The notes below the pieces were generated by a model. That model was not told where the DNA came from. It did no database searches and saw only the letters and a list, made by a program, of their open reading frames with translations. Below are positions 1 through 64,000 of a stretch of DNA of 64,000 nt, piece by piece. The translations under genes and the position numbers were made by a program. The DNA is from Flexibacter flexilis DSM 6793 (lineage in GTDB: Bacteria > Bacteroidota > Bacteroidia > Cytophagales > Flexibacteraceae). Each line of letters begins with the position of its first letter. Position 1 is the stretch's first letter. The stretch covers positions 1 through 64,000 of the forward strand of contig NZ_FOLE01000011.1 of NCBI RefSeq assembly GCF_900112255.1, read 5' to 3'.

Positions 1-527
1 TTTTTGTGAAAGTCTTTGTAAAATAAATAGGGTGGCGTGTGGCCAAAATATTGGCATTCGGGTACATAATCCAAGATAATTTCTTTGCCATTTTCTGTCC
101 AAGAAACGGGAAAAACGTGCGCAAATCCCCTGTTTTTATTGTAGCCTACAATCCGAATTTTAAACGGAATTTTGAGCATAAATAAAAAGCAAAGTAAAAA
201 CTTCGTTTGGTCGTCGCAATCTCCAAATTTCTGATGCCAAACTCGGCGCGGCGAATACAAAACCTCTTGGTTTTTTGGGTCAAATTTATATTCAATATGT
301 TTCCTGCAAAAATCCCAAAGTTTGCGCAAAGTTTGATTTAAAAGCAGTATTCCGTTTGCATCGTAAACCGCTACATTGGCCAATAATGGCCGCAATTGTT
401 CGGCGTTTTTTTCGATGTCTTCAAACAAAAATCCTACTGTTTGCCCTGCGTCTGCTCTATCGCTTAATTTGATGGCCAAACCTGAAGGTTTACTCACTTT
501 TGAAAGATTGTTAGTTGTTATTGTCAT
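1..527 (-). CDS. transglutaminase-like cysteine peptidase-fold protein, C-terminus cut by window edge
   Basis: Reading the minus strand from an ATG at 525-527 gives an open frame of 175 codons that runs off the left edge. It carries a transglutaminase-like core: a GDCDD motif (Cys104), an FAHVFP motif (His137) and an ILDY motif (Asp153), in the spacing of a Cys-His-Asp triad. Small proteins of this fold occur in Bacteroidota prophages and may act on peptide or isopeptide bonds; the substrate here is unknown. The start overlaps the stop of the upstream gene by four bases (ATGA), so the two are probably translationally coupled. An AGGAGG-like stretch sits just before the ATG but is also coding sequence of the upstream gene, so it may be chance. 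The fold is fairly well supported, the role is not. Confidence 0.75.
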   Translation of the reverse strand, partial: MTITTNNLSKVSKPSGLAIKLSDRADAGQTVGFLFEDIEKNAEQLRPLLANVAVYDANGILLLNQTLRKLWDFCRKHIEYKFDPKNQEVLYSPRRVWHQKFGDCDDQTKFLLCFLFMLKIPFKIRIVGYNKNRGFAHVFPVSWTENGKEIILDYVPECQYFGHTPPYLFYKDFHK

Positions 528-1042
528 ATACTAACCTCCTCATTTAGTGGTATTTTAAGCCCTTCGGCTCTAATAAATCCTTTTACCCTTAAAGTCAAAC
601 CCGCCTTTTGCCCAATGGCTAATTTTAGCATGGTTTCGGCTGCTTTTATCTTGTCTCCCGAAAATAGATATTGTACCACATTGGCGTTAGATACGCTAAA
701 ATTTAGCTCAGGTATTAATGTTTGAGCATTGGGTTGCAAGCTAACGCCTTGCGTAAGTGGTACATCTTGGCTTGCTAATAATTTAGTCCCGTCTTTATCA
801 TAAATCTCTACTTGAATTTGTTGTAAATTATATAAAGTAGGGGAGAAATTAGAAATAGCCATTACTACTTTTAGCGGCAAACTTTGGATTGATGAAAACC
901 CTAATTTACCCACCGAAAAACTCGAAATAAGCGGCTTTAATTGGTCGGCTCTGAATGCTTTTTGCAGGTATTCCCAAACTGCCATTAATAAGGCTATTAT
1001 CAATCCAAGCCCTAATATTTTACCGACAATATTTTTTGCCAT
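524..1042 (-). CDS. single-pass membrane protein with LEA2-like domain
   Basis: 172 residues. Residues about 5-25 form one hydrophobic segment, followed by a soluble region of about 140 residues. That region has alternating beta-type segments (LPLKVVMAISNFSP, then LQQIQVEIYDKDG, then a basic beta strand near the end), which resembles the LEA type 2 / WHy sandwich fold; this is a weak, by-eye resemblance. It is coupled to the transglutaminase-like gene by an ATGA overlap, so the two probably act together, perhaps at the cell envelope. No catalytic motif is seen. The region 1043-1241 upstream is AT-rich and may hold its promoter and that of the divergent small gene at 1242. Confidence 0.65.
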   Translation of the reverse strand: MAKNIVGKILGLGLIIALLMAVWEYLQKAFRADQLKPLISSFSVGKLGFSSIQSLPLKVVMAISNFSPTLYNLQQIQVEIYDKDGTKLLASQDVPLTQGVSLQPNAQTLIPELNFSVSNANVVQYLFSGDKIKAAETMLKLAIGQKAGLTLRVKGFIRAEGLKIPLNEEVSI

Positions 1043-1241
1043 TGTCTTTATTATTTTTTCATATTGTGAATGCTTTTTTTAAGTGAAACTTGTATCTTTG
1101 TTTTGTCGTGCTGTATTGTTGAATGCAAAGGTATATTCCGAAAAAATAACGTTTCCGATTACGTCCGCTTTCGTCTCCTTTCGTTCCCTATTTTCCGTTA
1201 TTTTCCGTTTTAATCCGCTTTAACATTGTTTACCTAATGCC

Positions 1242-1442
1242 ATGAAAGAAAAAGAAGCCAATAACTTTAACTTTACTGCTATGAGTAAAGCCCAAATAAC
1301 AGAAGCGTATAATTTCAGGGATTTCAAATCTGTACACGCACGAATAAAAGATATTGTAAATATTGGTCGCCGAAAAATGTTCACACCCAAAGAAGTATCT
1401 TTAATCGTGGACGCGCTCGGACCTTTTGGTAGTAAGCCATAA
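1242..1442 (+). CDS. small DUF4248-like protein
   Basis: 66 residues, basic and helical, on the strand opposite to its neighbours. The C-terminal part (KMFTPKEVSLIVDALGPF) resembles the end of DUF4248 proteins, small Bacteroidota proteins commonly found in phage-like and mobile DNA, whose ending is of the type FTPRQVALIVEYLG. The N-terminal part could form a helix-turn-helix-like unit (SKAQITEAYNFRDFKS), so DNA binding is possible but unproven. A strong terminator follows the stop directly. An internal ATG at codon 14 is an alternative start. Confidence in the gene is good; confidence in the family is moderate. Confidence 0.65.
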   Translation: MKEKEANNFNFTAMSKAQITEAYNFRDFKSVHARIKDIVNIGRRKMFTPKEVSLIVDALGPFGSKP

Positions 1443-1447
1443 AAAAA

Positions 1448-1470
1448 GCCCCAAAAACGGGGCTTTTTTT
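1448..1470 (+). terminator. rho-independent terminator after the DUF4248-like gene
   Basis: Stem GCCCC / GGGGC with a six-base loop, preceded by seven A and followed by seven T. The A and T tracts make it usable from both strands, so it may also end the minus-strand transcript that finishes at 1494. Confidence 0.85.
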
Positions 1471-1493
1471 ATATAGGTACAGGTAATATATTT

Positions 1494-1799
1494 TTAATCT
1501 GCGTACCAATTAAATACATTACTGTACGCAAAAAACAATACAAGGGCGGTTAATCCGATAAAAAACACAACAAACTCTTTTGTTATGGTCTTTTTTATGA
1601 ATAATTGCCTTACAAAAAAAATAAGTGATACTATTGTCGCCGCAAGTAAACCTACACTGACAAGGTGATGTAACTCATACCCTGTCAGTGTTTTGGGGTC
1701 GCTGGCTGGGGTGTATCCAAAAGTATATGCCAAAAAATAAAATGATAAAATCCAAACTACACACGCGTAAGGACTGAACGCTACTACTTTATTATTCAT
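1494..1799 (-). CDS. small membrane protein with three TM segments
   Basis: 101 residues with hydrophobic stretches at about 8-28, 43-63 and 75-95. A short basic loop (FIKKTITKE) precedes the last helix. Its size and topology would fit a phage holin or another small inner-membrane protein, but no family is recognised. It lies two bases downstream of the stop of the next gene (1802-2194) and is probably co-transcribed with it. Two adjacent small membrane proteins in a phage-like island raise the idea of a lysis or envelope module; this is inference only. Confidence 0.6.
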   Translation of the reverse strand: MNNKVVAFSPYACVVWILSFYFLAYTFGYTPASDPKTLTGYELHHLVSVGLLAATIVSLIFFVRQLFIKKTITKEFVVFFIGLTALVLFFAYSNVFNWYAD

Positions 1800-1801
1800 G
1801 G

Positions 1802-2194
1802 TTATTTTATTTTATTGAAAAGGTCGTTCCATCCCTCGTCTGGAGGGCTCTTTAATGGTTTTGTTCTAAAAGGATAGGCTACTAACTCTAACACATCAGC
1901 ATAAACCACACTGTAAGTAATTGTACTATCTTCGTTAATGGTAACGGTAGTGCCGTCTGATACTTTGTAAATCTTGCCATTGAACGCAAAGCCATCTATT
2001 TTGCTTATAGTTGCCGTATTGGACGCTAAAGAAGCGGCCTTTGTTCCTTCTTCGGGTTTAAACCATATATCTATATTGGTTTTATTGGTTAGCCAACTTA
2101 TGTTTTTTCGCCTATTTCGCTGGAAAAGACTATGTAAAATTGCAGCTAAAAAGGCTAAAACAAAAGCAGCAACTCCTTTATTTTTTGTACTCAT
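1802..2194 (-). CDS. hypothetical protein with N-terminal membrane anchor
   Basis: 130 residues. Residues about 8-24 (VAAFVLAFLAAILHSLF) are hydrophobic and followed by a basic patch (RNRRK), consistent with an inside-positive anchor. The remaining 100 residues are soluble, with several short beta-like stretches and no recognised motif. It starts 27 bases downstream of the methyltransferase locus and is followed closely by the three-TM protein at 1494, so the three form one minus-strand run. Function unknown. Confidence 0.6.
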   Translation of the reverse strand: MSTKNKGVAAFVLAFLAAILHSLFQRNRRKNISWLTNKTNIDIWFKPEEGTKAASLASNTATISKIDGFAFNGKIYKVSDGTTVTINEDSTITYSVVYADVLELVAYPFRTKPLKSPPDEGWNDLFNKIK

Positions 2195-2221
2195 AACGTA
2201 GGTATTTTTTTGATATTTCGA

Positions 2222-2918
2222 TTATACTCTAAAGAAATTAGGTTGCACCACCAAACCCTGCATAGCCCTCTTTCGTGCTATTTCAAAATTCTTTAAATCC
2301 AATTCAAAGGCGTAAATATTACGATTAAGCTCACGGCTCACCAGTGATGTTGTGGCACTGCCTGCAAACGCATCAAGAACAGTGTCCCCTTCCTGCGTGC
2401 TGTCTATAATAATCTTTGTAATAACCTCAATCGTCTTTTGCGTGTCGTGCACCTTTTCGCCGTTGGTTTTCTTTGCGCCCGAACTAAACCCTGCGCTTTT
2501 TCCATACATTAGAACCGCCCCGATTAATATTGCAACCTTCTTTTGTGCCGAATATTATAAATTCATGTGAAAAATTGTAGTGATTGCCTGCCATATTTCC
2601 TTTATCCCAAACAATTAAATTTTTCTGCTTTAAAACAGAATTGAATATAGGATAAAAAAATGCGTAACTTCTAAAATCACAGAAAAAAAATACTTCTCCG
2701 TCGTCTTGTAATACTCTTTTGAATTGTGCGAACAATTGCGAAAAAAAGGGGGCACAAATGGCCAAATCAACAAAAGAGCCTTTCTGCCCGTTGTGTGTCA
2801 TTCCCAAAAAATACGGCGGGTCGGCTATAATTGTTTTGATGGATTTATCAGGCAAATATTTAATGCCTTCTAAAATATCCATTTGATAAATGTGATTAGG
2901 TAATACTTTCATTTGCAT
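2222..2918 (-). pseudogene. DNA methyltransferase (beta-type, DPPY) interrupted by a one-base frameshift
   Basis: Two overlapping minus-strand frames together make one methyltransferase. The first (2484-2918) has the catalytic motif DPPYFLG at residues 33-39; the second (2222-2509) has DTQKTIEVI and the SAM-binding motif DAFAGSATT, so catalytic motif IV precedes motif I as in beta-class N6-adenine or N4-cytosine enzymes. The break falls in a run of five A just after the codons for GGSNVW. Reading one A fewer restores a continuous protein of about 231 residues (GGSNVWKSAGFSSG). The explanation may be a disabling mutation, slippage or phase switching, or a sequencing error. Solitary methyltransferases of this kind are frequent in phages; no restriction gene is adjacent. 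An ATG at 2507-2509 would start the second half on its own, but that piece lacks the DPPY motif. Confidence 0.8.
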
Positions 2919-2965
2919 TGTAATTTTTTGATGATTAAATTAACGTAAATATAATGTTTTTAAAC

Positions 2966-2998
2966 AAAAAAAACACCCTGTTACGGGTGCTTTTTTTT
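2966..2998 (-). terminator. terminator after the MAKFYPL-family genes
   Basis: Stem CACCC / GGGTG (2974-2978 and 2985-2989) flanked by long A and T runs. Read on the minus strand it follows the stop of the gene at 3006-3221 and ends in eight T. It separates that gene pair from the methyltransferase locus. Confidence 0.8.
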
Positions 2999-3005
2999 GT
3001 TTAAA

Positions 3006-3221
3006 TCAAAGCTCTATTGCGGCTTTTGTCAGGTCTTCAACATCCCCGAAAAAATACATAAATAGTTCCCTTCCTGAATAAGAAACAGCAAGGCATAAAT
3101 ATATTTTATTTTCGTCTTCCACTGTTTCTATTCTCAGGATTTGAGAGGGATTAAACAACTCTGCTATATTCTCTTTTTCGCTTTCGTCCGAACCGAAATG
3201 TAGAGGATAAAATTTTGCCAT
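3006..3221 (-). CDS. small MAKFYPL-family protein, copy 1
   Basis: 71 residues. It shares its start (MAKFYPL), middle (ELFNPSQILRI) and end (FFGD..DLTKAAIEL) with the next gene upstream, so the two are tandem paralogues. Predicted as a small acidic alpha/beta protein with no catalytic signature, no signal peptide and no membrane segment. Family function unknown. It is the last gene before the terminator at 2966-2998. The duplicated DNA includes the intergenic spacer and the first bases of the gene. Confidence 0.7.
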   Translation of the reverse strand: MAKFYPLHFGSDESEKENIAELFNPSQILRIETVEDENKIYLCLAVSYSGRELFMYFFGDVEDLTKAAIEL

Positions 3222-3282
3222 AAATAAATACTATTTGCATGGGTTATTTTGTGATTAAATCAAAGCTCTATTGCGGCTTTTT
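3221..3282. repeat. direct repeat copy A (second copy at 3511-3572)
   Basis: This 62-base segment and the one at 3511-3572 differ at only three positions. Each runs from the start codon of one MAKFYPL-family gene through the spacer into the last codons of the preceding copy. The core that encodes the C-terminal KAAIEL plus stop occurs a third time at about 3003-3027. The pattern shows duplication of a unit of roughly 290 bases. Confidence 0.85.
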
Positions 3283-3511
3283 CAAACTCTAACAATGTTC
3301 CTGAAAAAAACACGTAAAATTCGCGTTCTTCCTTTTTAACCAAAACCCTTAAATACTTGGATTCTAATCTTCTTTCCACGGCAAATCTACCAACAAGAAC
3401 TTCTTCTGTATCTATTTCTCTGATAGAAATAATCTGGGAGACATTGAATAATTCCACCACTTCCCTGTGTTCTGGTTGAAGCTCGTACTTTAGAGGGTAA
3501 AACTTTGCCAT
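3260..3511 (-). CDS. small MAKFYPL-family protein, copy 2
   Basis: 83 residues, paralogous to the 71-residue protein at 3006-3221. It has the same start (MAKFYPL), the same middle (ELFNVSQIISI) and the same end (FFSGTLLEFEKAAIEL). Compared with copy 1 the central part is longer and richer in charged residues (EVLVGRFAVERRLESK), so the copies have diverged most there. The DNA around start and stop is nearly identical between copies while the interior is not, which suggests either gene conversion at the edges or constraint on termini. Function unknown. Confidence 0.7.
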   Translation of the reverse strand: MAKFYPLKYELQPEHREVVELFNVSQIISIREIDTEEVLVGRFAVERRLESKYLRVLVKKEEREFYVFFSGTLLEFEKAAIEL

Positions 3512-3572
3512 AAATAAATACTGTTTGCATGGGTTATTTTATAATTAAATCAAAGCTCTATTGCGGCTTTTT
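3511..3572. repeat. direct repeat copy B (pairs with 3221-3282)
   Basis: Second copy of the start-spacer-end repeat around the MAKFYPL-family genes. Its left part lies ahead of copy 2 and its right part encodes the tail of a third, truncated copy. Confidence 0.85.
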
Positions 3573-3618
3573 CAAACTCCAACAACGAACCTAAAAAATA
3601 CATAAAAGTGTGATAGTT
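3550..3618 (-). pseudogene. C-terminal remnant of a third MAKFYPL-family copy
   Basis: The minus strand ending at the TGA at 3550-3552 reads MYFLGSLLEFEKAAIEL, closely matching the C-terminus of copy 2 (FFSGTLLEFEKAAIEL). There is no matching N-terminus: directly upstream lies a different gene in another frame (3618-3854). An ATG at 3601-3603 could still yield a 17-residue peptide, but the piece is most simply the tail left by a deletion or replacement. Confidence 0.7.
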
Positions 3619-3854
3619 TAAGAAAGAAAAACGTAATACACAGGACTACCAAAGTAATGACTTGACGTAATTTTGTATTTAATTCTTAACTCCTCAAATT
3701 CTTTTTTACTCACGCCAAATTTTTCAGGATTAAACTTGTCAACTTCGCCCAAACACTTCATATTAGGGTAATTATCCCTTATAAAACCAACAGCTTGCTG
3801 ATTGCTTAATTTGTCTGGAATGGCTAAAAAAGAGAATAAACCTGCATTTATCAT
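3618..3854 (-). CDS. hypothetical protein
   Basis: 78 residues, soluble, slightly basic. Visible features are a short hydrophobic start (AGLFSFLAIPDKL) and a helical central part (GVSKKEFEELRIKYKI). No family recognised. It is inserted between the third-copy remnant (3550) and the gene at 3866, with 11 bases to the latter. It may have replaced the N-terminal part of the lost MAKFYPL-family copy. Probably co-transcribed with its neighbours. Confidence 0.55.
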   Translation of the reverse strand: MINAGLFSFLAIPDKLSNQQAVGFIRDNYPNMKCLGEVDKFNPEKFGVSKKEFEELRIKYKITSSHYFGSPVYYVFLS

Positions 3855-3865
3855 AATGCTTGATT

Positions 3866-4477
3866 TTATTTATAATTGATTAAATAATGAACAAATTCTT
3901 CTTGTGCGCCTGTCGCGGCTGCCTGCTTGTTGTTTTGTAGAAACAACCAATAATCTGCCCAACCTTTAAAGTTAATACAGGATTTTTTGTAGCCTAATTC
4001 CTTGTAAATAGAACACGAAAAATCCAAAGAAGAAACGCTACTGTGATTGAGTGAAAAGAGGCAAAACTTATGCAACAAAACAGTTTCTATTGGCCTGTAT
4101 TTGTATGGCTGCTTTGCGTTATTTTCGTAGAAAGCAACTACTTTTCCAAGCTCTGGGTCGTCGTGCCATTCAGATATATCTTGCATCGGTTCGGATAATG
4201 GCAAGCTTAAAACACGAAAAAAAGCGGTTTGGTTGTTGTAATCTAAGTTGCAATACACGTTAGCTATTTCTTTTTTATTTTGTTGAATTTTTTTTGCGAT
4301 ATACTTTATATCGCCCTTATATCCTTTATTGTGGTAGTGCGCAAAATAAGTATTAATACTATTTTGTGTCATTTTTTGAAACGCACGCAATGCAGGGATA
4401 ATTTTATTCAAAATAACCACACCTTGTGCGGCGGTTGGTGCGTTTTCGTAAACGTCTGTTGTTGTTTGGTTTTGCAT
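3866..4477 (-). CDS. hypothetical protein, about 203 residues
   Basis: The frame is open from 4573 but the ATG at 4475-4477 gives a hydrophilic start (MQNQTTTDVYENAPTAAQG), while the upstream extension is an unlikely hydrophobic stretch; I therefore use 4477. The protein is soluble with a helical N-terminal third, an acidic middle (SEWHDDPELGK) and aromatic-rich C-terminal half. A TAAQG motif near its start recurs in the protein at 7665-8087, hinting at a shared N-terminal element. No known domain recognised. Spacer 4478-4615 to the next gene holds nothing clear. Confidence 0.55.
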   Translation of the reverse strand: MQNQTTTDVYENAPTAAQGVVILNKIIPALRAFQKMTQNSINTYFAHYHNKGYKGDIKYIAKKIQQNKKEIANVYCNLDYNNQTAFFRVLSLPLSEPMQDISEWHDDPELGKVVAFYENNAKQPYKYRPIETVLLHKFCLFSLNHSSVSSLDFSCSIYKELGYKKSCINFKGWADYWLFLQNNKQAAATGAQEEFVHYLINYK

Positions 4478-4615
4478 AAAAAAAGGATTAAAATTTAAAA
4501 TAATCAGTATATAAAATGGCTGCAAAAAACATAAGGCTTGCACCCAAAAACAGCCCGTAACAAAATGCGGCAAAGCTGCTTAATAGATTGATTTTATTTA
4601 GTAGATTCCACATGG

Positions 4616-5170
4616 CTAATAATGGTTTTGAAATTGATTAATCGTGCGTGTGATGGCCTCGACTGCCTGCGGCGGCTGCACTGCCTTTTGGCCAAAATCT
4701 AATTCAATCGGGGCGGCTGGTGCGTCGGTGCATATCGTGCGGCTCGTTTGCACCTGCTCCATTGTCAGGCCGCTGTACGCTTCGGTTTGGGTTAAGAAGT
4801 TTTTGGGCTTCGTGCCTGCAAAACCTGTTATTAGTTCGGGTTTGCCGTTGGGGTCTAAAATTGTATTGTAGTATATAAAAGCCCTCCAAAGCCTGCCCGA
4901 AACATTGAGTTTTTGAACGTATTGGATAAACTTGATGTATCCATTGTATTCATTCAGGGTCTCGTATTGCATTGTTCCGTTTCTTTCGTCTTCAAAGTCC
5001 ATAGACCAGAAACGGGCAATGTTTTGCGTTTTACTCTTATAATGATTCTCGTTATAATACAATTGCATTACAAAAAGGGAATCGCTCTCGCTGGACGGCA
5101 ATAACACGCGCCCTGCTTTTTTATCAGAAATTAGCATAGGATTGGAATTAAAATTTGGAGAAACCACCAA
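4616..5170 (-). CDS. hypothetical protein
   Basis: 184 residues, no signal peptide or membrane segment. The middle is rich in Tyr and Asn (QLYYNENHYKSK, NEYNGYIKFIQYVQK), and the C-terminal third is Pro/Ala/Gln-rich and probably disordered. No domain recognised. Base composition in its last third is more GC-rich than in the neighbouring genes, which explains several long overlapping shadow frames here. It belongs to the minus-strand run of the island; role unknown. Confidence 0.55.
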   Translation of the reverse strand: MVVSPNFNSNPMLISDKKAGRVLLPSSESDSLFVMQLYYNENHYKSKTQNIARFWSMDFEDERNGTMQYETLNEYNGYIKFIQYVQKLNVSGRLWRAFIYYNTILDPNGKPELITGFAGTKPKNFLTQTEAYSGLTMEQVQTSRTICTDAPAAPIELDFGQKAVQPPQAVEAITRTINQFQNHY

Positions 5171-5176
5171 AAAGGG

Positions 5177-5353
5177 CTATAATTGCAGTGCTACATGCTT
5201 TTGCGCCCCTTTGGCCTCTGTAGTCGGCGAGTTTAACAAAACATTACACTGTACGCATTGTTTTTGCGGTCTATGTGGCCGCCGCGCCCCGCCCCCTGTT
5301 ATTTTTTTTGTAAAAAAGTCCTTAGTCGCAAAACTCAATTCATAACACTGCAA
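5177..5353 (-). CDS. possible small CxxC protein (non-ATG start)
   Basis: A minus-strand frame of 58 codons from a TTG at 5351-5353 to a TAG at 5177-5179, ending seven bases before the ATG of 4616-5170. The middle is basic (GGGARRPHRPQKQ), followed by a CVQC pair. There is no in-frame ATG. It fills an otherwise empty gap in the operon, but the TTG start and lack of a recognised family make it tentative. Confidence 0.25.
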   Translation of the reverse strand: MQCYELSFATKDFFTKKITGGGARRPHRPQKQCVQCNVLLNSPTTEAKGAQKHVALQL

Positions 5354-5415
5354 AAATGTTAAACTTTAAGCCGTTAAAGGGCAATTTTCATTTCAGTTTT
5401 TTAACAGTCCGAGAC

Positions 5416-5424
5416 TTATCCACA
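5416..5424 (+). other. perfect DnaA box (TTATCCACA)
   Basis: TTATCCACA matches the consensus DnaA box exactly and is followed by a near-repeat of its last part (ATCCACC). It lies 11 bases past the stop of the winged-helix protein at 5435-6448, in an AT-rich gap. A single box can occur by chance, but a position beside a possible replication initiator makes an element origin conceivable. Confidence 0.45.
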
Positions 5425-5434
5425 TATCCACCGC

Positions 5435-6448
5435 TTAGTTACTATTAAATAGTTTTTTATATGTAATACCTTTTACTTTTGAAAAGTTACTATTTAATAT
5501 GTGCCGCAAATTGCGGTATATGCAAAAAGAAGTGTCGTTGATTTTCAGTTGATTAGTGAGAATTTCAATTTTTCGGTTAAGCTGTGTTAAATTCGCGTAG
5601 AATGGCATAACACAGTACACAGGAACGGCAATACAAGGGCTTTGATTTGATGCCTCAAATTTCGCGGGGCTAACGTATGGGCTTTGGGCGGCCTCTTCGT
5701 CTGTCATATAGTACTCGTACAGGCTTTGGCCGTCGCCGTCGTCTCCTGCTTCAACAAATACCACTTCTGCTTCTTGCACGGCTATCAGTTCGGCGGGTTG
5801 TTGGCCTGTAACTGTGGTTGCTTCTGTTGTGGTTGCTTCTACTGCCTGCACTGGCTCTCCCTCCACTGGCTCGGTCTGTACTTGCTTGCGTGGCTTCCTG
5901 TGCTTTTTGACTAATCCAAGATTGGGGTTGATGTCGTCTTCTTTTTCCTGCTCTATGAGCTTTACAATAGCCTCGCTATTGATGGCCGTCAAGTCCACCT
6001 TATAAACTGTGTTGAATCGTGCAAAATGCCTATGCGTTGGCGCAATGTCAGTTTCTTGCAAGAAACCTAACACTAACATTTTTTTGATGTGACGCGCTGC
6101 ACTGTCGGTGCTCTGGTTCATTGCACCCGCTAACATGGCCGTACTAAATTCCACGTAATAATCTTGTAATTGTGAAAAAGAGGCCGCAAAGAGATTAACT
6201 ACATTTTTGATGGCCGTTAAAAATGTACCTCTGATTGTATGACGCAATAATTTGCAAGTAAAATTATACTCAGCGATGCGCGTTTTGAGCAAATCGAACA
6301 TTTCCGTTACGGCTGTTTTCGGGCTTTTTTTAGCCCGAAAAACAACATTAGTAGCCGTATTATTACCAATTGTATTATTACAAATTACATTAGCTGCATT
6401 GCCAATAATTGGCGCGTGTAGCAGGCTTGGGCGTGTAGTTATTTGCAT
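5435..6448 (-). CDS. winged-helix DNA-binding protein, possible replication initiator
   Basis: 337 residues. Residues about 95-155 look like a winged helix: a helix with YYVEFSTAMLAGAMNQSTDS, then a recognition-like helix AARHIKKMLVLGFLQ, then a beta wing ending in YKVDL. Residues about 185-255 are acidic, Thr/Glu/Val-rich and probably disordered. The C-terminal 70 residues return to an ordered, basic segment. Winged-helix proteins of this length in Bacteroidota mobile DNA include plasmid-type Rep proteins and phage regulators; I cannot tell which. The adjacent DnaA box favours replication. It is the largest intact gene of the island. Its start lies 11 bases from a GTGAAAATTGA motif shared with other gene starts. 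Confidence 0.6.
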   Translation of the reverse strand: MQITTRPSLLHAPIIGNAANVICNNTIGNNTATNVVFRAKKSPKTAVTEMFDLLKTRIAEYNFTCKLLRHTIRGTFLTAIKNVVNLFAASFSQLQDYYVEFSTAMLAGAMNQSTDSAARHIKKMLVLGFLQETDIAPTHRHFARFNTVYKVDLTAINSEAIVKLIEQEKEDDINPNLGLVKKHRKPRKQVQTEPVEGEPVQAVEATTTEATTVTGQQPAELIAVQEAEVVFVEAGDDGDGQSLYEYYMTDEEAAQSPYVSPAKFEASNQSPCIAVPVYCVMPFYANLTQLNRKIEILTNQLKINDTSFCIYRNLRHILNSNFSKVKGITYKKLFNSN

Positions 6449-6450
6449 GA

Positions 6451-6765
6451 CTAAAAAAGTGAAAATTGAATGTTGGTTAATTTTACTAAAGCCTGTTTTT
6501 CTGTGTCATTGGCTGCCATCATGGCTATCTTGCGTAAAGTCGTGGTTTGCGTATAACGCAATTCAAACGCGCGGCCTTTTGACCTTTCCAAATACTCCGT
6601 GTCGGCTACATTTTTGAGATAATTAATTTCTTCTTCCGTTAGGGAAATTAAACAATTATCGTTAAGTTTGCCATACAAAACACCTGCAATAGGTTCTTTT
6701 ATTTTATCCAATAAAGCAGATTTAAAAAAATCAACTTCTTTAGTTGAAAATATAAATTGAGTCAT
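6451..6765 (-). CDS. hypothetical protein
   Basis: 104 residues, soluble, mixed charge and mainly helical (TEEEINYLKNVADTEYLERSKGRAFELR). Its stop lies two bases before the start of the winged-helix gene and its start overlaps the upstream gene by four bases (ATGA), so it is part of a tight three- or four-gene operon. No motif recognised. In phage early operons such genes often encode accessory replication factors, which would be guesswork here. Confidence 0.6.
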   Translation of the reverse strand: MTQFIFSTKEVDFFKSALLDKIKEPIAGVLYGKLNDNCLISLTEEEINYLKNVADTEYLERSKGRAFELRYTQTTTLRKIAMMAANDTEKQALVKLTNIQFSLF

Positions 6766-6995
6766 GGCTTTTGGTCGGTTTGGGTTGTAATTATTTCACC
6801 TGCATTTTCTAATAAAATGCGCATCTGCTCGGAAAATTCTGTCTTTGTGTGTATGTCGTAAATATCAATACCAGATTGTAGGTCTAATAAGATATTTTGA
6901 AGACTATCTGATTCCTCCGAATCCAATATATTATTAATATGATTGCGCAATACAAGCGCGTCTGCAATGTCGATTGCTAATAATACTTTTGCCAT
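6762..6995 (-). CDS. hypothetical small acidic protein
   Basis: 77 residues, acidic, mainly helical (SEESDSLQNILLDLQSGIDIYD region). No membrane segment. It overlaps the downstream gene by four bases and starts one base after the stop of a 40-codon gene at 6997-7119. This spacing argues that all three are real and translationally coupled. Function unknown. Confidence 0.6.
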   Translation of the reverse strand: MAKVLLAIDIADALVLRNHINNILDSEESDSLQNILLDLQSGIDIYDIHTKTEFSEQMRILLENAGEIITTQTDQKP

Positions 6996-6996
6996 A

Positions 6997-7119
6997 CTAA
7001 TTTACATTAACAAATTCAACCATAAAACCGCGTTTTTCTAAACAAATAGCCAATTCTTTGGCTATTTCTTGACTCATTTTTTGCAGGTCAAGAGAAAATT
7101 TTTTACCTTTGCTTTGCAT
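6997..7119 (-). CDS. short ORF, 40 residues, helical
   Basis: Minus-strand frame from ATG at 7117-7119 to TAG at 6997-6999. The peptide is basic at the start (MQSKGKKFSLDLQKM) and helical in the middle (SQEIAKELAICLEKRG). It is placed one base ahead of the gene at 6762-6995, which is the main reason to accept it. Too short for family assignment. Confidence 0.45.
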   Translation of the reverse strand: MQSKGKKFSLDLQKMSQEIAKELAICLEKRGFMVEFVNVN

Positions 7120-7355
7120 TTTAAAATATTCAATATACATACTTTTAATATTTAAGTTTAAAGCCCGTTTACGTCTGTATTTGGGCTTTTTTTACACAAG
7201 TGCACTTAAAATAAATGCACTTGTGCGCAAAATTCTGAAACCTTCTACTCCGTGTGCCCGAATAACTTCAAGGTAGGCACACAGCAACACACAAACTACT
7301 AAGGCGGGCGGTTCGGGTTGGGGATTTTAGATTGATTTTTCATTTATGAGATGAT
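7120..7355. other. gap with two inverted repeats inside the early operon
   Basis: The gap holds a perfect 10-bp inverted repeat (CACAAGTGCA at 7195-7204, TGCACTTGTG at 7216-7225, loop 11) and a 7-bp one (GTGTGCC at 7252-7258, GGCACAC at 7276-7282). A third small stem (AAAGCCC / GGGCTTT, 7160-7189) is followed by T on the plus strand. The first repeat is a good operator or transcript hairpin candidate for the operon starting at 7119. A 14-codon frame is the only coding potential, and I do not call it. Confidence 0.5.
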
Positions 7356-7661
7356 TTAGTTATTTTCCAATAATGATTTGGGTATTGATTTTAAAATAAA
7401 ATACCTCGAAAGCTCGGGAGATAGCTGTATTTTTGGTGGCGGTGGCGGGTAAATACTCTCCTCGTCTGCTTCGTTTTTTACCAAATACTTAGCCAAAAAT
7501 TCTAATTCCAAACGGCCAAATGTACCCCTGCTTAAGGCTGTTGTATATGCGCCTGTTGTCGATTTGAATTGCGATGCGTACAAGTTGGCTACCTCTGTTT
7601 TTAGTGGAGTAGGGAGCGTGCGCAAATACTCAATTACTGCGGCTTTGTTGATTCGTTTCAT
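7356..7661 (-). CDS. hypothetical protein with proline run
   Basis: 101 residues, basic. The N-terminal 65 residues are helical and Thr/Leu-rich (EYLRTLPTPLKTEVANLY), then a run of five prolines (YPPPPPK) and a short C-terminal helix. No family recognised. It starts three bases after the stop of 7665-8087, so the two are likely co-transcribed. The proline run could be a linker between two small domains. Confidence 0.55.
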   Translation of the reverse strand: MKRINKAAVIEYLRTLPTPLKTEVANLYASQFKSTTGAYTTALSRGTFGRLELEFLAKYLVKNEADEESIYPPPPPKIQLSPELSRYFILKSIPKSLLENN

Positions 7662-7664
7662 ATA

Positions 7665-8087
7665 TTAATCACCACATAAAGTGCCATAATATGGTTCTTT
7701 TTTTAAGGCATATTTAAAGCGAAAATGCCTTTCGCTTGCGTGTTTGGCTGCAAGCAATATGCTTGCTCTTAGGTCTGTTTTCGGATTGAAGTTTTCGTTT
7801 ATAGTCTCCCAATAATTAGCCACTTCGATAAGCCAAAGAAATTGAATATAAGTAACTCGAATAGGTACAATTACCGTTGGTGATACAAGCTGAATATCTG
7901 CATTATACTTCCTTATTTTCGCACCTAAAATCTCCCTGCACGAACCTCTTTGTAGTTCAAAAGCGAAAGAAGCATTAATACACTTTTCTTTCTTAACCAC
8001 TCTTACATACTGCTCAGCAAGTACTGCGCCTTGTGCGGCGGTTAAGTTGATAGTTAGGTATTTGGCTTCGTTATTCATCTTCATCAA
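7665..8087 (-). CDS. hypothetical protein
   Basis: 140 residues, basic, soluble. Its N-terminal segment (LTINLTAAQGAVLAEQYVRVV) carries the TAAQG motif also seen near the start of the protein at 3866-4477. A second start (MNNEAKY) lies three codons in. It overlaps the upstream gene at 8071-8556 by 17 bases. No recognised domain; the aromatic-rich middle (YIQFLWLIEVANYWETI) suggests a compact helical core. Confidence 0.55.
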   Translation of the reverse strand: MMKMNNEAKYLTINLTAAQGAVLAEQYVRVVKKEKCINASFAFELQRGSCREILGAKIRKYNADIQLVSPTVIVPIRVTYIQFLWLIEVANYWETINENFNPKTDLRASILLAAKHASERHFRFKYALKKEPYYGTLCGD

Positions 8088-8556
8088 AACGAAAAACGGT
8101 TGTATTCATTCGGGCGGCTATTTCCTCCTTGAACTCGTCTAATACAGGCACTATTTCAGATAAGAAAGCGTGCATAACTGCGTAACCTTTCCGTTTAGCT
8201 TCTTGCGACATTTCCCCGAACAATTGAGATGGTGAATCAAAGGCATTGGCTTGTTCGGATTGCGCTTGTTTTTCTGGCACCTCGTCGGCCAAATACAAAA
8301 CAATAGGTTTGTTCACTCGTCCGTAACCATACCTAATAGAAAGAAAACGAATGCCAATATCTTTGGCCTTGTCAGCTATACGAGATAAGTGTCTAGCAAT
8401 ATAATTGCTATCTTCACCCTCTATGTTGATATGACAAATAGTAATTTCGTCAGGGTCTTTAATTGCAATTTCGCTATCACTATACAAGGATAGGCGTTTT
8501 GCCAAATTGTCTAATTCTTTAAGGCAATACGCTGGTTTGATAATTTGATTTTCCAT
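8071..8556 (-). CDS. hypothetical protein
   Basis: 161 residues. The N-terminal half looks alpha/beta (KDPDEITICHINIEGED, then IGIRFLSIRYGYGR), the C-terminal half helical and acidic. No motif recognised. It is the first gene of a minus-strand run and is preceded by a run of nine G (plus strand) 10 bases ahead of its ATG and by a 29-base element repeated upstream of the gene at 8909-9112, so its promoter probably lies at 8560-8640. Confidence 0.55.
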   Translation of the reverse strand: MENQIIKPAYCLKELDNLAKRLSLYSDSEIAIKDPDEITICHINIEGEDSNYIARHLSRIADKAKDIGIRFLSIRYGYGRVNKPIVLYLADEVPEKQAQSEQANAFDSPSQLFGEMSQEAKRKGYAVMHAFLSEIVPVLDEFKEEIAARMNTTVFRFDEDE

Positions 8557-8565
8557 TTTTTATAA

Positions 8566-8574
8566 GGGGGGGGG
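8566..8574. repeat. homopolymer run of nine G between divergent genes
   Basis: Nine consecutive G, read as nine C on the minus strand, 10 bases before the ATG of the gene at 8071-8556. Long G/C tracts in leader regions are typical sites of slipped-strand variation, and no other run of this kind was noticed in the window. Confidence 0.9.
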
Positions 8575-8575
8575 T

Positions 8576-8604
8576 TGTGAAAATTTATTTTTGAGGTTGT
8601 TTTT
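8576..8604 (-). repeat. duplicated leader element, copy 1
   Basis: 29 bases matching 9131-9159 at 26 positions. Both copies lie about 20 bases upstream of a minus-strand start codon (8556 and 9112). The core GTGAAAATT plus A or T tract (AATTTTCAC on the transcribed strand) recurs at 6459-6469 ahead of the winged-helix gene. Candidate element-specific promoter or operator. Confidence 0.55.
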
Positions 8605-8646
8605 ATTCGTATAGTTTAACGCTTGCTTTGAATTATTGAAATTCTT

Positions 8647-8696
8647 AGGTTTGAGTAGCCTTAGTAGGAGCTAAGGCTTTAAATTTTCTCAAACCT
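8647..8696 (+). promoter_or_regulatory. nested inverted repeat in the leader of the gene at 8713
   Basis: An outer pair (AGGTTTGAG at 8647-8655, CTCAAACCT at 8688-8696) encloses an inner perfect hairpin (AGCCTTAG at 8657-8664, CTAAGGCT at 8671-8678, loop TAGGAG). It ends 16 bases ahead of the ATG at 8713. It could be an RNA leader structure that masks or exposes the start, or a pair of operators. Confidence 0.55.
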
Positions 8697-8712
8697 CAAA
8701 ATCCCGATTAAA

Positions 8713-8919
8713 ATGAATGAAATCGAAGAAGGAAATGTTGTTAGGCTGCTTAGTGATGAAGTAGCAGAAGTTAATTCAGCACCTACATTTACAGTTGGCT
8801 ACAAATACACAGAAACATTAGATGGAATAGATGTTGAAATGGCTGTTTGTTATCACAGCAAGGGAAATAACATAGAATCCGTAAAAATCCCTGTCAGTGC
8901 ACTTGCCGTTATTGCTTAA
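8713..8919 (+). CDS. small YodC/DUF2158-like protein
   Basis: 68 residues on the plus strand. The layout EGNVVRLLS, then PTFTVGY, then AVCYHSKGN, then VKIPVSALAVI is close to that of small YodC/DUF2158 proteins (a GDVV-LKSGG-MTV...C-F...AL pattern), a beta-barrel-like family of unclear role. The usual WF after the Cys is replaced by YH. It is divergent from the gene at 8071-8556 and its last 11 bases overlap the convergent gene at 8909-9112. Confidence 0.55.
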   Translation: MNEIEEGNVVRLLSDEVAEVNSAPTFTVGYKYTETLDGIDVEMAVCYHSKGNNIESVKIPVSALAVIA

Positions 8920-9112
8920 TTGGTTTGCTTGGTTTTTCACAACCAACAATCCAGTTATACATAGTTTTGGCTTCGTGCATCTTGCTTAAAATGTCGCCTG
9001 CGCCTGCTGCCATTTCTAAGCATCTAAGGCGTAACGAAACATCAGTATTTGCATTTTCAACCAACTGCAACCCTTCTTTTTCGGGGGTTGCTTTTTCTTT
9101 GTCCTTACTCAT
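8909..9112 (-). CDS. small helical protein, paralogue of 9270-9494
   Basis: 67 residues. The C-terminal part (LRLRCLEMA followed later by MYNWIVG) parallels the protein at 9270-9494 (LRLECLKLA, then FYEWVTN), so the two are related. The first 15 residues are charged (MSKDKEKATPEKEG). Short proteins with an LRLxCLxxA helix occur in Bacteroidota phage-like DNA, but I know no function. An opposite-strand frame at 8925-9128 covers the same bases; the paralogy supports the minus strand. Confidence 0.6.
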   Translation of the reverse strand: MSKDKEKATPEKEGLQLVENANTDVSLRLRCLEMAAGAGDILSKMHEAKTMYNWIVGCEKPSKPIKQ

Positions 9113-9124
9113 AATTTTGTATTT

Positions 9125-9286
9125 TTAAAATGTGAAAATTGATTTTCGACGTTGTTTTTTGACTTTATAGGCCAAAATCTGATTTAGGACACTGTAATCA
9201 GTAGAAGTAAAATACCAACGACTAACAGATATAACGCGGCTACTTTCTTCCTTTTTGGGCTTACGGCCTTTAGGCTCTTTCTCCAT
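9125..9286 (-). CDS. short basic protein, 53 residues
   Basis: Minus-strand frame from ATG at 9284-9286 to TAA at 9125-9127. Both ends are very basic (MEKEPKGRKPKKEESS and KVKKQRRKS) with a mixed middle (SVSRWYFTSTDYS). It overlaps the upstream gene by 17 bases and lies 12 bases ahead of the next gene, as expected in a compact operon. The duplicated leader element at 9131-9159 falls within its last codons. Likely nucleic-acid contacting by charge alone; no family recognised. Confidence 0.45.
   Translation of the reverse strand: MEKEPKGRKPKKEESSRVISVSRWYFTSTDYSVLNQILAYKVKKQRRKSIFTF
9131..9159 (-). repeat. duplicated leader element, copy 2
   Basis: Matches 8576-8604 at 26 of 29 positions. It lies 19 bases upstream of the start of 8909-9112 on the minus strand, the same placement as copy 1 relative to its gene. 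Confidence 0.55.
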
Positions 9287-9494
9287 ACGGCTTAACTCCG
9301 TTTATCCAGTCCGTTACAGTTTGTTGATTCGGGTGTTCGTAGGCTGGATTAGTTACCCATTCGTAAAACTCTTCTGCTATCCGTGGGCTTGGTAGTGAGG
9401 ATTGTCCGCTATACTCAACCCGTGCCAATTTCAAACACTCTAATCTGAGTAGCTTTTCCGATTCCGTGTAGGCGGGTTTTTCTTTGTTTTCCAT
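9270..9494 (-). CDS. small helical protein, paralogue of 8909-9112
   Basis: 74 residues. It shares the LRLxCLxxA helix and a following FYxWV/MYNWI element with the protein at 8909-9112, with a longer loop between. The C-terminus is Asn/Gln/Pro-rich (YEHPNQQTVTDWING). First gene of its minus-strand run; its start overlaps the possible upstream extension of the divergent gene at 9601, but that extension is not needed. Function unknown. Confidence 0.6.
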   Translation of the reverse strand: MENKEKPAYTESEKLLRLECLKLARVEYSGQSSLPSPRIAEEFYEWVTNPAYEHPNQQTVTDWINGVKPYGERA

Positions 9495-9600
9495 AGTATT
9501 TACTGTTGAAAAGCCAAAAATATCCTTATGGATTTACTTTGTTTTGTCTCTTTCATTTCTTACTATTGTTCAAATTTTAACTTTTAAATCTTATAAGAAA

Positions 9601-9996
9601 ATGAGCAAAACCGACCAGAACCAAAGCGGTAACAAAGCCAATGAGAAAACTAATTTTTCCGCCAAATCGCCTGAAGATTGGGTTTCTTTGGCGGGCTTTG
9701 TCGTGGAATCTGTAAGAGACTTTTTTAACCAAAAAAACACGTCTGCTTCTGATGCTGCCGCCGCTAAAAGTGCCGCCCGAACTGAGGCCGCCCGAATTGC
9801 TGCAAGCCGCTACGAACAAGCCACCAATTACCGCACCCGAAAACACAAGCAAAATCTTATTTATCAAGGTTTTATTACTGTCGCTTGCTTGATTACTGTC
9901 GTTCTCTTGGGTAAGTGCTGCATTATCGACAATTGTACTACTGGCACTTTGATTGGCACTATCATTGGTTACACGCTCGGACAAGTTATTGATTGA
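9601..9996 (+). CDS. membrane protein with Ala-rich stalk and C-terminal TM segments
   Basis: 131 residues counting from the ATG at 9601; the frame is open from 9484, but that extension overlaps the divergent gene at 9270-9494. The N-terminal 30 residues are polar, then an Ala/Arg-rich helix (ASDAAAAKSAARTEAARIAA), then two hydrophobic segments (LIYQGFITVACLITVVLLG and TLIGTIIGYTLGQ). A holin-like or other small phage membrane role is possible. Upstream bases 9495-9600 should hold its promoter. An opposite-strand frame at 9577-10071 is judged a shadow. Confidence 0.55.
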   Translation: MSKTDQNQSGNKANEKTNFSAKSPEDWVSLAGFVVESVRDFFNQKNTSASDAAAAKSAARTEAARIAASRYEQATNYRTRKHKQNLIYQGFITVACLITVVLLGKCCIIDNCTTGTLIGTIIGYTLGQVID

Positions 9997-10019
9997 TTGA
10001 GCATTTGGCCTTACTCTCG

Positions 10020-10057
10020 ACAACCCTCGACTTCTTGGTTTGGGGGTTGTTCTTCTT
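10020..10057 (+). terminator. candidate terminator after the membrane protein gene
   Basis: ACAACCC (10020-10026) pairs with GGGTTGT (10044-10050), followed by a T-rich stretch. The 17-base loop is long, so this is a moderate candidate. It lies between convergent genes ending at 9996 and 10075. Confidence 0.45.
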
Positions 10058-10074
10058 TTAGCTCTACGCATACA

Positions 10075-10242
10075 CTACACCTGTTTAGCCTCCAACGCTT
10101 CTTTGATTTCGGGGTACTGGTTTCGTAGCGATTCGGTTACGATCTGACTCAATGCTAATCTTTTTTGCTTTTTTAATTTTTTGTAATCCAATTCTATTGC
10201 CTTTGGCAAAGAAATTGTTACGTTAAATGTATCTCGTGCCAT
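10075..10242 (-). CDS. ribbon-helix-helix (Arc/CopG-type) regulator
   Basis: 55 residues from the ATG at 10240-10242 (a longer frame begins at 10293, inside the operator region). The sequence starts MARDTFNVTISLPKA, a typical beta strand of RHH proteins, followed by two helices (DYKKLKKQKRLAL and SQIVTESLRNQYPE). RHH proteins bind DNA as dimers with the N-terminal ribbon. It is divergent from the XRE repressor at 10390, with a 12-bp inverted repeat between them, so the pair probably forms the lysogeny-type or copy-control switch of the island. An antitoxin role is less likely, as no toxin gene adjoins. Confidence 0.7.
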   Translation of the reverse strand: MARDTFNVTISLPKAIELDYKKLKKQKRLALSQIVTESLRNQYPEIKEALEAKQV

Positions 10243-10273
10243 ACGCTTTTTTGGAATGAAATTTGTTGTTACA

Positions 10274-10327
10274 TTTGTAATGCAATACACCATATTTGTA
10301 TTAACGTGTAAGTGTTTGCATTACAAA
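10274..10327. promoter_or_regulatory. operator candidate between RHH and XRE genes
   Basis: TTTGTAATGCAA at 10274-10285 is repeated in exact inverted form at 10316-10327, centres about 42 bases apart. A related imperfect palindrome (ACTTACATTGCAAGT) follows around 10340-10355. The sites lie between the two divergent regulator genes, where cooperative repressor binding would be expected. Confidence 0.6.
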
Positions 10328-10389
10328 TATGTAGTATATATACTTACATTGCAAGTATTCATAATAAAAAAATGTAAATATTTTTCAGT

Positions 10390-10773
10390 ATGAAACATAT
10401 AGGATTAGTAATCAAGCAGTTGTGTAAAGAAAAAAATATCAGTATTACTACTGTTGCCGAAAAACTGAATAAAACACGCCAAACTGTTTATCAGGATTTC
10501 GCGAGGGACAACTTTACAAGCCAAACACTGGAAAAATACGCGGAAATATTAGGTATGACACTGCCTGAACTTTTAGCGCAGTGTCAGGATAATGTAAGTA
10601 CAGATACTTACAGGACTAATAATAGTGCCATTCGCGAAGAATGGCAGGCTACCAAAGAGAAGGTTCAAGAAGAACTTGAGTTTTACAAAAAAGAGCTTGA
10701 GTTTGTAAAAAATCTATTATTGACAGAACAAAAAGCACATGCAGAAACACGGCTAATGCTGGGAAAGAATTAA
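10390..10773 (+). CDS. XRE-family repressor with C-terminal coiled coil
   Basis: 127 residues. Residues about 5-62 form a Cro/C1-type HTH (IKQLCKEKNISITTVAEKL, recognition helix KTRQTVYQDFA, then LEKYAEILGMTLPELL). Residues about 80-125 are a charged coiled coil (EKVQEELEFYKKELEF), probably for dimerisation. There is no peptidase domain of the LexA/CI type, so induction by self-cleavage is unlikely. It is the rightmost gene of the island, divergent from the RHH gene, and followed by a strong hairpin. It probably represses the minus-strand early genes; its direct target is inferred. Confidence 0.75.
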   Translation: MKHIGLVIKQLCKEKNISITTVAEKLNKTRQTVYQDFARDNFTSQTLEKYAEILGMTLPELLAQCQDNVSTDTYRTNNSAIREEWQATKEKVQEELEFYKKELEFVKNLLLTEQKAHAETRLMLGKN

Positions 10774-10799
10774 GTAAGTAACTGACCCTTTGGAGAAGA

Positions 10800-10830
10800 A
10801 AATTTTTTTGGGCGCAAGCCTAAAAAAATT
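10800..10830 (+). terminator. strong terminator after the XRE gene
   Basis: A 14-base arm with one mismatch (AAATTTTTTTGGGC against GCCTAAAAAAATTT) around a GCAA loop. The GC core next to A/T runs makes it bidirectional. It may mark the right limit of the island. Confidence 0.65.
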
Positions 10831-10852
10831 TACCTACCAATGTTACCTACTA

Positions 10853-10873
10853 TTTTTCGGTTCGTCCGAAAAA
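10853..10873. repeat. 8-bp hairpin upstream of bioB
   Basis: TTTTTCGG / CCGAAAAA around TTCGT. It lies 59 bases ahead of bioB, so it could be a second terminator insulating bioB from the island. Confidence 0.5.
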
Positions 10874-10931
10874 CAGGGTTTAAATCAAATTTGAGCTATA
10901 TTTTTACTTTACACATAATTAAAAAACAACG

Positions 10932-11954
10932 ATGAGCAAAACAGTTATCCGCAACGATTGGACTCGCGAAGAAATCGCTGAAATATACAATTCTCCAGTT
11001 TTGGATTTGATTTACAGAGCTGCCACGACGCACCGCGAATATAACGACCCGCAAGAAGTACAAGTTTGTACGCTTTTGTCTGTAAAAACAGGCGGTTGCC
11101 CAGAAGATTGTGGCTACTGTCCGCAAGCGGCACGTTATCACACCAACGTAAAAGTACACAAACTTATGCCCGTAAACGAAGTGTTGGACGCAGCGCGTAA
11201 CGCCAAAGATAGCGGCAGTACACGTTTTTGTATGGGTGCGGCTTGGCGCGAAGTGCGCGACAATCGAGACTTTGACAACGTGCTGGAAATGGTGAAAGGC
11301 GTAAACTCAATGGGTATGGAAGTTTGCTGTACTTTGGGTATGCTTACCGAAGACCAAGCCCAAAAATTGAAAGATGCTGGCCTTTATGCCTACAATCATA
11401 ACCTTGACACCAGCGAAGAGCATTACGATAAAGTAATTACGACTCGCACTTACGACGACCGTCTGGACACTATCCAGCACGTGCGCAAGTCGGGCATTGC
11501 GGTTTGTTCGGGTGGTATCATTGGTTTGGGCGAAACACACATAGACCGTATCGGTTTGTTGCACACGTTGGCAACCATGCCCGAACACCCAGAATCTGTA
11601 CCAGTAAACGCCCTTGTGCCCGTAGAAGGTACGCCAATGGAAGAACAACCTCGCGTTTCGGTATGGGAAATGGTGCGTATGATTGCGACGGCGCGTATCA
11701 TTATGCCAAAAGCAATGGTTCGCCTTTCGGCTGGCCGCGTGCGCATGAGCCAAGAAGAACAAGCACTTTGTTTTATGGCGGGTGCTAACTCGATTTTTGC
11801 GGGTGATAAATTGCTTACTACGCCAAATCCTGAGGTAGATGCTGATAAAGAATTGTTCCAAACTTTGAATTTGCGCCCACGTGCTGCGTTCAAAGATGGT
11901 GAAGCTCCCGTAAAAATTGACCAAATCCCGAACACTGGTATTTTGGTTGATTAA
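10932..11954 (+). CDS. bioB: biotin synthase
   Basis: 340 residues, the usual length. Radical-SAM enzyme that inserts sulfur into dethiobiotin, the last step of biotin synthesis. The CxxxCxxC cluster motif is at Cys56, Cys60 and Cys63 ([12 protein letters not shown]), followed by AARYHT as in BioB; the later RLSAGR element near residue 260, which carries the Arg ligand of the 2Fe-2S cluster, is also present. No other bio gene is in view, so bioB stands alone here. The start is the ATG at 10932, and the gene ends in a strong shared terminator. It is the first clear chromosomal gene to the right of the island. Confidence 0.97.
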
Positions 11955-11979
11955 TTTTTGGAGAAAGAAAATAGAAAAA

Positions 11980-12015
11980 GCCGCCTTCTGCTACAAAAGT
12001 GGAAGGCGGCTTTTT
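11980..12015. terminator. bidirectional terminator between bioB and the lipoprotein gene
   Basis: GCCGCCTTC (11980-11988) pairs with GAAGGCGGC (12002-12010), flanked by A5 on the left and T5 on the right. It serves the convergent genes bioB and 12017-12592. Confidence 0.9.
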
Positions 12016-12016
12016 G

Positions 12017-12592
12017 TCATTCTAAGGGCAGCGTGTCTGTTTTTTGGGTGAGTAGCCCGATTACGCCATTTTCGCCAAGCAAATATTCCATGCGGGTTTT
12101 GGCTACGGCTTGCCCGTCGGTGGTAAAATGTCGGTGCGTAACGAAAATGTGCATATTGTTGGTGATTTCGGCACGCCAATCGTCCATTCCTTCGGCTTGT
12201 ACTTCTTTGGTTAGGAGCAATTGCGAAATTTTGCTGCCATCTTTGGCCAAGGTGGTTAGGCGCGTTTGTTTACCGTGCGGGATTTTTTCTTGACAAATAA
12301 CTCCCGAAAATTTACGCGTGTCATAGACTTTGCCTATCGCCCAAAGCGTGTCTTGCTTGCCCAACTCGTAGCGCGAAATTTCGGGTTGCGTGATGGCTTT
12401 GCCTGCTTGCATCATAAAAAAATCTGATTCTAAAAGCGGCAAAGGCAATGTTTTGAATTTTTTAAGAAAAGGCTCTAAATCAGTATTTTGTGTTACAGCT
12501 TTCTGTTTGGGTGGTTGTTGGTAGCAGCCTGCCAGCAAGCCGCAACAGAGCAGGGTAGAGGCTACCCAGTTTTTAGGTTTTTTTATAGCCAT
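12017..12592 (-). CDS. predicted lipoprotein of unknown function
   Basis: 191 residues with a type II signal peptide: basic start (MAIKKPKN), hydrophobic core, lipobox LLAGC with Cys23. The mature part has an alpha/beta look, with segments such as QDTLWAIGKVYDTRKFSGVIC and HIFVTHRHFTTDG, and no motif I can assign. It overlaps the upstream ATPase gene (12583-13587) by ten bases, so both are expressed together; it may act in the periplasm with that transporter or merely share its promoter. Confidence 0.7.
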   Translation of the reverse strand: MAIKKPKNWVASTLLCCGLLAGCYQQPPKQKAVTQNTDLEPFLKKFKTLPLPLLESDFFMMQAGKAITQPEISRYELGKQDTLWAIGKVYDTRKFSGVICQEKIPHGKQTRLTTLAKDGSKISQLLLTKEVQAEGMDDWRAEITNNMHIFVTHRHFTTDGQAVAKTRMEYLLGENGVIGLLTQKTDTLPLE

Positions 12593-13587
12593 ATCAAAGT
12601 GTCGGGGTGAAAAGTTGCGTATAATAAATGGTTGTTGGGTAGGGTGTTCGCTTTGGCTGTCAGGCGCAAATTTTCCCCCAACAATAAATCTATTTCGTAG
12701 TAATGTCCCAAAAATCGGGTTTGTAGCAAGCGTGCCTGTGCCGTGTTGGCCGTGGGATTGGGTTGCAATTCCAAATGCTCAAAACGAAGACACACATTGC
12801 CAGTTTTTTGTTGAAAAATAGAAAACTGAGGCCATATTTGCGCCAGTGCGTCAGCGGCTACGATGTTGGCATTTCCCCAAAAATTGGCGGCGTATTCGCT
12901 GTTGGGTTGATGGTAAAGGGTTTGCGGCGTGCCAGTTTGTAACCATTGGCCGTCGCGCATGAGGGCGAGTGTATCGGGGAAGGCGAGGGCTTCGGCGGTG
13001 TCGTGTGTTACCCAAATGACGGTTGTCCCGTTTTCGCGTATCATTTCCACAATTTGCTGACGTACAGCATTTTTGTGAGTATAATCCAAATTGCTGAAAG
13101 GCTCATCCAAGAGTAAAACCATCGGAATTTCGGCCAAAGAACGCGCCAAGGCTACGCGCTGTTGTTGGCCGCCCGAAAGTTGCGCGGGCAGTTTGTCGGA
13201 AAGGTTATCGAGTTTGCAACGTTCTATCAGTTCCCCGACGCGCTTGCGCTGATATTCGGGTTTGTAGGCACGCAAACTGTACGCGATATTTTCCCAAACC
13301 GTGTGGCGCGGCATGAGTTGGTAGTCCTGATGCACGAGTTTGATGTCTGAGTGGCCCGCAATTAATTTCCACGCGGGACTCAATACTTTTTTCCCATTCA
13401 AACGAATCAAGCCCGTGTCGGGTTCTTCTAGTGCTGCCAAAATCCGTAACAATGTACTTTTTCCGCAACCACTTTCGCCAATGAGTCCGAGCCATTGGCC
13501 TTCGTCTAAGGTAAATGAAATGCCCGACACGGCAGGCGTAAGGGCATTTTCGTATTTTTTTGAGATGTTTTCTACTTCCAACAACAT
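12583..13587 (-). CDS. ABC transporter ATP-binding protein, PotA/FbpC type with TOBE-like end
   Basis: 334 residues. Walker A GESGCGKST (37-45), signature LSGGQQQR (137-144), Walker B VLLLDEP (157-163) and the H-loop His195 are all intact, so the ATPase should be active. Residues beyond about 240 resemble the TOBE regulatory domain of spermidine, iron and sulfate importers. No permease or binding protein is adjacent, so the substrate cannot be read from context. It is translationally coupled to the lipoprotein gene downstream, by an overlap of ten bases. Confidence 0.9.
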   Translation of the reverse strand: MLLEVENISKKYENALTPAVSGISFTLDEGQWLGLIGESGCGKSTLLRILAALEEPDTGLIRLNGKKVLSPAWKLIAGHSDIKLVHQDYQLMPRHTVWENIAYSLRAYKPEYQRKRVGELIERCKLDNLSDKLPAQLSGGQQQRVALARSLAEIPMVLLLDEPFSNLDYTHKNAVRQQIVEMIRENGTTVIWVTHDTAEALAFPDTLALMRDGQWLQTGTPQTLYHQPNSEYAANFWGNANIVAADALAQIWPQFSIFQQKTGNVCLRFEHLELQPNPTANTAQARLLQTRFLGHYYEIDLLLGENLRLTAKANTLPNNHLLYATFHPDTLIWL

Positions 13588-13615
13588 GGCCGCAAAGGTA
13601 TCAAAACTTTTGGCC

Positions 13616-13945
13616 TTAGTCTGTCTTTTTGCGTGTTTTGGTGGCCGCTGGTTTGGCTGTCTCTTTTTTGGCTGCGGTAGTGGTTTTGCTGGTTGCGGTG
13701 GCAGTGATTTTCTTTTTGGTGGGCTTGGGCTTTTCGGGCAAAATTTTGTCTTTGTGCTCTAAGGCGAAATTGATGAATGTGTCTCGCTTTACTACCAAGC
13801 GCACGGGTGTCGGCAACATTTCGTAGGCTTTTTCCATCATCAATCGAATGTTATCTTCGTCGCTTACGATGTCTATGCCTTTGGCTTTGAGTTTGTCCCA
13901 GATGGCGGGCAATTCTTTTTCTAAAATTGATTCTAAATCCAGCAT
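13616..13945 (-). CDS. protein with Lys/Thr/Ala-rich histone H1-like tail
   Basis: 109 residues. The N-terminal 70 residues look globular (DLESILEKELPAIWDKL, then LPTPVRLVVKRDTFINFAL). The C-terminal 40 are almost only Lys, Thr, Ala and Pro (KPKPTKKKITATA onward), like the tails of bacterial histone H1-like proteins, which suggests binding to nucleic acid. No known domain recognised. It lies 28 bases upstream of the ATPase gene on the same strand, but its product gives no sign of a transport role. Confidence 0.65.
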   Translation of the reverse strand: MLDLESILEKELPAIWDKLKAKGIDIVSDEDNIRLMMEKAYEMLPTPVRLVVKRDTFINFALEHKDKILPEKPKPTKKKITATATSKTTTAAKKETAKPAATKTRKKTD

Positions 13946-13981
13946 TTTATATATTTTTTGGGAAACGATATAATGGAAAGG

Positions 13982-14137
13982 CTAATATAGTGGATTTGCT
14001 TTTATTTCCTTTCGATTAATTTTGCCGACTGCCGTTAGTGCCAACCTATGCGCCAACACGATTTGGGCAGGCATCTGATAGCGTGTCATTTTGCTTGCTA
14101 GCCATTGCCGCAACTGTTCGGTACTCAGTGTTTGGCT
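13982..14137 (-). pseudogene. C-terminal remnant of an AMP-forming acyl-CoA synthetase
   Basis: The minus strand reads about 51 residues ending in YQMPAQIVLAHRLALTA then VGKINRKEI and a stop. That is the usual end of the AMP-binding superfamily, including the GK(I/V) motif with the catalytic lysine. The frame opens right after an in-frame TAA at 14138-14140, with no start codon and no trace of the large N-terminal domain upstream. It is therefore best read as the decayed tail of a deleted ligase gene. Confidence 0.6.
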
Positions 14138-14636
14138 TTAGCATGACTAGTCAAAAGCAGTGTTTCGAGAAGCGAGTAGGGCATAGGGCAACATTGGTAG
14201 TCATGAGATCAATGATGTTATTAAGGTTGTTTTTTTAAATAAAACAATAATTATCTATCCATTCTTAATGTATGTTTTTATTTGAATTTCAGCCGAACTA
14301 TTAAGTAGATTTCACCTATTTGCCTGCAAAATTATTGTTTTTATAATTATCTTTGTATAGTTATTTTTGTCTATTAGTTGCTAATGTTGGAGGTGTCCAG
14401 CATATGCTATTTGGGTGTTATCATTGGCACTATTGATAATCATTTTCACGTTTGTGAGCACCTAATATAAATTTTATACGACAAAAATATACTTAATTGA
14501 ATATTTATTTACCTTATATTGATAATGAGTATATAAGTGAAATAAATATTTGTTGCTAAATTCCTCCTGCCTACTCTGCCCAATACTTTATTGTTTTAAA
14601 AAAAACGGTTGCATCACACATTAAAATTTATTGGCT
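14138..14636. other. AT-rich intergenic region, no gene seen
   Basis: About 500 bases, strongly AT-rich, between the ligase remnant and the secreted protein gene. I see no convincing ORF, RNA or strong hairpin. The promoter for the gene at 14637 should lie near the right end, but no clear TAnnTTTG is visible. Confidence 0.5.
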
Positions 14637-15617
14637 ATGCGTATTTCGCTTTTTACACAATTGTTTTGTATAGTGCTTATTTTATTTGTTCCCACGTTAG
14701 TTCTGGCAGCTACTTGTACCTCTAATGGAAGTGGAAACTGGACTAATCCTCTTAATTGGTCGTGTGGACGTATTCCTATTGGCGGAGATATTATCATCAT
14801 TCAAGCAGGCCATGTGGTGAACGTAGATGCACAAATTACGATTGTTGGTTCTCCTGTTCGGATTGAAAATTATGGAGAATTACATTTTGTGAATGGAAGG
14901 AAATTGAATTTGCCCGCAGGTTCTGGGGTAATTATGAATTCGCCAAGTACAATTACTAAAAGTACAGGTGGTGGAAGCAGTACCTTAATTAGTATAGGAG
15001 GCACTGATGTATGGACGGCGGCAGATGGTAATGTAATTTGTCCTAACAACTGTAATGGATTTGGAAATCAAAATGTTTTGCCTGTTACCTTGCTTTATTT
15101 GAAATCAGTAATAGCCAAATCAGGCGTTACGCTGCTTTGGGCTACGGCTTCAGAAACCAACAATAGTCATTTCATGGTAGAACGCTCAGGTGACGGCCAA
15201 ACTTATAAGGCCATTGCAGAAGTAAAAGGTATGGGCAATAGCAATAGCACAACATCGTACACATATACTGACCACGAACAAAATAATGGTATCGTTTATT
15301 ATCGTTTGGCGCAATATGACTATGATGGTAAGCTGACTTACAGCCGCGCCGTAGCTACACATCAATCACTTTCACAAGCCTTGTCTGTGTCCTTTTCTGC
15401 AGAAGGAACAGCGACTTTGGTAGCGACTGAAACGCCATTGTCAGAGGTAGAATTATTCTACACAGATGCCATGGGACGTAGTGTTTACCAAACCAATTTA
15501 GCGGTAAATACAGGAAGTGTAAGCAGTGTTGCGCCGCCAGCCTTATCGCAAGGCGTTTATTTGGTGCAAGTACGCGCTGCCAACGAAACCAATACTTACA
15601 GAGTTTTTGTACGATAA
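14637..15617 (+). CDS. secreted T9SS cargo protein with G8-like segment and type A sorting domain
   Basis: 326 residues from the ATG at 14637; the frame can also start at a TTG two codons earlier. A signal peptide ends near residue 22 (LFVPTLVLA). Residues about 25-130 contain GSGNWTNPLNWSCGRIP and beta-rich repeats like the G8/beta-helix segments of secreted Bacteroidota proteins. Residues about 150-240 form an FN3-like unit starting LPVTLLYLKS and containing LLWATASETNN, and the last 75 residues form a type A sorting domain ending GVYLVQVRAANE...YRVFVR. The protein should cross the outer membrane by T9SS. It shares its FN3-like and sorting parts with the 1027-residue protein at 16324. Confidence 0.85.
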   Translation: MRISLFTQLFCIVLILFVPTLVLAATCTSNGSGNWTNPLNWSCGRIPIGGDIIIIQAGHVVNVDAQITIVGSPVRIENYGELHFVNGRKLNLPAGSGVIMNSPSTITKSTGGGSSTLISIGGTDVWTAADGNVICPNNCNGFGNQNVLPVTLLYLKSVIAKSGVTLLWATASETNNSHFMVERSGDGQTYKAIAEVKGMGNSNSTTSYTYTDHEQNNGIVYYRLAQYDYDGKLTYSRAVATHQSLSQALSVSFSAEGTATLVATETPLSEVELFYTDAMGRSVYQTNLAVNTGSVSSVAPPALSQGVYLVQVRAANETNTYRVFVR

Positions 15618-15635
15618 TACATTTTTAGTGTATTA
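15615..15635 (+). terminator. hairpin overlapping the stop of the secreted protein
   Basis: TAATACA (15615-15621) pairs with TGTATTA (15629-15635) around a seven-base loop; the first base is the stop codon itself. AT-only stem, so weak alone, but it abuts the large palindrome at 15638. Confidence 0.45.
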
Positions 15636-15637
15636 CC

Positions 15638-15686
15638 GTCATGGCTGCTATTCTTTGTTCTTAGAACAAAGAATAGCAGCCATGAC
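15638..15686. repeat. perfect 24-bp inverted repeat with one-base spacer
   Basis: Bases 15638-15661 are exactly complementary, inverted, to 15663-15686, leaving only T15662 unpaired. It sits between the convergent genes ending at 15617 and 15907 and can end transcripts from both, though it is far longer than usual. A T4 run follows on the plus strand. Confidence 0.9.
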
Positions 15687-15906
15687 TTTTCAAATAAAAA
15701 CGATTGTGCTAAAGAATAAAATTTAGTGATTCGCAGACGGTGGTGGGTTCGTTGCAACCAGTAAATAGCATTGGTCAGCAACGTAGAAGCTGTACACACG
15801 GACAAAATGCCCAAATTTGGACTCTTTTGCTCATCACAATAAATATTTTGGCGGAAGGGTTTCTGTGTGTAAATTGATGGGATTTTTTTGCCTTGTGAAG
15901 GCATAA

Positions 15907-16233
15907 TTACCTTTTTGACTTTTGGGCATATTGGTTAAACTCCAAACAAAGATTTACCCAATATTGGAGCTGATTTTCCTGCCTAAGAATTTGCTCGTTT
16001 ACATAAATATAGCCTTTGTACGTGCGGCCATTGGAGTGCATGAGGCGGCAGCCGTGCTGCTCGGCGGCTTCTTCCTGCAAAGCAGGGTCAAGACGGCAAA
16101 GAATTTCATTTTCGTAGGCACACACGCACAGTTTGTCATTGACCATAAAAGCCAAGCCGCCAAACATTTGTTTTTCGGTTACATTGGGCACATCGGCAAG
16201 CATTGCCCTGACACGGTCGGGAAGAAATGGCAT
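15907..16233 (-). CDS. TfoX N-terminal domain protein
   Basis: 108 residues from the ATG at 16231-16233. The frame is open to 16278, but that part lies inside a terminator hairpin. The core ADVPNVTEKQMFGGLAFMVN followed by KLCVCAYENEILCRLDP and GRTYKGYIYV is typical of the TfoX/Sxy N-terminal domain. In Gammaproteobacteria TfoX controls competence, but stand-alone N-domain proteins are widespread in Bacteroidota with unknown role. The C-terminal TfoX domain is absent, so no competence function should be assumed. Confidence 0.85.
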   Translation of the reverse strand: MPFLPDRVRAMLADVPNVTEKQMFGGLAFMVNDKLCVCAYENEILCRLDPALQEEAAEQHGCRLMHSNGRTYKGYIYVNEQILRQENQLQYWVNLCLEFNQYAQKSKR

Positions 16234-16265
16234 AAGAGTTACGTTTATTTGTTCCCCAAAATACA

Positions 16266-16303
16266 AAAATCCTCTCACAGCCCGAAAGCCATAAGAGGAT
16301 TTT
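16266..16303 (-). terminator. terminator of the 1027-residue protein gene
   Basis: AAAATCCTCT (16266-16275) pairs with AGAGGATTTT (16294-16303), loop 18 bases. On the minus strand it follows the stop at 16324 and precedes the TfoX-type gene. Confidence 0.7.
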
Positions 16304-16323
16304 GCTATTCAAAATAATAAAAT

Positions 16324-19300
16324 TTACTCAATAATAATTTTTTCGGTTCTTGCTTCTCCCTGATGGTTGAAATGCAAGAAATACACACCCTTAGGCCAAT
16401 GACTTGCCTCTATTTGACCCGAAACGCCTTGCCAAACAATTTGACCCAACGTATTGGTAATATGTGCTTCAGTATTTGCGTCTGCGTTGCCTACTTGGAA
16501 TGTAAACAAACCTTTAGCAGGGTTCGGATAAATATTTACGGGCTCTTTTGTGCCACTCACCCAGCGTGTAGCCGTATAGGAAATCTTCCCGTCGTTGTCG
16601 GTTTGGCGCAGACGATAATAAGCCGCTTGTGAGTTGCGCAGTGTGTAGCTATATTCTTTGGTTTGGCGGCTGTTGCCTGCACCTTCCACAAATCCGATGT
16701 GCTGGAAAATGTTTCCGTCAAAACTTTGCTCAATACCAAATCCTTTGTTGTGAGTTTCGGAAGCTGTAGCCCACGTAAGTTGAATTAAGTCAGTGTTTTT
16801 ACGTAAAGCCGAAAAGCGCGAAAGCGTAACAGGCAAAAGACTTTGGTCGCCAACCGTCCAAGGAGAAAAGGCCGTTACGCCAGTCAGTGTTACGTAATCT
16901 ACTGCCGCATCTGTCCAAACACCGCCTTTATCTTCCCACATGCTCAAGCCATCATAACGATATAAATGCAAGTTGCTGCTGGCCGAAAGTGAACCTAATT
17001 CCGTAGTAGCAAATTCTATTTTCATGGTAGAATTAGAAGGCGTACCCGTTATTTCATATACTTTATTGATAGAACCAGTTGGTGCATAATGGTAACGGTC
17101 TATACTTACCGTACCTGCATCAGTGAGCGAAATGCCCAAACCTGCCACTTCTGTAAGTGTTCCGTCCGTACTACGGCTGCTGGCACGCACATAACCGCCT
17201 TTGTTGGATTGGCTCAAGCCCGAAGTATTATCTACTACCAAATAGTTGCTAGCACGATTTTCTGATAATAGGCCTGTAGTGGACAAATCAAGGTTATAGC
17301 TATTGAGATCTAAACTGCCTGCCGTGAGCAATGCCGAGTTGGCAACCGTAATGCTGTTACTAAGTTTAGCACCTGCACTATTGTTCACTGTAAAATTAGC
17401 GGCAGAAATGCCCGTTGGGTTGTTTATTGTTTGTAACGAAGTACCATTAAACTCATAACTTGCGCCAGCAGTAAACGTATTAGTGCCTGTCATGGCTACC
17501 GCTCCAATACCATTTGCGTGTGCTGTTTTTAATGTTGCACCTGCGCCAAGCGTAAAGTTAGCATCTCCAGCTAATCCATAAGTTCCCATCTCAAAAGTAC
17601 CGCTACTGACAGTAAAGTTACTTGTTACGCCATTGTTGTTAATCGTTTTATTAGCACCTAACGTAAGTGTAGTTGCAGTGCTGTTCATACCTGCCGTTGC
17701 CAAATTAATAGTTCCAGTACCCGTTAGATATGCCGTAGTACCTGTAATAAGTAATGCGCCAGAAGAAGTTGCTTGTGTGAGAGTACCTGCATTATTAATT
17801 CCATTACGGAATGTTTTGGCTGCACTATTGGCCAAAGTAATCGACCCTGTAGAAGCAACTTCCAATAATCCATTAATTACAGTCGCGTTTCCAGCTCCAA
17901 CGTTGCCCGCATTCTGCGATACCCTAAAAACAGGAATATCAGAAGTATTAGAAGTAGAAAAATAAGTGATGCCGTTAGAACTAAATTGCGAAGCAGTATT
18001 CCAATCAAAAATCCCACCGTCGGCATAGACTACTTTCGTATTGGTCGAAGTTCCTGCTAATTTTTGGGCAATATTACTTCCACCTCCTGACGTATAACGC
18101 ACAATACCACCTGTATTTACAATAACAGTTCCTGTAAAAGTAATATTATCTACATTAGAGCCAGCTACTTCTACTATACCGCCGCTATTAACCGTTAGAT
18201 CTGTGCCTGCGCCGTTTGCAATCGTAATCGTATTGGCGTTTGCATTCAATGTAAGTGTTCCCTCTACAGAGAGTTGGTCGAATGAAGTTGCTGCGGTAAT
18301 AGAAATATTATGCCCCGATTGAATGGTAATCGTGTTAGCCGCAGAAGTAGGGGCTAAAGTAGCTGTAATCCAGCTTATACCGTCCGCAGAGCTTTCCCAG
18401 TTGCTCGCGGTAGCCCAAGTGCCTGTTTGTCGGCTACGGAAATAGTCGGTTGTATTGCTGTTACAAGCTCCATTTTGTGTAATGGTAAATGCAGCACTGG
18501 CCGTACCTGTAACCGCAGGATTAGAGGAAACTACACGTACTTTGTAGCCTGTTCCCGTAAGTGTACCTGCTGGAACACTAATAGTAATGTCTGGTACTGT
18601 GTTACTTGTGCTACTCACCGAAGCAGTTGCCAAAGGTGTAGCAAAACTACCCGAAGCATCCGAAAGTTGTGCTGTGTAAGTGTTACCACTCGTAAATGTA
18701 CCTGTTGACGTTACGCCTGTAACCGTGATATTTTGGACATCCGTACAATTGGCCAATGTTACGTTGCTTGGAGTGCTCGATGCTCCAATACTATTACTTC
18801 CTCCACAAAGTACAGCCGTCGAGAGGGAGTTGCGCGGCGAAGGTGTAGCTGTCGAAAAATCTGAAGAGTTATTGTTAGAATCTGTACAGCCATTCGCAGC
18901 CCTAAAAATGGCCGTCGTAACACTTGGTGCAGGAGCAACTGCGGTTTCGTAGCTATTGGCAGTACCAAATCCCACAAAATCAATTATTGTAGCACCTCCC
19001 ACAGGATTTGACCCAGAAAGTGCTGTAGTTGAATTTGTTAATGCTACTTTACCTGTAGTAGCATTTATATTGATGCTAGTGCTGGTAAAATCAGGAGAAG
19101 GTAATGCAGCTCCTGTTCCAGCATTTCCCAATTTTATTAAAAAATATCCTCCCGCTGGAATACTTCCAGAAAATGACCCTACTGTCCAACTCGTACCTGT
19201 TGCACTTGCATATTGTACTGCCCAGTTGGTAAGCGTGGCGGTTGTTGCGCCAGAATTATGCAGCTCTACATAATCATTTTGATATGTTGCACCACCACTT

Positions 19301-19407
19301 CCGCCGCCGCCATATACTTGGCTAATCACTACTTGGGCTTGAGTTTGGGCAGAGGCAAGCAAGGCCAACAACCCGAAAAAGATGTTGCGTAATTTTTGTG
19401 AGAACAT
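16324..19407 (-). CDS. large secreted T9SS protein with lamin-tail domain and beta-helix repeats
   Basis: 1027 residues. Signal peptide 1-24 (ending QTQA). Residues about 25-150 match a lamin-tail domain: VVISQVYGGGGSGG, then NDYVELHNSG, then IPAGGYFLIKLG. Residues about 200-310 look Ig-like. Residues about 320-800 are low-complexity Thr/Asn/Gly-rich beta repeats starting with TWATASNWES, as in G8 or beta-helix proteins. Then follow an FN3-like unit (LPVTLSRFSAL, LTWATASETHN) and a type A sorting domain ending GVYFLHFNHQGEARTEKIIIE. It is expected on the cell surface or secreted, perhaps in adhesion or polymer binding. Its own promoter should lie in 19408-19570. Confidence 0.88.
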   Translation of the reverse strand: MFSQKLRNIFFGLLALLASAQTQAQVVISQVYGGGGSGGATYQNDYVELHNSGATTATLTNWAVQYASATGTSWTVGSFSGSIPAGGYFLIKLGNAGTGAALPSPDFTSTSININATTGKVALTNSTTALSGSNPVGGATIIDFVGFGTANSYETAVAPAPSVTTAIFRAANGCTDSNNNSSDFSTATPSPRNSLSTAVLCGGSNSIGASSTPSNVTLANCTDVQNITVTGVTSTGTFTSGNTYTAQLSDASGSFATPLATASVSSTSNTVPDITISVPAGTLTGTGYKVRVVSSNPAVTGTASAAFTITQNGACNSNTTDYFRSRQTGTWATASNWESSADGISWITATLAPTSAANTITIQSGHNISITAATSFDQLSVEGTLTLNANANTITIANGAGTDLTVNSGGIVEVAGSNVDNITFTGTVIVNTGGIVRYTSGGGSNIAQKLAGTSTNTKVVYADGGIFDWNTASQFSSNGITYFSTSNTSDIPVFRVSQNAGNVGAGNATVINGLLEVASTGSITLANSAAKTFRNGINNAGTLTQATSSGALLITGTTAYLTGTGTINLATAGMNSTATTLTLGANKTINNNGVTSNFTVSSGTFEMGTYGLAGDANFTLGAGATLKTAHANGIGAVAMTGTNTFTAGASYEFNGTSLQTINNPTGISAANFTVNNSAGAKLSNSITVANSALLTAGSLDLNSYNLDLSTTGLLSENRASNYLVVDNTSGLSQSNKGGYVRASSRSTDGTLTEVAGLGISLTDAGTVSIDRYHYAPTGSINKVYEITGTPSNSTMKIEFATTELGSLSASSNLHLYRYDGLSMWEDKGGVWTDAAVDYVTLTGVTAFSPWTVGDQSLLPVTLSRFSALRKNTDLIQLTWATASETHNKGFGIEQSFDGNIFQHIGFVEGAGNSRQTKEYSYTLRNSQAAYYRLRQTDNDGKISYTATRWVSGTKEPVNIYPNPAKGLFTFQVGNADANTEAHITNTLGQIVWQGVSGQIEASHWPKGVYFLHFNHQGEARTEKIIIE

Positions 19408-19575
19408 GGATATAAGTTTTAAGTAAAATGCTTTATAAGCATTTTATTGTTAATAATGTTATGAAAATAATAGTATTAAAACAATATTGATTGTATAGAG
19501 ACAGAAGGCACCAAAAATGGCCGTGAATATAGTAAATAATAATTACTTAATCTTCATGACACATTTTCATAAAAC

Positions 19576-19619
19576 AAAAGTAAACCCTTGCAACAATTAA
19601 GCTACAAGGGTTTACTTTT
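19576..19619 (-). terminator. terminator of the oleate hydratase gene
   Basis: 15-bp perfect stem (AAAAGTAAACCCTTG / CAAGGGTTTACTTTT) with a 14-base loop, 28 bases past the stop at 19648 on the minus strand. Confidence 0.85.
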
Positions 19620-19647
19620 ATACTATGAGGTTAGGTAATAGATAAAA

Positions 19648-21243
19648 TTAATGGCGGTAGGCCGTATGTACGGCCTTGGCCAGCACATCAGGGCGTTTTT
19701 GGTAGGGCGTAACGGGGCAAACCTCTTTGTCCAGCCCCAAAAGCGTATAAACCGCCAAGCGTGCGGCACGCACCGAATACTCTTCCGTGAAAACCATATC
19801 GTCGGCGATTTCGACAAACTGACTAATCATGGCCAAATTCGTAGAACCAACTGGCACAACCGCAGGGCGATCGGCTTTGGCGCGTGGCTGAAACAGCGCA
19901 TCAATGTAAGGCAACATCACGGGTATAACATTAATTACACTTTCTTTGATTGCTTGCTCATGCTCTTGGAAATGCAAATGCCCAATCAGTTCGGTCAGGA
20001 TTTCTTCTCCCGTACAGTCTATCATGCGTTTTTTGACAAAATCGCCCACCTTGTCGGGATACAGGCCATAACCCCAAAAAACGGTTGTGTTGCTGCCCTG
20101 CGCCTTGAAGTGCGGTTGCGCGGCTACCACAATCGACATACGCCACGAAGAATCTTTGAACGTCATCAATGCGCCGCTACCAGGTTTGTTGCCCGAATAT
20201 TCCTCCAAAAGTTGTAGCATTTTATCACCCCAAAAAGTAGCCGTAAACGAATACCATTTGGTCTCGTCGGGTTTGCTGAAAAACGGCAACGGATTCCCCA
20301 AACGATTTGGCTTTTTGTCGGCTATTTTCTTCCACAACAAAAACGAAGGCGGATTTTCGGGCAAATAATGTGCTGGCGTTTTATAGTCGCCGTTGCTGGT
20401 ATTATCTGTAATACAGCCATTTGTAAAAAATACTAAATCCGTTTCGGCTACACGAATCACTTCGGTTTGGCCGTCGGCGTTTTGGCATTCTATGCCCGTT
20501 ACGGTGATGTTGTCGGTGTCGGCAAACTGCAAATCCGTAACCGTTTTGCGCAGCGAATAACCTACCTGATGTTTGTCTAAAAACGATTTGAGCGGCAAAA
20601 TCACCGATTCATATTGGTTGTACGGCGTGCGGGTTACGCCTTCGAGCGTGTCGATGCGCGAAAACTCCAAAATCATGCGGTGCATATAGCGTTTGAACTC
20701 AAACAGACTCGACCATTCTTGCCACGCAAACGTAGTTTGCCACATATACCAAAAATTGGTTGTGAAAAATTGTTCGCCGAACCAGTCGCGAATCGTCATG
20801 TTATCGAGCGTATTTTCGTCTGTGAAAAAGAGTTTGAGTAATTGAAGGCGGTCGTCATTACTAAAACCCATGTCGTGCGCGTGCAAAATGTTACTGTCTT
20901 TGTCGATGAGTCGGGCTTTGGCGTAAGTCGGGTTGGCGTGGTCGAATGCCAATATTTCATCTTTTACAGAAATATTCGGTATGTCCAGCGACGGAATACG
21001 GCTGGTTAAATCCCAAAAATTTTCATAGGTTTCTTCGTTGAGCATACGCCCGCCCCGACAAACAAAACCATCTTGTTTTTTGCCCGAACCGTCGTTGCTG
21101 CCGCCCAAAATCGGGAGAGCTTCGATAATGTGAATGTTTTCGCCTTTAAAGCCGCCCTCTTCGAGCAGATACACCGCACCCGCCAAAGAGGCCAAGCCGC
21201 CGCCAATAAAGTAGGCTTTTCTATTTTCGTTTGTTGAGCTCAT
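19648..21243 (-). CDS. ohyA: oleate hydratase (myosin-cross-reactive antigen family)
   Basis: 531 residues, normal for the family. FAD-dependent enzyme that adds water to the cis-9 double bond of unsaturated fatty acids, giving 10-hydroxy acids. The N-terminal FAD site GGGLASLAGA (14-23) is followed by an acidic strand end (IIEALPILGGSNDGSG) and CRGGRMLNEETYENFWDL, a hallmark stretch of this family. NPLPFFSKPDETKWYSFT is another family feature. Likely role is detoxification or modification of free fatty acids. The AraC-type gene upstream (21321) is on the same strand, 78 bases away, and may regulate it. Confidence 0.93.
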   Translation of the reverse strand: MSSTNENRKAYFIGGGLASLAGAVYLLEEGGFKGENIHIIEALPILGGSNDGSGKKQDGFVCRGGRMLNEETYENFWDLTSRIPSLDIPNISVKDEILAFDHANPTYAKARLIDKDSNILHAHDMGFSNDDRLQLLKLFFTDENTLDNMTIRDWFGEQFFTTNFWYMWQTTFAWQEWSSLFEFKRYMHRMILEFSRIDTLEGVTRTPYNQYESVILPLKSFLDKHQVGYSLRKTVTDLQFADTDNITVTGIECQNADGQTEVIRVAETDLVFFTNGCITDNTSNGDYKTPAHYLPENPPSFLLWKKIADKKPNRLGNPLPFFSKPDETKWYSFTATFWGDKMLQLLEEYSGNKPGSGALMTFKDSSWRMSIVVAAQPHFKAQGSNTTVFWGYGLYPDKVGDFVKKRMIDCTGEEILTELIGHLHFQEHEQAIKESVINVIPVMLPYIDALFQPRAKADRPAVVPVGSTNLAMISQFVEIADDMVFTEEYSVRAARLAVYTLLGLDKEVCPVTPYQKRPDVLAKAVHTAYRH

Positions 21244-21320
21244 ACGCTTTGTGTTGTTTTAGATAATAACAAAGGTACCCGACAGGCTCAAACTAATTGT
21301 TTGCCCAAATTCCGTAAAAT

Positions 21321-22193
21321 TTAGCGCAAAGTCGGTTGCTTTTCGCGGTACTGTTGCGGAGAATGCTGGGTGTGTTTTTTGAAAAAACGGCTAAACGTCG
21401 CCACCGAACTAAAGTTGAGTTCATAGGCAATGTCCGAAATGTTCAGGTGTTTTTTGTTCAATAAAAAACACGCTTCTTTCAGTAGGGCTTCGTCTATGAT
21501 TTGGCTGGGCGTTTTGCCTGCGTTTTTGCGTACAATTTCGATGAGATATTTACTTGAAATACAAAGTGTTTCGGCATAAAATAACACGTCTTTGTGGTGG
21601 CGTGCCTGCGTTTTGACCAGCTCCACAAACCGAAAATAAAGGTCTTTGGTTGCGCTTTTGGTCTGAAGTTGCTTTTGCGGCGACTGCTGAAATAGTTCTG
21701 CCGTTTCCAGCAACAAATAATAAATGATTGTCCGTACGATTTCGTCTTTGTAAACGCTGGTTTCTTGCGTTTTTTGCTCCAGATATTGCAAAAGTTTGAG
21801 GCATTTTTCGCTTTCGGTGGCGCGGCTCTCGATGAGGCTATACGAACGATTTTGTAACAAAAAAATATCTTCCAACACCAACGCATTGGGCATTAGGAAG
21901 TTTTTGTCAAAAAAAAGCAACTTCATGCGAAAATCTTTGCTGAAAGCCAAAAAATGAATAATCGTGGACGGGGCGGCCACCATCATTCCGTTTTGGCCGA
22001 TGCTACACAGGCGGTTATCAATTTCTACCTCTATTTGGCCTTGCGAGCAAATGCACAAAGAGTAATAGTCCATGCGAAACGGTGCGGCGGGAAAGTCGGT
22101 GAGCTGATTGCCCGTAGAAATATAATAGGGCTGCCGACACTCTACCCCAAAGTAAGAGAGCGTATCTTGTATTCGGTCGAAAGGTTGATTCAT
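21321..22193 (-). CDS. AraC-family transcriptional regulator
   Basis: 290 residues from the ATG at 22191-22193 (MNQPFDRIQ); the open frame extends to 22259, but the upstream part overlaps the hairpin at 22245-22293. The C-terminal 100 residues hold two HTH units: YAETLCISSKYLIEIVRK and the second ISDIAYELNFSSVATFSRFF, ending in HTQHSPQQYR, which is typical of AraC/XylS proteins. The N-terminal part resembles a cupin-type sensor (ICSQGQIEVEIDNRLCSIG). Next gene downstream is oleate hydratase, so fatty acid sensing is a reasonable guess. Confidence 0.88.
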   Translation of the reverse strand: MNQPFDRIQDTLSYFGVECRQPYYISTGNQLTDFPAAPFRMDYYSLCICSQGQIEVEIDNRLCSIGQNGMMVAAPSTIIHFLAFSKDFRMKLLFFDKNFLMPNALVLEDIFLLQNRSYSLIESRATESEKCLKLLQYLEQKTQETSVYKDEIVRTIIYYLLLETAELFQQSPQKQLQTKSATKDLYFRFVELVKTQARHHKDVLFYAETLCISSKYLIEIVRKNAGKTPSQIIDEALLKEACFLLNKKHLNISDIAYELNFSSVATFSRFFKKHTQHSPQQYREKQPTLR

Positions 22194-22244
22194 TAAAGCA
22201 GTGTTTTGAGAAAGCAATTTGTATTTAATTAATTTCTCAAAAGT

Positions 22245-22293
22245 AATACAGGAATACAAAACCTGCGTTCTGCGGGCTTTATATTCCTGTATT
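22245..22293 (-). terminator. hairpin between the GH30 and AraC genes
   Basis: AATACAGGAATA (22245-22256) pairs with TATTCCTGTATT (22282-22293). Inside, CCTGC and GCGGG can pair partly. On the minus strand it follows the GH30 stop at 22320. Confidence 0.6.
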
Positions 22294-22319
22294 TTGGGTA
22301 TTAAATTTTGATTAAAAGA

Positions 22320-23762
22320 CTAATAAACAAGTGTTTGAATCGCGTGTGCAGGGATGTTGAGGGTTACACGTTGCGCACCAACTATCAAATTGTATTTTAC
22401 TTCTTTGTCTGTCTCGTTCATGACCACCGTCGAAACCTGTCCGTTTTTGTTTTGGAACGACACACTTTGCAGGTTGCTGCGGCTCACCGCCGAGCTTACG
22501 CGCTTGGCTTCGGGCTGTACGAATTTCGAGAAATGGCCAATGTAATAGTACATCGGTGTATAAATCAACTGGCCAGTTTTGGTGTCGGCGTGAATCGGCG
22601 CAAAGCAAAAATTGCCAACGTGGTTAGGACCGCCTTTTTCGTCGAGCAAAATATTCCAGTCTGTCCAACCTACTGTTCCGTTGTTGAAATCGTGCAAAAT
22701 ATTGCGGCCATAATGTTCGCCATTGTCCCAAAGTTGGTAGCCTTCTTGCTTGAAACTTTCCTTGCAACCTTCCGTAAAGAACAGATTTACATTCGGATAC
22801 GCTTCGTGTACGGCTTTGGTGTTATCGAACATTTCCGTTCCGCCCGACCAAGTTTCGTACCAGTGAAAGCCCATACCCCAAACGTATTTGAACGCGTCGG
22901 GGTCAGAGAAAATCACGTCGGCGCGTTGTTTCATCATGTCGCGGTTATGATCCCAAACAATGATTTTTTTGTCCTGAAAGTTTTTGGTAATCGTTGGCCC
23001 CAAGTATTTTTTCAAGAAATCGCGTTCGGCTTCTGCCGTAAAAATACACGACTCCCAAGTTTGCGTGGCCATTGGTTCGTTCTGAATCGTCATGGCCCAA
23101 ACAGGGATTCCTTCTTTCTCGTACGATTGAATGAATTTTACAAAATAATCCGCCCAAGTTTGGTAATATTCGGGAAGGAGCTTTCCGCCGCGCAACATAT
23201 TGTTGTTGTCTTTCATATAAGCAGGTGGACTCCAAGGGCTTACAAACATTTTCATCGGATTGCTGGCCACCTTGAGAGCTTGCTTAATCATCGGGATACG
23301 ATATTTTTTATCGTGCGCGATGTTAAAAGTGCTTAGTGTTTTGTCTCCTTCTTTCACGTAAGAATAACTCCCGCTACTAAAATCGCAGCTGTTGATATGG
23401 GTACGCATAATGGAATAACCAATGCCTTTTTCGGCATCGTAATAGGCACTTAGCAACTCTTTTTGCTTGTCTGCGGACAGTTTGGCAAAAGTTTCGGCAC
23501 TGGCATCGGTGATAGCACCGCCAATTCCGACGATATTTTGGAACTGAATCGAGGGTTCCACAAATACAGAAACTTCTGTTTCTAAGGGCTGTTCTGATTT
23601 GGTAAAGGCCAAATCTGCCGTTTTACTTAATTTTAAATTGGTGTTTTTGGCAGTAGTATAAACGCTTATTTTTTTACCATCTGCTAAATAATGTGTGTTG
23701 GGTTGTGCGCTCAATGTTCCCCATGACAACAGTATCGCTGCTGCTATTGTAGCTTTTGTCAT
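22320..23762 (-). CDS. glycoside hydrolase family 30 (glucosylceramidase-like), secreted
   Basis: 480 residues with a signal peptide ending at about residue 19 (LSWGTLSAQ). The GH30 fold is shown by GIGGAITDASAETFAKL, MRTHINSCDFS, MFVSPWSPPAYMKDN, the acid/base motif IQNEP (Glu229) and the nucleophile motif FTEGC (Glu331). GH30 members of this subgroup act on beta-1,6- or beta-1,3-glucan or on glucosyl conjugates; the substrate is not determined here. There is no T9SS sorting domain, so the product should be periplasmic or released by another route. A promoter lies about 145 bases upstream. No SusC/D pair is adjacent. Confidence 0.93.
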   Translation of the reverse strand: MTKATIAAAILLSWGTLSAQPNTHYLADGKKISVYTTAKNTNLKLSKTADLAFTKSEQPLETEVSVFVEPSIQFQNIVGIGGAITDASAETFAKLSADKQKELLSAYYDAEKGIGYSIMRTHINSCDFSSGSYSYVKEGDKTLSTFNIAHDKKYRIPMIKQALKVASNPMKMFVSPWSPPAYMKDNNNMLRGGKLLPEYYQTWADYFVKFIQSYEKEGIPVWAMTIQNEPMATQTWESCIFTAEAERDFLKKYLGPTITKNFQDKKIIVWDHNRDMMKQRADVIFSDPDAFKYVWGMGFHWYETWSGGTEMFDNTKAVHEAYPNVNLFFTEGCKESFKQEGYQLWDNGEHYGRNILHDFNNGTVGWTDWNILLDEKGGPNHVGNFCFAPIHADTKTGQLIYTPMYYYIGHFSKFVQPEAKRVSSAVSRSNLQSVSFQNKNGQVSTVVMNETDKEVKYNLIVGAQRVTLNIPAHAIQTLVY

Positions 23763-23907
23763 TCTTGATTTTGGTAAATTGGTTTGACATTTTAAGTAAT
23801 TGATACAATCGGTATTACTTGAGCATGTTTTTTATAGGGCAGCCGCGAGGCATTGAGTACAAGCAGGTTATTGATAACAATGCTTTGCACACCGCCAAGA
23901 GCCGCAG

Positions 23908-23938
23908 CAAATATACAACTTAGGCACTGATTGCCAAA
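23908..23938 (-). promoter_or_regulatory. Bacteroidota-type promoter for the GH30 gene
   Basis: On the minus strand TTTG (23935-23938), 19 bases, then TATATTTG (23908-23915), an exact TAnnTTTG -7 box. It predicts a leader of roughly 140 bases. Confidence 0.7.
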
Positions 23939-24033
23939 TTTTTGGGTTACGCCGCGTTTTATTGGAAATAAATCCTAAAAATTTGATATTTGAACACTTT
24001 CTTATGAATGTTATTCTTTATTAAAGCTACCTA

Positions 24034-24969
24034 ATGGCTATTTCTTTAGATAAAACAACTTGCCCTCACTGCGGCAATACGCTTACTTTCAATCCAGAAA
24101 CGCAAAATTTGGGTTGTGAGTTGTGCAATCAAGTATCTGATATTCAGGAAGAATATGTTGAGAATATAAAATATCATGTTATCCCATTTCAATTGTCAAA
24201 AAGACAAGTAGAGAATTTGTTTTATGACTGGCTTGTCAATGACAAAAACACCATTCCTATTGATATTCTCGAAAAAACAACGATTAATTTTATACATGGT
24301 CAATATTTGCCTACATGGACATTTCAGGTATTTCATGAAAATGAACTTAAAAAACATCAAGCATTGAGTTATGCTGGGGAAACGCAAAGTATTGAACCTA
24401 ATGTTTTACGTGTCTTAGATTATATCAACATCAAGCCTGAACTCATTATACCTTACGAAGAAAAATACAGTATGGGTTTTGATATAGCTCCTCTGGTGCA
24501 GAACAAAGAAACTGCTTGGCAGAATTATATTAAGTGTCAAGGGGCTATGGGTGTACACCGACGTTTAGAAAGCGAAATGATTTTTTGTTATATGCCTGTT
24601 TGGGCAGTAAAATATACTTACGAAAACCAAGAATATGTTGTTTTTATAGATGGCGTTTCTGGAATAGCCAAGAAAGGAATAGCTCCTGTTGACCAACTGG
24701 TAATTAACGAAAGAAAAAGGATAAAAAAGGTAAAGATTAGCTTTTATACTTTCGCCCTAAGTTTTTTACTCTTCGCTTGTATGCTTATATCCGAACGTGC
24801 CAAAGTTACGAGTGTTACTATTTTACCAATTCTTTTGATAACTATATTATTATCAATTATTTACCTGCTATACAATGTGATTATGTCAATATTTATTCAA
24901 GGCAGAATACAGCTTCGATATGTCAAAGTCCAGAAGGAATTTGCATTGCGTTTGGCCGAGAAAAAATAA
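24034..24969 (+). CDS. zinc-ribbon protein with C-terminal membrane segments, tandem copy 1
   Basis: 311 residues. A zinc ribbon at the N-terminus (CPHC at 11-14 and CELC near 31-34) is followed by a soluble domain of about 190 residues and two hydrophobic helices near 235-255 and 262-285. The middle domain contains FIHGQYLPTWTFQV and VWAVKYTYENQEYVVFIDG, suggesting beta-rich folding. The topology suggests a cytoplasmic zinc-ribbon domain anchored at its C-terminal end. It is about 80% identical by eye to the next gene, so this is a recent duplication. No known function; similar ribbon-plus-membrane proteins are annotated only as hypothetical. Confidence 0.75.
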   Translation: MAISLDKTTCPHCGNTLTFNPETQNLGCELCNQVSDIQEEYVENIKYHVIPFQLSKRQVENLFYDWLVNDKNTIPIDILEKTTINFIHGQYLPTWTFQVFHENELKKHQALSYAGETQSIEPNVLRVLDYINIKPELIIPYEEKYSMGFDIAPLVQNKETAWQNYIKCQGAMGVHRRLESEMIFCYMPVWAVKYTYENQEYVVFIDGVSGIAKKGIAPVDQLVINERKRIKKVKISFYTFALSFLLFACMLISERAKVTSVTILPILLITILLSIIYLLYNVIMSIFIQGRIQLRYVKVQKEFALRLAEKK

Positions 24970-24974
24970 TATTA

Positions 24975-25003
24975 TTCATTTCTATTCAAATTAAAATCAA
25001 TGA
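24975..25003 (+). repeat. spacer repeat of the zinc-ribbon gene pair, copy 1
   Basis: These 29 bases ahead of copy 2 recur exactly at 25947-25975 after copy 2. They include the ATG and mark the ends of the duplicated unit. Confidence 0.85.
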
Positions 25004-25941
25004 TTATTCCATTAGACAAAACAACTTGCCCTAACTGCGGCAACAAACTTACTTTCAATCCCGAAACACAAAGTTTAGGTTGTGAGTTGTGCAATCAAGT
25101 ATCTGATATTCAGGAAGAATATATTGAAAATATAAAATACAATATCATTCCATTTCAACTCTCTAAAAAACAAATAGAGAATTTGTTTTATGACTGGCTT
25201 GTCAATAACAACAATACAATTCCTGTTGATATTCTCGAAAAAACAACGATTAATTTTATTCATGGTCAATATTTGCCCACATGGACATTTCAGGTATTTC
25301 ATGAAGAAGAACTTAAAAAATATCATGAATTGACCTATGCTGGCGACACGCAAAGTATTGAACCGAATGCTTTACGTGTCTTAGATTATATCAAGGTCAA
25401 GCCTGCGCTCATTATACCTTACGAAGAAAAATACAGTATGGGTTTTGATATATCTGCTCTGGTGCAGAGCAAAGAAACCGCTTGGCAGAATTATATTAAG
25501 CGTCTAGGGGCTATGGGCGTATATCGACGTTTAGAAAGCGAAATGGATTTTTGTTATGTACCCATTTGGACAGTAAAATATACTTATGAAAATAAGGAGT
25601 ATATTGTTTGTATAGACGGAATTACGGGAAGAAAAAAGAAAGGAATAGCCCCTGTCGAACAACTGGTAATTGACAGAAAAAAAAGCCTAAAAAAGGCAAA
25701 TATTAGTCTTTGGGTTTTTACGTTAAGTTTTTTACTCTTCGCTTATATGCTTATATCAGAACGTATTAAAATAATAGATGGCTTCACTCTGACAATCTTT
25801 TTTGGAACGATGTTTGGGTCATTTTTTTATATGATATACAATGTATTTATGTTGTTATTTATCAAAACAAAATTTAGAATCGGAATGCGACGCGACAAAG
25901 TCTTGAAGGAATTTTCGTTGCGCTTGGCCGAGAAAAAATAA
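25000..25941 (+). CDS. zinc-ribbon protein with C-terminal membrane segments, tandem copy 2
   Basis: 313 residues, paralogue of 24034-24969, with CPNC and CELC zinc ligands, the same FIHGQYLPTWTFQV core and two C-terminal hydrophobic helices. Differences cluster in the membrane part and its charged flank (GRKKKGIAPVEQLVI). The ribbon and the core are nearly unchanged, suggesting that these carry the function. The unit length, gene plus spacer, is about 970 bases. It is followed by the first five codons of a further copy, see 25972. Confidence 0.75.
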   Translation: MIIPLDKTTCPNCGNKLTFNPETQSLGCELCNQVSDIQEEYIENIKYNIIPFQLSKKQIENLFYDWLVNNNNTIPVDILEKTTINFIHGQYLPTWTFQVFHEEELKKYHELTYAGDTQSIEPNALRVLDYIKVKPALIIPYEEKYSMGFDISALVQSKETAWQNYIKRLGAMGVYRRLESEMDFCYVPIWTVKYTYENKEYIVCIDGITGRKKKGIAPVEQLVIDRKKSLKKANISLWVFTLSFLLFAYMLISERIKIIDGFTLTIFFGTMFGSFFYMIYNVFMLLFIKTKFRIGMRRDKVLKEFSLRLAEKK

Positions 25942-25971
25942 TATCTTTCATTTCTATTCAAATTAAAATCA

Positions 25972-25989
25972 ATGACTATTTCTTTATAA
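25972..25989 (+). pseudogene. start of a lost third zinc-ribbon copy
   Basis: ATG ACT ATT TCT TTA TAA matches the first five codons of copy 1 (ATG GCT ATT TCT TTA) and sits after the same spacer. It ends at once in a stop, and the rest is unrelated DNA ahead of murI. It is probably the scar of a deletion or the edge of the duplication. Confidence 0.7.
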
Positions 25990-26033
25990 AAACCGACTTC
26001 CCGCAACTATCGCCGCCAAATATTATTCTCTTC

Positions 26034-26063
26034 TTGTTCATTAGGATAGTATCCGTACTTTTG
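26034..26063 (+). promoter_or_regulatory. promoter for murI
   Basis: TTG at 26034-26036 and TACTTTTG at 26056-26063 (exact TAnnTTTG), 23 bases ahead of the murI ATG. Confidence 0.65.
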
Positions 26064-26086
26064 CGCCTGTTTATCTTTTTTGATTT

Positions 26087-26902
26087 ATGGAAAATACGGC
26101 TAATCAGCCCATTGGCATATTTGATAGCGGCATTGGCGGGCTTACGGTTGCCCACGCCATTACGCAAGTTCTTCCCCTCGAAAATATTATTTATTTCGGC
26201 GATACGGCGCATTTGCCCTACGGCGACAAATCCACCGCAGCGATACAGGCCTATTCGGTCAAAATCTGCGATATGTTGCTCAAACAGAAGGTAAAAGCCA
26301 TCGTTATTGCTTGTAATTCGGCTTCGGCTGCCGCCTACGAGTTGGTGCGCGAATACGTGGGCAGCAAAGCAAAAGTCCTGAATGTGATAGACCCTACTAT
26401 TCGGTACATGGGGCAGCATTATGCAGGCCAGCGCGTGGGACTTATTGGCACGAAACAGACGGTTTTTTCTAATATTTACCGAAAAAAAACCGATGAGTTA
26501 GACCGCGACATTACGCTTTGTTCGTTGGCTACGCCGCTGCTCGCGCCCATGATTGAAGAAGGTTTTTTCAATCATAACATTAGTCAAAACATTATCAACG
26601 AATATCTTTCTTCGCCTGTGTTGGCCGATATTCAAGCCCTGATTTTGGCTTGTACGCATTATCCGCTTATCAAACACGACATCGAGTCGTATTACAAAGA
26701 AAATGTACAAGTGCTTGATTCTTCGCTTATTGTGGCCGAATCTTTACAAAATTTATTAGCAGAAAATAATTTGTTGCGCACTGAAAATCCGCAACCAACC
26801 AAACGTTTTTATGTATCGGATTACACAGAATCGTTTGAACACTCAACCAAATATTTTTTCCAAGAAGAAGTGCAATTGGAGCATTATCCACTTTGGGAAT
26901 AA
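26087..26902 (+). CDS. murI: glutamate racemase
   Basis: 271 residues, the normal size. It converts L- to D-glutamate for peptidoglycan. Family motifs: IGIFDSGIGGLTV (9-21), the first catalytic Cys76 in IACNSAS, and the second Cys189 in LACTHYPL. The substrate-side YFGDTAHLPYG stretch is intact. The start is the ATG 24 bases past an exact -7 box. It stands alone between the zinc-ribbon pair and lhgO, 55 bases before the latter, and may be co-transcribed with it. Confidence 0.96.
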   Translation: MENTANQPIGIFDSGIGGLTVAHAITQVLPLENIIYFGDTAHLPYGDKSTAAIQAYSVKICDMLLKQKVKAIVIACNSASAAAYELVREYVGSKAKVLNVIDPTIRYMGQHYAGQRVGLIGTKQTVFSNIYRKKTDELDRDITLCSLATPLLAPMIEEGFFNHNISQNIINEYLSSPVLADIQALILACTHYPLIKHDIESYYKENVQVLDSSLIVAESLQNLLAENNLLRTENPQPTKRFYVSDYTESFEHSTKYFFQEEVQLEHYPLWE

Positions 26903-26957
26903 ATTCTTTTGTCAAAAAAAACAACGCATTACCAAAACTTTATAACCTTTCCAGACA

Positions 26958-28157
26958 ATGACTTATGATATTGTAGTTATTGGCGGTGGCATCGTGGGAC
27001 TGGCTACGGCTTTGCGCCTGAAAGAAAGTGAGCCGACCCTCAACATCGCCCTTATAGAGAAAGAAGACGAACCCGCACGCCATCAGACTGGCAATAATAG
27101 CGGCGTAATCCATTCGGGACTGTATTACAAACCTGGTAGCCTAAAGGCCAAAAATTGCATAGATGGCTATTGGCAACTGATTGACTTTTGCCAAAAACAT
27201 GAAGTGCCTTTCGATTTGTGCGGCAAAATCGTGGTTGCAACCGACAAATCTGAGTTGCAAGCCCTCGAAAATATTTACCAACGCGGCATTGCCAACGGCC
27301 TTACCAAAACCCGCAAAATAGACGTAGCCGAAATGCGTGAATACGAACCACACGTAAACGGCGTGGCGGGTTTGCACGTGCCTTATACGGGCATCGTGAA
27401 CTATAAAGTAGTGGCGCAGAAATACGCCAAACTGCTGGAAAACGCAGGCGTGAGTTTGTTTTTTAACCATAAAGTGCTGGATATTAAGAAACAAACCAAT
27501 GTTTCGGACGTAGTAACCGACCGCAAAACGTTGGTGGCTCGCTTGGTTATCAACTGCGCGGGTTTGTATTCCGACAAAATCGCGGCTCTGGGGCAACCTT
27601 CTTTGGACGTGCGAATTATTCCGTTTCGTGGCGAATATTATGTCCTGAAAAAAGAGAAAGAATATTTAGTTAAAAACTTGATTTATCCTGTACCCGACCC
27701 GAACTTTCCGTTTTTGGGTGTGCATTTTACGCGCATGATGAAAGGCGGCGTAGAGGCAGGTCCAAACGCGGTGTTTGCTTTTAAGCGCGAAGGCTACAAA
27801 CGTACAGATTTTGACTGGACGGAATTTTGGGAGTCGGTGCGTTGGCCAGGTTTCCAGAAAGTTGCTACCAAATATTGGCAAACGGGTTTGGGCGAATATT
27901 ACCGTTCTTTCTCCAAAGCTGCTTTTACGAAAGCCTTGCAAAAACTCATTCCCGAAATACAAGAAAGTGATTTGGTGGAAGGTGGCGCGGGCGTAAGAGC
28001 GCAAGCCTGCGACCGCACGGGCGGCCTGATAGACGATTTCTTGATTTTGGAAGATAGCCACATCATCAACGTTTGCAACGCGCCTTCGCCTGCGGCTACT
28101 TCGTCGTTGGCCATTGGCACGACTGTTGCCCAAAAAGCCTTACTTCATTTTAAATAA
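26958..28157 (+). CDS. lhgO: L-2-hydroxyglutarate oxidase (FAD-dependent)
   Basis: 399 residues. The N-terminal FAD fingerprint GGGIVGLATA (9-18) with the acidic strand end IALIEKED, the stretch HQTGNNSGVIHSGLYY and the later GLHVPYTGIVNY are typical of LhgO/L2HGDH. The enzyme oxidises L-2-hydroxyglutarate, a side product of malate dehydrogenase, back to 2-oxoglutarate at the membrane, passing electrons to quinones. No other lysine-degradation or hydroxyglutarate gene is near, so a metabolite-repair role is the natural reading. A strong terminator follows. Confidence 0.93.
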   Translation: MTYDIVVIGGGIVGLATALRLKESEPTLNIALIEKEDEPARHQTGNNSGVIHSGLYYKPGSLKAKNCIDGYWQLIDFCQKHEVPFDLCGKIVVATDKSELQALENIYQRGIANGLTKTRKIDVAEMREYEPHVNGVAGLHVPYTGIVNYKVVAQKYAKLLENAGVSLFFNHKVLDIKKQTNVSDVVTDRKTLVARLVINCAGLYSDKIAALGQPSLDVRIIPFRGEYYVLKKEKEYLVKNLIYPVPDPNFPFLGVHFTRMMKGGVEAGPNAVFAFKREGYKRTDFDWTEFWESVRWPGFQKVATKYWQTGLGEYYRSFSKAAFTKALQKLIPEIQESDLVEGGAGVRAQACDRTGGLIDDFLILEDSHIINVCNAPSPAATSSLAIGTTVAQKALLHFK

Positions 28158-28171
28158 AAATCTGCTTAGTG

Positions 28172-28205
28172 GCCTGTACTACAATGCGTTGAGTACAGGC
28201 TTTTT
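28172..28205 (+). terminator. terminator of lhgO
   Basis: GCCTGTACT / AGTACAGGC (28172-28180 and 28192-28200) with T5, 12 bases before the next start codon. Confidence 0.85.
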
Positions 28206-28216
28206 CTCCTATAACC

Positions 28217-29104
28217 ATGCCCAAATTAAGTGTAATTATTAACCCAATTGCAGGGACAAAAGACAAATCTCAAATCCCTGACCTTGTGCGCAAAACCTTA
28301 GCCCAACATTGGGACGTAGAAATTTTGAACACGCAACACAGAGGCCACGCCACCGAGTTGGCACGCGAGGCCGCACAACGTGGCGTTGAGGCCGTTTTGG
28401 CGGTTGGTGGCGACGGAACAGTAAATGAAACCGCGACGGGTTTGGTCGGGACGGATACCGCATTGGCCATTTTGCCGATGGGTTCGGGCAATGGCTTGGC
28501 CAGACATTTACAAATCCCGATGGCACAACTCGCGGCCATTGAGCACTTGAAAACGGCGGCAGTCCGCACCATTGACTCTTGCCAAATGAACGGCCAAGCG
28601 TTTTTTTGTACGGCGGGAATGGGTTTTGATGCGCATATTGCGTATTTGTTTGCCCAGCAGCACACACGCGGCCTGAGTACTTACGTGCGCACGACACTCA
28701 ACGAGTTTTTTTCGTACAAACCGCAACGCTATACACTGCATTTCGATAACCAAACGCAGGTGCGCGAGGCTTTTCTTATCACGTTTGCCAATGCCAACCA
28801 GTTCGGTAACAATGCTTTTATTGCACCGTTGGCCGACATTCAGGACGGTAAAATGGACGTGTGCGTGATGAGTCAATTTCCTTTGTATCAGGCGGCGGGG
28901 ATTGGTTTGCGCATGTTTGCCAAAAATATTCACCGTTCCAATTTTATGGAAACGTGGAAAAGTGGCGGCGTGGTGGTGGAACGCGAGCAGGAGGGAAGCG
29001 TACATCTGGACGGCGAACCCGTGCAAATGGGCAAAACCTTAGAGCTGAGCATGAAGCCCCAATCCCTGAAAGTGTTGGTTTCGCCCAAAGCAGATTTCGT
29101 GTAA
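28217..29104 (+). CDS. diacylglycerol kinase-family lipid kinase (YegS/BmrU type)
   Basis: 295 residues, typical for this family. Motifs: VIINPIAG at the start (6-13), the nucleotide loop VGGDGTVNE near residue 62-70, and LPMGSGNGLARHL near 90. GMGFDAHI and SVHLDGEP are further family signatures. It probably phosphorylates diacylglycerol or a related lipid in the membrane, feeding phospholipid recycling; the exact substrate of such enzymes often differs between species. Neighbours give no further clue. Confidence 0.92.
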   Translation: MPKLSVIINPIAGTKDKSQIPDLVRKTLAQHWDVEILNTQHRGHATELAREAAQRGVEAVLAVGGDGTVNETATGLVGTDTALAILPMGSGNGLARHLQIPMAQLAAIEHLKTAAVRTIDSCQMNGQAFFCTAGMGFDAHIAYLFAQQHTRGLSTYVRTTLNEFFSYKPQRYTLHFDNQTQVREAFLITFANANQFGNNAFIAPLADIQDGKMDVCVMSQFPLYQAAGIGLRMFAKNIHRSNFMETWKSGGVVVEREQEGSVHLDGEPVQMGKTLELSMKPQSLKVLVSPKADFV

Positions 29105-29109
29105 AAAAT

Positions 29110-30015
29110 TTATAGATACAAATGGTTTTCTTTCATGAAGGAAACCATTTGGTCTAAAGCGGCCAAGCCAACTTGTACAGCCGCCACTTGATTTTCAAAA
29201 GGTTCTTTTCTGTTGAGCTTGGGGACAACTTGCCGAATGGCAAAAGCACCTTTATCAAACTCTTTGATAAAATAGTGGTCGGGTAAAGAAATATTCGGTT
29301 TTCTTCCAAATTCTTTGGGAATAGTAACTTCTACAAAACCGTGTCTTAGTTTGTGCCGAAACTTTAATTTTTCGTTTTCTCTAATACTAAAAACAATAAA
29401 ATCACTTCCCTCTGGCACGCTTTCGGGTTTTTTCATGGCGTACAGCGGATAATTTGCCTCTTTGTATTCCCAATAAGCCATCCAAAACCGCTGTACCACT
29501 TCGCAATTCTCGGCCTGATAGCCTCTTCTTGATTTTTCGATAGCGATTTGTACCAGATTGGCGCGAAATGCAGCTCTGGGCGTGGCTTCACTGGCGATGA
29601 GTTGCATCAGGTTTTCGTAACTGAAACAAATCTCAAAATCGCTTTGATTGCTGATGTATTTTTGGGGAGCAATCAGAATGCAAAAAAATGCGTCGCATTC
29701 GTTGCTTTGCAGGTATTTTAATCCTCTTTTTTCGTATCGCGCGAACTGTTCGGGCTGGAAATTGGCATCTATTTTATTTTCGATCAGCAGGCAAATAACT
29801 TGGTTTTCGGAGCTAATGTATTTGACCAAAATATCAGTTTCGCCTAAAGTTGAATCCGTAACACTGCGCCACGCGCCCTCATATTCCTGCATTTCGGGCA
29901 AATGAAGTTGGTTGGTAAAATGCGTTCTGAAATTTTCGTTGCATTCGAGCTCTTCGAGGATAAGAATATCCATGTCGCGTTCTTGTACGGCTTCGAGTTT
30001 TTGTAGGTTTTCCAT
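29110..30015 (-). CDS. PD-(D/E)XK nuclease-superfamily protein
   Basis: 301 residues from the ATG at 30013-30015 (MENLQKLEAVQ). The frame is open to 30072, but that part runs through the terminator of the HisA-like gene. The N-terminal half shows the nuclease core: an early Glu in helix one, GETDILVKY with the catalytic Asp, then the strand CLLIENKID with the ExK pair, and FQPEQFARYE. This matches the PF14281-type superfamily. The C-terminal half has a second basic domain. Such proteins are found singly and sometimes in defence contexts, but no partner gene is present here. Target unknown. Confidence 0.75.
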   Translation of the reverse strand: MENLQKLEAVQERDMDILILEELECNENFRTHFTNQLHLPEMQEYEGAWRSVTDSTLGETDILVKYISSENQVICLLIENKIDANFQPEQFARYEKRGLKYLQSNECDAFFCILIAPQKYISNQSDFEICFSYENLMQLIASEATPRAAFRANLVQIAIEKSRRGYQAENCEVVQRFWMAYWEYKEANYPLYAMKKPESVPEGSDFIVFSIRENEKLKFRHKLRHGFVEVTIPKEFGRKPNISLPDHYFIKEFDKGAFAIRQVVPKLNRKEPFENQVAAVQVGLAALDQMVSFMKENHLYL

Positions 30016-30046
30016 CTTTGGAGAATAAATTTTGTAATAAAAAATG

Positions 30047-30078
30047 ATCCCTGTGCCAGTTTTCGCCGACACAGGGAT
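30047..30078 (-). terminator. terminator of the HisA-like gene
   Basis: ATCCCTGTG / CACAGGGAT (30047-30055 and 30070-30078), 14-base loop, followed on the minus strand by a T-rich run. It lies 28 bases past the stop at 30106. Confidence 0.75.
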
Positions 30079-30105
30079 TTGGGTAATACGTTGATATAAA
30101 AATAA

Positions 30106-30831
30106 TTATGCCAAAAATTTTGACAAATCTTTCATCATGATTCGGTCTTCGTAGAAAGCTTTGGCCACCACCACAGCCCATACGCCCAACTCGTTGAGTT
30201 TTTCGATGTCGGCTACTGAACGTACGCCGCCGCTGGCCACTACGCGCATATTCGGGAACATTTTTACTACTTTTTCGTAAAGTTCAAAGTTTGGCCCTTC
30301 CAACACACCGTCGCGGGTTACGTCCGTGCATTTGAGGAATTGCACGCCTCTGTCGTAGTAGTATTGGATGTGGTCAAAAGTATTGATGTTGGTTGTCTGA
30401 TGCCAATTATTGATTTTGATAAGGCCTTCGCTGGTCGTGTCGGCACCCAATACCAGTTTGTCGCGGCCAAACGAAATGAGCCAAGACATGAATACGTCTG
30501 GGTGTTTGGCGGCCATTGTGGCGATAGTTACGGTTTTCGCGCCGTTTTCCAAAGCCAATTGTATGCCGCCGTCGGTACGGATACCGCCGCTAAAGTTGAT
30601 GTTCAGGTTGGTATGGCCTGCGATTACTTGTAGGGTTTGGTAATTTACAACCGATTGTTGCTCTGCTCCGTCTAAGTCCACAAAATGCAATCGCTTCATG
30701 CCGTGGTCTTCAAAATATTTGGCTAAATCTAAAGGCGATTTTTCGTAAAGAGCCGCATTGAGGGTGGCAGAGGAAGAAAGTTTCGCCACTTTTCCGTCTA
30801 CTATCGAAATGGTAGGAACTACTTGTATCAT
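30106..30831 (-). CDS. HisA-like TIM-barrel isomerase, catalytic Asp replaced
   Basis: 241 residues, aligned over its whole length with HisA (phosphoribosylformimino-5-aminoimidazole carboxamide ribotide isomerase of histidine synthesis). Conserved: LHFVDLDGA, FSGGIRT and VVASGGVRS (phosphate sites), LGADTT (second-half Asp) and CTDVTRDGVLEG. The first strand reads VPTISIVDGKV where HisA has PALDLIDG, so the Asp that acts as general acid/base is a Ser. It stands alone, away from any histidine gene. It may be a paralogue with altered or no isomerase activity, or the position may tolerate change. Start chosen: ATG at 30829-30831. Confidence 0.75.
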   Translation of the reverse strand: MIQVVPTISIVDGKVAKLSSSATLNAALYEKSPLDLAKYFEDHGMKRLHFVDLDGAEQQSVVNYQTLQVIAGHTNLNINFSGGIRTDGGIQLALENGAKTVTIATMAAKHPDVFMSWLISFGRDKLVLGADTTSEGLIKINNWHQTTNINTFDHIQYYYDRGVQFLKCTDVTRDGVLEGPNFELYEKVVKMFPNMRVVASGGVRSVADIEKLNELGVWAVVVAKAFYEDRIMMKDLSKFLA

Positions 30832-31346
30832 TGCTAAATATAAATTTTGTTGGATTGATGTTTGGATTCGCCTTACTACCGTAGTAGTTGTAGGTTTGTA
30901 AAAGTAATGATTTAGCTCAAAAAAATAAGTGCAATAGGATTTATTTTTATAAAATTTTCAAAAATGCCTCCTAAAAAAGATTGCTAATTGCCAATTCGGA
31001 TATTTTTGCCATGCACCTAAAACAATCTACAATCTGTTACTTTTCGGATATAGACGTTCTGTGTGGTCATGTTGTTTTTATTTTTTCTGAAAAATAATGG
31101 AGCAAAACATAAAATTTTGGTTGCAGCAAAAAGAAATAGATAATGGTTTAGAGCAGTGTTTTTGCGGTAATATTTTTTGTTGCTTCATTTTTTTGAAAAA
31201 TTTTCAAAATTTAACAATTTGATAATCAGTATTTTTTGTGATTATAGAGAAAAAAGTCGAAAAATTTTCTAGCAAAAGTTTGCAGATTAGAAAAACCTGC
31301 CTACCTTTGCATCGCAATTCAGCAATAACAAAGCAGAAAAGCACAA
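30832..31346. other. AT-rich intergenic region before the tRNA genes
   Basis: About 515 bases without a convincing ORF. It holds the tRNA promoter at 31279-31309 and presumably the minus-strand promoter of the HisA-like gene near 30860-30910, which is not clear. The only frame of note (31238 onward) runs through the tRNAs. Confidence 0.6.
31279..31309 (+). promoter_or_regulatory. promoter of the tRNA pair
   Basis: TTTG (31279-31282), 19 bases, TACCTTTG (31302-31309). It fits the Bacteroidota consensus exactly and lies 37 bases before the tRNA-Gly. Confidence 0.8.
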
Positions 31347-31419
31347 GCGAAAGTAGCTCAGTTGGTAGAGCGCGACCTTGCCAAGGTCGAGGTCGCGGGT
31401 TCGAACCCCGTCTTTCGCT
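31347..31419 (+). tRNA. tRNA-Gly (GCC)
   Basis: 73 bases. The acceptor arms GCGAAAG and CTTTCGC pair perfectly. The anticodon loop is TTGCCAA between CGACC and GGTCG, giving anticodon GCC. The D-loop (AGCTCAGTTGGTAGAGC) and T-loop (GGTTCGAACCC) are canonical. CCA is not encoded. Confidence 0.98.
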
Positions 31420-31452
31420 CTTTTTTCGTTTAAAATCGCTTAGACGAAGGCC

Positions 31453-31538
31453 GCCGGGATGGTGAAATTGGTAGACACGCAGGACTTAAAATCCTGTAAC
31501 CCCTAAAGGTTGTGTGGGTTCAAGTCCCACTCCTGGTA
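31453..31538 (+). tRNA. tRNA-Leu (UAA)
   Basis: 86 bases, class II with a long variable arm. The acceptor GCCGGGA pairs with TCCTGGT using two G-U pairs. The anticodon loop CTTAAAA between AGGA and TCCT gives anticodon TAA. The T-arm is GTGGGTTCAAGTCCCAC. It lies 33 bases after the tRNA-Gly, in the same transcript. Confidence 0.97.
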
Positions 31539-31552
31539 CAAAAATACATTTT

Positions 31553-31580
31553 AAGCCAAACATCTGATGTTTGGCTTTTT
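31553..31580 (+). terminator. terminator of the tRNA operon
   Basis: AAGCCAAACAT / ATGTTTGGCTT (31553-31563, 31567-31577), three-base loop, then T. Confidence 0.9.
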
Positions 31581-31631
31581 CTTTTTACATACTTTTAGCT
31601 TTACTCATTACTTCTTTTGATAATTTTAGGG

Positions 31632-31639
31632 TACTTTTG
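31632..31639 (+). promoter_or_regulatory. -7 box ahead of the EnvC-like gene
   Basis: TACTTTTG matches TAnnTTTG exactly, 32 bases before the ATG. A well-spaced TTTG upstream is not obvious. Confidence 0.5.
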
Positions 31640-31671
31640 CAACTTGTAGTATTAGCATAATTCACAGGTGT

Positions 31672-32904
31672 ATGTTTCCTAATTATCGGTTTGTATGGTT
31701 TTTCGGGCTGGCGGCTCTGCTGCTTACTGCGCCAGTGGCTTTGGCGCAAAAAAGCAAAGCCGAACTCGAAGAAGAACGAAAGGAGAATCAACAAAAAATA
31801 GAAGAGGCTGGGCGAATTTTGGAAGAAACTACTTCCGAGAAAAAAGTAACCATTGGCCAACTCAATGCCCTGAACCAACAGGTCTCGGCAAGACGCAGAC
31901 TCATCAACTCCATCAATAGCGAAATAAACCTGCTCACGCAGGATATGTCCGAAATAGATATTATCAAACTTTCTTTGGAACGAGATATGGCCAAGCTGCG
32001 CAGCGAATACGCTACTATGCTGTATGCGGCCTCCAAAGCTACCGTTCATGATCGCCTCATGTTTATTTTGTCTGCCCCGACCTTCAATAGCATGGTGATG
32101 CGCGTGCAATACATGAAGCAATATTCGGAAATGCGCCGCGAACAAGTGGAAGTAATCCGTAGAGTAAGCCGTACGCTTGAATCGCAGCAAGTAAAATTAG
32201 TGAGCAAGAAAAAGCAAAAAGTTACGCTTTTGGTAGCCCAACTTTCCGAAAACGAAAAATTGCAAGCACTCAAAGGCCAACAAAAAGAACTCGTACAGCA
32301 GCTTTCGGCACGCGAACGCGAACTTCGCGCCGACTTGCAAGCCCGCCAAGATGCCGACCAACGCATGGAACGCATGATTGCCGACCTTGTGCGCCGCGAA
32401 ATGCGTCGTGCAGCGCGTGAAGCACGCGAGGCCAACCGCGAAGTAGCCGAAGAAAACAAAATTACCCTTACGCCCGAAGCGGCGCAATTGTCCAACTCTT
32501 TTGCAGGAAATAAATCGCGCCTGATTTGGCCTGTGGCCTCTGGCTTTATTTCGGGTAAATTTGGCCGCCAACCGCATCCCGTTTTGCCGCGTGTATATGT
32601 GGACAACTTGGGGGTGAATATCCAAACCAATCAAGGAGAAGACGTAAGAGCAGTGTTTAAAGGCACAGTTGGTTTTATTGCCAATATGCCTGGTGCTGGT
32701 ACGCTCGTTACCATTATTCACGGCGATTATTTCACCGTGTACGGCAACCTGAAAGACGTATCGGTAAAAGCAGGCCAAAAAGTAAAAGCCAAAGACCGCA
32801 TTGGAGAAGTAATGACCGACAAAGACGGTGCAGCTGAACTTCAATTCCAAATTTGGAAAGTAAAAGACCGCCTAAATCCAGAAGCATGGCTTTCGCCAAA
32901 ATAA
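31672..32904 (+). CDS. EnvC-like murein hydrolase activator (degenerate M23/LytM domain)
   Basis: 410 residues: signal peptide (to about residue 25, PVALAQ), a long periplasmic coiled coil (about 27-260, with LEEERKENQQKIEEAGRI), then a LytM/M23 domain. In active M23 enzymes zinc is held by HxxxD and HxH motifs. Here the first site reads YVDNLGVNI and the last reads HGDYFTVYGNL, so ligands are missing and the domain should be catalytically dead. That matches EnvC, which activates cell-wall amidases at division. An amidase partner is not in the window. The gene begins a plus-strand run up to porD. Confidence 0.88.
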   Translation: MFPNYRFVWFFGLAALLLTAPVALAQKSKAELEEERKENQQKIEEAGRILEETTSEKKVTIGQLNALNQQVSARRRLINSINSEINLLTQDMSEIDIIKLSLERDMAKLRSEYATMLYAASKATVHDRLMFILSAPTFNSMVMRVQYMKQYSEMRREQVEVIRRVSRTLESQQVKLVSKKKQKVTLLVAQLSENEKLQALKGQQKELVQQLSARERELRADLQARQDADQRMERMIADLVRREMRRAAREAREANREVAEENKITLTPEAAQLSNSFAGNKSRLIWPVASGFISGKFGRQPHPVLPRVYVDNLGVNIQTNQGEDVRAVFKGTVGFIANMPGAGTLVTIIHGDYFTVYGNLKDVSVKAGQKVKAKDRIGEVMTDKDGAAELQFQIWKVKDRLNPEAWLSPK

Positions 32905-32946
32905 ATTAAACTTTTGTTGTAAAAAATTCCCTTCTTTAGATTTCTG

Positions 32947-33675
32947 ATGAAACAGATTGACGTTTGTTTGAGCCCTGAGTTGTTGCATTTGTTTGATATG
33001 CGCGGCAAAGTGGTCGTTGTAATTGATATTTTGCGTGCTACCTCGTGCATGACGGTCGCGATGGCGCATGGCGTGGCTGGCATTATTCCAGTGGCCAGTT
33101 TGGAAGAATGTATGGAACTAAAAGCGGCAGGTTACATTACGGCAGCCGAACGCGATGGCAAAAAAGCCGAAGGTTTTGACATTGGCAACTCGCCTTTTAG
33201 CTACATGGAATCGTATTTGGTGGGTCAGACGATCGGCATGACGACCACCAACGGCACAACGGCCATTGCGCGTTCGCGCGAAGCCGAACAAATTATAGTT
33301 GGTTCGTTTTTGAACCTAACGACTGTAGCCGAATATTTGCACACGCTGCCAAACGATGTGGTGTTGCTTTGTTCGGGCTGGAAGGGCATGGCCAACGCCG
33401 AAGACACGCTTTATGCGGGGGCTTTGGTGGCTTTGTTGGAAAATGAATATAGCTTCGCGACAGACGCACCAATTTTGGCTAAAGTACTGTACGATAGTGC
33501 AAAAGAAGATATGCTTACGTTTTTGTCGGCTTCTTCGCACGTGAGCCGCCTGCATAATTTGAACATTACAGAAGACATTAAGTTTTGCCTTACACCCGAC
33601 CAATACAGCGTTATTCCTGTGTTGAAAGATGGTGTGTTGGTGCCACTTACGCCTATAGAAACTTCTGCAAACTAA
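32947..33675 (+). CDS. comB: 2-phosphosulfolactate phosphatase
   Basis: 242 residues. ComB hydrolyses 2-phosphosulfolactate to sulfolactate, known from coenzyme M synthesis in archaea; bacterial homologues are common though their route is less clear. Family signatures: VVVIDILRATSCMTVAMAHG, GFDIGNSPFSY and TTTNGTTAI, plus LCSGWKG. In Cytophagales a link with sulfonated lipids or sulfolactate has been imagined; nothing in this window supports it directly. It lies 42 bases after the EnvC-like gene and 24 bases before the exonuclease gene, so an operon is plausible. Confidence 0.88.
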   Translation: MKQIDVCLSPELLHLFDMRGKVVVVIDILRATSCMTVAMAHGVAGIIPVASLEECMELKAAGYITAAERDGKKAEGFDIGNSPFSYMESYLVGQTIGMTTTNGTTAIARSREAEQIIVGSFLNLTTVAEYLHTLPNDVVLLCSGWKGMANAEDTLYAGALVALLENEYSFATDAPILAKVLYDSAKEDMLTFLSASSHVSRLHNLNITEDIKFCLTPDQYSVIPVLKDGVLVPLTPIETSAN

Positions 33676-33699
33676 ATTGAATAAAACTTAAAAACCCCG

Positions 33700-34446
33700 A
33701 TGAGCAACAACAAGCCGAAACTTAAAGACATTTTGTTTTTGGACATAGAAACCACTTCTGTTACAGCCAATTATGCACAACTTTCGCCCACCATGCAAAA
33801 AATGTGGGACAGAAAAGCCGCTTATTGGTCAGAAGAAAAATCTGCTTTGCAGCCCGCCGAATGGTACGACCAGAAAGCGGCCTTGTTGGCAGAATTTGGG
33901 CAAATAGTGGCCATCGGGGTTGCTTATTTTTACGAAGACGAATACGGCCAATGGTGTTTGCGTAGCAAAGCCATTACGGGCAAAGACGAAACCAGTATTT
34001 TGCAACAATTTGTCATGCTTTTGGGGCAAAAACGCTTCGATGTGCGTCGCACGCTGTTGTGTGCGCACAATGGCCGCGAATTTGATTTTCCGTTTTTGTG
34101 TCGCCGCATGGCTGTACATCAAATGCCCATTCCTGAACTGTTGTACTCGCCTTTGCGCAAGCCTTGGGAAATGCCTTTGTTGGATACCATGGAAATGTGG
34201 CGTTTTGGCGACCGTCGTAGTTACGCGCCTTTGGTTTTGTTGGCTGAATTGCTTGGCGTGCCGCAAATGCCTGAAGATACGCTGGAGCACGACAAAGTTT
34301 CGGCTTTTTATTATCAAAATCCTGAAGAAAATTTACCTAAAATTGCAGACCTTGCCCGCCACGATGTAGTATTGGTGGCGCAAGTGTATTTGGCTCTGAC
34401 GGGTCAGCCTGCCGTTCACCCCGATAACATTTTTTATGTCGATTAG
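33700..34446 (+). CDS. predicted 3'-5' exonuclease, PolB-type (DEDD)
   Basis: 248 residues. The exonuclease motifs are seen: ExoI DIETT near residue 15, ExoII HNGREFDFPFL near 124-134, and ExoIII with the late RHDVVLVAQVY. This is the pattern of DNA-polymerase-B-like stand-alone exonucleases of the RNase H fold. A role in DNA or RNA end trimming is expected; there is no polymerase domain. It is placed 24 bases after comB. The LLDTMEMWRFGDRRSYAPL stretch resembles the family's central region. Confidence 0.8.
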   Translation: MSNNKPKLKDILFLDIETTSVTANYAQLSPTMQKMWDRKAAYWSEEKSALQPAEWYDQKAALLAEFGQIVAIGVAYFYEDEYGQWCLRSKAITGKDETSILQQFVMLLGQKRFDVRRTLLCAHNGREFDFPFLCRRMAVHQMPIPELLYSPLRKPWEMPLLDTMEMWRFGDRRSYAPLVLLAELLGVPQMPEDTLEHDKVSAFYYQNPEENLPKIADLARHDVVLVAQVYLALTGQPAVHPDNIFYVD

Positions 34447-34548
34447 ACGTTTCGTTAAAGAAATATAGAAAGAAATTATTGACACCAAATTCTAAATATT
34501 AACACAACAATTATTGCTAATCATTTAGCAAACAGAACCTACGAAATT

Positions 34549-35604
34549 ATGAGTACAAACCCGATTACGCTTCGAGTGGCGGCGGTAGTGCAAGAAACAC
34601 CCGAAGCAGTTAGCATTGCTTTTGAACAAAATTTAGAATATACGGCGGGTCAGTTTCTGACCATTATTGCCCCGATTGGCGGCCACGAAGTACGCAGAGC
34701 CTACTCGCTTTGTAGCGCACCGAGCAGCACCGACAAACCTACGATTGCCGTTAAAACAGTGCCTAATGGCTTGATGTCTAATTTTTTAGCTAAAAACCTA
34801 AAAGCTGGAGATACGTTACTTTCGTTGCCTGCGATGGGCAATTTTGCGCTCAAAGCCGAAACCGCCGCCAAACGCCATATTGTGTTGGTGGGTGCGGGGA
34901 GCGGCATTACGCCACTTTTTGCGATACTGAAAGAAGTGTTGCAAAACGAACCAAACAGTTATGTTTCGTTGGTGTACGGCAACCGCACGGAAGAAAGCAT
35001 CATGTTTTATGAGCAACTCAAACAATGGCAAGCCTCGTACCCAACGCGTTTGCGCGTGGTGCATACGCTCACGCAGCCGCCTGCGCAATGGAGCGGCGCG
35101 AAAGGTCGTATTAGTACAGAATTGATGGACGAATTGTTGTATCAGCTTGCCCCCGCGATGCCTGTGCAAAGCACCGAATATTTTATGTGCGGCCCGCAAG
35201 AAATGATGGACACGGTACAGAATTTGTTGGCCAGTAAGAGCGTAGCCAAAGCCAACGTACACCGCGAAAGTTTCTTTAGCAGCATAGACGAGGCCGCCAA
35301 GCAAGCCGCCGTAGAAGAACAAGGCATTATTACGCGTACCGTAACGGTGATTTACGATGGCGAAACGCACGCGTTTGAAGTGCAACCCGACCAAACAATT
35401 TTGGAAGCGGCTTTGGACAAAGACATAGATTTGCCGTATTCGTGCCAAAGCGGTTTGTGTACGGCCTGTAGAGGCAAGTGCAAGTCGGGCAAAGTGCATT
35501 TGGACGAAAGAGAAGGTCTCTCGGACAATGAACTCAATGCTGGATACGTTCTTACTTGCGTGAGCCACCCGCTTACAGCTGATGTGGTCATTGAAATTGG
35601 TTAG
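34549..35604 (+). CDS. PaaE-like ferredoxin reductase (FAD, NAD(P)H, 2Fe-2S)
   Basis: 351 residues. Order: an FAD-binding barrel with RRAYSLCSAPSS (residues about 50-62), an NAD(P) domain with VLVGAGSGITPLFAIL (about 108-123), and a C-terminal plant-type ferredoxin with SCQSGLCTACRGKC and a later Cys (LTCVSHP). This is the architecture of PaaE, the reductase of phenylacetyl-CoA epoxidase. No paaABC genes are nearby, so it may serve another oxygenase or desaturase. The ATG at 34549 follows an AT-rich gap of about 100 bases. Confidence 0.9.
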   Translation: MSTNPITLRVAAVVQETPEAVSIAFEQNLEYTAGQFLTIIAPIGGHEVRRAYSLCSAPSSTDKPTIAVKTVPNGLMSNFLAKNLKAGDTLLSLPAMGNFALKAETAAKRHIVLVGAGSGITPLFAILKEVLQNEPNSYVSLVYGNRTEESIMFYEQLKQWQASYPTRLRVVHTLTQPPAQWSGAKGRISTELMDELLYQLAPAMPVQSTEYFMCGPQEMMDTVQNLLASKSVAKANVHRESFFSSIDEAAKQAAVEEQGIITRTVTVIYDGETHAFEVQPDQTILEAALDKDIDLPYSCQSGLCTACRGKCKSGKVHLDEREGLSDNELNAGYVLTCVSHPLTADVVIEIG

Positions 35605-35647
35605 TAACAAAATTTACCCAAAACCAAAAAACTGGGCAAAAACTGTG

Positions 35648-36547
35648 ATGATGCGTAAATATTTTCTTTCGTTGGCGTTGGTTTGTGGCGTGGCTGTGGC
35701 TACTCAGGCACAAGAATTTAACTGTAATGTCAATATCAATGACGACAAGGCGCAAAGCGTGGACACCCGCGTTTTTGTGGAAATGAAGCGTTCGATTATT
35801 GATTTTATGAACTTACGCCGCTGGACTACGGACACGTACAGCAACGAAGAACGTATTTCTTGTAATATCCTGATTACCATTACGGAAGTGGTGGGGGTAG
35901 GAAAATACAAGGCTACGGCGCAAATCCAGTCGGCGCGACCCGTGTACGGCTCTGGCTATGAGACGATGGTATTTAATTATTTAGACCAAGATTGGGCATT
36001 CCAATACACAGAAGGCCAGCCTATGGAATTTAACGAAAATACCTATACCAATGATCTTACGTCTTTGTTGGCGTTTTATGCATATGTGATGCTGGGCTAC
36101 GATGCGGACACGTTCTCTAAGTTGGGCGGAAAACCGTATTACAATAAAGCACAAGTAATCATGGCCAATGGCTCGCAAGGTACAAGCAAAGGCTGGCAGG
36201 CTTTTGACGGGACAAAATGCCGTTATTGGTTGTTGGAAAATATGCTCAATCAGCAAGTTACGCCGTACCGCGAAGGGCTTTATAATTATTATCGCTTGGG
36301 ACTGGACACGTATTTGCAAAATCCAGAACAGTCGCGTACAGTGATTTTAGATGTTTTGAACAAAATAAAAACTGTCAATACACAAAAGCCATCTTGTTTG
36401 GTGCTGAACAACTTTTTTGATGCCAAAGCCAACGAGCTAATCAATGTTTTTTCGGATGGTGCGCCACAAGAAAAACAATCGGCCTACAATATATTGTCGC
36501 AACTCGACCCAACCAAAACTGAAAAGTATCAGAAATTAATCAAGTAA
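35648..36547 (+). CDS. porD: PorD-family protein (DUF4835), T9SS-associated
   Basis: 299 residues from the ATG at 35648 (MMRKYFLSLAL); the open frame extends back to 35582 inside the preceding gene. A signal peptide ends near TQAQ. The body has QEFNCNVNINDDKAQ, then LRRWTTDTYSNEERI and FNYLDQDWAFQY, characteristic of DUF4835/PorD, a protein needed for or associated with type IX secretion. That agrees with three T9SS cargo genes in this window. It lies about 45 bases past the reductase gene, without a terminator between, and ends at a strong one. Confidence 0.85.
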   Translation: MMRKYFLSLALVCGVAVATQAQEFNCNVNINDDKAQSVDTRVFVEMKRSIIDFMNLRRWTTDTYSNEERISCNILITITEVVGVGKYKATAQIQSARPVYGSGYETMVFNYLDQDWAFQYTEGQPMEFNENTYTNDLTSLLAFYAYVMLGYDADTFSKLGGKPYYNKAQVIMANGSQGTSKGWQAFDGTKCRYWLLENMLNQQVTPYREGLYNYYRLGLDTYLQNPEQSRTVILDVLNKIKTVNTQKPSCLVLNNFFDAKANELINVFSDGAPQEKQSAYNILSQLDPTKTEKYQKLIK

Positions 36548-36552
36548 TAAGA

Positions 36553-36591
36553 AAAAGCCCCCAACCATCGGTGTGATAGTTGGGGGCTTTT
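36553..36591. terminator. bidirectional terminator between porD and the histidine kinase
   Basis: AAAAGCCCCCAAC (36553-36565) pairs with GTTGGGGGCTTTT (36579-36591). The genes on both sides converge on it. Confidence 0.9.
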
Positions 36592-36595
36592 GTTT

Positions 36596-38716
36596 TTATG
36601 CTTTGCTTGGCATTTCGCGGCTGGTTTTGTCGGAAAAAGTAATGACAAACACTGCACCGTTGTCGTTATAAGTTTCAAACGTAGCATTGATTTGGCCTGC
36701 AAGACCTTTTACCAATGGCATGCCTAAAGTAGAAGTTTCCATGACAAATTCGGGTAACCCAATGCCGTTGTCATAAACTTTAAGTTGATATAAACCTGTT
36801 TTTTCGTCTTGGTGAAAGGTTACGTAAATTTTTCCATCACGACCATCAGGAAAAGCATATTTGTAACAATTTAAAACTAACTCATTGATAATGAGTCCAC
36901 AAGGGATGGCCGTCTCAATATCCAAATACAATAACGTTTCGGAAGCAATGGCCATAAGTTCTACATGACTACTACGGTGCGAGCTGGCTAACATACTCAC
37001 AAGGCTTTGCAGGTAACTATTAAACTCTATTCGCGAAAGGTCTGGCGACTGATACAGTTTTTCGTGCACCAAAGCCATCGCCTTGATGCGGCGTTGGCTG
37101 TCGGCATAAAGTTCTAAAATGGCTTTATCCTGTATTTTTTGGGCTTGCAAAAACAACAAACTTGAAATAATCTGCATATTATTTTTTACGCGATGATGTA
37201 TTTCTTTGATGAGTGTTTCTTTTTCGCGCAAATTCCGATTCAGTTGATTTTCGCTGTTGATGCGCTGCGTAATATCTTGCATAATGCCTTGATAACCAAT
37301 CCATTCGTTTTTGAAATTGAATAAAGGCGTACCAGACATCTCTAACACTACTGTGCTTCCGTCTTTGGTTAAAAATTGTAATTGATAGAAAGAAAAAGAT
37401 CCGCGCCTGCTTTTTACTTCCTGAAAATATGCCATGTTTTGATCTACATTTACAAGGGGCATTAGCAACCAAGTCGGTTTCCCGATTATTTCGTCGGGCG
37501 AATAGCCAAGTACTTGCTCTACGGCAGGGCTGATGTAGGTAAATACACTTTCGGTATTAGTACTCCAAACCAAATCGCTAATAGATTCAACCAAATTCCT
37601 GAAACGCAATTCGCTGACACTCAATTGAAAATCTTTGCTTTTACTTTCCCTAATATCCCGAATAACCAAAAGTTTTTCGAGGCTTCCATCTGTATAAGAT
37701 ACAGTGTTATGGCTCATATCCACATAAATATGCTCTCCCGTGCTACCGACATGTATGGTTTCGCCTTGCCAGTAGCCTAAGCTTTGAGTATCTCTTTCAA
37801 ATTTTTGTTCTTGTTCGGGGTCAAACCAATGCATGGTGAGCAACTCAGAAAGCGACTTGCCTATGGCCTCTTTCGAGGTTGTACAATACAACGTTTCGGC
37901 AGCAGGGTTCATATAGGTAATTTCATCACGGGCATTAGTACCAATGATCGCTTCCTTAATTTGGGAAATAATATGCTCCGTATAAGTAAGCTGCTTTTGT
38001 GTTTGCTTTTGCGTAGTTACGTCCCGAAGGCTAAAAATAAGGCCATCTAATTGGGTTTGCGCCGAAAGTCTTCCGCCAAATGCTTCCATCGGAATCCATT
38101 CTCCCGTTTTGCTACGGCAATGAAGTTCTGGAAAATAGACACTGCGCGTCTTATCCCATTCTTTGCGGTTAAATATTTCGCATACTTCGCTGCGTTCTCG
38201 GGGGTGAATAAAATCCCATGCCAATTTTTCGGTAAGCTCTTCGGGCAGGTAACCCAAAATATTGGTTACTGATGGCGAAATGTACAATATTGCACCTGAA
38301 GGACTTAGAATAAAAACAATGTCCGTCGTGCTTTGAGCTATCATGCTCAACCAGTCTTTTTCTTCGAGATGCTTTTGCGCACGGGAGACTTGTTTTATTG
38401 CTTTTTCAATAATGAACCAAAGTCTTTTGATGCTTAAATTTTCGCGACAAATTACATCTGTTAAGTAAGTGTGTGAAAGAGCTTCTTCTTCTTGGTGTTT
38501 ATCACACACCACCACGATGTTTTGGCTCAAATGGTCTGGAATATAATCTAATAACTTGTAAGCTACTACCCAAAGCGTCGGTTTAGGCAAATTACTTAAA
38601 CTCTGTCCCTCAGGCGACGGGAAGTGAGATACCTCGTAGTACTCGTTTAGTTGCTCCAAATTACCGAAAGATAAACCTACAAAATAGAGAATAGGCTTAC
38701 TAGTCCCCATAATCAA
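36596..38716 (-). CDS. PAS-domain sensor histidine kinase (HisKA_2/HATPase type)
   Basis: 706 residues, no membrane segment. The N-terminal 110 residues are of unknown type; then follow at least three PAS domains (about 120-235, 240-350 and 370-490; e.g. DIVFILSPSGAILYISPSV and DLVWSTNTESVFTYISPAV). The transmitter begins near residue 505 with EIHHRVKNNMQIISSLLFLQ, the H-box of HisKA_2/HWE-like kinases, and the ATPase part has INELVLNCYKYAF and DNGIGLP. No response regulator is adjacent. The signal is likely cytoplasmic. Start: ATG at 38714, with a second ATG two codons on. Confidence 0.9.
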   Translation of the reverse strand: MIMGTSKPILYFVGLSFGNLEQLNEYYEVSHFPSPEGQSLSNLPKPTLWVVAYKLLDYIPDHLSQNIVVVCDKHQEEEALSHTYLTDVICRENLSIKRLWFIIEKAIKQVSRAQKHLEEKDWLSMIAQSTTDIVFILSPSGAILYISPSVTNILGYLPEELTEKLAWDFIHPRERSEVCEIFNRKEWDKTRSVYFPELHCRSKTGEWIPMEAFGGRLSAQTQLDGLIFSLRDVTTQKQTQKQLTYTEHIISQIKEAIIGTNARDEITYMNPAAETLYCTTSKEAIGKSLSELLTMHWFDPEQEQKFERDTQSLGYWQGETIHVGSTGEHIYVDMSHNTVSYTDGSLEKLLVIRDIRESKSKDFQLSVSELRFRNLVESISDLVWSTNTESVFTYISPAVEQVLGYSPDEIIGKPTWLLMPLVNVDQNMAYFQEVKSRRGSFSFYQLQFLTKDGSTVVLEMSGTPLFNFKNEWIGYQGIMQDITQRINSENQLNRNLREKETLIKEIHHRVKNNMQIISSLLFLQAQKIQDKAILELYADSQRRIKAMALVHEKLYQSPDLSRIEFNSYLQSLVSMLASSHRSSHVELMAIASETLLYLDIETAIPCGLIINELVLNCYKYAFPDGRDGKIYVTFHQDEKTGLYQLKVYDNGIGLPEFVMETSTLGMPLVKGLAGQINATFETYNDNGAVFVITFSDKTSREMPSKA

Positions 38717-38858
38717 GGAAATTGTTTTTTTGTTATATAAAAAATTATTAGTAGTTGTAGTATGTTTCTGATTTGGGCAACCTAATCAAGCCGCGAAAGT
38801 AGTAACTCTTCCACAGATTTACTAAGTTTGTGGCTTATTCAATTTTATTAAAAGTATC

Positions 38859-40370
38859 GTGTTCTCTTTTTTTTCTTACTCCGAAAATAATCCTTTGATA
38901 TTCACCAACGCGCAGTTCTGGCTGTTCTTTGGTTTGGTTTTGCTGTTTTTTCAGTTCTCTTACACTCAGAAAACATTACGAAATATATTTTTGTTGCTGT
39001 TCAGCCTGTTTTTTTATTACAAATCAAGCGGCTTTTTTGTAAGTCTATTGTTGTTCACGACGGGCTGGGATTACCTGATGGGTAAGCTCATTTACAAAGA
39101 ACAAAAAGACTCGCTTCGCAAATTGTATGTGGCTTTGTGCGTGATCGTGAACCTTACTATTTTGGGTTATTTCAAATACACATATTTTTTGGCCGATATT
39201 ATCAACTCACTGTCGGGCAGTGAGTTGCATCCCGTAAATATAGTTTCGTTGGCTGCAAATCAATGGTTTGGGCAGCAGTTCGACATTCACAAAATCTTTT
39301 TGCCTGTGGGCGTTTCGTTCTATACGTTTCAGTCGATTAGTTATTGTGTGGATATTTACCGCAAAGAAATTTATCCAGTGGATAACATTTTGGATTATGC
39401 TTTTTTTGTGAGTTTTTTCCCGCAATTGGTGGCGGGGCCTATCGTGCGGGCTTCGGATTTTATTCCACAAATTTATCGCCGTTTTGAGTTGAGCCAATAC
39501 GAATTTGGCCACGCCGTTTGGCTGATTTTGGTGGGGCTTACCAAAAAGATTTTGATTTCGGATTATATCTCTATCAATTTCGTGGACAGGGTTTTTGATA
39601 GCCCGTTGGTGTATTCGGGGCTGGAAAATTTGTTGGCGGTGTATGGCTACACTATCCAAATTTACTGCGATTTTTCGGGCTACACGGACATTGCCATTGG
39701 TGTGGCTTTGCTGATGGGCTTTAGACTCAACCGCAATTTTGATTCGCCGTACCAGTCGGCCAACATTACCGAATTTTGGCGACGTTGGCATATTTCGCTG
39801 TCCTCGTGGCTGCGCGACTACTTGTACATTCCGTTGGGCGGCAACCGACACGGCAAGGCGCGTGCTTACCTTAACCAACTGATTACGATGTTGTTGGGCG
39901 GTTTGTGGCACGGAGCGCATTTACGTTTTATTATTTGGGGTGCGTTGCACGGAATGGCGTTGGCGGCACACAAATTTTATACAGATATTTTCAAAATTGA
40001 CCGCAAAAAACCTGTAACTACGTTGCAACGCTTGGCGGGCGGTTTCATCACCTTGCATTTTGTGGCTTTCTGCTGGATATTTTTTAGGGCGGCAGATATG
40101 GAAATAGTCGGGCAAGTGCTTTCGCAAATTGCGTTTAGCTTCAAACCCGAATTAGCTGGCCAGATTTTCAGTTCTTACAAAGTGGTTTTGCTCATGATTC
40201 TGGTTACGTTCCTGATACACTGGATTCCCCGCAGCAGCAAAGACAAACTCATTCATTATTTTGTCATTACGCCGATGCCGCTTAAAGCGGTGGTGGCCGC
40301 GCTGGTGGTGTTGGTACTGTATCAAGTCAAAACCGCCGAACTGCAACCATTTATTTATTTTCAGTTTTAG
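38859..40370 (+). CDS. MBOAT-family O-acyltransferase (AlgI/DltB type)
   Basis: 503 residues, a polytopic membrane protein with ten or more hydrophobic segments. MBOAT signatures: FFPQLVAGPIVRASDF, EFWRRWHISLSSWLRDYLY, and GGLWHGAHLRFIIWG with the putative catalytic His. This group acylates (mostly acetylates) surface polysaccharide or other envelope polymers. A partner SGNH-type protein, as in alginate or peptidoglycan systems, is not in view. The frame starts at a GTG (38859); no ATG fits better. It ends in a hairpin terminator before recA. Confidence 0.92.
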   Translation: MFSFFSYSENNPLIFTNAQFWLFFGLVLLFFQFSYTQKTLRNIFLLLFSLFFYYKSSGFFVSLLLFTTGWDYLMGKLIYKEQKDSLRKLYVALCVIVNLTILGYFKYTYFLADIINSLSGSELHPVNIVSLAANQWFGQQFDIHKIFLPVGVSFYTFQSISYCVDIYRKEIYPVDNILDYAFFVSFFPQLVAGPIVRASDFIPQIYRRFELSQYEFGHAVWLILVGLTKKILISDYISINFVDRVFDSPLVYSGLENLLAVYGYTIQIYCDFSGYTDIAIGVALLMGFRLNRNFDSPYQSANITEFWRRWHISLSSWLRDYLYIPLGGNRHGKARAYLNQLITMLLGGLWHGAHLRFIIWGALHGMALAAHKFYTDIFKIDRKKPVTTLQRLAGGFITLHFVAFCWIFFRAADMEIVGQVLSQIAFSFKPELAGQIFSSYKVVLLMILVTFLIHWIPRSSKDKLIHYFVITPMPLKAVVAALVVLVLYQVKTAELQPFIYFQF

Positions 40371-40397
40371 ACAAGATAATTTCAATATAAAATAATT

Positions 40398-40441
40398 ATC
40401 GCCATGTAATTTACTTCGGATAAGAAGGATTGTATGGCGAT
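40398..40441 (+). terminator. terminator of the MBOAT gene
   Basis: ATCGCCAT (40398 on) pairs with ATGGCGAT (to 40441), extended by five pairs including two G-U, loop 18, then a T-rich run. Confidence 0.65.
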
Positions 40442-40599
40442 TTTCTTTTAATGATTGATATACCGATGTTTACTCAAATCTTCTTATTTTTCCTTAAAAA
40501 AAGCTGTATTTTCTTTGCTCAAAACAAGGAAATCAGGCCGAAATTTAGTAAGTTTGTATGGTACAAAAACAGCCATATAGTGTACTGAAATACAGTGTG

Positions 40600-40625
40600 T
40601 TGAGTTGCTTTAGAAGCTATATTTG
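40600..40625 (+). promoter_or_regulatory. promoter candidate for recA
   Basis: TATATTTG (40618-40625) is an exact -7 box, 53 bases ahead of the ATG; TTG at 40600-40602 is a somewhat close -33 element (15 bases). No LexA-type operator was recognised in 40442-40678. Confidence 0.5.
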
Positions 40626-40678
40626 CTGGTGCTGTTCGCTTTATTAATCAAAACAAATTTTAGTATCTCTATTACATC

Positions 40679-41785
40679 ATGGCAGAGAAAGAAAAAGTAG
40701 ATAAGTCGGCTCAAGTAAGTGCCGCAGATAAAGAGCGCATGGAAAAGCTCAAAATGCTTCAATCCACCTTAGACAAGCTCGATAAAGAGTTCGGAAAAGG
40801 AACGGTAATGCGCCTTAGCGACGAGAAAGTGGCCGATGTTGCTGCTATTCCGACGGGTTCGTTGGGTTTGGATTTGGCGTTAGGGATTGGCGGTTTGCCA
40901 CGTGGCCGCGTGGTGGAAATCTTCGGTCCTGAATCGTCGGGTAAAACCACCCTCACCATGCACTGCATCGCCGAAGCGCAAAAAATGGGCGGTTTGGCGG
41001 CTTTCATTGATGCCGAACACGCCTTTGACCGCGTTTATGCCGAGAAACTCGGAATTGATACCCAAAACTTGCTCATTGCGCAGCCAGACAGCGGCGAGCA
41101 GGCTCTCGAAATTGCCGAACAATTGATTCGCTCAGGTGCTATTGACATTATCGTTATTGACTCGGTGGCGGCTTTGGTGCCAAAAAGCGAGTTGGAAGGC
41201 GAAATGGGCGAAAGTAAAATGGGTTTGCAAGCCCGACTTATGTCGCAGGCGTTGCGTAAACTGACGGGCGTAATCAACCGCACGGGCTGCTGCTGTATTT
41301 TCATTAACCAGTTGCGCGAAAAAATCGGCGTGGTATATGGCAACCCCGAAACGACTACGGGCGGTAATGCGTTGAAATATTATGCGTCGGTGCGTTTGGA
41401 CATTCGTCGCGTGAGCCAAATCAAAGAAGGCGCGGACAATGTGTTGGGCAACCGCACACGCGTAAAAGTGGTGAAAAACAAAGTTGCACCGCCGTTCAAA
41501 GTCGTAGAATTTGACATTATGTACGGACAAGGCATTTCTAAAATTGGTGAAATTTTGGATTTGGGCGTGGAGTTGGAAGTAATCAAAAAATCAGGTTCTT
41601 GGTTCTCTTACGAAGGTAATAAACTTGCGCAAGGCCGCGATGCTGTGAAAACATTGCTTTCTGACAACCCAGAAATGTCTGACGAAATCGAAAAGAAAGT
41701 TCGCCAAAAAATGAGAGATTTGGCCGAAGCACACAAAGGCCAATTGGCTGAAGTGGCCGCCGACGAGGCGGAAGATGCCGAATAA
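40679..41785 (+). CDS. recA: recombinase RecA
   Basis: 368 residues. ATPase that forms filaments on single-stranded DNA for homologous recombination and SOS signalling. Walker [10 protein letters not shown] (83-91) and the later [21 protein letters not shown] (loop L2 and its surroundings) are intact. The N-terminus has a slightly longer charged lead ([20 protein letters not shown]), common in Bacteroidota, and the C-terminus ends in an acidic tail (ADEAEDAE). It is a single gene between terminators. Confidence 0.98.
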
Positions 41786-41810
41786 TTTTTATTAGCAGAT
41801 ATGTACAATG

Positions 41811-41844
41811 GTAGATACGCACGAGAGTGCGTATCTACTTTTTT
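41811..41844 (+). terminator. terminator of recA
   Basis: Perfect 12-bp stem GTAGATACGCAC / GTGCGTATCTAC, loop GAGA, then T6. Confidence 0.95.
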
Positions 41845-41855
41845 GTCTTTTGGGA

Positions 41856-42134
41856 TTATTTCGCTTTGATGGGAAGTGTTCCGTTATACACAGAATAGCC
41901 GCCCACGCGTTCAATATTTACGTCCAAACGGTCGGAAGTGGACACGCCCACAATACGCACATCCATCGAGCCATTGGCATTGACGGGAACTAAGCCATAT
42001 TTGGGTTCTTCGCGTACAATTTTTGGACTACTGGCTTGTGCTTCAGGGACTAAACCCACTTTTTGGATGGTCTGAATAACCAAACACGCCGCAATAATGG
42101 TCAAAAGAATTTTGGTATAAACGTCTGTTTTCAT
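41856..42134 (-). CDS. small membrane-anchored or secreted protein
   Basis: 92 residues. The N-terminal hydrophobic helix (ILLTIIAACLVIQTIQKV, about 9-26) acts as signal or anchor; the remainder is a short beta-rich domain (KYGLVPVNANGSMDVRIVGV, then LDVNIERVGGYSVY). No lipobox Cys is placed correctly for a lipoprotein. The pattern recalls small anchored proteins of unknown function in cyanobacteria and Bacteroidota. Function unknown. Confidence 0.65.
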   Translation of the reverse strand: MKTDVYTKILLTIIAACLVIQTIQKVGLVPEAQASSPKIVREEPKYGLVPVNANGSMDVRIVGVSTSDRLDVNIERVGGYSVYNGTLPIKAK

Positions 42135-42202
42135 GGTTAAGATTTTTTCTCAAATTATAAAATAAATTGATAAGAAACCATAAAGACTTCTAACATAAAT
42201 CG

Positions 42203-42943
42203 TTATAAACAATTGCCGTCGATGTCGCAAGCCTCGCCACCCGCTAACGTGCTGATGGGCTGCTGTGTTTTTTGCCAATCACCAAACGATTTTTGTAGCA
42301 CTTCCAAGAAAACTTGCGAAGGTTGCGCACCTGATACCGCGTATTTTCTATCAAAAACAAAAAACGGCACGCCATTTACGCCGATTTGGGCAGCTTCCTG
42401 AATATCTTGTTTCACTTGATACGCATAAAAATCGCTGCTCAATGCCTCATTAATTTTTGTTTCCGTCAGGCCAATGGCTTTTCCCAACGTGAGCAAAACT
42501 TCATGATTTCCAAAGTCTTGGCCTTCTGTGAAATAGGCTTTAAATAATTTTTCTTCGGCGGCATCGCCCAAGCCTTTGGTTTTGGCCAGTTGTATGAGTC
42601 GGTGCGCGTCGAAAGAGTTGGCGATGACGGCTTTATCAAAATTGTATTCCAAACCGACGCTTTGCGCCATGGCGATTACGCGTTCGTGCATTTTCACAGA
42701 TTCGGCGTAGCTCATGCCTTTGCGTTCGGCCAAATATTGATATACGTTTTTGTCGGGTGCGGGCTGGATGGTGGGGTCAAGTTGAAAACTTTTCCAAACC
42801 ACTTCCACTTGGTCTTTGCCTGCAAATTGGCTGATGGCCGCTTCATAATTACGCTTGCCGATATAGCAAAACGGGCACATTATATCGCTCCAAATCTCTA
42901 CTTTCATGCGCGAGGCTTGGGCAGAATTTACGTTTGTTGTCAT
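42203..42943 (-). CDS. DsbA-family oxidoreductase (FrnE-like)
   Basis: 246 residues. The thioredoxin-fold start VEIWSDIMCPFCYIGKRN carries CPFC (Cys23, Cys26), and GVNGVPFFVFDRKYAVSGAQ holds the cis-Pro loop (VP). This is the FrnE branch, cytoplasmic proteins related to polyketide FrnE and 2-hydroxychromene-2-carboxylate isomerase; they act on disulfides or glutathione-like adducts. The ATG at 42905-42907 (MKVEIW) is an alternative start that fits the family's usual beginning. A C-terminal pair of Cys (ACDIDGNC) is extra. Confidence 0.9.
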   Translation of the reverse strand: MTTNVNSAQASRMKVEIWSDIMCPFCYIGKRNYEAAISQFAGKDQVEVVWKSFQLDPTIQPAPDKNVYQYLAERKGMSYAESVKMHERVIAMAQSVGLEYNFDKAVIANSFDAHRLIQLAKTKGLGDAAEEKLFKAYFTEGQDFGNHEVLLTLGKAIGLTETKINEALSSDFYAYQVKQDIQEAAQIGVNGVPFFVFDRKYAVSGAQPSQVFLEVLQKSFGDWQKTQQPISTLAGGEACDIDGNCL

Positions 42944-43042
42944 CTGATTTTCAAATCTTTGTTAAAGAAAGTTTCTTTCTGTTATCTAAACCACAAACGC
43001 ACTGCTTTTAATTCCCAAGCGCAGAAGAAATGAATATTTCTG

Positions 43043-43069
43043 TTTGGGAGGCAATTTGCTTTATCTTTG
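43043..43069 (+). promoter_or_regulatory. promoter candidate for nuoD
   Basis: TATCTTTG (43062-43069) matches the -7 consensus and lies 18 bases before the ATG at 43088; TTTG at 43043-43046 is a close -33 element (15 bases). The box covers the TTG at 43067 that could otherwise serve as a start, which favours the ATG. Confidence 0.5.
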
Positions 43070-43087
43070 CACTCAAATATTAATCCC

Positions 43088-44296
43088 ATGCCCGACGCAA
43101 CGACCCATTCCGATTTATTACTGACCTCCGTCCCGAACAAATACCGTCCCGAACAACTCAAATCGCATGAGATGGTGATTAATTTGGGGCCTCAACATCC
43201 TTCCACGCACGGTGTTTTGCGTTTGGAGGTGGTTTGTGATGGGGAAATAATCGTGGACGTAGTGCCGCATTTGGGTTATTTGCATCGTTGTTTTGAAAAG
43301 CATGCCGAAGCCTTAGCCTTCAACCAAATTATTCCGTATGTGGACAGAATGGACTATTTGGCCGCTATGAACAGCGAACACGCCTACGCGATGGCGGTTG
43401 AAAAAATGCTGGGAATTGAAAAACAACTGCCGCCGCGCATCGAATACATACGGGTTTTGGTGGCCGAACTGAACCGCTTGGCTTCGCATTTTGTGGCTAT
43501 CGGGACGTATGGCGTGGACATGGGCGCATTTACAGCGTTTTTGTGGATGATGCGCGACCGCGAACATATTCAACGCTTATTGGAATGGGTGTCGGGGGCG
43601 CGAATGTTGTACAACTATATTTGGATTGGTGGTTTGTTTTATGACTTGCCCGTAGGTTTCGAGGAGCAATGTCGCGAGTTTATCAATTATCTAAAACCCA
43701 AACTTACGGAAATAGATAACTTGTTGATAAACAATAAAATATTTGTGCATCGTACGGCCAATGTTGGCGTTTTGCCGCTGCAAGTGGGTATCAATTACGG
43801 AGCTTCGGGGCCAGTGTTGCGTGGTTCGGGTTTGCGTTTTGATTTGCGAAAAGTAGATGGCTATTCCGTGTATCCCGAATTGGACTTTGATGTTCCCGTA
43901 GGTACGGGGCAAATGGGAACGCTCGGCGACAGTTGGGATAGAACCTATGTGCGTGCCTGCGAATGCAAAGAATCCGTCAAAATTATTGAGCAATGCCTTG
44001 ACCGCTTGCAAGGCGACCACAAACGCACGCGCGACTTTGATCCACAGGCTTTTGTGCCTAAAAAAATACGTCCGCAAGCAATGGATTTTTATGCTCGCGC
44101 CGAAAATCCACGTGGCGAATTAGGTTTCTTTTTCCGAACCGATGGCCGCGCCGATGCGCCTGTTCGCTGTAAAGTACGTGCGCCGTCTTTCGTTAATTTA
44201 TCTTTGCTCTCGGCTATCAGTTCGGGGGCAATGCTGGCCGACTTGGTGGCCATTATCGGCTCGCTGGATTTTATGATGGGCGAAGTGGATAGATAA
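43088..44296 (+). CDS. nuoD: NADH-quinone oxidoreductase subunit D
   Basis: 402 residues from the ATG at 43088. Subunit of the peripheral arm of complex I that lines the quinone site with NuoB. Family signatures: NLGPQHPSTHGVLRLEV, PHLGYLHRCFEKHAE, YVDRMDYLAAMNSEHAYAMA, and the C-terminal MGEVDR. The conserved His and Tyr of the quinone pocket are in these stretches. No nuoB, nuoC or other nuo gene flanks it: FrnE-like on one side and an RNA methyltransferase on the other. So either the complex I genes are dispersed or this is an additional copy. Confidence 0.96.
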   Translation: MPDATTHSDLLLTSVPNKYRPEQLKSHEMVINLGPQHPSTHGVLRLEVVCDGEIIVDVVPHLGYLHRCFEKHAEALAFNQIIPYVDRMDYLAAMNSEHAYAMAVEKMLGIEKQLPPRIEYIRVLVAELNRLASHFVAIGTYGVDMGAFTAFLWMMRDREHIQRLLEWVSGARMLYNYIWIGGLFYDLPVGFEEQCREFINYLKPKLTEIDNLLINNKIFVHRTANVGVLPLQVGINYGASGPVLRGSGLRFDLRKVDGYSVYPELDFDVPVGTGQMGTLGDSWDRTYVRACECKESVKIIEQCLDRLQGDHKRTRDFDPQAFVPKKIRPQAMDFYARAENPRGELGFFFRTDGRADAPVRCKVRAPSFVNLSLLSAISSGAMLADLVAIIGSLDFMMGEVDR

Positions 44297-44334
44297 TTTA
44301 TTCAAAATCAATTTTTTATAAGAAAATAAAACTC

Positions 44335-45519
44335 ATGTTAGCAAGCCAATACAAGGCCATTGCCAAAACTATTTTTGGTGCAGAAGAAATTTTAGCCCAC
44401 GACCTCACGGCTCTTGGCGCAACCGACGTACAGATATTGAATCGCGCCGTAAGTTTTACGGCCAACAAAGAATTGCTCTACAAAGCAAATTTGTATTTGG
44501 CCACGGCCTTGCGCATTATCATTCCGATACATGAGTTTAAGGCGCGCAACGAGGACGAACTTTACGAAGGAATCCAGAAAGTTACTTGGCAAAAATATTT
44601 TACCGAACACGATACTTTTGCGATTGATAGTGTGGTGGGTTCGGATTATTTTAATCACTCTCAATATGTTTCGCTCAAAACGAAAGATGCGATAGCCGAC
44701 CAATTTCGTGAACGTTGCGAAGGCGTAAGGCCGTCGGTGGATTTGCGCCACCCAACGGTACGCATTCACTTGCACATTTTGGGCGATGTGTGCAGTGTGG
44801 CTCTGGACAGTTCGGGCGAGTCGTTGCACAAACGCGGCTACCGACAAGGCGGCCAACACGAAGCCCCACTCAATGAAGTATTGGCCGCTACGCTGGTACG
44901 CCTGACGGGTTGGGACGGCCAATCTAACTTTGCCGACCCGATGTGTGGCTCTGGCACTATCGTTACGGAAGCGGGACTTTTTGCCATGAACATTGCCCCT
45001 GGGTTGTTGCGCGATTATTTTGGGTTTAAAAATTGGCCTGATTTTGATGCAGCACTTTGGGAAAAACTGTGTGCCGAAGCCCGCGAACGCATTAATCACG
45101 ATTGGGAATATACGTTGAGCGGTTCGGATATGTCCGAAAAATATGTAGAATTGGCTATGTACGCTGCCGAAAAAACAGGAATTGACGAATGTGTAAAACT
45201 CAAAACCAAGCGTTTTGAAGAAAACACGCCACCACCGCCCAAAGGTGTGGCCATTTTCAATCCGCCGTATGGCGAAAGGCTCATGGGCGCAGACCGTGCC
45301 ATTTTGGATTTGTATAAAACTATCGGCGACACGCTCAAAAATAAGTACAAAGGCTATGACGTTTGGGTTTTGACCAGCAACATGGAAGCTATCAAACACA
45401 TTGGCTTGCGCCCTTCCCGCAAAATCAGTTTGTATAACGGTTCGTTGGAATGTAAATTCCTCAAATTCTCGATTTATGAAGGTTCGCTCAAAGCCAAATA
45501 CCAAGCACAAGGCGAGTAA
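44335..45519 (+). CDS. THUMP-domain class I rRNA methyltransferase (RlmL-like)
   Basis: 394 residues. N-terminal THUMP/ferredoxin-like RNA-binding part (about 1-160), then a Rossmann methyltransferase: DPMCGSGTIVTEAG (motif I) and IFNPPYGERL (motif IV, N-methylation of guanine). This is the arrangement of RlmL/YcbY N-half proteins that make m2G in 23S rRNA. The second RlmK domain is absent, as is usual in this phylum. It lies 38 bases after nuoD on the same strand and may be co-transcribed. Confidence 0.92.
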   Translation: MLASQYKAIAKTIFGAEEILAHDLTALGATDVQILNRAVSFTANKELLYKANLYLATALRIIIPIHEFKARNEDELYEGIQKVTWQKYFTEHDTFAIDSVVGSDYFNHSQYVSLKTKDAIADQFRERCEGVRPSVDLRHPTVRIHLHILGDVCSVALDSSGESLHKRGYRQGGQHEAPLNEVLAATLVRLTGWDGQSNFADPMCGSGTIVTEAGLFAMNIAPGLLRDYFGFKNWPDFDAALWEKLCAEARERINHDWEYTLSGSDMSEKYVELAMYAAEKTGIDECVKLKTKRFEENTPPPPKGVAIFNPPYGERLMGADRAILDLYKTIGDTLKNKYKGYDVWVLTSNMEAIKHIGLRPSRKISLYNGSLECKFLKFSIYEGSLKAKYQAQGE

Positions 45520-45540
45520 TTCTTTTGTTCAATAAAAATA

Positions 45541-45580
45541 AAAAGCTCTTATCCTGACTTCGGCGCGGATAAGAGCTTTT
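45541..45580. terminator. terminator between the RNA methyltransferase and T9SS genes
   Basis: AAAAGCTCTTATCC (45541-45554) pairs with GGATAAGAGCTTTT (45567-45580). Convergent genes use it from both sides. Confidence 0.9.
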
Positions 45581-45598
45581 TTGTTTGATGAGCAATTT

Positions 45599-48331
45599 TT
45601 ATTTCAACAAATCGAGCCAACCTCTGTACGTGCGTTTGGCGTTGCGTGGGTTGAGTCTGAAAAATTCCACTTCTGCCGAGTAAAAATACGTGCCTGTGGT
45701 GGCTTGGCGTTGGTTGCCTGTGATGTTGCCGTCCCATTGGATTTTTTCGCGGTCGGAGGTCTCATACAATTTTTTGCCCCAACGATTATACACCCTAAAC
45801 GTAATGGATTTGATGTACTGCGGCGTAATGCAAATCGGGCGGAAAGTTTGGTTTTTGTTGTCGTCGTTGGGCGTGAACACGTTCGGAAATTCTAACAAAA
45901 CACAATTGTCTTTACAAACACGATTGCTGCGCACGCTTTCGTTGCCGAACTGGTCTAAGGCCGTTACCTCATAGCAACCCGCCAACGACGTGAGGTTTTG
46001 ATGCGTCCAAGAGGTGTTAGTCGTGGTGGCCAAATACGTTGGATTTTGGTCTTCGGTTGCCGTAAAATAAATGTTATAACGCACTACATCTGTATCGCAA
46101 GGCGCGACTAAATTTGGTTTCCACGTTAATATATTATAGTTGTTGGGTAAAAATGGTGTTTGGCAATCGGTCGGGCAAATCAGCGAGTCGATGGTCAAAA
46201 AGGGTGCACACGGCGCAACCGTATCGCGCGGCATAGCCGAAACTTCGTAAGAATCATTATAAAGTGTTTGGCTAATTTTGGGGTTTTGGTACGCGCCGCG
46301 TGTCTGTATTTTGTAGAAATACGTTTGTGAGGCCTGCAACGGAATGCCCAAATATGTGCCATTGTCTGTATAAGAAACCGTAGTGCTATTGGCCAATACA
46401 CTATCTATTACCTCAAAAACATTATTTACTTGTCTGTAAACCAAGTGATATTTCTCCGTGTTACTCCAAGAAGTATTCGTAGTCCAACTCAAATTTACGC
46501 TAGATACACTACCTGTGGCAGTGAGTTGTATGCTCGCCGCCGCGTCGGAGGTGTCTAACAGTGTTGCACTATTTCCATAATAAAATCCCACTTTATAGCG
46601 GTATTCTTTTTGGCGTGTATCTACTTGGTCTATGAAGGTAGTGTCATCAATGGAATTAGCCTGATGCACTTGCGTGTAATTTGTACCGTTTAGGCCGTCG
46701 GCTCTGAATACGCGGTATTGGTAAGGCGCAGGATAAAGGGTTTTATCAAATTCTAATGGCCGTATCCAGCGCACAAGCATTTGGCCGTTTTGGGCAGTGG
46801 TTTGCACGGAAGCGTTTGTCATTACGGGTACATCAAGTAGGAGAGAGGCACACACTTCGTTTGAGGCGTAGCTTTCGCCACCCGCAGGCGCAGGGAATGC
46901 GGCCACTAATCTGTAACAATACGTTAGGCCGCGTTTGAGGCCAAGCCCTCCATTATTGTCTGTAAAAGAAGTAGTTGTGCTGCTTACTTCTCCTATTTTT
47001 ACAAAACCAGACGAGGCGGGCAAACCAATGTTACAATTGCCTTCCACAAAATCCGAGCTATCTACTTTTCTGTAAATGGCAATGGTAGAAGCATTTGGGC
47101 AAATATAGTTTTGCCAATTAAGAATAATGGATTTGTTGGGTTGTGGCGTGGCACTGGTCAGTTGTGGAGCAGGTGCAACCACCGTAATTCGCCAAATTTC
47201 GGTAGTGGCCAATACAGGCGCGAAAACAGGAATATCTTCTGCTTTAAACGTAACATCGTAAGGCTGTTCGCGCACGTCAGCGCAAGAAGTTGTCCAGCTA
47301 AATTGCGCAAACGATGGATTGCCGATAGGATTGGGAGGCGTAAAAACGGCAGCTTGTTGCGGAGCTACCAACGAATAAACGCCGCCATAAGACGTGATTT
47401 TTACTTTGTCTGCAAGATTGGTATCTAAGCCGATAATGGTTTTGTTCAGGATTGTGCCAGCCGCAATGCAAGTGTCTTTTGGTATAATGAGTTTGGGACG
47501 ATAGTTGCGCGTGTCGCGTACAATTATCTGAATATCACGTACCACATAGCCGATGGCGCGGCCACGTCTCCATTCCGTAATGCGTATGGCCGTGTTAAAA
47601 TAACCGACAAGTTGCGGCGCGTCCCAAGTCAAAACGCCCGTTATAGGGTTGATGGTGTTCGTGGCTGCGGCGGTTTGTGCTTCGTTTTGGCCGCCAGCAC
47701 GCACGGCAGGATTTTGATAATTGTCCACCGTAACGCCTGTTTGGGTGCTTGGATTGTAGTCTTTCATCGAAGGAATATTTTCATAAGAAAGACTATCCCC
47801 GTCGGGGTCGTAGGCGGCAGGTGTATGAAAATATTTTTGTCCGATACCTGCCAAATCAATAGCAGGGTTGGTGAGAACTGGCGTGTTATTGATGCCCAAA
47901 AATGGGTCTATAATAATACGCGTTTCAACATAAAACTGCGTACTGGACGAATTGGCCATATTCTTTACGTCCACATTGCGATTTTCACCGATATAGTAAA
48001 TCAAATAAGAACCTGTGGCGGGATACGTGTGAGTGTATTCATAAATACTCATCCAAGTTCCTTTGCCAAGAATCGGCGTGCGTGGGCCTGTACGTGCTTT
48101 CATTTCTGATGTGCCATCTCCGTAATAAAGGCGATTTTCGGGGTCGTCGATGGGCGAAAGACTATCAGTATAGACAGTGAGTGTCATTTTGTAGGTGAGC
48201 GTGGTGGTAGAGATGCGCTTAACCGTGATTTCACCTGCTCTAATGTGGGTTGCAGCCGCTTTGTGGGAAAAGCTCCCCAACAATAATAATGTAGCAATAA
48301 TGTAAGAATATAATTTTAGTATTTTATACAT
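45599..48331 (-). CDS. T9SS type B cargo with gliding-motility C-terminal domain and FN3-like repeats
   Basis: 910 residues. Signal peptide to about residue 28 (SFSHKAAATH). The mature start HIRAGEITVKRISTTTLTY is a repeating element of CHU_C-type surface proteins. The middle contains several FN3-like units (e.g. LTSATPQPNKSIILNW, GSVSSVNLSWTTNTSW). The last 90 residues are a type B sorting domain: FPNVFTPNDDNKNQTFRP, ITFRVYNRWGKKLYET, WDGNITG and TGTYFYSAEV. Such proteins travel by T9SS to the surface, often aiding adhesion or gliding. It is the longest minus-strand gene here after the 1027-residue protein. Confidence 0.92.
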   Translation of the reverse strand: MYKILKLYSYIIATLLLLGSFSHKAAATHIRAGEITVKRISTTTLTYKMTLTVYTDSLSPIDDPENRLYYGDGTSEMKARTGPRTPILGKGTWMSIYEYTHTYPATGSYLIYYIGENRNVDVKNMANSSSTQFYVETRIIIDPFLGINNTPVLTNPAIDLAGIGQKYFHTPAAYDPDGDSLSYENIPSMKDYNPSTQTGVTVDNYQNPAVRAGGQNEAQTAAATNTINPITGVLTWDAPQLVGYFNTAIRITEWRRGRAIGYVVRDIQIIVRDTRNYRPKLIIPKDTCIAAGTILNKTIIGLDTNLADKVKITSYGGVYSLVAPQQAAVFTPPNPIGNPSFAQFSWTTSCADVREQPYDVTFKAEDIPVFAPVLATTEIWRITVVAPAPQLTSATPQPNKSIILNWQNYICPNASTIAIYRKVDSSDFVEGNCNIGLPASSGFVKIGEVSSTTTSFTDNNGGLGLKRGLTYCYRLVAAFPAPAGGESYASNEVCASLLLDVPVMTNASVQTTAQNGQMLVRWIRPLEFDKTLYPAPYQYRVFRADGLNGTNYTQVHQANSIDDTTFIDQVDTRQKEYRYKVGFYYGNSATLLDTSDAAASIQLTATGSVSSVNLSWTTNTSWSNTEKYHLVYRQVNNVFEVIDSVLANSTTVSYTDNGTYLGIPLQASQTYFYKIQTRGAYQNPKISQTLYNDSYEVSAMPRDTVAPCAPFLTIDSLICPTDCQTPFLPNNYNILTWKPNLVAPCDTDVVRYNIYFTATEDQNPTYLATTTNTSWTHQNLTSLAGCYEVTALDQFGNESVRSNRVCKDNCVLLEFPNVFTPNDDNKNQTFRPICITPQYIKSITFRVYNRWGKKLYETSDREKIQWDGNITGNQRQATTGTYFYSAEVEFFRLNPRNAKRTYRGWLDLLK

Positions 48332-48978
48332 ATTTATATCAGAATTAGATTTCCTCTCTGCCCAAAAAGCAACGTAATTATATTATTTTTTGTTGCATCA
48401 AAAACACTTTTTTATTCATATCCCCAAAAATATTGTGATTGGTGGTATAATATTGGGTTAATGTGGCCTTATTGCTGGTTAAAGAAGAGATGAATGTCAT
48501 ACATTTGTATTATTACGTATAAATTTACCAACCAATTTGACCATAATCTGTGCAAATTGGTTAGTAAATTGCCCAAATCTTACGTTTTAGTGTTTTAATA
48601 TACAAAAGTATAAATAGTTTATATTCAGCTATATAACAAAAAAATACCCTCTTAGCCATTGTTAAACATAAAATAAACTGTTTAATAATAAAAAGTATAA
48701 AAAAGGTCTTGATTTAGGTTTGATTTTTTATTTAACTAAAATATTTTATAAAAAAAGCAATAAAATTACACGTTATTTTTTTATAGAAAAATGATAAAGA
48801 GCAAGCCTAAAGTCTTAAATACTAACATGGTATGTTAATGCCTGATTTTATGCTTACAGGTATTGGGCAAATACTATAATTTTAAATAAATGTTTTCGCA
48901 AGAAAAATAGACACTTGTAATTGCTAAATCATACACTTTATCTTTACTAAAATCCAGCTTTAACACAATAATATTTCA
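48332..48978. other. AT-rich divergent intergenic region with an orphan stem-loop
   Basis: About 650 bases between the T9SS protein gene (minus) and the YfiR-like gene (plus). No ORF is convincing. Bases 48522-48539 pair with 48553-48570 (17 of 18 bases, loop 13). A -7-like TATCTTTA (48939-48946) may serve the plus gene. The rest is AT-rich with no clear content. Confidence 0.6.
48522..48570. repeat. 18-bp inverted repeat with one mismatch, far from any gene end
   Basis: AATTTACCAACCAATTTG pairs with CAAATTGGTTAGTAAATT except for one base. It is about 190 bases from the nearest start and belongs to no gene's 3' end, since both neighbours are divergent. Confidence 0.7.
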
Positions 48979-49509
48979 ATGAAGATGAAAACTACAATAA
49001 TCAGATTATCGTTTTTTAGTGTAATATATTTGGCCAGTTTTGTTGGCGCGATAGCGCAACAAACCGATTATAAGTATCATTCTATTTTTATTTATAATTT
49101 TACCAAATATTTGCAATGGCCAGCAGCTAACTCTTCTGGTGATTTTGTAATTGGTATAGTTGGCAACTCGCCTATTGTTTCTGAACTGGAGAAAATGGCG
49201 AGTAGTAAGACGGTGGGCAGCCGCAAAATCGTGGTGAAGCGTTTTGCGGGTGCGGACGAAATCGCACCGTGTCAGATGCTTTTTGTACCTCATAACCAAA
49301 ACAGATATTTGGCCGAAATTACAGCAAAGGCGCGTAAGAGTAGTATTTTGGTTATTACCGAGTCGCCAGGTTTAGCGCACAAGGGAAGTAATATAAATTT
49401 CGTGATAAAAGAAAATAAATGGCGTTTTGAGTTGAATAAAAAAGCAACTGATGAGGCGAATATTAAAGTATCACAAGAGTTGTTAAGTCTCTCAATACCA
49501 GTAGAATAA
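48979..49509 (+). CDS. YfiR-like periplasmic protein (DUF4154)
   Basis: 176 residues with a signal peptide ending around GAIAQ (residue 27). The start of the mature part (KYHSIFIYNFTKYLQWP) and FVIGIVGNSPIVSELEKM followed by ILVITESPGLAHKGSNINFV are typical of DUF4154/YfiR. In Pseudomonas YfiR is a periplasmic repressor of the HAMP-containing cyclase YfiN. Here the next plus-strand gene is a HAMP membrane sensor, which repeats the arrangement, but a terminator lies between. An alternative start (MKTTII) lies two codons in. Confidence 0.85.
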   Translation: MKMKTTIIRLSFFSVIYLASFVGAIAQQTDYKYHSIFIYNFTKYLQWPAANSSGDFVIGIVGNSPIVSELEKMASSKTVGSRKIVVKRFAGADEIAPCQMLFVPHNQNRYLAEITAKARKSSILVITESPGLAHKGSNINFVIKENKWRFELNKKATDEANIKVSQELLSLSIPVE

Positions 49510-49528
49510 CTTCTTGTCGCTTTTAATA

Positions 49529-49557
49529 AAAAACGCGAACATTATTTTCGCGTTTTT
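49529..49557 (+). terminator. terminator after the YfiR-like gene
   Basis: AAAAACGCGAA / TTCGCGTTTTT (49529-49539, 49547-49557), seven-base loop, T-rich end. Confidence 0.9.
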
Positions 49558-49703
49558 ATTTTTTCGGTGATAAGAATTGCTTATTGCTTGTTTTTTTGCA
49601 AATTCGCATTTGGAGCATATTTTCCTTATGTTTCGAACTGTAACCCTAAATGTAGAATTATTTTATTCGTAAAAACGGAACGAAAGTTGCCACCTCTTAA
49701 GCA

Positions 49704-51605
49704 ATGAAATCAGGTATCAGGTATAAAATTTTTATTGGCTTTTTTACGCTTATCGCCATTTTCGTATTTAATGCAGCACTGAGCGTTTACACGCTGCGCG
49801 AGAGTGAGAACATCATTAAGAGAAACTCTGAAATTATTGACCCTTCGTTGGAAGGCATCAAGGAGTTTGAAAAACTAGTGATTCGCTCAAAAATGTACAC
49901 CACTAACTGGGTGTATTTACGTGAAAATGAGGAAGATAAGCAGTCTTTGAAGCAGTTGCATAACGTAGAATATCCTACGCTCAAAGAAAAGATAAAAGCC
50001 TTGATGCCTTATTGGGAAGACCGCCGTCAGACGGTGCGAATGGATTCTATTTTCCAAAAATTCGAAAAACTTTTGATTTTGGAGAAAGAAATCATGCAAA
50101 CGCTTGTATCCTTTGATGATTACGAAGATCCCATTAAAAAATTTACCGCTACAGGAACTATTGAAACCCAATTGATTCCTGCATCGTCAGTTGTATTGAA
50201 GGAGCTTTCGGTGCTATCTGATGCCAAACGTAAAGAAGTTGCTGCTTCTAAAGAGAAATTATTAGATTCTTTTGACGTGTTGCGTTGGATAATTATAGGT
50301 CTAGGTATTGCCCTTTCGGTGATTGGCGTAGTAAGAGCAACCCTTACGGCAAACTCTATTACACGCCCACTCAAATATATACAAGGTATTATCTTGCGTT
50401 TGGGTGTGGGTGAACTGCCAGAAGAAAGCAATCGCACTTTCAATAACGACGAAATCGGCGAAATGGCCAAAGCCGTAGAACAATTGGTGGCGGGCTTGCG
50501 TGCGACTTCTAATTTTGCTGAAAATATTGGTAATGGCAATCTAAAAGCCTCATTTACACCGCTTAGTGACGCAGATGTTTTGGGTAACTCGCTTTTGGAA
50601 ATGCGTTCTAACCTCCAAAAAGTAGCCGAAGACGATAAAAAACGTAACTGGGCTACAGAAGGCGTAGCGAAATTCTCGGAAATTCTGCGCCAAAACAACG
50701 ATAACATCAATAAACTTTCTGATGAAATCGTAGCCAATTTGGTGAAATATCTTGGTGCAAATCAAGGTGGCCTTTATATCGTAAACGAAGACGATACCAA
50801 CGACGAACCATATTTGTATTTGGCGGGCTGCTATGCTTGGGACAAAAAAAAATATATTGACCAAAAAATTGCTTACGGCGAAGGTCTGACAGGGCAATCT
50901 TGGCAAGAAAAAGATACGCTATTCATTACGGACGTTCCGCAAGATTATATTTCTATTACTTCTGGCTTGGGCGATGCTAATCCGACAAGTATCATTATCG
51001 TGCCGCTCAAAATAAATGAGCAAGTGTACGGGGTGGTAGAAATGGCTTCGTTTAATGTTTTCCAAGATTTTGAAATTGAATTTGTGGAAAAAATCGGCGA
51101 AAGCATTGCTTCTACGCTTTCGACGGCCAAAGTAAACGAACGTACAACCCGTTTGCTAGAAGAGTCGCAAATGATGACCGAGCAAATGAAGGCGCAAGAA
51201 GAAGAAATGCGTCAGAACATGGAAGAGCTTCAGGCTACACAAGAAGAAATGGAGCGTGCGCAGTTGAGTATTTCTCGCAAAGAGAAACTATTCGATTCTA
51301 CGATGGTGGTATTGGAGCTTGATAATTCATTTAGCATTACATCTGCCAACGAAATGGCCGATATAATGCTGGGTTATCGTTCGCGCGATCTGACAGGTTC
51401 TGCTCTTAAAGAGTTGATTTCTGACGAAACGTCTTTGTCTCAATTAAAATCCTCCCTTATGCTCGGCCAAGTTTGGCAAGGAACAACAGCTATTCGCAGC
51501 AGCAAAGGTGGTATTGTGAAAGTGAAATTAGTAGCAGGTTCGACTACTGACGAGTTTGAAAGCGAACACAGTTATTTGGTAATTATGCTTCGCTTAGATT
51601 CATAA
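49704..51605 (+). CDS. membrane sensor: four-helix periplasmic domain, HAMP, GAF, coiled coil, PAS
   Basis: 633 residues. TM1 about 9-28, a helical periplasmic domain to about 193, TM2 about 194-213 (IIIGLGIALSVIGVVRATL), then HAMP (SITRPLKYIQG, to about 270), a linker, GAF (about 320-480, with NQGGLYIVNED and VYGVVEMASF), a coiled coil (MTEQMKAQEEEMRQNMEEL) and a PAS-like end. There is no kinase, cyclase, phosphatase or chemotaxis signalling tip. Its GAF and coiled-coil part is shared with the two sensors at 56579 and 58482. It likely signals through the coiled coil to a partner protein not in the window. Confidence 0.85.
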   Translation: MKSGIRYKIFIGFFTLIAIFVFNAALSVYTLRESENIIKRNSEIIDPSLEGIKEFEKLVIRSKMYTTNWVYLRENEEDKQSLKQLHNVEYPTLKEKIKALMPYWEDRRQTVRMDSIFQKFEKLLILEKEIMQTLVSFDDYEDPIKKFTATGTIETQLIPASSVVLKELSVLSDAKRKEVAASKEKLLDSFDVLRWIIIGLGIALSVIGVVRATLTANSITRPLKYIQGIILRLGVGELPEESNRTFNNDEIGEMAKAVEQLVAGLRATSNFAENIGNGNLKASFTPLSDADVLGNSLLEMRSNLQKVAEDDKKRNWATEGVAKFSEILRQNNDNINKLSDEIVANLVKYLGANQGGLYIVNEDDTNDEPYLYLAGCYAWDKKKYIDQKIAYGEGLTGQSWQEKDTLFITDVPQDYISITSGLGDANPTSIIIVPLKINEQVYGVVEMASFNVFQDFEIEFVEKIGESIASTLSTAKVNERTTRLLEESQMMTEQMKAQEEEMRQNMEELQATQEEMERAQLSISRKEKLFDSTMVVLELDNSFSITSANEMADIMLGYRSRDLTGSALKELISDETSLSQLKSSLMLGQVWQGTTAIRSSKGGIVKVKLVAGSTTDEFESEHSYLVIMLRLDS

Positions 51606-51633
51606 TCAAACATTGGAAGCCAATAAATAATAA

Positions 51634-51670
51634 AGCGGGGCGCAAAATCAATTTGATTTTGCGCCCCGCT
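51634..51670. terminator. long terminator between the sensor and dxs genes
   Basis: 18-bp perfect arms (51634-51651 and 51653-51670) with one base between, containing GCGGGGCGC. Convergent genes lie on both sides. Confidence 0.9.
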
Positions 51671-51709
51671 CATATTTTGTATAGATAGCTATAGCTTTTG
51701 ACGTTATTA

Positions 51710-53644
51710 TTACACCGTTGCTTTTACTTTTTGTTTTTTAGCTGAAAGTTCGGCCATTTCGCGCGCGGCTTCGGCGATGCCTTCTGGGTCAAAGCCACAT
51801 TCGCGATGTAGTTCGATTTGCTCGCCATGCTCTACGATGCGGTCAGGAATACCCAAACGTTTGAGGCGTGCATTATAGCCATTGTCAGCCATAAATTCGA
51901 GTACGGCACTACCAAAACCACCTTGTACGCAGCCATCTTCCACCGTAATCACGCTGTCGAACTGCGTAAAGATTTCGTGCAAAAGTGCTTCGTCTAATGG
52001 CTTCACGAAACGCATATCGTAATGCGCTGGATTTAGGCCATCTTTTGCCAAAAGTTCGCAAGCCTGCAGCACATAGTTCCCGATGTGGCCAATGGTCAGA
52101 ATTGCAACTTTTTCGCCGTCTTTTACCTTACGACCTTGCCCGATTTGTAGGGCTTTCATTGGGCGTTTCCAGTCGGGCATTACGCCTTCGCCACGTGGGT
52201 AACGAATCGTAAAAGGCCCCTCGTATTGCGTAGCTGTAAACATCAGGTTGCGCAATTCCTCTTCGTTCATTGGCGAAGCGATAACCATGTTTGGGATACA
52301 ACGCATATACGCCACATCGTAAGCACCGTGATGCGTAGGGCCATCAGCACCCGCAAAACCTGCGCGGTCGAGGCAGAAAATAACTTGCAAATTCTGCAAA
52401 CAAACATCGTGAATTACTTGATCGTAAGCACGTTGCATGAACGAAGAATAAATGTTACAGAACGGAATCATGCCTTGTGTGGCCAAGCCTGCCGAGAAGG
52501 TTACGGCGTGTTGTTCGGCAATACCCACATCAAATGCGCGGTCTGGCATGGCGTTCATCATAATATTAAGCGAACAGCCCGATGGCATGGCAGGCGTTAC
52601 GCCCATGATTTTACTGTTTTGTTCGGCAAGCTCTACGATAGTGTGGCCAAAAACGTCTTGATATTTAGGCGGTTGTGGTTTATCGTAATGCTTTTTGCGA
52701 ATCTCTCCCGTGATTTTATCAAACTTGCCTGGTGCGTGCCATTTGGTTTGGTCTTTTTCTGCCAACGCATAACCTTTTCCTTTTACGGTAAGGCAATGCA
52801 AAATTTTAGGGCCAGGAATGTCTTTCAAATCATTGAGTACATTAACCAAATGATTGATGTCGTGGCCGTCCACAGGACCAAAATAACGCAATTTGAGCGA
52901 CTCGAAAAGGTTACTTTGTTTGAGCAAACTTGCTTTTAGTCCGCTTTCGATTTTGGAGGCAATATCCTGAGCATTAGGGCCAAAACGACTGATTTTACCC
53001 AAAATATTCCAAACTTCATCACGCATTTTGTTGTACGTGTGCGAAGTGGTAATGTCTGTCAAATAGTCTTTGAGTGCGCCTACGTTCGGGTCAATGGACA
53101 TACAGTTGTCATTGAGAATAATAAGCAAATTACTTCCCGAAACGCCCGCGTGATTCATGGCCTCGAAAGCCATGCCGCCCGTCATTGCACCATCACCGAT
53201 TACGGCAATGTGCTGACGTTCTGACTCATTTTTGTATTTGGAAGCTACTGCCATGCCCAAAGCCGCCGAAATAGACGTAGAAGAGTGTCCCACGCCAAAC
53301 GTATCGTAAACGCTTTCTTTGCGCTTAGGAAAGCCCGAAATACCATTGTACAAACGGTTGGTGTGGAATTGGTCGCGGCGACCCGTCAGGATTTTGTGCC
53401 CGTAAGCCTGATGCCCAACGTCCCAAATGAGTTGGTCGTCTGGCGTGTTAAAAACGTAGTGCAGTGCTACTGAAAGTTCTACCACACCCAAACTTGCGCC
53501 GAAGTGCCCGCCATAAACCGACACGTTGTCAATAATGAATTGGCGCAATTCGTCGCTTACTTGCAACAATTGACTTTTATCTAATTGCCTTAAATCCGCT
53601 GGGGAATTGATATTGGCTAATAGTTCTCCTGGTTTGATAAGCAT
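51710..53644 (-). CDS. dxs: 1-deoxy-D-xylulose-5-phosphate synthase
   Basis: 644 residues from the ATG at 53642-53644; the frame begins three codons earlier at a TTG. First enzyme of the non-mevalonate isoprenoid pathway, joining pyruvate and glyceraldehyde-3-phosphate on thiamine diphosphate. Signatures: GGHFGASLGVVELSVALH, WDVGHQAYGHKILTGR, GDGAMTGGMAFEAMNHAG (TPP site), and DRAGFAGADGPTHHG in the central domain. Full length. Alone on its transcript, as far as the sequence shows. Confidence 0.97.
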   Translation of the reverse strand: MLIKPGELLANINSPADLRQLDKSQLLQVSDELRQFIIDNVSVYGGHFGASLGVVELSVALHYVFNTPDDQLIWDVGHQAYGHKILTGRRDQFHTNRLYNGISGFPKRKESVYDTFGVGHSSTSISAALGMAVASKYKNESERQHIAVIGDGAMTGGMAFEAMNHAGVSGSNLLIILNDNCMSIDPNVGALKDYLTDITTSHTYNKMRDEVWNILGKISRFGPNAQDIASKIESGLKASLLKQSNLFESLKLRYFGPVDGHDINHLVNVLNDLKDIPGPKILHCLTVKGKGYALAEKDQTKWHAPGKFDKITGEIRKKHYDKPQPPKYQDVFGHTIVELAEQNSKIMGVTPAMPSGCSLNIMMNAMPDRAFDVGIAEQHAVTFSAGLATQGMIPFCNIYSSFMQRAYDQVIHDVCLQNLQVIFCLDRAGFAGADGPTHHGAYDVAYMRCIPNMVIASPMNEEELRNLMFTATQYEGPFTIRYPRGEGVMPDWKRPMKALQIGQGRKVKDGEKVAILTIGHIGNYVLQACELLAKDGLNPAHYDMRFVKPLDEALLHEIFTQFDSVITVEDGCVQGGFGSAVLEFMADNGYNARLKRLGIPDRIVEHGEQIELHRECGFDPEGIAEAAREMAELSAKKQKVKATV

Positions 53645-53941
53645 ATTAAGCAAATTTTATCAAAGCTCTAACAACTAACACGGGTCAGTTGTTTTGTATA
53701 GTGAAAATGTTTGCAAAGATTGCGGATTTTTTTTGAATTATCACCAAGTATTTTTACAATAACTTAACATACTATCAAGGCTTTGTCCTTAGTGAATAAT
53801 GTATTCGTAGCGAAATTCCGCAAAGAAATGACCTGCTATTTTGCAGTGTTTTTATGGTGCAATCATGCTTGTTAGGATTTGTTGGAAAATAAAGAAGCCT
53901 TTTATCTTAAATAAATTTTAAGTAAAAATTCAGGTATGATA

Positions 53942-53974
53942 TTGATGCTAAAATGCGTTTACTTAATACTTTTG
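53942..53974 (+). promoter_or_regulatory. promoter for dnaG
   Basis: TTG at 53942-53944 and TACTTTTG at 53967-53974 (exact -7 box), 28 bases ahead of the GTG start. The gap 53645-53941 holds nothing else I can identify, apart from an undetermined dxs promoter. Confidence 0.6.
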
Positions 53975-54002
53975 TGCCTTTTTAGTCAAAACAAAACTGT
54001 CC

Positions 54003-55994
54003 GTGAGAATTTCCCAAGAAACAGTAGAACGAATCCAGCAAACCGCCGATATTATCGAGGTGATAGGGGATTTTGTGCCACTGAAAAAGAAGGGAAAAGA
54101 CTATACGGCTTGTTGCCCGTTTCATAACGAAAAAACACCTTCATTTTATGTGTCGCCTGCGAAGGGGATTTATAAATGTTTTGGTTGCGGCAAGGCTGGC
54201 GATACCATTCGCTTTGTGATGGACATCGAAAGCCTGAATTATGGCGAGGCTTTGCGCTATTTGGCCAAAAAATATGGCATCGAAATAGAAGAAGATGCCG
54301 CGCCGCTCAGTGCCGAGCAGCAGCAAGCCCAATCCGAACGCGAAAGCATTTTTATTGCCCTGAATTTTGCCAAAAACTTTTATGCAAATCAGCTTTCGCA
54401 GCATCCCGACGGCCAAGCCTTAGGCCTAACGTATTTGCGCGAACGTGGATTTTTGGACAAAACGATACAGGCTTTTGAACTCGGATACAGTTCGGATACT
54501 TGGGACGGGCTTTTACAAGCGGCTAAAAAACAAGGCTTTACGGCGGATATTTTAGAAAAATCTGGTTTGCTGATTCGCCGCGACGATGGCCGCGAGTACG
54601 ACCGTTTCAGAGGCCGCGTCATGTTCCCGATTCATAACACAAGCGGGAAAGTGATTGGTTTTGGCGCACGGATTTTGGGTTCGGACAAAAATCAACCCAA
54701 ATATATCAACTCGCCCGAAACGGAAGTTTACAATAAAAGCGAAGTGTTATTTGGTTTGTTTCAGGCCAAAAACGCGATTCGTCAGGCCGATAATTGCTAT
54801 TTGGCCGAAGGTTATACCGATGTTATTTCGTTGCATCAGGCGGGCGTGGCCAATGTGGTGGCCTCGTCGGGTACGTCGCTGACTGCCGAGCAAATCCAAC
54901 TTATCAAACGATACACGCACAATGTTACGGTGCTTTATGACGGCGATTGGGCAGGTATCAAAGCCTCGTTGCGCGGTATTGATATGCTTTTGGAGGCTGG
55001 CCTGAATGTACGCGCCATTACGTTCCCCGACGGCGACGACCCCGACAGTTATTTGCGCAAAGTGGGAGGTTCGGCGTTTACGGCTTATTTGCAGACTGCG
55101 GCCAAAGATTTTATTTCCTTCAAAGCCAGTTTGTTTGCGGAAGATGCCGCCCGCGACCCCATTCGCAAAGCTGAAATTATACGCGATATTGTGCAGAGTA
55201 TCAGCCTGATACCCGACCTTATCAACCGTTCGGTTTTCTTGAAACAATGCAGCCAGTTGCTGGGCGTAGAAGAAGAAATTTTGTTGGCGGAAAGCAATAA
55301 AATTATTCTTAAAAAACAGCAACAACAAAACCCCACGCATCGCCCAGCGGTGCAAGCAGGTACGCAAATTCCTGCCCCGCAGCCATCGCCAGAAATGCTG
55401 GACGAACAGGCATTTTTGGCCGAAACACAGCTTACTCCTGATGGCGTGAGCCGCGACAAAATAGGGGAGAGCATTCGCCTACAAGAGCGCGAAACCATGC
55501 GTTTTTTGTTGCAATATGCCGCCGCCGCTGTCTCGGAAGAATACAAATTGGGACAGTATGCCCTTGCGCAGTTGGAAGACATTGTGTTTGTTACGCCACT
55601 ATACAGCCGCATGATCGGGATTTTTAGGGAAGAAATGGCCAAAAACCATTTGCCCGACTACCAATTTTTTGTACGCTACTCGGACGAGGAAATACGACAA
55701 GAGGCCGCCTCTCTGATTGCCGAACGCCACGAACTTAGCGAAAGTTGGTTCAGTATGCACCACCTTTATACTGAGCACGAAAAAGACAATTTGGCATATA
55801 ACGCTTACAAACAAATTCTAAGACTTAAAGCAATGGTAGTCAAGAAATTAGTAAACGAAAAAATGCAACAAATTATACAGGCCGAACAGCAACAAGCCAC
55901 CGCCGAAACCGTCGAAAAATTATTGATGGAATACCAAGTGCTGCACAAGTTGGGAGCGGATATTAACAAAGAATTAGGCACAGTGATTAAGTAA
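54003..55994 (+). CDS. dnaG: DNA primase
   Basis: 663 residues, starting at GTG (54003). Makes RNA primers for replication. N-terminal zinc-binding CPFH...CFGCG (Cys38, His41, Cys59, Cys62), RNA polymerase-like core with YLAEGYTDVISLHQ (Toprim Glu) and VLYDGDWAGIKA (DGD, Toprim Asp pair), and a C-terminal helicase-contact region from about 450 with a Gln/Pro-rich linker. All metal-binding positions are present. No rpoD or rpsU neighbours, so the macromolecular synthesis operon arrangement is not kept. Confidence 0.96.
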   Translation: MRISQETVERIQQTADIIEVIGDFVPLKKKGKDYTACCPFHNEKTPSFYVSPAKGIYKCFGCGKAGDTIRFVMDIESLNYGEALRYLAKKYGIEIEEDAAPLSAEQQQAQSERESIFIALNFAKNFYANQLSQHPDGQALGLTYLRERGFLDKTIQAFELGYSSDTWDGLLQAAKKQGFTADILEKSGLLIRRDDGREYDRFRGRVMFPIHNTSGKVIGFGARILGSDKNQPKYINSPETEVYNKSEVLFGLFQAKNAIRQADNCYLAEGYTDVISLHQAGVANVVASSGTSLTAEQIQLIKRYTHNVTVLYDGDWAGIKASLRGIDMLLEAGLNVRAITFPDGDDPDSYLRKVGGSAFTAYLQTAAKDFISFKASLFAEDAARDPIRKAEIIRDIVQSISLIPDLINRSVFLKQCSQLLGVEEEILLAESNKIILKKQQQQNPTHRPAVQAGTQIPAPQPSPEMLDEQAFLAETQLTPDGVSRDKIGESIRLQERETMRFLLQYAAAAVSEEYKLGQYALAQLEDIVFVTPLYSRMIGIFREEMAKNHLPDYQFFVRYSDEEIRQEAASLIAERHELSESWFSMHHLYTEHEKDNLAYNAYKQILRLKAMVVKKLVNEKMQQIIQAEQQQATAETVEKLLMEYQVLHKLGADINKELGTVIK

Positions 55995-56091
55995 TAAAAA
56001 AAGTCTTTTAAGCTCTATTTTTTGTTTGTTTTTTGTGGTAATTTGGCTGCTATAATATTATATCACCAAACTAATTTAATACTGAAAAATT

Positions 56092-56490
56092 ATGGCAACA
56101 CACGCAACTCCGTTTGTGGTTTTTGAATTCAAACCAGAACAAAATGCAGTACACGCTACTTGGAAAGATACAACTGCAATGGCCACAGAAGACCAAATAA
56201 AAGAGAGTATGTTGGAATATGTAAAATTCATAGATACTTATCGTGCTCCCAATCTTCTTGTAAACGAAAAGGACATGAAATTTGAGTTTTCGCCATCGTT
56301 TCAGGCTTGGATGGACGAAAATGTTTCGGAAAAAGCCCGCAATATGGGTTCGGTTCGTTTTGCGTTTATTAAAAGTGAAGATTTTATTATTGGCTTGGCC
56401 GCTGAAATGGTCATGGAGCAAGTAGCTTCTAATGCGCCTGTTCGCTTTTTTGATAATGCCCAAGAGGCAGAAGCGTGGTTAATTTCTTAA
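56092..56490 (+). CDS. hypothetical cytoplasmic protein, STAS/SpoIIAA-like size
   Basis: 132 residues with alternating strands and helices (ATPFVVFEFKPEQNAVHATWK, then KESMLEYVKFIDTY, then NLLVNEKDMKFEF, ending DNAQEAEAWLIS). Length and pattern recall STAS/SpoIIAA-like proteins, such as the STAS-like DUF3478 group, that start with a beta-strand against a substrate-like acid; the ending NAQEAEAWL matches their usual finish. No enzyme motif. It lies ahead of a 22-bp terminator and is convergent with the sensor gene at 56579. A role linked to those sensors is possible but only by position. Confidence 0.6.
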   Translation: MATHATPFVVFEFKPEQNAVHATWKDTTAMATEDQIKESMLEYVKFIDTYRAPNLLVNEKDMKFEFSPSFQAWMDENVSEKARNMGSVRFAFIKSEDFIIGLAAEMVMEQVASNAPVRFFDNAQEAEAWLIS

Positions 56491-56511
56491 AAAAATGATC
56501 GATCTATAAGA

Positions 56512-56557
56512 AACACAAAGAAGTCCGAAAACTTTAGTTTTCGGACTTCTTTGTGTT
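56512..56557. terminator. 22-bp perfect terminator hairpin
   Basis: Bases 56512-56533 and 56536-56557 pair perfectly around TT, with core GAAGTCCG / CGGACTTC. It lies between convergent genes. Confidence 0.9.
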
Positions 56558-56578
56558 GGGTAAGTAATTGATTTTTAG

Positions 56579-58168
56579 TTAATGAGGCTGTGTTTGCAAC
56601 GCTGTGATTTGTTGAGCTTGGGCTTCTATTTTGGCTAATAAATCCTGTTCTTTTTTCTTGAATTGCGTAACGGCTTGCTGCATGATTTGATTGCGGCGTT
56701 CGATTTGTTCTTGGGTACGCGCTTTTTCTGTGGCTCGTACCTCTTCAATTTCTTTTTTTGCAGCCTGCAACTGCTCAATCATGGCTTCCATAGCGGCTTC
56801 TTTGGCTTGCATGATTTCGTTTTGGCGTTCGATTTCGCGTTGTTTGCGCTCCATTTCTTCTTGTGTAGCGGCGAGTTCCTCCATATTTTGGCGCATTTCT
56901 TCTTCCGCCGAACGCATTTCTTCTGCCTGTATTTGCGAAGTTTCTAGCAATTGTAACGTTTGTTTGTTGGTGCGATAGGCCTTGATATAACTGGCCAATG
57001 CCTCGCCACCTTTTTCCATAAATTCGATTTGGGCGGCAGTTAGCTCTTTAAAAGAGGCTACCTCTATAATACCTTCTACTTCTCGGTTATAAATGAGTGG
57101 TACGATAGCCAAAAACGATGGCGTAGCATCGCCCAGACCCGAAGTGATGCGCACGTAATCTTGTGGAAGTTTCTTGAGGCGTGTCGTTGTTTTTTCTAAA
57201 TAACATTGCCCCACTAACCCTTGCCCTATTTCTATGCGTTGTTGCTCGGCGTGTTTTTTGCGGTCGTAAGCGTACACAGCTTTTAGGGAAATATAAGGCT
57301 TGGTGCTATTTTTATCATCAAAGGCGATTTCATAAAAAGCACCTTGATTTGCATTTAAATATTTGATAATGAAAGACAAAATCTTGTCATTCATACTGCT
57401 GCCGTTCTCTTCTTCACGTGTCAGGGCCGTGAGTTGGGCCACGCCGTTGCTTACCCACGTGCGCGACTGTTCGTCTTCGCGGGCTTTCTGTACTTCGGAC
57501 AAAGTATTTTTGAGTGTTGCTTCCGACTCTTCCATTTGCGTTTGCTTTTCGGCCAACGAATTAACCAACATCATATTATTTTCTTCTGACGCAATCACAA
57601 AATTTTGTTGTAAAATCAGTGCCGACACAATCGCTAAAATACCCGTAGCCGTGCACATAAGCGTGTATTCGGTACTAAATACAAACTTTAAATCAATGCC
57701 TTCTGTGTTATTAAAAAGTGGTTCATAAACTTTAAAGGTAAATAGCGCAATACTAATTGCTATCACTCCAGCAATTTGAATTGTCCTCTCGCGGTGGTCA
57801 AACAAGGCAAACGTAAAGGCTAAAAAGGCAAATGCCATTCCCCAAAGCCCATAAGGGGGAGCTGTTTCGTGTTGCGAAAAATAAGCTCCAGAAATCATGA
57901 CAACTGAAAAAGGGGTAAAAACCACGGCCATTCTGGCGGCAATATGTTGACCAATGTGGTTGAGCACTGGAGCTAATACAAACGCAGCTGTTGCTAAGCC
58001 AATGAGCCAGAGCAACGGATACATGAATAAGTAAATAACTACAGTAAAGGCGATACAAACAGGAATGAAAATGAGTGCTATCGTATTGGATAGGCCAATT
58101 TTGGCATTGAGCCAATCAGGGTTTTTGTCCGAAATGCCTGCGTTTTTGATGAGATGTACGATGTTCAT
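56579..58168 (-). CDS. multi-TM GAF coiled-coil sensor without output domain, copy 1
   Basis: 529 residues from the ATG at 58166-58168, which aligns with the start of its paralogue at 59969; the frame is open to 58261. About six TM helices (to residue 190), a coiled coil (EKQTQMEESEATLKNTLSEV), GAF (about 235-390, with NANQGAFYEIAFDD and DYVRITSGLGDATPSFLAIV), then a long coiled coil (EEMRSAEEEMRQNMEELAAT) running to the C-terminus. No kinase, GGDEF or methyl-accepting domain. The C-terminal helix probably docks a partner. It is about 60% identical by eye to the gene at 58482. Confidence 0.82.
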   Translation of the reverse strand: MNIVHLIKNAGISDKNPDWLNAKIGLSNTIALIFIPVCIAFTVVIYLFMYPLLWLIGLATAAFVLAPVLNHIGQHIAARMAVVFTPFSVVMISGAYFSQHETAPPYGLWGMAFAFLAFTFALFDHRERTIQIAGVIAISIALFTFKVYEPLFNNTEGIDLKFVFSTEYTLMCTATGILAIVSALILQQNFVIASEENNMMLVNSLAEKQTQMEESEATLKNTLSEVQKAREDEQSRTWVSNGVAQLTALTREEENGSSMNDKILSFIIKYLNANQGAFYEIAFDDKNSTKPYISLKAVYAYDRKKHAEQQRIEIGQGLVGQCYLEKTTTRLKKLPQDYVRITSGLGDATPSFLAIVPLIYNREVEGIIEVASFKELTAAQIEFMEKGGEALASYIKAYRTNKQTLQLLETSQIQAEEMRSAEEEMRQNMEELAATQEEMERKQREIERQNEIMQAKEAAMEAMIEQLQAAKKEIEEVRATEKARTQEQIERRNQIMQQAVTQFKKKEQDLLAKIEAQAQQITALQTQPH

Positions 58169-58409
58169 GGCTAAATGAAATGTGTTTGGTTTGAAGTGAA
58201 ATAAAGTTACTAGTAATACAATAGTAAATGTTAAATATTCGGCTAGTGCTATTGATTGCACGGCGAAATTTATGTTTATTTCGGTTAAATAAATTTATTG
58301 TGTTTTCTATTTTTTCTTCTAATACTCAATATAAAAAAATATTTTAAATGAAATATTGATAAAAATCAAGTGTTCGGCTAATAAGTGAAGCGATAGCACC
58401 ACGACAAAA

Positions 58410-58442
58410 AAATAGGTTTTGGCCAACGACCAAAACCTATTT
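58410..58442 (-). terminator. terminator of the copy 2 sensor gene
   Basis: AAATAGGTTTTGG / CCAAAACCTATTT (58410-58422, 58430-58442), seven-base loop, 40 bases past the stop at 58482. Confidence 0.85.
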
Positions 58443-58481
58443 GCTCTCCATACATCTCTCTCTACTCTAATTCAAACATTT

Positions 58482-59969
58482 TCAGGCGACTGCCTGGCTC
58501 ATAAGTTCTGCATTTAATTCCACCGACGACATCGGTTTGGCGATTTGTCGTAGAATTGCAATTTCTTTTTTGGCGGCTTCCAATTCTCTGAGTGTAAGTG
58601 AAAGCTCGCGACTTTTTTCTTCCAAAAGCATTTCTTGGTGTTCCATGCTGCGTTGCTTGCGTTCCATTTCTTCCTGAATGGCCGAAAGCTCTTCCATGTT
58701 TTGGCGCATTTCTTCTTCTGCCGAGCGCATTTCTTCGGTTTGTTGTTGCGAAATCACCAACAGACGGCGCGTTTGCTCATTGGTGCGTGAAGATTTGATG
58801 AAGCTGGCCAAACTCTCGCCCGCTTTCTCTAAAAATTCTATTTGCGCTTTGCTCAACTCCTCAAACGAGGCCACTTCGATAATTCCTTCTACTTCTCGGT
58901 TGTAAATCAGTGGCACAATTGCCAAGAAAGCTGGTGTCGCCTCGCCCAAACCCGACGTAATTCGTACATAGTTTTGCGGAATTTGTTTGAGGCGAGTAGT
59001 TTCCTTTTCCATATAACATTGTCCAACCAAACCTTGTTTCGGCTCTATGCGTTGGTTTTCAAAATGTTTTTTGCGGTCGTAAGCGTACACAGCTTTCAGG
59101 GCAATGTAGGGCTTGGTTTGCTTTTCGTCGTCAAATTCTACTCTATAAAAACCGCCCTGATTGGCATTTAAGTATTTGATAATGAAAGACAAAATACGGT
59201 CGTCAAGATTTTCGCTTTGTTCCTCGCGCGTCATGGCCGTTACTTGCGCCACACCGTTGGCTACCCACGTACGGGCTTGTTCGTCTTCGCGTGCTTGTTG
59301 CACTTCGGCCAACGTGTTTTTTAGTGTCGCTTCAGACTCTTCCATCAAGGTTTGTTTTTCGGAAAGCGAAGCCAACAAATCAGCATTCTCTTTCTCTGAT
59401 TTTAGCACATAATTTTGTTGCATAAACAAAGAAGCTGCAATAATGATAAGTGCCGTGCTGGTACACAACAGTTTGAATGGCCAACTGTCGGCAAACTCAT
59501 AATCAATTCCGTTATTCACATCAAAGAGTGGTTCGTATAGGCCAAAGCATATCATGGCCAAACCCATTAAGATAGAATTAATGGCTAATATTTTGCGTTC
59601 GCGGTGGTCGAATACCGCAAAATTGAAAGCGAAGAAGGCCAGAGCCATTGCCCAAAAACCATTCAAAGGTTTTATAAATGAGTTGGCGTAGTAGGCATTG
59701 AAAATACTAATCACCGTGAAAGGCACTAAAACCAAAATACTACGCGATAGAAGATGGTTTCCCCAGTAGTTAAGCAGCGGCGTAGCGGCGAAAGCTAACG
59801 TAGCCAATACAGGCAAATAAAGAAGCGGCGTAAAGTAAAAGTGAATAATCACAGAGAATGTTACTGCCAAGAAAATTAACAATCCCGCCAATTTGTTCGA
59901 CTGCTCTATTTTGGTGTTCAGCCAAGCAGGATTTTCTTTATTAATGCCTAAGCTTACGATGCGTTTCAT
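58482..59969 (-). CDS. multi-TM GAF coiled-coil sensor without output domain, copy 2
   Basis: 495 residues. Same plan as copy 1: N-terminus MKRIVSLGINKENPAWLN, six TM helices to about 190, coiled coil with EKQTLMEESEATLKNTLAEV, GAF (about 235-385) with NANQGGFYRVEFDD and NYVRITSGLGEATPAFLAIV, coiled coil EEMRSAEEEMRQNMEELSAI to the end. The C-terminal tail differs from copy 1 (AAKKEIAILRQIAKPMSSV). Both have separate terminators, so they are expressed as separate units and may answer different signals. Confidence 0.82.
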   Translation of the reverse strand: MKRIVSLGINKENPAWLNTKIEQSNKLAGLLIFLAVTFSVIIHFYFTPLLYLPVLATLAFAATPLLNYWGNHLLSRSILVLVPFTVISIFNAYYANSFIKPLNGFWAMALAFFAFNFAVFDHRERKILAINSILMGLAMICFGLYEPLFDVNNGIDYEFADSWPFKLLCTSTALIIIAASLFMQQNYVLKSEKENADLLASLSEKQTLMEESEATLKNTLAEVQQAREDEQARTWVANGVAQVTAMTREEQSENLDDRILSFIIKYLNANQGGFYRVEFDDEKQTKPYIALKAVYAYDRKKHFENQRIEPKQGLVGQCYMEKETTRLKQIPQNYVRITSGLGEATPAFLAIVPLIYNREVEGIIEVASFEELSKAQIEFLEKAGESLASFIKSSRTNEQTRRLLVISQQQTEEMRSAEEEMRQNMEELSAIQEEMERKQRSMEHQEMLLEEKSRELSLTLRELEAAKKEIAILRQIAKPMSSVELNAELMSQAVA

Positions 59970-60232
59970 AATACTTTACTGTTTTTGAATTAGTAGTGTT
60001 TTTGACTGCTTTGATGAAACAAAGGTAACAACAGCCTTTTTGTCCAAGACAAACATTCGGTAAATACCAAATAAGACGCGGTAAATATTAATATTACTGG
60101 GGCGAGTGGTTCGCCGAGCAAATACAACAATTGGCGGGCTATTGAACCAACTTGGCGGTTATGTGTGTTTGTAAACAGTTGTAATACTTGCAATTAGGTA
60201 TTTTAAATTAATTAAAAAAAGCTATTAAAACA

Positions 60233-61225
60233 ATGGAATACAGACGTTTAGGCCGTTCGGGGCTACAAGTAAGTGCCTTGTCGTTTGGGGCATGGCTTAC
60301 CTTCGGAAAACAAGTGGGCGACACTACCGCCCAAGATTGTATGTACGCAGCGTATGACGCAGGCGTGAATTTTTTTGATAATGCCGAAGTCTATGCCGAC
60401 GGCCAAGCCGAAGTCGTGATGGGCGATATTTTGCACAAAAGCGGCTGGAGTAGAGATACTTTCGTCGTGTCGAGCAAGGTGTTTTGGGGCGGAAGCAAAC
60501 CCAACCAGAAAGGTTTGAGCCGCAAACACGTCGTAGAAGCCTGCCATGCGGCCTTGCGTCGCTTGCGCGTGGATTATCTGGACTTGTACTTATGTCATCG
60601 CCCAGACCTCAATACGCCAATGGAAGAGACGGTTCGCGCCATGAGCGACCTTATCGCACAAGGCAAAGTGTTGTATTGGGGTACGTCCGAATGGAGTGCG
60701 CAGGAAATCATGGAGGCGTATTCCGTAGCGCGTCAGTACAATTTGGTGCCGCCTGTGGTGGAGCAGCCGCAATACAATATGTTTCACCGCGACCGTGTAG
60801 AAAAAGAATATTATAAACTTTATAGAGAAATCGGACTTGGCACGACCATTTGGTCGCCGTTGGCTTCGGGTTTGCTTACGGGCAAATACAACAATGGCGC
60901 ACCTGCTGGCGAGTCTAGAGCTACGGCGCATCCTGAGTTGGGTTGGTTGTCGGATTTGCTTATCGGCGAAAAAGGGCAGGCACGTGTAGAAAAAGTAAAG
61001 CAGTTAGCCACCGTCGCGGGTGATTTGGGAACGAATATGCCGCGTTTGGCACTGGCTTGGTGTTTGAAAAACCCGAACGTAAGTACTGTTATTACGGGAG
61101 CTTCTAAAGTGCAGCAAGTAAAAGACAACATGGAAGCCATCGGCGTAATAGAAAAACTCACGCCCGAAGTAATGACCACCATTGACCAAATACTTGACAA
61201 TAAGCCTACTATTACGATGTTTTAA
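60233..61225 (+). CDS. aldo/keto reductase (Kv-beta-like)
   Basis: 330 residues, a TIM-barrel NADPH-dependent reductase. The tetrad Asp49, Tyr54 (FFDNAEVYADG), Lys82 (SSKVFWGG) and His122 (LYLCHRPD) is complete. The sequence MEYRRLGRSGLQVSALSFGAWLTFG and YWGTSEWSAQEIMEA place it near the potassium channel beta-subunit-like branch. In bacteria such proteins reduce aldehydes and methylglyoxal-type compounds. It is the only gene on its transcript and ends in a strong terminator. Confidence 0.93.
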   Translation: MEYRRLGRSGLQVSALSFGAWLTFGKQVGDTTAQDCMYAAYDAGVNFFDNAEVYADGQAEVVMGDILHKSGWSRDTFVVSSKVFWGGSKPNQKGLSRKHVVEACHAALRRLRVDYLDLYLCHRPDLNTPMEETVRAMSDLIAQGKVLYWGTSEWSAQEIMEAYSVARQYNLVPPVVEQPQYNMFHRDRVEKEYYKLYREIGLGTTIWSPLASGLLTGKYNNGAPAGESRATAHPELGWLSDLLIGEKGQARVEKVKQLATVAGDLGTNMPRLALAWCLKNPNVSTVITGASKVQQVKDNMEAIGVIEKLTPEVMTTIDQILDNKPTITMF

Positions 61226-61241
61226 AACGTCTTTAAACAAA

Positions 61242-61280
61242 TTAAGCCTCATAGGTTTCTAAAAAATCTATGAGGCTTAA
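61242..61280. terminator. terminator between the reductase and aspartate kinase genes
   Basis: TTAAGCCTCATAG / CTATGAGGCTTAA (61242-61254, 61268-61280). Convergent genes. Confidence 0.85.
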
Positions 61281-61298
61281 TTCAAGAATCTTCTACAA

Positions 61299-62561
61299 TT
61301 ATTCTTTCACTACGATTTGGAACGTGTGGCGTGTGCGCTGTTCGAGCAAAATCTCTTTGCCTTGTGTGATTTCTTGCACACTGGCTTCGTCGTAGTTTTT
61401 GATGGTGATGAGTTGCAAATTCTCATTATAATAAATGCTGAATTCTTCGGATAGCAAATTGCGGAGTTTTTCTATGCGGCGTAGGTCATTGTCCACACAC
61501 ACCGAAAACGACGTAGCCGAATTTTGCATCAAGTTAGCTTTTACGTTCAGCCTGCCAATTGCTTCGATAATGGTCGAAACATTTTTTTCGGTAATAAAAG
61601 CTAAGTCTTTGATATGAAAAGAAAGTAACTTTTGATTGGGCTTAAAGATAATGGCTGGGCGAATTTTGGGCGGTCGGCTGTTGCTGATACGCGTCCCTGA
61701 TTTGTCTGGCTCAATGAATGAACGTACAAAAAGCGGAATGTTACGGTTGGCCAGTGGCTTAATGGTTTTTGGGTGAATCACGGTTGCGCCGTAATACGTC
61801 ATTTCGGCGGCATCTTGGTAGCTAAGTTGCTCGTAAAGATGCGTTTCGGCCAAGCGGCGTGGGTCTGCATTGAGTACACCGGGTACGTCTTTCCAAATCG
61901 TCAGGGACTCAGCATCCAAACAATATGCAAAAATAGAGGCGGTATAATCCGAGCCTTCGCGGCCAAGCGTCGTGGTTTTTCCTTCGAGCGTTCCGCCAAT
62001 AAATCCTTGTGTTACAATTACTTTATTGGTCAGGATTTCGGGAAGTTCGCGTTTTACCTGTTTTTCCGTCCAAGCAAAATCTACTTTGCCTTCGCGCCAA
62101 GTGTCGTCGGTTTGGATGTAACGACGCGCATCGAGCCACGTGTTATTTACGCCTGCTTCGGTGAGGTAATGCGCCACAATGTGCGTGGAAAGCAATTCCC
62201 CAAAACTAATGATTTGGTCATAACCTTCGTCGTAGTTTTTGTACAGCGGCGACTTTTCCAATTGCGCATCAAGGCGCGTAAACATATTGACCAAAACCCC
62301 GAAAATAGGAGCTTGTTTGTTGTCAAAAAGCTGATTGACAATATCTTCATGGTATTGCGTGAGCTGCTTAAACTCTGCGCTGTAATCTTGTTTGGTATGG
62401 GCTTTTTCGTAAAGTACTTCTAAGGCGTTGGTGGTTTTGCCCATCGCGGACACCACCACGAGCAGTTCGTTAGAAGGGGCGTGTTTTTTAATGATTTTAG
62501 CGGAGTTACGAACGGCTGGAGCATCTTTTACCGACGCGCCGCCAAACTTAAATATTTTCAT
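61299..62561 (-). CDS. aspartate kinase (monofunctional)
   Basis: 420 residues. It phosphorylates aspartate, the first step towards lysine, threonine, methionine and diaminopimelate. Kinase motif KFGGASVKD (5-13), SFGELLS near 117, TLGREGSDYTASIFA near 200, and KDVPGVLNADPR near 233. The C-terminal part from about 310 has ACT-type regulatory sequence (FITEKNVSTIIEAIGRLNVKAN). There is no homoserine dehydrogenase domain. It is a single gene, divergent from rplC. Confidence 0.94.
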   Translation of the reverse strand: MKIFKFGGASVKDAPAVRNSAKIIKKHAPSNELLVVVSAMGKTTNALEVLYEKAHTKQDYSAEFKQLTQYHEDIVNQLFDNKQAPIFGVLVNMFTRLDAQLEKSPLYKNYDEGYDQIISFGELLSTHIVAHYLTEAGVNNTWLDARRYIQTDDTWREGKVDFAWTEKQVKRELPEILTNKVIVTQGFIGGTLEGKTTTLGREGSDYTASIFAYCLDAESLTIWKDVPGVLNADPRRLAETHLYEQLSYQDAAEMTYYGATVIHPKTIKPLANRNIPLFVRSFIEPDKSGTRISNSRPPKIRPAIIFKPNQKLLSFHIKDLAFITEKNVSTIIEAIGRLNVKANLMQNSATSFSVCVDNDLRRIEKLRNLLSEEFSIYYNENLQLITIKNYDEASVQEITQGKEILLEQRTRHTFQIVVKE

Positions 62562-62993
62562 AATTTAATAAGCTGAAACGAAATTAATAATCAAAACCGT
62601 GTTGGGTTTTATGGTGTATATGGGTAAAAGTCTTTGCGCTTAACGAACAAATCTGACCATTGTTTTGGCCTCCGCAATTTATACGTTTCGTGAAAAGAAC
62701 AAGTTATTCGGTTAATTTTTTTAGTTGAAAAGAGAAAAAATACTATTCGTGAAAGGTGATTCGCCGAACGAAATTTGGACAATTTAGGGCTTGGGCTTTT
62801 TGCGCAAAAACGATGTTATGGTTTGGTAAAGGTTTTGTAAAAATAAACTCAAAAAAAATTAACTTATTTTTTATCAAGTGTTTGCAAAGTAAAATATTAC
62901 TGTTACTTTTGCAGTCCTTTTTGGCACACCATCTGCAAAGACTAAGGAAAGAATAGGTGGTGTGGAGTACATTCCTAAAATATAACTATAACA
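62562..62993. other. divergent region between aspartate kinase and rplC
   Basis: About 430 bases. No ORF is convincing (a 66-codon frame from 62756 is likely chance). It holds the rplC promoter at 62883-62913 and a leader of about 75 bases before the rplC ATG. Nothing corresponding to rpsJ is present. Confidence 0.6.
62883..62913 (+). promoter_or_regulatory. promoter of the ribosomal protein operon
   Basis: TTTG (62883-62886), 19 bases, TACTTTTG (62906-62913): exact match to the Bacteroidota consensus. Predicted start near 62920, leaving a leader of about 75 bases. Confidence 0.85.
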
Positions 62994-63614
62994 ATGTCAG
63001 GTATTATCGGAAAAAAAGTGGGCATGACTAGCGTGTTTACAGCAGATGGCAAAAGTGTTGCCGCTACTGTTATCGCAGCTGGCCCTTGCGTAGTAACGCA
63101 AGTGAAGACGGTGGATAATGACGGTTACCAAGCAGTGCAATTAGGTTTTGGCGAGAAAAAAGAATCGCACACAACTAAAGCATTGTTGGGTCACTTCAAA
63201 AAAGCTGCCACTTCTCCCAAGAGAAAACTCGTAGAGTTTAGCAATTTTGAGCAATCGCTCAACCTAGGCGACACCATTGATGCTACTGCATTCGCTGAAG
63301 GCGATTCTGTAGCCGCTGTTGGCACGTCGAAAGGTAAAGGTTTTCAAGGCGTTGTGAAACGTCATGGATTTGGTGGTGTAGGTGGCCAAACACACGGTCA
63401 GCACAACCGCCAACGTCACCCTGGTTCTATCGGTGCGTGTTCGTTCCCTTCTCGTGTATTCAAAGGCTTGCGCATGGCTGGCCGCACAGGTGGCGACCGC
63501 GTGAAAGTTCAGAACTTAACTGTACTTAAAGTATTGGCTGAACACAACTTGATTGTGATTAGTGGTTCAGTACCAGGTGCTAAAAACTCATACGTAATTC
63601 TGGAGAAGAACTAA
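62994..63614 (+). CDS. rplC: 50S ribosomal protein L3
   Basis: 206 residues, normal length. Signatures: [17 protein letters not shown] at the start, [36 protein letters not shown] and [17 protein letters not shown]. It nucleates 50S assembly near the peptidyl transferase centre. First gene of the visible operon, directly followed by rplD (three bases between stop and ATG). Confidence 0.98.
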
Positions 63615-63617
63615 GAA

Positions 63618-64000
63618 ATGGAGATTGCAGTATTAAATATCAGTGGTAAAGAAACTGGCAGAAAAGTTCTGCTCGCTGATGACATATATAGCGTAGAGCC
63701 AAACGACCACGCAATATATTTGGACGTGAAACAATATCTTGCTAACCAACGTCAAGGTACGCACAAAGCCAAAGAACGTGCTGAAGTTGCTCGTACAACT
63801 AAAAAGTTGAAAAAGCAAAAAGGTACAGGTGGTGCACGTGCAGGTAGCATGAAATCGCCAGTATTTATTGGTGGTGGTCGCGTGTTCGGTCCTCGCCCAC
63901 GCAGCTACGGTTTCAAATTGAACAAGAAACTAAAAGCATTAGCCCGTAAATCGGCTCTTACTTATAAAGCAAAAGACAATAGCATTTTGGTAGTTGAAGC
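63618..64000 (+). CDS. rplD: 50S ribosomal protein L4, C-terminus cut by window edge
   Basis: Open frame from the ATG at 63618-63620 to the window end, 127 codons. [19 protein letters not shown], then [19 protein letters not shown], then [20 protein letters not shown] and [15 protein letters not shown] are all L4 hallmarks. It binds 23S rRNA; in some bacteria it also regulates its own operon. It follows rplC by three bases as in the S10 operon, and more genes should lie beyond the right edge. Confidence 0.97.

Follow-up and report, generated by a model that had tools for sequence, protein, structure and literature searches.

Comparative analysis of three genes (A, B and C) located in a 64,000-nucleotide stretch of the Flexibacter flexilis genome (the whole stretch that was analyzed, here called the window) showed, at the level of sequence, that they share a cassette composed of a GAF domain and a glutamate-rich coil, with no recognizable output; that the same genome, in which CheW has no match, carries an operon combining this cassette with a SpoIIE phosphatase, CheR and CheB; and that the cassette and CheB co-occur in related bacteria. 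The gene neighborhoods in these bacteria suggest that the sensors feed one phosphatase hub, possibly with tuning by the methylation enzymes of chemotaxis. Gene neighborhood and co-occurrence do not establish binding or methylation.

The GAF-plus-coil cassette of genes A, B and C

The features of the window considered here are the following:

48979..49509, forward strand: YfiR-like periplasmic protein (DUF4154), immediately 5′ of A (Pfam, neighborhoods)
49704..51605, forward strand: gene A, 633 aa (open reading frame, Pfam, AlphaFold2 model, relatives)
50703..51119, forward strand: GAF domain of A (profile match, 60.9 bits; Pfam)
51066..51302, forward strand: long helix of A with the motif, residues 455-533 (AlphaFold2; motif core DNA 51201-51229)
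51303..51602, forward strand: C-terminal PAS domain of A (sub-threshold Pfam, AlphaFold2, fold search)
56092..56490, forward strand: small SpoIIAA-like protein (STAS-type; 23.9 bits, cut-off 25), encoded in convergent orientation to B
56579..58261, reverse strand: gene B, 560 aa, with an N-terminal multi-helix membrane domain, GAF and coil (open reading frame, Pfam, structure model)
57011..57388, reverse strand: GAF domain of B (profile match; motif at 56874-56902)
58482..59969, reverse strand: gene C, 495 aa, paralogue of B (open reading frame, Pfam, comparison with B)
58797..59207, reverse strand: GAF domain of C (profile match; motif at 58687-58715)

The open reading frames of A, B and C were verified, and one GAF-plus-coil cassette is common to all three. 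The GAF_2 profile of Pfam scored above its cut-off in each protein (A 56.9, B 37.3 and C 43.8 bits), which assigns them to the GAF domain family, and a PDB profile search gave matches including PDE2A and a protein named GAF. The coil carries the motif QEEEMRQNMEELQATQEEMER in A, AEEEMRQNMEELAATQEEMER in B and AEEEMRQNMEELSAIQEEMER in C. The claim of the sequence-only reading that the three genes bear the same GAF and coiled-coil signature is thus confirmed, while its claim of different membrane inputs has to be reduced to two types, A versus B and C, since B and C are paralogues with 59% identity across almost their entire length.

Protein A is built of an N-terminal helical part, a HAMP domain (28.6 bits, Pfam), a second HAMP-like linker recognized by eye, GAF, the glutamate-rich coil and a PAS domain. 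The latter, situated beyond the coil, had been missed by the earlier reading; it is indicated by two Pfam matches below their cut-offs (PAS_9, 21.1 bits; PAS, 20.7 bits) and by residues 535-630 of the AlphaFold2 model, whose best fold match is a PAS domain. The C-terminus of B was predicted as one unbroken helix (residues 409-556), of low confidence past approximately residue 490 (pLDDT 47-67, averaged per ten residues).

In A, B and C, Pfam at E≤0.1 matched neither a kinase or cyclase domain nor GGDEF/EAL or MCPsignal, in agreement with the earlier claim that kinase and cyclase parts are lacking. A catalytic domain hidden in the C-terminal helices was looked for with Pfam, NCBIfam, AlphaFold2 and a fold search of A and was not found; these analyses returned PAS, GAF-containing proteins and plain helix. 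A CheZ match on the coil of A (20.5 bits versus a cut-off of 30.7 in Pfam; 16.6 of 257 in NCBIfam) was rejected as coiled-coil bias. The MCPsignal (PF00015) hairpin was absent from A, B, C and 12 other output-less proteins of the genome, as well as from the families listed by Pfam for 121 relatives, and neither HisKA nor HATPase_c, diagnostic here of sensor histidine kinases, was found by Pfam in the output-less proteins of the genome and these relatives. The description of the proteins as having no known output therefore holds for A, B, C, the 12 further proteins and the 121 relatives scanned. That they have no methyl-accepting parts is true in the sense of the Pfam MCPsignal domain; the coil itself may accept methyl groups.

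The cassette family and conservation of the coil

The genome of F. flexilis was found to contain not three but 16 cassettes, 15 without an output and one with SpoIIE. Back-translation of the motif (≤2 mismatches) detected 19 sites in the 4.25-Mb genome and none with the reversed control, and the motif is therefore not a product of chance; no literature on the motif string was found. All 19 sites lie inside 12 cassette open reading frames. The 39 HATPase_c places of the genome all fall outside the 16 cassette frames.

In related bacteria (the best 80 of 448 relatives were kept in the related-locus search, and order-level frames of approx. 1100-1190 aa resembling hubs were avoided), Pfam identified Cache, 4HB_MCP, CHASE3 and HAMP inputs. 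The group is rich in output-less sensors; among the matches listed, a single relative reached 34 for the cassette, counting the hub and TM-GAF. An output domain is absent from the 121 relatives analyzed with Pfam, namely 44 of 45 and 77 of 94 BLAST-negative frames (the 17 longest of the 94 and one of the 45, a truncated hub copy, were left out of these tallies). One reading of the missing output domain is that these are degenerate or truncated sensor kinases that have no function. This is extremely improbable, as their frames are long, GAF and coil are conserved, and none of the 121 relatives has an output domain; moreover, in the tree all output-less proteins except L080 form one radiation (91/82, weak) rather than scattered losses. 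The kinase hubs constitute one clade (100/96) and 21 of 23 SpoIIE hubs another (100/99).

Bacteroidales and other families of the class have the cassette as well; in other families it is joined to a hybrid histidine kinase, often again close to CheR and CheB. The suggestion of a novel scheme in this lineage can thus be upheld in part, given this wider distribution and the precedent of the cfc cluster, as far as the available part of its description goes (PMC4951495).

The conservation of the coil was calculated for 59 output-less sequences, the truncated hub copy L268 being excluded; with that copy (60 rows) b likewise ranked above the core. Positions b, f and c, which face outward, scored 3.94, 3.44 and 3.43 bits and proved more conserved than the core positions d and a (3.20 and 3.02 bits), while in hub coils the core position d is the most conserved. 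Because the related-locus search requires the pattern EE[ML]RQ[NA]xEE, its 79 loci were not used for this calculation.

These data bear on the view that the coil serves solely as a conserved linker between domains (signaling helix), that the proteins were duplicated and each acts with its own kinase or partner, and that CheR and CheB have the hub, SpoIIE or kinase, as their sole target. Such a view gains from the occurrence of the motif after PAS as well as GAF domains (within long proteins, and five times at 170-residue spacing in L071), from a similar EE-rich coil in the GAF-kinase hubs, and from the presence of a hybrid kinase within a few kilobases of some cassette genes (L077, L072). We nevertheless regard it as unlikely: the most conserved coil positions of the output-less set face outward, the motif sites of F. 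flexilis are confined to cassette frames that hold no HATPase_c place, and in other genomes output-less genes lie within the CheR/CheB/SpoIIE operon.

The coil has no similarity to MCPsignal. Coiled coils, among them those of the kinase hubs analyzed here, commonly show EE pairs 7 residues apart, and EE pairs alone were rejected as a methylation signature because GAF-kinase hubs and ordinary coils carry them too.

The operon of the SpoIIE hub

The sixteenth cassette protein, which we refer to as the hub, has the architecture dCache-HAMP-GAF-coil-PAS-PAS-SpoIIE (PF07228, 74 bits, cut-off 25) and is encoded in an operon of the order CheR–CheB–TM-GAF–hub–SiaB–SiaC. The SiaB protein scored 182 of 85 bits with the SiaB_fam_kinase model NF038262 and SiaC 137.6 of 24.5 bits with PF09345, so that the genes of a SiaABC-type partner switch (SpoIIE phosphatase, SiaB-family kinase and SiaC-family phosphoprotein) are all present; the narrower equivalog models were not reached (SiaB 87.1 of 225 bits, SiaC 83.7 of 150 bits). 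By eye, CheB and CheR of the operon retain motifs resembling what we take to be the catalytic-site motifs of these enzymes. The genome contains two CheB, and CheW (PF01584) has no match in it; since PF01584 also matches long, CheA-sized frames in relatives, a CheA should have been visible as well.

Seventeen genomes of the order have at least four cassettes; the operon is complete in 13 of them, and 12 of 15 CheB places of such relatives (one per genome, chosen as short and/or close to a cassette) are within it. Chryseolinea lacunae (L161) is among the bearers of the operon, and Ohtaekwangia koreensis (L103) has a cassette gene of the A type. In L246, CheB and SiaB were recovered by tblastn despite overlapping antisense frames. 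Two genomes (G011 and G027) have CheR-CheB-TM-GAF with no hub adjoining, and G025 has six cassettes and no CheB.

An output-less cassette gene lies immediately beside CheR, on the same strand, in 10 distinct loci of a selected set of 26 chosen for CheB or cassette, and within the cluster in one further locus. Twelve of the 26 had been picked by eye among CheB matches for a short CheB or closeness to a cassette, and four were SpoIIE-type loci added from the 16 class-level loci. In the class survey, the adjacency count of 40 genomes was made among the matches listed, with the TM-GAF type and a few others left out. In F. flexilis, A, B and C are encoded far from the operon, which has no output-less gene beside it; an adjoining output-less gene is likewise absent in L233, L234, L235, L237, L242, L243, L245 and L246. 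Of the 16 class-level loci (15 chosen for a cassette near CheB), four have a SpoIIE hub and 12, counted separately, a cassette-hybrid-kinase; CheR and CheB are in the cluster in 11 of these 12.

In the class (295 genomes), CheB was detected in 65 of 78 cassette-positive versus 32 of 217 cassette-negative genomes, leaving 13 of the 78 with a cassette and no CheB. Among CheW-negative relatives, CheB is present in 8 of 9 genomes with four or more cassettes versus 3 of 16 with none. Both CheB and SiaC accompany a close cassette (E<1e-80) in 16/16 genomes versus 47/279 others; SiaC alone was dismissed as a partner, being so widespread (173/295 genomes) that its 16/16 co-occurrence says little by itself. 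As the genomes are related, Fisher values overstate the significance of these associations. The order-level, class-level and SiaC surveys refer to the matches listed; since the class survey scored no more than 10 candidates per genome, its cassette copy numbers are lower bounds.

Another conceivable partner of the coil is a dedicated cytoplasmic protein unrelated to the CheR/CheB-SpoIIE operon. A stretch of approx. 20 residues of the coil is conserved on several faces, and the subfamilies have specific neighbors, YfiR-like for type A (20/95) and SpoIIAA-like for others, both in favor of such a protein. The neighbors present in at least three loci and judged by eye to be signaling proteins were YfiR-like proteins, cassette paralogues, CheR, CheB, TM-GAF, SpoIIAA-like proteins, and, in 3 loci each, a sensor-like protein and a LuxR-type response regulator; CheR and CheB occurred in 7 loci each. 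As no further protein emerged as a candidate for reading the helix, a dedicated partner is quite improbable.

A proposed pathway and its relation to known systems

We propose, with some reserve, a system of many receptors and one hub, in which A, B and C would be receptor-type subunits that carry no enzyme domain, the hub would act on SiaC, and the coil would couple them, perhaps also as a substrate of CheR and CheB; this is plausible, if still short of probable. The input would be received by the helical N-terminal part of A together with its YfiR-like partner, or by the multi-helix membrane domain of B and C, and passed through GAF to the same glutamate-rich coil. The coil would be the common interface by which the receptors act on the SpoIIE hub encoded elsewhere in the genome. 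It may in addition be modified by the operon's orphan methyltransferase, CheR, and methylesterase, CheB, which would thereby adjust how sensitive the receptors are, as in chemotaxis. The hub would remove phosphate from SiaC in opposition to the SiaB kinase, giving a partner switch, with a presumed direction of control. SiaC is the putative hub target by analogy with SiaABC of Pseudomonas aeruginosa, judging from the accessible part of its description (PMC7647112).

The shared partner thought in the sequence-only reading to read the helix has thereby acquired a concrete, if unproven, candidate from operon structure and co-occurrence: the cassette-SpoIIE hub with CheR/CheB. A chemotaxis-like scheme without CheW and MCP hairpins, in which many interchangeable GAF-coil receptors, adapted through methylation of a short EEE-RQN-EE-ATQEE helix by CheR/CheB, would act through one SpoIIE phosphatase driving a SiaB/SiaC partner switch, in Bacteroidota needing no chemotaxis system for it, is possible but somewhat doubtful. 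If the coil is a CheR/CheB substrate coupling to one hub, orphan CheR and CheB without CheW would gain a role, namely sensory adaptation of a partner-switch system, and the numerous output-less sensors a directly testable pathway.

Methyl-accepting chemotaxis proteins undergo reversible methylation of glutamates by CheR and CheB. The cassette proteins resemble them in the Cache, 4HB_MCP, CHASE3 and HAMP inputs of relatives, in the EE pairs every 7 residues of a long helix and in the presence of CheR/CheB, but differ in having no MCPsignal hairpin and, in F. flexilis, no CheW match. The partner-switch genes correspond to those of P. aeruginosa SiaABC (PP2C/SpoIIE phosphatase, SiaB-family kinase and SiaC-family phosphoprotein), in the portion of the report available (PMC7647112), whereas the hub described here has a GAF-coil-PAS-PAS input and CheR/CheB in its operon.

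According to the available parts of the reports, cfcABCDE of Pseudomonas putida includes the multisensor CHASE3/GAF hybrid kinase CfcA and the CheB/CheR pair CfcB/CfcC, for which a chemotaxis role was ruled out (PMC4951495, PMC6849547); mutants in other cfc genes kept the tested phenotype, by an unpublished remark of the authors (PMC4951495). The likeness lies in a GAF-containing sensor clustered with CheB and CheR outside chemotaxis (PMC4951495, in its available part), and L289 of our set, CHASE3-GAF-HisKA-HATPase-REC beside CheR/CheB, is of the same kind. In contrast, the output of the F. flexilis hub is a SpoIIE phosphatase with SiaB/SiaC, and the genome has 15 output-less paralogues, a receptor family that does not appear in the available parts of the cfc descriptions. 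In the portions of the literature available to us, we found no description of a CheR/CheB and SpoIIE/Sia arrangement in Bacteroidota.

Literature on DUF4154 in Bacteroidetes was likewise not found. The YfiR-like protein upstream of A scored 121.3 of 125 bits with the TOL_0243 YfiR-like model and 32.4 of 85 with the YfiR equivalog. Unlike in YfiR-YfiN, the receptor A has no GGDEF domain, but the YfiR-like gene immediately precedes it; of the 95 cassette neighborhoods compared, 20 have a YfiR-like gene immediately 5′ of the cassette gene in the same orientation. In L158 and L170 a BLAST relative of the SpoIIAA-like protein is encoded immediately 3′ of a cassette gene, and L129 has another protein, a sub-threshold PF11964 match, in that position.

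The three sensors and their family

The three genes that the sequence-only reading had described as sensors without a known output were confirmed by an ORF check at the places listed here, after the gene that precedes the first of them:

48979-49509, YfiR-like gene, preceding A
49704-51605, plus strand, gene A: HAMP, GAF and C-terminal PAS (the PAS below Pfam cut-offs)
56579-58261, minus strand, gene B
58482-59969, minus strand, gene C, in tandem with B (59% identity)

Pfam analysis of A, B and C revealed no kinase, cyclase, GGDEF/EAL, phosphatase or MCPsignal domain, in agreement with that description; NCBIfam gave no matches in B and C and only matches below cut-off in A. In the AlphaFold2 model of A (mean pLDDT 81, pTM 0.40, 22 sequences), a single helix (residues 455 to 533) is predicted to join the GAF domain to a PAS-like fold at 535-630; the best PDB match was the PAS domain of NifL, and further PAS/LOV domains and full-length bacteriophytochromes ranked below it. 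The model of B (mean pLDDT 74.5, 7 sequences, confidence low towards the C-terminal end) has a multi-helix start and closes with a single predicted helix spanning residues 409-556.

The F. flexilis genome (4.25 Mb, 99.8% complete) contains 25 GAF_2 places, 16 of which carry the GAF domain plus a glutamate-rich coil, referred to here as the cassette (mean column identity of the 16 aligned, 53%); L081 is an additional relative that shares this GAF but lacks the coil. When at most 2 mismatches were allowed, the EEEMRQNMEEL-type motif was found 19 times (reversed control, 0), always inside cassette ORFs and, in long members, also after PAS domains. A 1329-aa protein (L071:8179-12165, minus strand) has five coil copies with an exact 170-residue period and a PAS after each, which is an internal duplication of the coil-PAS unit. 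No output domain was found by Pfam in 15 of the 16 proteins (hereafter output-less). The sixteenth (L079, contig C12) has the layout dCache-HAMP-GAF-coil-PAS-PAS-SpoIIE; such a fusion of the cassette to an output is termed a hub. Cassette ORFs hold one of the nine SpoIIE places of the genome and none of its 39 HATPase_c places.

A scan of a species-genome collection yielded 79 cassette loci from the best 80 of 448 relatives, which by record title we take to be Bacteroidota, bar one metagenome bin labelled Thalassobius. At the order level, 21 of 39 genomes carry the cassette (1 to 34 matches each). BLAST labelling of 226 cassette-matching ORFs from the loci studied, a biased sample, gave 23 with SpoIIE, 13 with a kinase and 190 with no output, the last including 26 ORFs of <300 aa (mostly fragments or TM-GAF proteins, small products coded between CheB and the hub) and one truncated hub copy. 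In the Pfam tally of 121 output-less ORFs (44/45 and 77/94), GAF was present in all and PAS, HAMP, Cache, CHASE3 and 4HB_MCP in many; the families listed include none with an output role, and isolated weak matches (MEKHLA, FapA, UvrD_C, BEX and similar) were taken as chance.

The hub operon and its distribution

The SpoIIE hub gene of F. flexilis lies in the order CheR - CheB - TM-GAF - SpoIIE hub - SiaB-family kinase - SiaC family, with the following products around the hub:

CheR: PF01739, 146 bits
CheB, without receiver domain: PF01339, 162 bits
TM-GAF protein: 287 aa
SiaB-family kinase: NF038262, 182 bits (cut-off 85)
SiaC-family protein: PF09345, 138 bits

Neighbour clustering around 95 cassette genes recovered the same CheR and CheB, at 7 loci each. 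The whole operon was present at 12 of 15 CheB places, one per genome, from order-level relatives with at least four cassettes, chosen for a short CheB and/or a nearby cassette; the others were at a contig end (G034) or had CheR-CheB-TM-GAF with no hub adjoining (G011, G027). Counting F. flexilis, 13 of the 17 genomes with at least four cassettes carry the whole operon, and no CheB was found in the seventeenth (G025). CheR, CheB and a cassette-SpoIIE gene occurred together in 23 of 26 labelled loci (CheB places, neighbour-clustering loci and four class-level SpoIIE-type loci), 22 of them distinct because the L117 and L297 hubs have identical cassettes; since the loci were chosen, this ratio is not a rate. 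A second CheB of F. flexilis (L232:8646-9665) adjoins a receiver-domain protein, with no CheR or cassette within the 19-kb stretch.

Among the 39 relatives (F. flexilis included), CheB was present in 16/17 genomes with at least four cassettes versus 5/18 with none; this count excludes the four in which one or two cassettes were matched, namely G004 (no CheB) and G019, G024 and G037 (CheB present). When CheW-bearing genomes were left out, the values were 8/9 versus 3/16; CheW had no match in F. flexilis. At the class level (295 genomes), CheB occurred in 65/78 cassette-positive versus 32/217 cassette-negative genomes, and CheB together with SiaC in 16/16 genomes with a close cassette (E<1e-80) versus 47/279 others; in 40 genomes a cassette lay within 6 kb of CheB, among the matches listed. 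Fisher values ranged from 2e-3 to 7e-28 and do not represent independent tests, because the genomes are related.

Sixteen class-level loci (L288-L303; 15 chosen for a cassette near CheB, L303 for its 1,901-aa protein) comprised 4 with a SpoIIE hub and 12 with a cassette-hybrid histidine kinase fusion; CheR and CheB were beside the kinase hub or one gene off in 11 of the 12, the exception being L303. The L289 hub (CHASE3-GAF-HisKA-HATPase-REC) resembles in domain layout P. putida CfcA, described in the excerpt of PMC6849547 as a CHASE3/GAF hybrid kinase; its cluster includes a CheB/CheR pair with, according to the excerpt of PMC4951495, no role in chemotaxis. Orphan CheR/CheB adjoining GAF sensors are of an already known kind, and what is unusual here is the output-less receptor family with a phosphatase hub. 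In a tree of 111 cassettes, for which the bootstrap had not settled, the 13 kinase hubs formed one clade (100/96), 21 of the 23 SpoIIE hubs plus the truncated hub copy another (100/99), and all output-less proteins but L080, which is divergent, fell into one moderately supported group (91/82).

The coil and a candidate pathway

Coil conservation was analyzed in 59 output-less rows (15 from F. flexilis, 44 from relatives) selected independently of the motif pattern. Outward positions ranked above the core (mean bits per heptad position: b 3.94, f 3.44, c 3.43, d 3.20, g 3.17, a 3.02, e 2.39), and, across three consecutive heptads, b and c were Glu or Gln in 93-100% of the rows. In chemoreceptors, the methylated positions are b and c. 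Core position d leads in the coils of SpoIIE hubs (n=23; d 3.52, b 2.58) and kinase hubs (12 aligned of 13; d 3.35, b 2.87). The outward conservation, as read from the alignment, argues for recognition of the coil by another molecule, whichever that is. In the chosen set, an output-less cassette gene immediately adjoins CheR in the same orientation at ten distinct loci (L117/L297, L144, L150, L152, L159, L161, L238, L295, L296, L298), lies within the operon cluster in L239, and is near the operon on the opposite strand in L236 and L247; none adjoins it in F. flexilis, L233, L234, L235, L237, L242, L243, L245 or L246.

The 15 output-less proteins would be receptor-like and act upstream of the single SpoIIE hub, with the common coil, adjusted by CheR/CheB, as the possible route between them. 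By analogy with P. aeruginosa SiaABC, in which, according to the excerpt of PMC7647112, a phosphatase and a kinase balance SiaC phosphorylation, the hub phosphatase and the SiaB-family kinase would balance that of SiaC. That the output-less receptors feed the SpoIIE hub is a tentative assignment, to which we give slightly less than an even chance; the full many-to-one scheme with methyl adaptation is less probable. The main rival explanation is that the coil is a conserved linker helix and that CheR and CheB act on hubs alone. The observations of the sequence-only reading stand with corrections, and its proposal of a shared partner that reads the helix is upheld in part, a concrete candidate now being named.

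Neighbours of the cassette genes

Of 95 cassette neighbourhoods compared, 20 have a YfiR-like gene immediately upstream in the same orientation. F. flexilis has ten YfiR-like genes (L074, L082-L088, window 48979), one before a cassette gene and one before a hybrid kinase (L087); several adjoin large secreted or outer-membrane-like proteins, as judged by eye. An MsrA-type pattern gene was present in 12 of 79 cassette loci (L095, L097, L099, L100, L103, L104, L107, L110, L122, L141, L143, L169; that of L103 confirmed as peptide methionine sulfoxide reductase, PF01625) and an MsrB-type pattern in L094, L100, L101 and L108 (that of L100 confirmed as SelR), which suggests that type A responds to redox or envelope stress.

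Small SpoIIAA-like (PF11964) proteins adjoin cassette genes at window 56092-56490, L129:9347-9751, L158:9353-9763 and L170:9743-10123. Only that of L158 passed the Pfam cut-off; the L170 protein had no Pfam match and was recognized by its BLAST match to the window protein. In L069:13065-13910 (plus strand), a 14-residue unit (SLQV.DCSRQ..DC), repeated about eight times with near-perfect fidelity, makes up the first half of the ORF, which may be a DNA repeat instead of a protein. The window also codes, at 45599-48331 (minus strand), for a 910-aa secreted-looking protein whose C-terminal region resembles, by eye only, a Bacteroidota sorting domain.
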